A stretch of 11,635 bases of DNA from NCBI GenBank assembly GCA_029881175.1, contig JAOUNC010000046.1:1-11635 (forward strand). Reading direction: 5' to 3'. Positions 1-11,635 of this stretch are shown piece by piece. The position numbers and the translations under genes are program-made. Each line of letters opens with the position of its first letter. The first letter of the stretch is position 1. The stretch comes from Nitrospirota bacterium (GTDB taxonomy: Bacteria > Nitrospirota > Nitrospiria > Nitrospirales > UBA8639). The notes under the pieces were generated by a model. That model was not told the origin of the DNA, ran no database searches, and saw only the letters and a list, made by a program, of their open reading frames with translations.

Positions 1-486
1 GAGTGGACGTCGGTCGGAATTCGAGGAGCCGTCAACTTTAAAGACGCAGGATTGCCTCCAGGCGAAAAAGTGGACTTTGAACAATTCGATGTGGTGGGCG
101 TCCTTGGGTTTCCGGGAGTTTGGGACGTTCCCTGGGATTGGAAGGCCCGGTATCAAGTCAATACCACTGCCGGGGCTTTGAGGGGTGATGGTGATACGGG
201 TTTTATTAGCACAATGACCTGGGGAATCGCGGTAACCAAACAACGTTGGCGAACCACCTTAGATTTTGGGCTTGGGGGTGCGCTACTCAGTAAATGGAAA
301 TTCCCTGGGCAAAATGTTGGGGGCCCAATCCAATTTATTGCCCATGGTGGAGTACTCTTTCATCTCCACGGGAATCTTTTAGCGGGCTATCGTTTTCACC
401 ATATGTCCGATGCCACGATCTACGGAAATAATCGTGGTGTGGACTTGCACATGTTGGAGTTGCGTTATCGCTTTGCCACTCCCTGA
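1..486 (+). CDS. Lipid A 3-O-deacylase (PagL-like acyloxyacyl hydrolase), 5' end outside window
   Basis: Open from the first base in frame 1, giving 161 residues and a TGA stop; the signal peptide and first strands lie upstream of the window. The pattern is that of the PagL/acyloxyacyl hydrolase family, an eight-stranded outer-membrane beta-barrel that removes the 3-O acyl chain of lipid A. Visible are a chain of short amphipathic strands rich in G and aromatic residues, the GYRFHHMSDA segment at about 385-414, and a terminal strand ending in aromatic F (LRYRF) as in barrel proteins. In the family the catalytic His-x-Ser sits in H-x-S-N-A; here it is H (400-402), M, S (406-408), followed by D instead of N. 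The acidic residue of the triad would be the D of GVDLHML. The frame is unbroken. Family assignment is firm; enzymatic activity is inferred. Confidence 0.8.
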   Translation, partial: EWTSVGIRGAVNFKDAGLPPGEKVDFEQFDVVGVLGFPGVWDVPWDWKARYQVNTTAGALRGDGDTGFISTMTWGIAVTKQRWRTTLDFGLGGALLSKWKFPGQNVGGPIQFIAHGGVLFHLHGNLLAGYRFHHMSDATIYGNNRGVDLHMLELRYRFATP

Positions 487-505
487 CCCATCTCTTGGGT
501 GGCAA
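473..505 (+). other. Possible hairpin at the 3' end of the PagL-like gene
   Basis: ACCCA (486-490) pairs with TGGGT (496-500) around a 5-nt loop, and outside it TTGCC (474-478) can pair with GGCAA (501-505) across a bulge. The hairpin overlaps the stop codon. No run of T follows, so it is not a classical intrinsic terminator; it may only protect the transcript end or be chance. Confidence 0.2.
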
Positions 506-629
506 CTATGTGTTCTGTGAAGTTATGCATTGTTGGGGATGTCCCGGAGCGTATCAAGCAAGGAAGGTCACCAAGCTGCCGAAAGGAAAGAATATGTAAA
601 AAGACTCATGCTAAAGTGGAGGAAGTCCG

Positions 630-1100
630 GTGCAGTCTCAATTACGTGTTTTTTTTATTCTTGTCTGCTTGCTATCCCTTAGCCTTTCTTCGACAGCCAT
701 TTGTGCCAGTCCCACTTTTTTAAATCGACAAGCCTACCCCCTGCATCTGGGGCTCACGGACATTGGCCAGTTTCATCAGAATGACTTGAAAACCTTTGAA
801 GTCTGGACGCAATGGAACAATCCTTCCCACGAGAAAATTGTCGTGCGAATTACCTTTACCTTTATTGATCGAGATTCGGCGGACTCCCAGTTGGGCGAGG
901 ATGGGGAAGATGATTTCCTCATGACCGTGACCGAAACGGTGACGATTCCTGAACAGGTGAGCAATTGGGGAAAATATGTCCAGCTGACGGCGATTGGCCA
1001 GAAACTCAACCTCGGGTTTGATCATCCAGGTGAAGGCTCGGGCTTAGAGCTCTATCTGGACGCGCAAGTCATTTCGGTACAGCATCTTCCCACTGAGTAA
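630..1100 (+). CDS. Secreted protein of unknown function, copy 1 of a tandem pair
   Basis: A 156-residue protein starting at GTG, chosen because GGAGG (618-622) lies 7 nt upstream. Residues 1-26 form a Sec signal peptide: a short basic start, a leucine/serine-rich core and an AICA-like cleavage site before SPTF. The mature part of about 130 residues has no cysteine, is acidic (a GEDGEDD cluster at roughly residues 89-95) and alternates hydrophobic and polar residues as in a beta-sandwich. I do not recognise the family. The predicted place is the periplasm or outside the cell. The mature sequence differs from the downstream copy at only six positions, whereas the signal peptides differ strongly. 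No promoter is convincing in the 143 bp upstream. Coding status is strong, because the two copies differ largely by synonymous changes; function is unknown. Confidence 0.85.
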   Translation: MQSQLRVFFILVCLLSLSLSSTAICASPTFLNRQAYPLHLGLTDIGQFHQNDLKTFEVWTQWNNPSHEKIVVRITFTFIDRDSADSQLGEDGEDDFLMTVTETVTIPEQVSNWGKYVQLTAIGQKLNLGFDHPGEGSGLELYLDAQVISVQHLPTE

Positions 1101-1260
1101 CACCTTTTCTCCTGCCCCCTCTTTTCTTCCCTTAAGTAGTATCACGCATCGTACCACCAATGGGGTATTGTCCGGTGATCAAATAAGAAGGTATTGCAAA
1201 AGGTCTCCAACGGAGGGATACTAATAAGAACATGATCCAATAGAGAGGGGAGGTAATCTG

Positions 1261-1734
1261 GTGCGGCCCCGATTACACGTTTTCCTGGCTCTTTTTTTCT
1301 GCATTTTATTCTGCAGTGTGCCTTCCATTGGCCTAGGGGCCAGTCCAGCTTTTTTAAATCGACAAGCCTACCCCCTGCATCTGGGGCTCACGGACATTGG
1401 CCAGTTTCATCAGAATGACTTGAAAACCTTTGAAGTCTGGACGCAATGGAGCAATCCTTCCCACGAGAAAATTGTCGTGCAAATTACCTTTACCTTTATT
1501 GACCGAGATTCGGCAGACTCTCAGTTGGGGGAAGATGGGGAGGATGATTTCCTCATGACCGTGACCGAGACCGTCACCATCCCGGATCAGGTGAGCAATT
1601 GGGGAAAATATGTCCAGCTGACGGCGATTGGCCAGAAACTCAACCTCGGGTTTGATCATCCAGGTGAAGGCTCGGGCTTAGAGCTCTATCTGGACGCGCA
1701 AGTCATTTCGGTTAAACATCTCCCTGCTGAGTAG
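1261..1734 (+). CDS. Secreted protein of unknown function, copy 2 of a tandem pair
   Basis: A 157-residue paralogue of the gene just upstream, again starting at GTG, with GGGGAGG (1247-1253) 7 nt before it. The signal peptide (residues 1-27, basic MRPR start, phenylalanine/leucine-rich core, GLGA before SPAF) is quite different from that of copy 1. The mature 130 residues differ only by T/A, N/S, R/Q, E/D, Q/K and T/A. Both copies having kept an open frame, a signal peptide and a ribosome site argues that both are expressed. The 160 bp between the copies holds no gene. Function is unknown; export across the inner membrane is the only thing the sequence shows. The gene converges with the minus-strand membrane protein, and no clear terminator lies in the 173 bp between them. 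Confidence 0.85.
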   Translation: MRPRLHVFLALFFCILFCSVPSIGLGASPAFLNRQAYPLHLGLTDIGQFHQNDLKTFEVWTQWSNPSHEKIVVQITFTFIDRDSADSQLGEDGEDDFLMTVTETVTIPDQVSNWGKYVQLTAIGQKLNLGFDHPGEGSGLELYLDAQVISVKHLPAE

Positions 1735-1907
1735 TGCGTTCTATTTATCAAACCCATCGTTACACGCTCTTTCCTGATGAGCAGAGATCATGAGCCCAGC
1801 TTTCTGCCTTTCACTCTATCCTCATCCATCCACTTTGGTGCAGCGATGATTTTTTTGTAAGACACATTCTCTGAGATCTCTGGTGGTGGGTCTAAAGAGA
1901 AAATCGG

Positions 1908-2858
1908 CTATGGAGTGCCGGCATAGACCGGTAGGAGGAAACGACTGTGGTAATCCATACCTGGTCGTGTGCCTTGAACTTCAAGCTCCCAGAATCTGGC
2001 GGGGCGTTCGCTTGGGGTGCTGGTGAAGTATTTATCGTCCGGCAGATTCCATGCGCATCGGAGTTCGCCGGTTTCGTTGACTTGTTCCCCTCGAATTGTT
2101 TGGGCATCGTGATAGATTTGGTAACAGACCACGACGGATTCTCGTTTTTGCCCTCCTTCCCTTTCTCGAATCTCATACGCTTCCTCGATACACCGAAGGT
2201 CTAAGTGAACGGTGGTGAGATCTGCTGGCAATCGACTGATGGTGAGGTGCATCGTCTGGTCCAAGAAAAATGGGAATTCCTGAAAGCTAACCCTTCCGTT
2301 GCCAAATGCCAGAAACTGGCCTGCGTTTTTGAGGAGGTAACTGCCGACACCAAATAGAATAATGACATCAAAGAGCCCGGTCAGGACTTGCCAAAAGATC
2401 CCGCTAGAATCAGACACGAAGGCGATCCAATTAAAGGGAGCCAGAAAGGTCCCAAAAACAGCCAGCGCCACAATGCTCTTCAGGGATTCTTTGAATTTAT
2501 TATCGGTGATTCCTTGGGCCTGCCAGGGATAGTCCCAGAGCCAGGGGCTTTCAGGAAGTTCCTGCTTCCCATTCGCCATGTTCCACAGACGGCGTAGGCC
2601 CCTGGCTCCATGGATCATGAGCCAGACCCCACAAGCGACAAAGAGGCCTCCGCATATCCCAATGACCCACAATGGGGCATGAATAGAGGATCCAGGGTAA
2701 TTCATCCACTTCATCCCAATGGCCAGAATAGGGGAGCCCATGATGACAAAGACCGCACCAAAGAGTAGGGCCGGCCAACCATGAATAGTGGTGCCGCTTA
2801 ACGGCTTGTGGCCTTTAAGGACAATGCGCTCGGCTGGTGGTTGGAGAGTAGAGGCCAT
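1908..2858 (-). CDS. Four-helix membrane protein with C-terminal soluble domain, function unknown
   Basis: A 316-residue protein with ATG at 2858 and stop TAG at 1908. Hydrophobic segments at about residues 28-50, 63-85, 128-149 and 155-176 predict four transmembrane helices in two pairs. Between them is a hydrophilic loop rich in tryptophan and proline (residues 86-127). From about 190 to the end the protein is soluble, with alternating strand-like segments and the ending WELEVQGT..PGMDY..RFLLPVY. That ending resembles the C-terminal part of DUF3592-like membrane proteins, which may have an arrestin-like beta-sandwich; this is a weak recall-based link. No good ribosome site precedes the ATG. 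A TTGAAA with GATAAA 17 bp later sits immediately before the start, so a leaderless or near-leaderless transcript is possible but unproven. The gene is alone on its strand. Confidence 0.75.
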   Translation of the reverse strand: MASTLQPPAERIVLKGHKPLSGTTIHGWPALLFGAVFVIMGSPILAIGMKWMNYPGSSIHAPLWVIGICGGLFVACGVWLMIHGARGLRRLWNMANGKQELPESPWLWDYPWQAQGITDNKFKESLKSIVALAVFGTFLAPFNWIAFVSDSSGIFWQVLTGLFDVIILFGVGSYLLKNAGQFLAFGNGRVSFQEFPFFLDQTMHLTISRLPADLTTVHLDLRCIEEAYEIREREGGQKRESVVVCYQIYHDAQTIRGEQVNETGELRCAWNLPDDKYFTSTPSERPARFWELEVQGTRPGMDYHSRFLLPVYAGTP

Positions 2859-2894
2859 GGTTTTATCGTGATACGGTCAGAAAATTTCAATAGG

Positions 2895-3045
2895 GGAGCT
2901 GTTGAAAAAAGCCGCCAGCGGCGTTCTCGCCAGTTTTCCGTGCTCACGTACTGGAATTAGGCTCTGCGCGCAAAACTGGCTGCGGCCTTCCCTTCGACAA
3001 AGCTCAGTACAGGACTGGACGAACTTTTTTTAACCGCCACTAGGC
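2895..3045. repeat. Long imperfect palindromic intergenic repeat
   Basis: The two arms pair imperfectly over about 140 bp. The outer ends are GTTGAAAAAA (2901-2910) against TTTTTTTAAC (3024-3033), and the inner ends are GCCAGTTTT (2929-2937) against AAAACTGGC (2972-2980), a perfect 9-bp inverted repeat. The right arm is longer than the left because of a block at about 2990-3014 containing TTCGACAAAGCTCAG. I recall palindromes of this form (GTTGAAAAA...AAAACTGGC) as frequent in Nitrospira intergenic regions, but I cannot search for them here. Runs of A/T at both ends make it look like a bidirectional terminator. Confidence 0.65.
2905..2922 (-). terminator. Terminator-like hairpin plus T-tract on the minus strand
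   Basis: Read on the minus strand, the GC-rich stem GCCGC/GCGGC (plus-strand 2911-2915 with 2918-2922) has a 2-nt loop and is followed at once by six T residues (plus-strand A run 2905-2910). It forms the left end of the long palindrome and would stop leftward transcription entering the minus-strand membrane-protein gene from the repeat region. The stem is short, so efficiency is uncertain. Confidence 0.35.
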
Positions 3046-3316
3046 CCCTGATATCCAATGTGCCTGGGGCCAATATGCCCTTGGAAATTATTATTATTCA
3101 ACACTCCCATAGGCTATGTTCAGGGGTAATTCTCGGTTGTTCCTGCCGAGGAATTGATGTCGCGAGGGTTGCCGAGTTTCGCCCCGGCAAGTGTCAATGC
3201 AGGTTCAAGATACAGTACCCAAAATCTCACAACATCATATGTGCCCACAGATTTTTGAGTATTCAGGAGCAGGCTGTCCTGCTTAACCCTATTCTGTCCA
3301 AGGGGTTATTCGTTGT

Positions 3317-3376
3317 TGCCGGGTTCCGCCACGGCAGGCGAGGCCCTTTTGTTTTGGCAAAAGGACCCAAAACCAT
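3317..3376 (-). repeat. 60-bp two-hairpin element, copy A (inverted)
   Basis: Read on the minus strand this 60-bp block starts ATGGTTTTG and ends ACCCGGCA. It can form hairpin 1, GGTCCTTTTG with CAAAAGGGCC around a 6-nt loop (nine Watson-Crick pairs and one T-G), and then hairpin 2, TCGCC with GGCGG around TGCCGT. It matches the plus-strand block 3751-3810 at 47 of 60 positions without gaps. Ten of the 13 differences lie in the stems and all of those keep pairing. It points away from its partner, 374 bp distant. Confidence 0.75.
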
Positions 3377-3380
3377 GTTG

Positions 3381-3512
3381 GCTGTGGCATGGTCCTTCGA
3401 GTGCCCTGCGCGGTTCGCCGACTACGGCGGCGCGCAAACTCGCTCCGCTCAAACAGTGCGCGCCTTCCTCCGAAGTCGACTGCACGGCTCGGCCATGCCA
3501 CAAGGCCACAGC
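3381..3512. repeat. 132-bp imperfect palindrome
   Basis: The ends pair as GCTGTGG (3381-3387) with CCACAGC (3506-3512); just inside, GTGGCATGG (3384-3392) can alternatively pair with CCATGCCAC (3493-3501). At the centre GGCGCGC (3429-3435) pairs with GCGCGCC (3458-3464) around a loop containing ACTCGCTCCGCTCAAACA. That loop motif is one I have seen in intergenic repeats of many proteobacterial and related genomes. Read backwards it gives spurious peptides with LFERSEFA, a common artefact in automated annotation. The palindrome starts four bases after the inverted 60-bp element. Confidence 0.6.
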
Positions 3513-3750
3513 ATTCTCATGATGCCCTGATCTTCTGAGACGAATCTCGGCATCACCAGAACCGCTCGTGCTGTCTGGGGATGTGGTCTGTGAAAATCCA
3601 CGTTATCTTTCTCTCTTTGCCTTATCCGACGCCTGCTGACAGGCTCAAGGGACGGACGCTCTGCTGATTCAGCAGACCTTGTCGGAGCGCAGCGAGTTGG
3701 TCTCCTCTCCTAAGCTTCGCGTCTATCCAATAAAGCCTGTCTGGGCGTCA

Positions 3751-3810
3751 ATGGTTTTGCCCACTTTTGCCGAAACAAAAGTGGGTCGGCTGCCGGGCCG
3801 AGACCCGGCA
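3751..3810 (+). repeat. 60-bp two-hairpin element, copy B
   Basis: Plus-strand counterpart of the block at 3317-3376. Hairpin 1 is a perfect 10-bp stem, CCCACTTTTG (3760-3769) with CAAAAGTGGG (3776-3785), around the loop CCGAAA. Hairpin 2 is TCGGC with GCCGA around TGCCGG (3786-3801). The alternative pairing GCCGGG with CCCGGC is also possible. The perfect stem, and the way it differs from the other copy only by paired changes, suggest that structure rather than sequence is conserved. No T-tract follows, so it is not an ordinary terminator. Confidence 0.75.
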
Positions 3811-3904
3811 CGCATCAATGAAACTTTCAGATACATGACTCAACACTAAGCCCATCAACTTTGACCCCGGAACTTATTCGTTTTCTTCAGTTGGTAGCGT
3901 TGGG

Positions 3905-3910
3905 TATACT
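3905..3910 (+). promoter_or_regulatory. Possible -10 box for the ketopantoate reductase-like gene
   Basis: TATACT matches the sigma-70 -10 consensus at five of six positions and lies 49 bp before the ATG. No good -35 is found at 16-18 bp, and the bases just before it (GGG) are not an extended -10. The call rests on the -10 alone and on the need for a promoter after a 1.1-kb gene-free stretch. Confidence 0.25.
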
Positions 3911-3959
3911 GGTGGACGTTCAATGAGGATGGCTGAATGTTTTCTGAAAAGGGGTCGCA

Positions 3960-5318
3960 ATGAAAGAGATCATGATGGTTGGTGCTGGATCGGTTGGCGG
4001 ATATTTCGGGGCGCATTTGGCGCGCAATAACTCCCATGTTTCTTTTCTCCTTAGGCCGAAGACCCAGGCGGCCGTTGCAAAAAATGGGCTGACTATTCGA
4101 AGCGCTATTGGCGAGAGCTTTACTGTGCGGCCTCCATCTGCATCCAACCCCCAAGACTTACCTCAACCTGACCTCATTATTCTAGGAGTTAAAGCCTACG
4201 ATTTAAATGAGGTCATGGATCAGATCGAACCGGTCCTGAAACCGGATACGACGATTCTGACCTTACAAAACGGGGTGACGATTGAAGATACGTTGAAGAT
4301 GCGATTTGGGCGGGAACGCGTGGTCGGGGGCGTGGCAATTATTTACTCCAAAATTGTAGAGCCTGGTGTGATCGACCATTATAAAAAAGGGATGGTGACG
4401 ATCGGTGAATTGATGGGGTTGGAGACGCCACGGCTTTTAGAGATAAAAGATCTTTTTAAAGAGGCGGGAATTCCGTGTTTTATTACCGAAGATATTCGCA
4501 AGGCCAAGTGGGAGAAGATGTGTTGGAATTGTGTGTTTAATCCACTGACGGTGTTGTTGAACGATCATGTCGCCAAAGCCTTAGATGTTCCCGAACTCAA
4601 GCCGGTCATTGCGACGATTGTACGGGAAGTCTCGGCTGTGGCTATGGCCGCCCACCGGGTCCCTTTGGATGGAGAGATGCCCGAGAAGGTGGTGAAGTGG
4701 TCGCAAGAGCTTCGTGATATTCATACGTCAATGTATGATGATTGGAAGGCGGGTCGGCCGACCGAAATCGATGAGTTGAATGGCTATATTGTGAAGCGCG
4801 GTCAGGAATTCGGAGTGCCGACCCCTATGAATGAAATGCTCACAGCCCTCATTAAAGGGTTACTGCCTCAGGAATCTTCCGATGAGCCGGTCGTTGTGGT
4901 TGAGGGAGCGGTACAGCAAACTCTGCGATTTTCCAGAAAACATCTCAGTCAATTAGCCCTGGAATATCAGATTTCTGATGTTGGGCGTGTCATGCCAAAT
5001 ATGCGTGGGACTGGAGTGAAATTTCAAGGGATACTTGATGTTGTGACGCTTCAGCCTGGTGTCGATCATGTGACCTTTAATTCTCAAGATGGAAAGTATT
5101 CCGCATGTGTGACGCTTGAGCAGGCGAGAAAATTCGGCATTTTCCTCTATGAGCAGGATGGTGGCGATTTCCCATTTGAACGGGGAGGGCCGTTTCGATT
5201 AGTGACGCCGGGGTTGGGGGATTTGTGCGCCAATGTGAAGCAGGTTGGCCGAATCGTGTTTTCTCAAGGATTAGCCCAGGATACGCGGCCGCCAGAAGCT
5301 TGTGCGGAGGAACGGTAA
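3960..5318 (+). CDS. Ketopantoate reductase-like enzyme fused to a molybdopterin-oxidoreductase-type domain
   Basis: 452 residues; ATG preceded by AGGGG at 3950-3954. Residues 1-300 are a complete 2-dehydropantoate 2-reductase (PanE/ApbA) module, which in the family makes pantoate from ketopantoate with NADPH for pantothenate and CoA. Visible are the Rossmann motif GAGSVGG (8-14), LGVKAY with K78, LQNG with N104, W-x-K with the likely catalytic K186 in KWEKM, NPLT (194-197), and TEIDELNG with E269, the expected second catalytic residue. E. coli PanE is about 300 residues, so some 150 extra follow a linker (301-312). Residues about 313-435 resemble the sulfite oxidase/YedY fold: G-x-V start, GVKFQGILDV (352-361), SQDGKYSACV (375-384), FERGGPFRLVTPG (406-418), VKQVGRIVF (426-434). 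The molybdenum-ligating Cys expected before the GVKF segment is not seen. The frame is unbroken with uniform codon use. Because of the extra domain the true substrate is open; no other pantothenate gene is nearby. Confidence 0.8.
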   Translation: MKEIMMVGAGSVGGYFGAHLARNNSHVSFLLRPKTQAAVAKNGLTIRSAIGESFTVRPPSASNPQDLPQPDLIILGVKAYDLNEVMDQIEPVLKPDTTILTLQNGVTIEDTLKMRFGRERVVGGVAIIYSKIVEPGVIDHYKKGMVTIGELMGLETPRLLEIKDLFKEAGIPCFITEDIRKAKWEKMCWNCVFNPLTVLLNDHVAKALDVPELKPVIATIVREVSAVAMAAHRVPLDGEMPEKVVKWSQELRDIHTSMYDDWKAGRPTEIDELNGYIVKRGQEFGVPTPMNEMLTALIKGLLPQESSDEPVVVVEGAVQQTLRFSRKHLSQLALEYQISDVGRVMPNMRGTGVKFQGILDVVTLQPGVDHVTFNSQDGKYSACVTLEQARKFGIFLYEQDGGDFPFERGGPFRLVTPGLGDLCANVKQVGRIVFSQGLAQDTRPPEACAEER

Positions 5319-5484
5319 CCCTGAGTGCCTCTGCTCCATCCGTCTTTCTTCTTGAATTTCAATTGCGTGATGCACGTATTCCAGTCGCCCTGACCGGTGG
5401 CTCCTGTGGCGGCTTTCCCGCAGTTGTTGTCATGCTATGACAATAACCTGCTGTTTTTTCAAGCCTTTTAGTCTGGTTTTCTGA

Positions 5485-5513
5485 TTGCAAGTTCAATGAA
5501 TGCGCCGTAAAAT
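5485..5513 (+). promoter_or_regulatory. Sigma-70 type promoter for ndk
   Basis: TTGCAA (5485-5490, four of six matches) and TAAAAT (5508-5513, five of six) are separated by 17 bp, the optimal distance. Transcription would begin near 5520, giving a leader of about 42 nt before the ndk start. The rest of the 243-bp gap between the upstream gene and ndk shows no gene or clear terminator. Confidence 0.5.
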
Positions 5514-5561
5514 GGCCGCTTCTCACTTACCTTATTTATTCTCTGAAAGGATGTACTTGTT

Positions 5562-5978
5562 ATGGTGGAGCGAACGTTAGCGATTATTAAACCGGATGCG
5601 GTGGAAAAACATGCCATTGGCGATATTATTCGCATGTATGAAGGCGCGGGCTTGCGTCCGATTGCAATTCGTATGATGAGCTTATCGAAGGCCTGTGCGG
5701 AAGGCTTTTATGCGGTGCATCGGGAACGTCCATTTTTCAATGATTTGACCACTTATATGTCTTCAGGGCCTGTTGTCGTCTTGGTGCTGGAAGGGGCGGA
5801 TGCGGTGAAAGTGAATCGTGATCTTATGGGTGCCACGGATCCCAAGAAGGCGGAAGCTGGGACCATTCGAGCGTTGCATGGGGCCTCAATTGAAGCCAAT
5901 GCAGTCCATGGTTCCGATTCTGTAGAAAATGCCAAGATTGAAATTAGTTATTTTTTTGCTGAGTCTGAATTAGGGTAA
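5562..5978 (+). CDS. ndk: Nucleoside diphosphate kinase
   Basis: 138 residues, the usual bacterial length. It transfers the gamma phosphate of ATP to other nucleoside diphosphates through a phosphohistidine, keeping NTP and dNTP pools balanced in the cytoplasm. Clear marks are the N-terminal [12 protein letters not shown] (K10 of the family), the R-x-x-F-F region ([18 protein letters not shown], residues 53-70), [14 protein letters not shown] (90-103) and the active-site histidine H116 in NAVHGSDS. The family often has GTIR-x-DF here; this protein has GTIRALHG, a variation I believe also occurs in other lineages. The ATG has only AAAGG (5546-5550) about 11 nt upstream as ribosome site. The next gene starts 16 bp after the stop, so the two are probably one transcript. 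Confidence 0.97.
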
Positions 5979-5994
5979 GAACGGGTACAGCCCT

Positions 5995-7563
5995 ATGACC
6001 GTGTCGTATCACAAGCTAAAGAGCCTCCTGATCATGGTATTGGTGTGTAGCCTTTGCCTGGCGGGGCTTGTGGCTTGTGGGCGCACGCGGCCTGCTCATA
6101 TTCCTTCGGGGAGTGAAGCGTTGCCGCCAGTTGTTGAATCAGTGCCAGACGATGAAGAGCAGAAACTCGGTATTGAGGAGTCTGAACGTCTTCATCTCAT
6201 CCACGAACGCCTTTTTCGTGAAGCCCGGCAGCATTTTGAGGCGCAGGAATTTCAGCAAGCTATCCAGGAGTTAACGCGATTGGTCGCGCTACATCCGGCT
6301 GAAGGGCTTGAGCAGGATGCCCATTGGCTGCTCGGGCAATCATATGATCGGGTGGGGGACTGGGAAGCGTCTCAAAAGGCATATGGCATTTTGGCTTCGG
6401 CGCCTTTCGGCCAACGCTATCAAGCCGAGTCATTGCAGCGAATCCATGAAATTCAAGATTTACTTGAACAAATCAAGGGGCCGCCTCAGCAGACGCAAGC
6501 TATTCGATTTGCGTTGAATCAATTGCCGGGGACGGAGGGGTTTGATCAAGGCATCGCAAAAATGAAGCAAGATGGGATGACTACATTGTTGATTGATCTT
6601 GGATGCCAGAGATCAGATGCCTGGAATGCTGCCTCAGAGAGTTCTCCTCAGCTTCAAGATCTTGGACAACTACAAGAGGTGTTGCGATCATTTACCGAGC
6701 GCAGTCATCGGGCTGGATTATTGCTGTATGTGGGGGTGAATCTTCGTTGCTTAGGCTCTTGGGCTCCTTCCGAATCGATGGAATGGCGCGACCGGACCTA
6801 TCAGGTGAGCACAGGCACATTTCACGCGTCGACGTCCTTCGATCTTTTTCATTCAGGGTATCAACGATTTCTGCTCAGTTTTTTATCCCGTCTCTGCAAG
6901 GATGGTGTGAATGGGCTGGTGTTTTTGGATGATCAGCCCTTAGGGATGCTTGATGGAATGAGCCCTTTAGGGTTGAAACGCTTCGAATCACAATTTGGAA
7001 CACACTTTGAACCCTCTCAGGTTTTTTATCAGGGATTCAATCCTCTCGCTGGGCCCAAGGGCTCCGAAGGGGCTTCTCTGACCAGCGAGGCTTCTTCTCG
7101 TGATGCGTTGTTTTGGCGATGGGCCGGATGGAAAGCTCGGGAACGGTTGACGATTGTTGAAGCGTTGGTTGACCGTCTTCGTCTGCAGTATCGATCTGTT
7201 CAGTTTGGCCTGGAAGTGCATCCTCATGCCCTCACCGATCCGGTTCGAGCGTTAGTTGAATATGCAGAGGATGCGATGGATGCCACGGGGCGTCCATTTT
7301 CTTTCTTCTTCGTGAGACCGGAACTTAATCGAAGGTCGTCGTATACGGACCAAGCTGTTATTGCCAAGTTACGTCGCATTTCTACGAAAGCGGTTCTTGA
7401 TCGATTGCTTCCAGCGGTGGATGATCCTCGGCGTGTGTGGGTGAGTATGCCGGCGAAGGGCGGACAACGTCTTCGTTCGGAAGAGGGGTCGAGCGATTTT
7501 TCGCCGCTAGAAGACTTTCCGTCAGGTATTGGCGTTGTCCATGATCTCAGGGCCTTTTCGTGA
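5995..7563 (+). CDS. Lipoprotein with TPR-like repeats and PgaB C-terminal-like (GHL13) domain
   Basis: 522 residues. A signal peptide ends in the lipobox LVAC, so C28 should be lipidated; the following residues are G and R, with no Asp at +2, which in enteric rules favours the outer membrane. Residues about 65-160 are helical and TPR/BamD-like (RLFREARQHFEAQEFQQAIQ..., then WLLGQSYDRVGDWEASQKAY). From about 165 to 440 the protein resembles the glycoside hydrolase-like C-terminal half of PgaB, which acts on poly-beta-1,6-N-acetylglucosamine. Supporting segments are DGMTTLLIDLG (193-203), DGVNGLVFLDDQ (303-314) with an acidic pair at the usual active-site strand end, FWRWAGWKARERL (373-385), and FGLEVHPHA followed later by FSFFFVRPE. 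No NodB-type deacetylase domain is present. Substrate is unknown; a role on envelope or matrix polysaccharide is inferred. It starts 16 bp after ndk with a weak ribosome site. Confidence 0.75.
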   Translation: MTVSYHKLKSLLIMVLVCSLCLAGLVACGRTRPAHIPSGSEALPPVVESVPDDEEQKLGIEESERLHLIHERLFREARQHFEAQEFQQAIQELTRLVALHPAEGLEQDAHWLLGQSYDRVGDWEASQKAYGILASAPFGQRYQAESLQRIHEIQDLLEQIKGPPQQTQAIRFALNQLPGTEGFDQGIAKMKQDGMTTLLIDLGCQRSDAWNAASESSPQLQDLGQLQEVLRSFTERSHRAGLLLYVGVNLRCLGSWAPSESMEWRDRTYQVSTGTFHASTSFDLFHSGYQRFLLSFLSRLCKDGVNGLVFLDDQPLGMLDGMSPLGLKRFESQFGTHFEPSQVFYQGFNPLAGPKGSEGASLTSEASSRDALFWRWAGWKARERLTIVEALVDRLRLQYRSVQFGLEVHPHALTDPVRALVEYAEDAMDATGRPFSFFFVRPELNRRSSYTDQAVIAKLRRISTKAVLDRLLPAVDDPRRVWVSMPAKGGQRLRSEEGSSDFSPLEDFPSGIGVVHDLRAFS

Positions 7564-7696
7564 TAGTTCAGGGATCGTATTCCAAACAAATAATTTCCAA
7601 TGATGTGATATCGACCGTAAAGAAGGCAAAACCGCTTTATAGTTTTGAGTGAAAATGTTGGATGTGCAGTCTACTAATGATAGACCGCTGGTCGTC

Positions 7697-7720
7697 ATGC
7701 CCGCAGTTGTTGGCGGGCAT
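7697..7720. repeat. Short hairpin repeat ATGCCCGC...GCGGGCAT
   Basis: ATGCCCGC (7697-7704) and GCGGGCAT (7713-7720) form a perfect 8-bp stem with an 8-nt loop, inside the wider string GTCATGCCC...GGGCATCCATCCCC. The form GTCAT-n-CCCGC...GCGGG-n-ATCCA is a widespread class of intergenic repeat in bacteria; membership is recalled, not searched. The loop-side string CCCGCAGTTGTTG also occurs at 5417-5429, in the gap before ndk, without the other arm. No T-tract follows. Confidence 0.6.
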
Positions 7721-7781
7721 CCATCCCCAACCAACCTGAGAGAGTACATGGCGGGAATAACGCGAAAAAAATCGCTCTGGT

Positions 7782-7800
7782 TTTCAGACATTGTCTGAAA
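7782..7800. promoter_or_regulatory. Perfect 19-bp palindrome upstream of gcvH
   Basis: TTTCAGACA and TGTCTGAAA (7782-7790 and 7792-7800) are exact inverted repeats around a single T, 51 bp before the gcvH start. The near-zero spacer is more typical of a dimeric repressor or activator site on DNA than of an RNA hairpin, which needs a loop of three or more. No T-tract follows, so it is not a terminator of the upstream gene. Regulation of gcvH-lpdA by it is inference; no promoter boxes are clear around it. Confidence 0.35.
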
Positions 7801-7851
7801 CCGAATATCCAAGTGTTTAACAATGATGATTTTGAGAAAAAGGGGGTAGGG

Positions 7852-8235
7852 ATGGAACCGCAGGATTTACGGTATCACAAAGAACATGAATGGATTCGAG
7901 TGGAAGGGAATAAGGCAACTTTGGGTATTAGCAATTTTGCCCAAGATGCGCTCGGGGATGTGGTGTTTATCGATCTTCCAGAAGTCGGAGCCAGTTTAGT
8001 GGCAGAGGCGGAGCTTGGTGAAGTCGAGTCGACGAAAGCGACGTCCACGATTTATTCCCCGGTCACCGGATCCGTCGTTCAGGTCAATCAGGAATTAGAA
8101 GAGCACCCTGAATTTTTGAATTCGGATCCCTATGGCCGTGGGTGGATTGCCGTGTTGGAATTATCCAACCCCCAAGAAGTTGATGGCTTGATGACGGCTG
8201 AACAATATGACGCTTTTTTGAAATCCCAAGAGTAA
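7852..8235 (+). CDS. gcvH: Glycine cleavage system H protein
   Basis: 127 residues from the ATG at 7852, which is preceded by AGGGGG (7841-7846). An in-frame upstream start at 7813 would add 13 residues without a ribosome site and outside the usual family length. GcvH carries the aminomethyl group on a lipoyl arm between the P, T and L proteins of the glycine cleavage complex. The typical start (LRYHKEHEWIRVEG, residues 6-19), the GDVVFIDLPEVG strand (35-46) and the lipoyl-lysine region ELGEVESTKATSTIYSPVTG are all present, with K62 the attachment site; the common form is ESVKA, here ESTKA. Its stop overlaps the lpdA start in TAATG, so translation is coupled. GcvP and GcvT are not in the window; H protein may also serve as lipoate donor. 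Confidence 0.95.
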   Translation: MEPQDLRYHKEHEWIRVEGNKATLGISNFAQDALGDVVFIDLPEVGASLVAEAELGEVESTKATSTIYSPVTGSVVQVNQELEEHPEFLNSDPYGRGWIAVLELSNPQEVDGLMTAEQYDAFLKSQE

Positions 8236-9635
8236 TGGCCTCTCTTCAACGAATCATTATTATTGGTGCGGGCCCCGGTGGGTATGTCGCGGCTATTCGT
8301 GCCGCCCAATTGGGTGCTCAGGTGACAGTTGTCGAAGAGCAGGCCGTGGGAGGCGTGTGTCTCAATTGGGGCTGCATTCCAAGCAAAACCTTATTGAATC
8401 TTGTCGATCTTGGCGAACGGGCTCGGCATGCTGCGGCATGGGGATTAACGTTTGAGGGCCAGATTGGTTTTGATCTGCAACGGATGATGGCCAGGAAAAA
8501 TGAGGTGGTGCAGTCACTGGTAAAAGGCATTACGACCTTATTGAAGCAATGGAAGATTCAGCATCTGGCCGGACGAGGAGAGCTGGTGAGTGATCGGCAA
8601 GTACGGGTCACAGGTGCTGATGGTGGTAACAGTCTGATAGATGCCGACGCCATCGTGCTGGCCACGGGGTCTTCTTGGCCACAACTGCCACAGTTTCCGA
8701 TTGATGGCCAACAGGTTCTTTCGAGTAAAGAGGCTTTGGATCTTATCGATATTCCCCGAAGTGTTCTTATTGTGGGTGGGGGAGTAGAAGGCTGTGAGTT
8801 CGCCTGTTTATTCAGTGGGTTGGGAAGCCAGGTCACGTTGGTTGAAATGACGCCTTCTCTGCTGCCTACCGAAGATGAAGATACTGTGGTCATCCTGACC
8901 CGTGAATTGAAAAAGCGTAAAGTTCAGGTCCATCTGAATACGACGGTTCAAGAATGGGAAGCGACCGTCGAGGGCATTCAGGCGACCCTGAGTTCTGGAG
9001 CGGCGGTCATGGCCGAGAAGATGCTTATTTCTGTGGGACGCCGCATGAATTCTCGTGGGTTGGGGTTAGAAGCGGTGGGTGTTCAAACGGGAACCCGTGG
9101 AGAAATTCTGGTCGATGAGCATATGGAAACTTCGGTTCCAGGTGTGTATGCCATTGGCGATGTGACGGGAAAATTCATGCTAGCGCATGTGGCGTCTGCG
9201 CAAGGGAAAGTGGCGGTGGCCAATGCGATGGGCACCACTCAGTCCATCAACTATGACGTCATTCCTGCTGGCATTTTCACGCTTCCCGAAATTGGTCGTG
9301 TGGGGCTGACAGAAAAACAAGCCCATGAGCAGGGTGTGCAAACCATCGTTGGGCGGTTTCGCTATGGAGGGCTTGGCAAAGCGCAAGCCGTGGGAGAAAC
9401 GACTGGCCAGTTTAAAATCATTGCCGATGAACATACCAAGAAGATCGTCGGGGTTCATATTATTGGTGCGCATGCGGCTGATCTTATTCATGAAGGAGCC
9501 TTAGCCATGCACGGCGGCCTAACCGTAACGGATGTGGCCGATCTGATCCACGCCCATCCCACCCTCTCGGAAGGGTTGATGGAAGCGGCTGAAGATAGCG
9601 AGGGGCTGGCGATTCATCAAGCCCGCAAACGATGA
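8235..9635 (+). CDS. lpdA: Dihydrolipoyl dehydrogenase (E3 / glycine cleavage L protein)
   Basis: 466 residues, normal for the family. This FAD enzyme re-oxidises dihydrolipoyl groups and passes electrons to NAD+. In order: FAD-binding GAGPGG (11-16), the redox disulfide C42/C47 in GGVCLNWGCIPSK, the ATGSSWP segment, the NAD-binding IVGGGVEGCEFA motif, YAIGDVTGKFMLAHVASAQG binding FAD again, and the dimerisation domain ending with the catalytic pair H441 and E446 in HAHPTLSEG. The start ATG shares its A with the gcvH stop, which identifies the product as the partner of that H protein, though it could also serve 2-oxoacid dehydrogenases. All catalytic residues are intact. Confidence 0.97.
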   Translation: MASLQRIIIIGAGPGGYVAAIRAAQLGAQVTVVEEQAVGGVCLNWGCIPSKTLLNLVDLGERARHAAAWGLTFEGQIGFDLQRMMARKNEVVQSLVKGITTLLKQWKIQHLAGRGELVSDRQVRVTGADGGNSLIDADAIVLATGSSWPQLPQFPIDGQQVLSSKEALDLIDIPRSVLIVGGGVEGCEFACLFSGLGSQVTLVEMTPSLLPTEDEDTVVILTRELKKRKVQVHLNTTVQEWEATVEGIQATLSSGAAVMAEKMLISVGRRMNSRGLGLEAVGVQTGTRGEILVDEHMETSVPGVYAIGDVTGKFMLAHVASAQGKVAVANAMGTTQSINYDVIPAGIFTLPEIGRVGLTEKQAHEQGVQTIVGRFRYGGLGKAQAVGETTGQFKIIADEHTKKIVGVHIIGAHAADLIHEGALAMHGGLTVTDVADLIHAHPTLSEGLMEAAEDSEGLAIHQARKR

Positions 9636-9640
9636 CAATT

Positions 9641-9659
9641 TTGCCAAGGGTGCTGGCAA
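9641..9659 (+). other. Small hairpin just before the comEA-type gene
   Basis: TTGCCA (9641-9646) and TGGCAA (9654-9659) form a perfect 6-bp stem around AGGGTGC. The only purine-rich ribosome-site candidate for the next gene, AAGGG (9646-9650), lies largely in the loop, with its first A in the stem. It could modulate initiation or be chance. Confidence 0.25.
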
Positions 9660-9663
9660 CCAA

Positions 9664-10176
9664 ATGCTCATGACTTTGTGGACGACACATCTTGGGGCAC
9701 ATTCATGGGGTAGGGCGCTCCTTCTCAAAAGTGGGCTGTTAGGTTTTGGTTTCCTTGCGGTTTTCTGGGCGGGCTGGCCTCAACCGCGCCATGGGGCCTT
9801 TGATCATGCTGTGTCACCTCTGGTGGGTGCCCAGTCTGTAGTCAGCCTAGGTGGATCTTCTCAGTTGCTGTCAGGTGCCCCTGTTTCCGCGCCAGAGATT
9901 TTGGGATCGACCGGGGAGACAGCAAATGGGAAAACCCTTCCAGTAGAGCAGGTGTCACACCTTGTTAATCTCAATGGAGGGTCACGAGTGGAATTAGCCA
10001 CCTTGCCTGGAATTGGCCTCGTGTTAGCTGATCGCATTATCGCCTATCGGTTAACCCATGGCCCGTTTCAACAAGTCGATGAATTGGTGAATGTCCCTGG
10101 CATTGGCGCAAAACGATTTCGGCGACTTGGGCCATTGCTGACCGTCGAAGCAGTTCTAGGAAAGATTGGTAATTAA
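9664..10176 (+). CDS. ComEA-type helix-hairpin-helix DNA-binding protein, membrane-anchored
   Basis: 170 residues. One hydrophobic segment (about 20-37) predicts an N-terminal membrane anchor; a low-complexity linker (40-98) leads to a C-terminal domain (99-162) of the ComEA type. In that domain VNLNGGSRVELATLPGIG and LVNVPGIGAKRF give two helix-hairpin-helix motifs with LPGIG (114-118) and VPGIG (144-148). ComEA proteins bind double-stranded DNA in the periplasm during natural transformation, and many genomes carry short paralogues of unclear role. The start is uncertain: ATG at 9664 or at 9670, both with a weak ribosome site. It lies 28 bp after lpdA and 30 bp before tyrS, so it may be co-transcribed with both. 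No other competence gene is in the window. Confidence 0.85.
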   Translation: MLMTLWTTHLGAHSWGRALLLKSGLLGFGFLAVFWAGWPQPRHGAFDHAVSPLVGAQSVVSLGGSSQLLSGAPVSAPEILGSTGETANGKTLPVEQVSHLVNLNGGSRVELATLPGIGLVLADRIIAYRLTHGPFQQVDELVNVPGIGAKRFRRLGPLLTVEAVLGKIGN

Positions 10177-10206
10177 TGCAAAGAATCTATATCAACGAAA
10201 GTGACT

Positions 10207-11433
10207 ATGAGTATCTCAGAACTTGATCGACAATTAGAGCTGATTCTTCGTGGCACAGTTGAAGTCATTCAGCTTGATGAGCTGAAGGCTAAATTAGCCG
10301 AATCTTTAAAAGAGCAGCGCCCGCTCAAGATCAAAGCCGGGTTTGATCCAACGGCACCTGATCTCCATCTTGGCCATACGGTCCTCATTCAAAAGTTGAA
10401 GCATTTTCAAGATTTGGGGCACCAGGTCATTTTCCTGATCGGCGATTTTACCGGAATGATTGGTGACCCCAGCGGTGTCTCGGAAACGCGGAAAGCCTTA
10501 ACCAAGGAACAAGTGTTGGCCAACGCTAAAACCTATGAACAGCAAATTTTTAAGACCTTAGATCCCGATAAAACGCGTATTGAATTTAATAGTCGTTGGA
10601 TGAGTGCGATGCCCACCGAAACAATGGTGGATATATGTTCCCATTATAGTGTGGCGCGGATGTTAGAGCGGGATGATTTCTCGAAACGCTATCGAGATCA
10701 AAAACCTATTAGCATTCATGAATTTCTGTACCCTCTCGTGCAGGGGTACGATTCCGTTGCCTTAGAAGCCGACGTGGAGTTGGGTGGAACTGATCAAAAA
10801 TTTAATCTTTTAGTCGGGCGAGATTTGCAGCGGGCTTACGCCCAGAAGCCGCAAGTCGTTCTCACGATGCCGTTATTAGAGGGTACAGATGGCGTTCGTA
10901 AAATGAGTAAGAGTTTTGGCAATGTTATTGCCTTGGAAGATAAGCCCTCAGACATGTTCGGAAAGTTAATGTCGATCAGTGATGATCTTATGATGCGCTA
11001 TTACGAGTTGCTCACCGTGACGAATTTGGAGGATGTCAAACAACAGCATCCCATGGAAGCCAAAAAAACCTTGGCGGAGAAGATCGTTCGGCAATATCAT
11101 GGGGACGATGGGGCAGAAGAAGCCAAAGCAGATTTTCAGCAGCGTTTTCAAAAACGAGATTTCCCAGATGAACCGGATGCGCATCTTGTGTTCAAGGTCA
11201 CAGACTTTGAGAATCCGCAAGATCTCTCGATGTCGATTGTTGATGTCCTCATGCGGACGGGCTTGCTGCCCAGTAAGGGGGAAGCGCGACGTCTCATTAC
11301 TCAACAGGCCATACAGATGGATGGGGAAAAATTAACGGACATCAATGAGATGATTCATTTCGAGCCAGGCCGACGATTTTCACTGAAAGTTGGGAAGCGA
11401 AAATTTGCTCTTCTCGAAATGGTTGCTGAGTAA
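10207..11433 (+). CDS. tyrS: Tyrosyl-tRNA synthetase
   Basis: 408 residues from ATG at 10207, preferred over the in-frame GTG at 10201 because the best purine run (GAAAG, 10197-10201) is spaced properly only for the ATG. The enzyme charges tRNA-Tyr with tyrosine. The class I signatures are clear: HLGH (residues 54-57) in [31 protein letters not shown] just after, the tyrosine/tRNA-site segment [18 protein letters not shown], and KMSKS (232-236). The C-terminal S4-like RNA-binding domain includes [21 protein letters not shown]. Length and the GTDQKFN form fit the TyrZ-like bacterial subgroup. No T-box or other leader structure is visible in the 30-bp gap before it. Confidence 0.97.
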
Positions 11434-11465
11434 TTCGTCCTCCTTGGGCCTTTTCTGTCTGCTTC

Positions 11466-11494
11466 TTGACTAAGCCCTAGCGTAAATCTAGAAT
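11466..11494 (+). promoter_or_regulatory. Strong sigma-70 promoter for the tRNA gene
   Basis: TTGACT (11466-11471) and TAGAAT (11489-11494) each match the consensus at five of six positions and are 17 bp apart. The predicted start near 11501 leaves a leader of only about a dozen bases before the mature tRNA, typical of a monocistronic tRNA transcript. The stretch between -10 and start is not GC-rich, so a classical stringent discriminator is not evident. Confidence 0.7.
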
Positions 11495-11513
11495 GCCAAT
11501 CCTAACCTGATGA

Positions 11514-11588
11514 GCGGGCGTAGCTCAGTGGTAGAGTCCTTGCTTCCCAAGCAAGTTGTCGGGGGTTCAAATCCCCTCGCCCGCTCCA
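11514..11588 (+). tRNA. tRNA-Gly (anticodon CCC)
   Basis: All four arms fold. The acceptor GCGGGCG (11514-11520) pairs with CGCCCGC (11578-11584). The D arm is GCTC/GAGT with one G-T pair. The anticodon stem CTTGC/GCAAG encloses TTCCCAA with anticodon CCC at 11546-11548. The T arm is GGGGG/CCCCT around TTCAAAT. The discriminator is T and CCA is encoded (11586-11588). It reads GGG glycine codons. Confidence 0.97.
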
Positions 11589-11609
11589 ATTAAATCAATC
11601 ACTTGGGTC

Positions 11610-11617
11610 TTTTTTTT
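11610..11617 (+). terminator. T-tract after the tRNA, weak terminator candidate
   Basis: Eight T residues lie 22 bp after the tRNA CCA end. No convincing stem lies between them; the tRNA itself is the only strong upstream structure. It probably marks the end of the tRNA transcript, but this is weak. Confidence 0.3.
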
Positions 11618-11635
11618 CCTCACTCATCCCTGACA

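Follow-up and report, generated by a model that had tools for sequence, protein, structure and literature searches.

A ketopantoate reductase-family protein of Nitrospirota fused to a compact sulfite oxidase-fold domain that lacks the molybdenum-ligand cysteine

Introduction

The roles of the catalytic lysine and glutamate and of the conserved asparagines of ketopantoate reductase are known from E. coli PanE. The step before this enzyme, carried out by PanB, consumes methylene-tetrahydrofolate. In enzymes of the sulfite oxidase (SUOX) family, an N-terminal segment binds the pterin, a separate domain serves dimerisation, and the arginine of a GGPxR motif has a role at the cofactor site. Nitrite oxidation and comammox are the work of Nitrospira and its relatives, bacteria that do not lend themselves easily to manipulation.

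Lys301 of sulfite oxidase is described as forming a hydrogen bond with the cofactor and as a site of disease mutation (PMC10673323). In PruR, according to the account in PMC13259868, the molybdenum cysteine is absent, the pocket is truncated and reduced pterins are bound, tetrahydromonapterin best of all; a tryptophan, which the same account calls mostly conserved, stands in place of the cysteine.

The fused gene and its setting

The window, that is, the whole stretch of 11,635 nucleotides analysed, is contig C186 of an assembly of 3.07 Mb in 509 contigs that is 82% complete. A single unbroken frame on its forward strand, at 3960-5318, encodes a fused protein of 452 residues. Residues 4-151 (3969-4412) match the PanE/ApbA N-terminal domain, PF02558, with 131.1 bits; residues 178-300 (4491-4859) match the PanE/ApbA C-terminal domain, PF08546, with 123.4 bits; and residues 344-436 match PF00174 with 43.4 bits (E 3.6e-11, profile positions 65-162 of 169). 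The compact SUOX-fold domain takes up residues 311-441 (4890-5282). It follows a variable linker, residues 301-310 (4860-4889), of mean column identity 0.63 and low model confidence, with a pLDDT below 50 at residues 303-307 of the predicted structure.

An earlier note, made from the sequence alone, had described a full PanE module and a SUOX-like tail in one unbroken frame, and the three Pfam domains, all above cut-off, bear this out. The landmarks that it listed (GAGSVGG, K186, E269, GVKFQGILDV, SQDGKYS, FERGGPFRLVTPG and VKQVGRIVF) are all found as quoted, and the PF00174 profile search that it proposed gave a significant match, well over the 24-bit cut-off. It had also proposed a search for the architecture PF02558-PF08546-PF00174; this is already visible in databases, where Pfam labels mark all three domains on the relatives as on this protein. 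Source records name the fused proteins 2-dehydropantoate 2-reductase and the separate forms of the domain, discussed below, molybdopterin-dependent oxidoreductase; the latter name is misleading. Literature searches on the fusion found no paper.

The whole protein has relatives at 146 stretches, so the fusion is not a chance event. The best 80 of these loci were kept for comparison, and the resulting 82-row alignment counts the window twice, as itself and as its own locus. The nearest five named relatives are Nitrospirales or Nitrospirota metagenome-assembled genomes, at 83-89% protein identity.

Further features lie on the forward strand of the window: a match to the PagL lipid A deacylase family (52-486; PF09411, 73 bits); two near-alike proteins in tandem, of 156 and 157 residues (630-1100 and 1261-1734), with signal-like starts as judged by eye, the first of which gave no match in a Pfam scan; a lipoprotein-like gene of 522 residues (5995-7563), with a weak TPR match only, which relatives from the window's lineage also have between ndk and gcvH; and a tRNA gene (11514-11585; Rfam RF00005, 68.4 bits).

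The ketopantoate reductase half

The fused protein scores 262 bits against TIGR00745 (apbA_panE; cut-off 141.35). In the alignment of fused relatives N104, K186, N190, N194 and E269 are kept in 82 of 82 rows; K186 (codon 4515-4517) and E269 (codon 4764-4766) lie within the C-terminal PanE/ApbA domain. A second, stand-alone panE, for which the earlier note had advised a search, is not found in the 82%-complete assembly, where the fused gene gives the only PF08546 match. Among 33 genomes bearing PF08546, 31 have a single match; the exceptions are G142, with two genes, and G200, whose one gene is in two pieces. We take the product of the fused gene to be, most likely, the NADPH-dependent ketopantoate reductase of the cell, which would convert 2-dehydropantoate to D-pantoate in the coenzyme A pathway.

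The same note had also raised a substrate other than ketopantoate for this half. D-mandelate dehydrogenases share the PanE fold, and in structure one of them comes nearly as close to this half as ketopantoate reductase does. Nevertheless, the score well over the TIGR00745 cut-off, the invariant catalytic residues, the lone PF08546 match and the single match in 31 of 33 genomes all speak against it, and we regard the reduction of another 2-oxoacid, with pantoate supplied through IlvC, as improbable.

A sulfite oxidase fold without its molybdenum ligand

The tail has the PF00174, or SUOX, fold by Pfam profile and by comparison of its predicted structure. The place of the molybdenum cysteine is occupied by SDVGRVMPNMRG, in a shortened stretch of residues 338-350 (4971-5009). 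Aligned with the other two PF00174 proteins of the source genome (L082 and L083), both of which have a cysteine at that place, the fused domain shows a gap of about eight residues and no cysteine; the stretch is Cys-less and about eight residues shorter in all five family members of that alignment and in the 11 sequences of another. Since the molybdenum-cysteine loop has been lost from the SUOX fold, the tail domain is most likely not a molybdoenzyme.

The absence of the cysteine and the derivation of the tail from the SUOX fold had both been proposed earlier; the alignment agrees with the one, and Pfam and the structural comparison with the other. Of the two options then offered, a Moco-independent domain or a new NADPH-linked oxidoreductase acting on another substrate, a Moco-independent binding domain is the better, given a SUOX fold with its molybdenum cysteine missing. 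Oligomerisation as its sole role is unlikely, since some genomes retain the domain after losing the PanE half. Neither the cysteine described next, nor the spread of the fusion through the order, nor the separate His-tailed form was mentioned in that note.

The conserved motif around C423

Alignment rows, motif patterns and column identity all mark out GGPFRLVTPGLGDLCANVK, residues 409-427 (5184-5240), which contains R413, C423 and K427. C423 is present in 81 of 82 alignment rows, the remaining row being a cut frame. The pattern C-x-N-V-K occurs in 290 of the 298 relatives, 91-499 residues long, that remain of 300 proteins once P0001 and P0238 (84 residues) are set aside, the other eight having C-A-H-V-K or C-A-S-V-K, and a wider pattern that includes Gly-Gly and Arg fits 298 of 299, P0034 having Ile for Leu after the Arg; these counts rest on the best-scoring relatives (the best 120 of 477, 124 and 487), many of them fragments. 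Mean column identity is 0.75 over the whole tail domain against 0.82-0.84 for the PanE half, but reaches 0.88, slightly above that half, at residues 405-432. K427 is aligned with the lysine of NNVKW in 6y0k, and falls on position 301 of 1sox by gap-free counting back from the end of the match. H370 is found in 80 of 82 fused rows and is absent from L130 and L115.

Fused and separate forms

Fused forms occur in four families of the order, one of them the window's own. PF08546 is found in 28 of 40 genomes, the window's own included, and in 27 of the 28 it lies in frames of 431-586 residues, which are long enough for the fusion, as judged by length rather than by reading each. The twenty-eighth, G029, has a PanE of the same family at 54% identity, and the domain was not found in the 0.8 kb remaining on its contig. 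Neither half is found in eight genomes of the window's family (G020, G022, G113, G218, G220, G222, G227 and G229), which are 95-100% complete and have panC, with no PF08546 and no strong match to the domain; the domain is thus not essential everywhere.

Outside the order, in sister families of the class, the domain is a separate protein. Among 98 genomes searched, 13 carry it at 54-100% identity to the protein of G169 (G169 included), G178 has a form at 40% identity to that protein, and G206 has a piece at a contig edge. A His-rich tail is present in all nine outgroup separate proteins read. Thirty-five relatives picked out as His-tailed (P0242-P0276) have 9-34 histidines each after C-x-N-V-K; the source record of one, P0259, is named Candidatus Manganitrophaceae. 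The separate domain of G178 (locus L130, 6097-6624, reverse strand) has His/Asp-rich stretches at both ends and sits on a long branch.

In three of the eight genomes of one sister family (G185, G197 and G200), a stand-alone panE is found some 2-4 kb away from the gene for the separate domain; in the remaining five the genes fall on separate contigs and may yet be close together. In a second sister family, five of five genomes have them well apart or on separate contigs. The panE of G200 (locus L137, 8744-11160, reverse strand) is in two pieces, matched by PF08546 in two parts, around an ORF of 501 residues that resembles a transposase. A HAD hydrolase gene adjoins the stand-alone panE in L137 and L139; in L028, L054 and L135 it stands upstream of the fused gene and is parted from it by a Sir2-like gene. 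The fusion may therefore have joined genes that already stood close together.

Loss of the PanE half within the order

In a tree of 56 domain sequences the His-tailed forms split from the rest with support of 100/100, and the separate forms within the order require two changes. One group (P0151; genome G023 and kin) is nested among the fused forms with strong support, 100/98 and 99/81. The second, of eight rows (P0164; G157 with its kin), is itself supported at 100/99, but its placement at only 81/36. The PanE half has been lost at least once and, judging from these placements, probably twice.

Gene order points the same way. In G231, of the same genus as G023, the fused gene occupies the site at which G023 has the separate domain: on one side the two share a cyclase-like gene, a Sir2-like gene (both named by eye) and two more families, and on the other ndk and the lipoprotein gene, with an extra frame of 735 residues in between in G231. 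That of G157 lies in the window's own setting of ndk, lipoprotein gene, gcvH and lpd, with one other gene inserted. A search for PF08546 gave no match in G023 or G157. Between G023 and G231 the domain keeps 95 of 138 residues (dN 0.24; dS not computable). This persistence without the PanE half argues that the domain is useful in its own right. A cell can do without PanE where IlvC can reduce ketopantoate, as it is reported to do in Bacillus subtilis (PMC11487621).

What the tail may do

We tentatively favour, at somewhat less than an even chance, a model in which a once separate small SUOX-fold protein, having lost its molybdenum-cysteine loop, was fused to ketopantoate reductase. The tail would bind a small ligand, at best guess a reduced pterin or folate, in the remnant of the molybdopterin pocket, where the loop of R413, C423, N425 and K427 would contact it; binding in the fused protein could then let the supply of folate or pterin influence ketopantoate reduction. 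Such a ligand would be sensible on this enzyme because of the use of methylene-tetrahydrofolate by PanB. The family, the predicted fold, the missing molybdenum loop, the invariant motif, the separate forms beyond the order and the later disappearance of the PanE half come out of the computation; ketopantoate activity, the ligand's identity and any link between the two halves are inferences. Several observations weigh on the other side. The pterin-associated tryptophan of PruR has no counterpart, the window's domain having no Trp, and PruR is periplasmic and paired with DcpA-type regulators, whereas the fused protein has no secretion signal and no such regulator among the nine window proteins scanned. 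In the window's lineage gcvH and lpd, neighbours that would fit a folate link, stand close by, but Nitrospira-type loci do not have them there. Coupling between the halves is not essential, as either may be lost (the domain was not found in G029, nor PanE in G023 and G157), and the His-rich tail of the sister forms is at least as suggestive of metal as of pterin.

This last point leads to a module that handles metal or thiols (storage, delivery or a redox-sensitive thiol) through the invariant C423, the His-rich tail of the separate forms gathering metal and the fused form having kept the cysteine site alone. The histidines after C-x-N-V-K in P0242-P0276 and at the tails of all nine outgroup loci, and also at the start in L130, suit this reading; even so it seems somewhat unlikely, for the fused and later-separated forms read do without the His tail, no metal genes stood out beside the loci examined, one cysteine without an invariant Cys/His cluster makes a thin metal site, and H370 is not shared by L130 or L115. 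An inert or stabilising appendage to PanE, serving oligomerisation or fold support and binding no ligand, would accord with the variable, low-confidence linker and with the same-family PanE found without the domain in G029; it is hard to reconcile with a stretch conserved like the catalytic half (residues 405-432) and with a domain that persists alone after loss of PanE, and we think it improbable. Very much less probable still is a functional molybdoenzyme with C423 standing in for the lost ligand. C423 does lie, by alignment, in a loop beside the cofactor-contacting lysine, R413 and K427 are kept, and compact haloarchaeal relatives bear both cysteines, but the ligand stretch is short and Cys-less in the family members of both alignments, the protein leaves no space for the N-terminal segment with which SUOX enzymes bind the pterin, and the similar minimal pocket of PruR is described as likely too small for Moco (PMC13259868). 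A PanE half acting on another 2-oxoacid can be combined with any of these readings of the tail.

The pterin or folate reading in its fullest form is doubtful as a whole: a cytosolic, Moco-free sensor of pterin or folate, PruR-like in principle but of a separate lineage, would have originated as a free His-tailed protein in Nitrospiria and then been joined to ketopantoate reductase, so that coenzyme A synthesis in nitrite oxidisers would depend on one-carbon or pterin supply. The fused protein is an ordinary-looking enzyme joined to an unstudied molybdenum-free SUOX module, and a clade-wide protein of this kind in the coenzyme A pathway of Nitrospira-type bacteria is worth knowing. Because the domain occurs free, fused and then free once more, the question can be put to the test with small soluble proteins.

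Comparison with known systems

Residues 1-300 match PanE/ApbA proteins (TIGR00745; PF02558 and PF08546; for example PDB 3hn2 and 5ayv) in sequence, catalytic residues and fold, but the solved relatives listed have chains of 291-335 residues, and the fused protein is about 130-150 residues longer. With the SUOX family of PF00174 (sulfite oxidase, SoxCD, SorA and YedY) the tail shares the fold, the order of landmarks, the cofactor-contacting lysine and the arginine of the GGPxR motif. It differs in the absent molybdenum-ligand cysteine, the shortened molybdenum loop and the lack of the N-terminal pterin segment and dimer domain.

Compact haloarchaeal PF00174 proteins (P0301 of Halorussus and P0302 of Halopiger) resemble the tail in being small single domains with a cysteine near the place of C423 (DCWESIK against LCANVK); unlike the tail, they keep the cysteine at the canonical place (FECVEG and FACIEG) and a longer loop. 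Two haloarchaeal plasmid loci (L141, 1444-1863, and L142, 1444-1947, both forward) hold compact PF00174-like proteins with cysteines at both places, near a DUF2249 gene at one and near NifU and redoxin genes at the other.

PruR (PDB 7kos, 7kou, 7rkb, 7kp2 and 7kom) has in common with the tail a compact SUOX fold without the molybdenum cysteine, at 17-23% identity. PruR has its tryptophan, whereas the tail has none and has its own cysteine; PruR is secreted, whereas the fused frame opens with a Rossmann domain at residue 4 and no secretion signal; and the tail is fused to an enzyme. The separate forms also lack a secretion signal, as judged by eye. No DcpA/DTB-type regulator was found among nine window proteins scanned. 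At one locus only (L131, 5106-8993, reverse strand, in G198), a GAF-GGDEF (diguanylate cyclase) gene that recalls the PruR-DcpA pair lies three genes from a separate domain, with DnaJ/HTH and ParA-like genes between. By analogy the tail may work like PruR, but we do not class it as PruR, given the missing tryptophan, the lack of secretion in the fused form and the cysteine of its own. Alongside PruR, it seems to be another line of descent, the second, in which a sulfite oxidase fold has given up molybdenum and been put to a new use.
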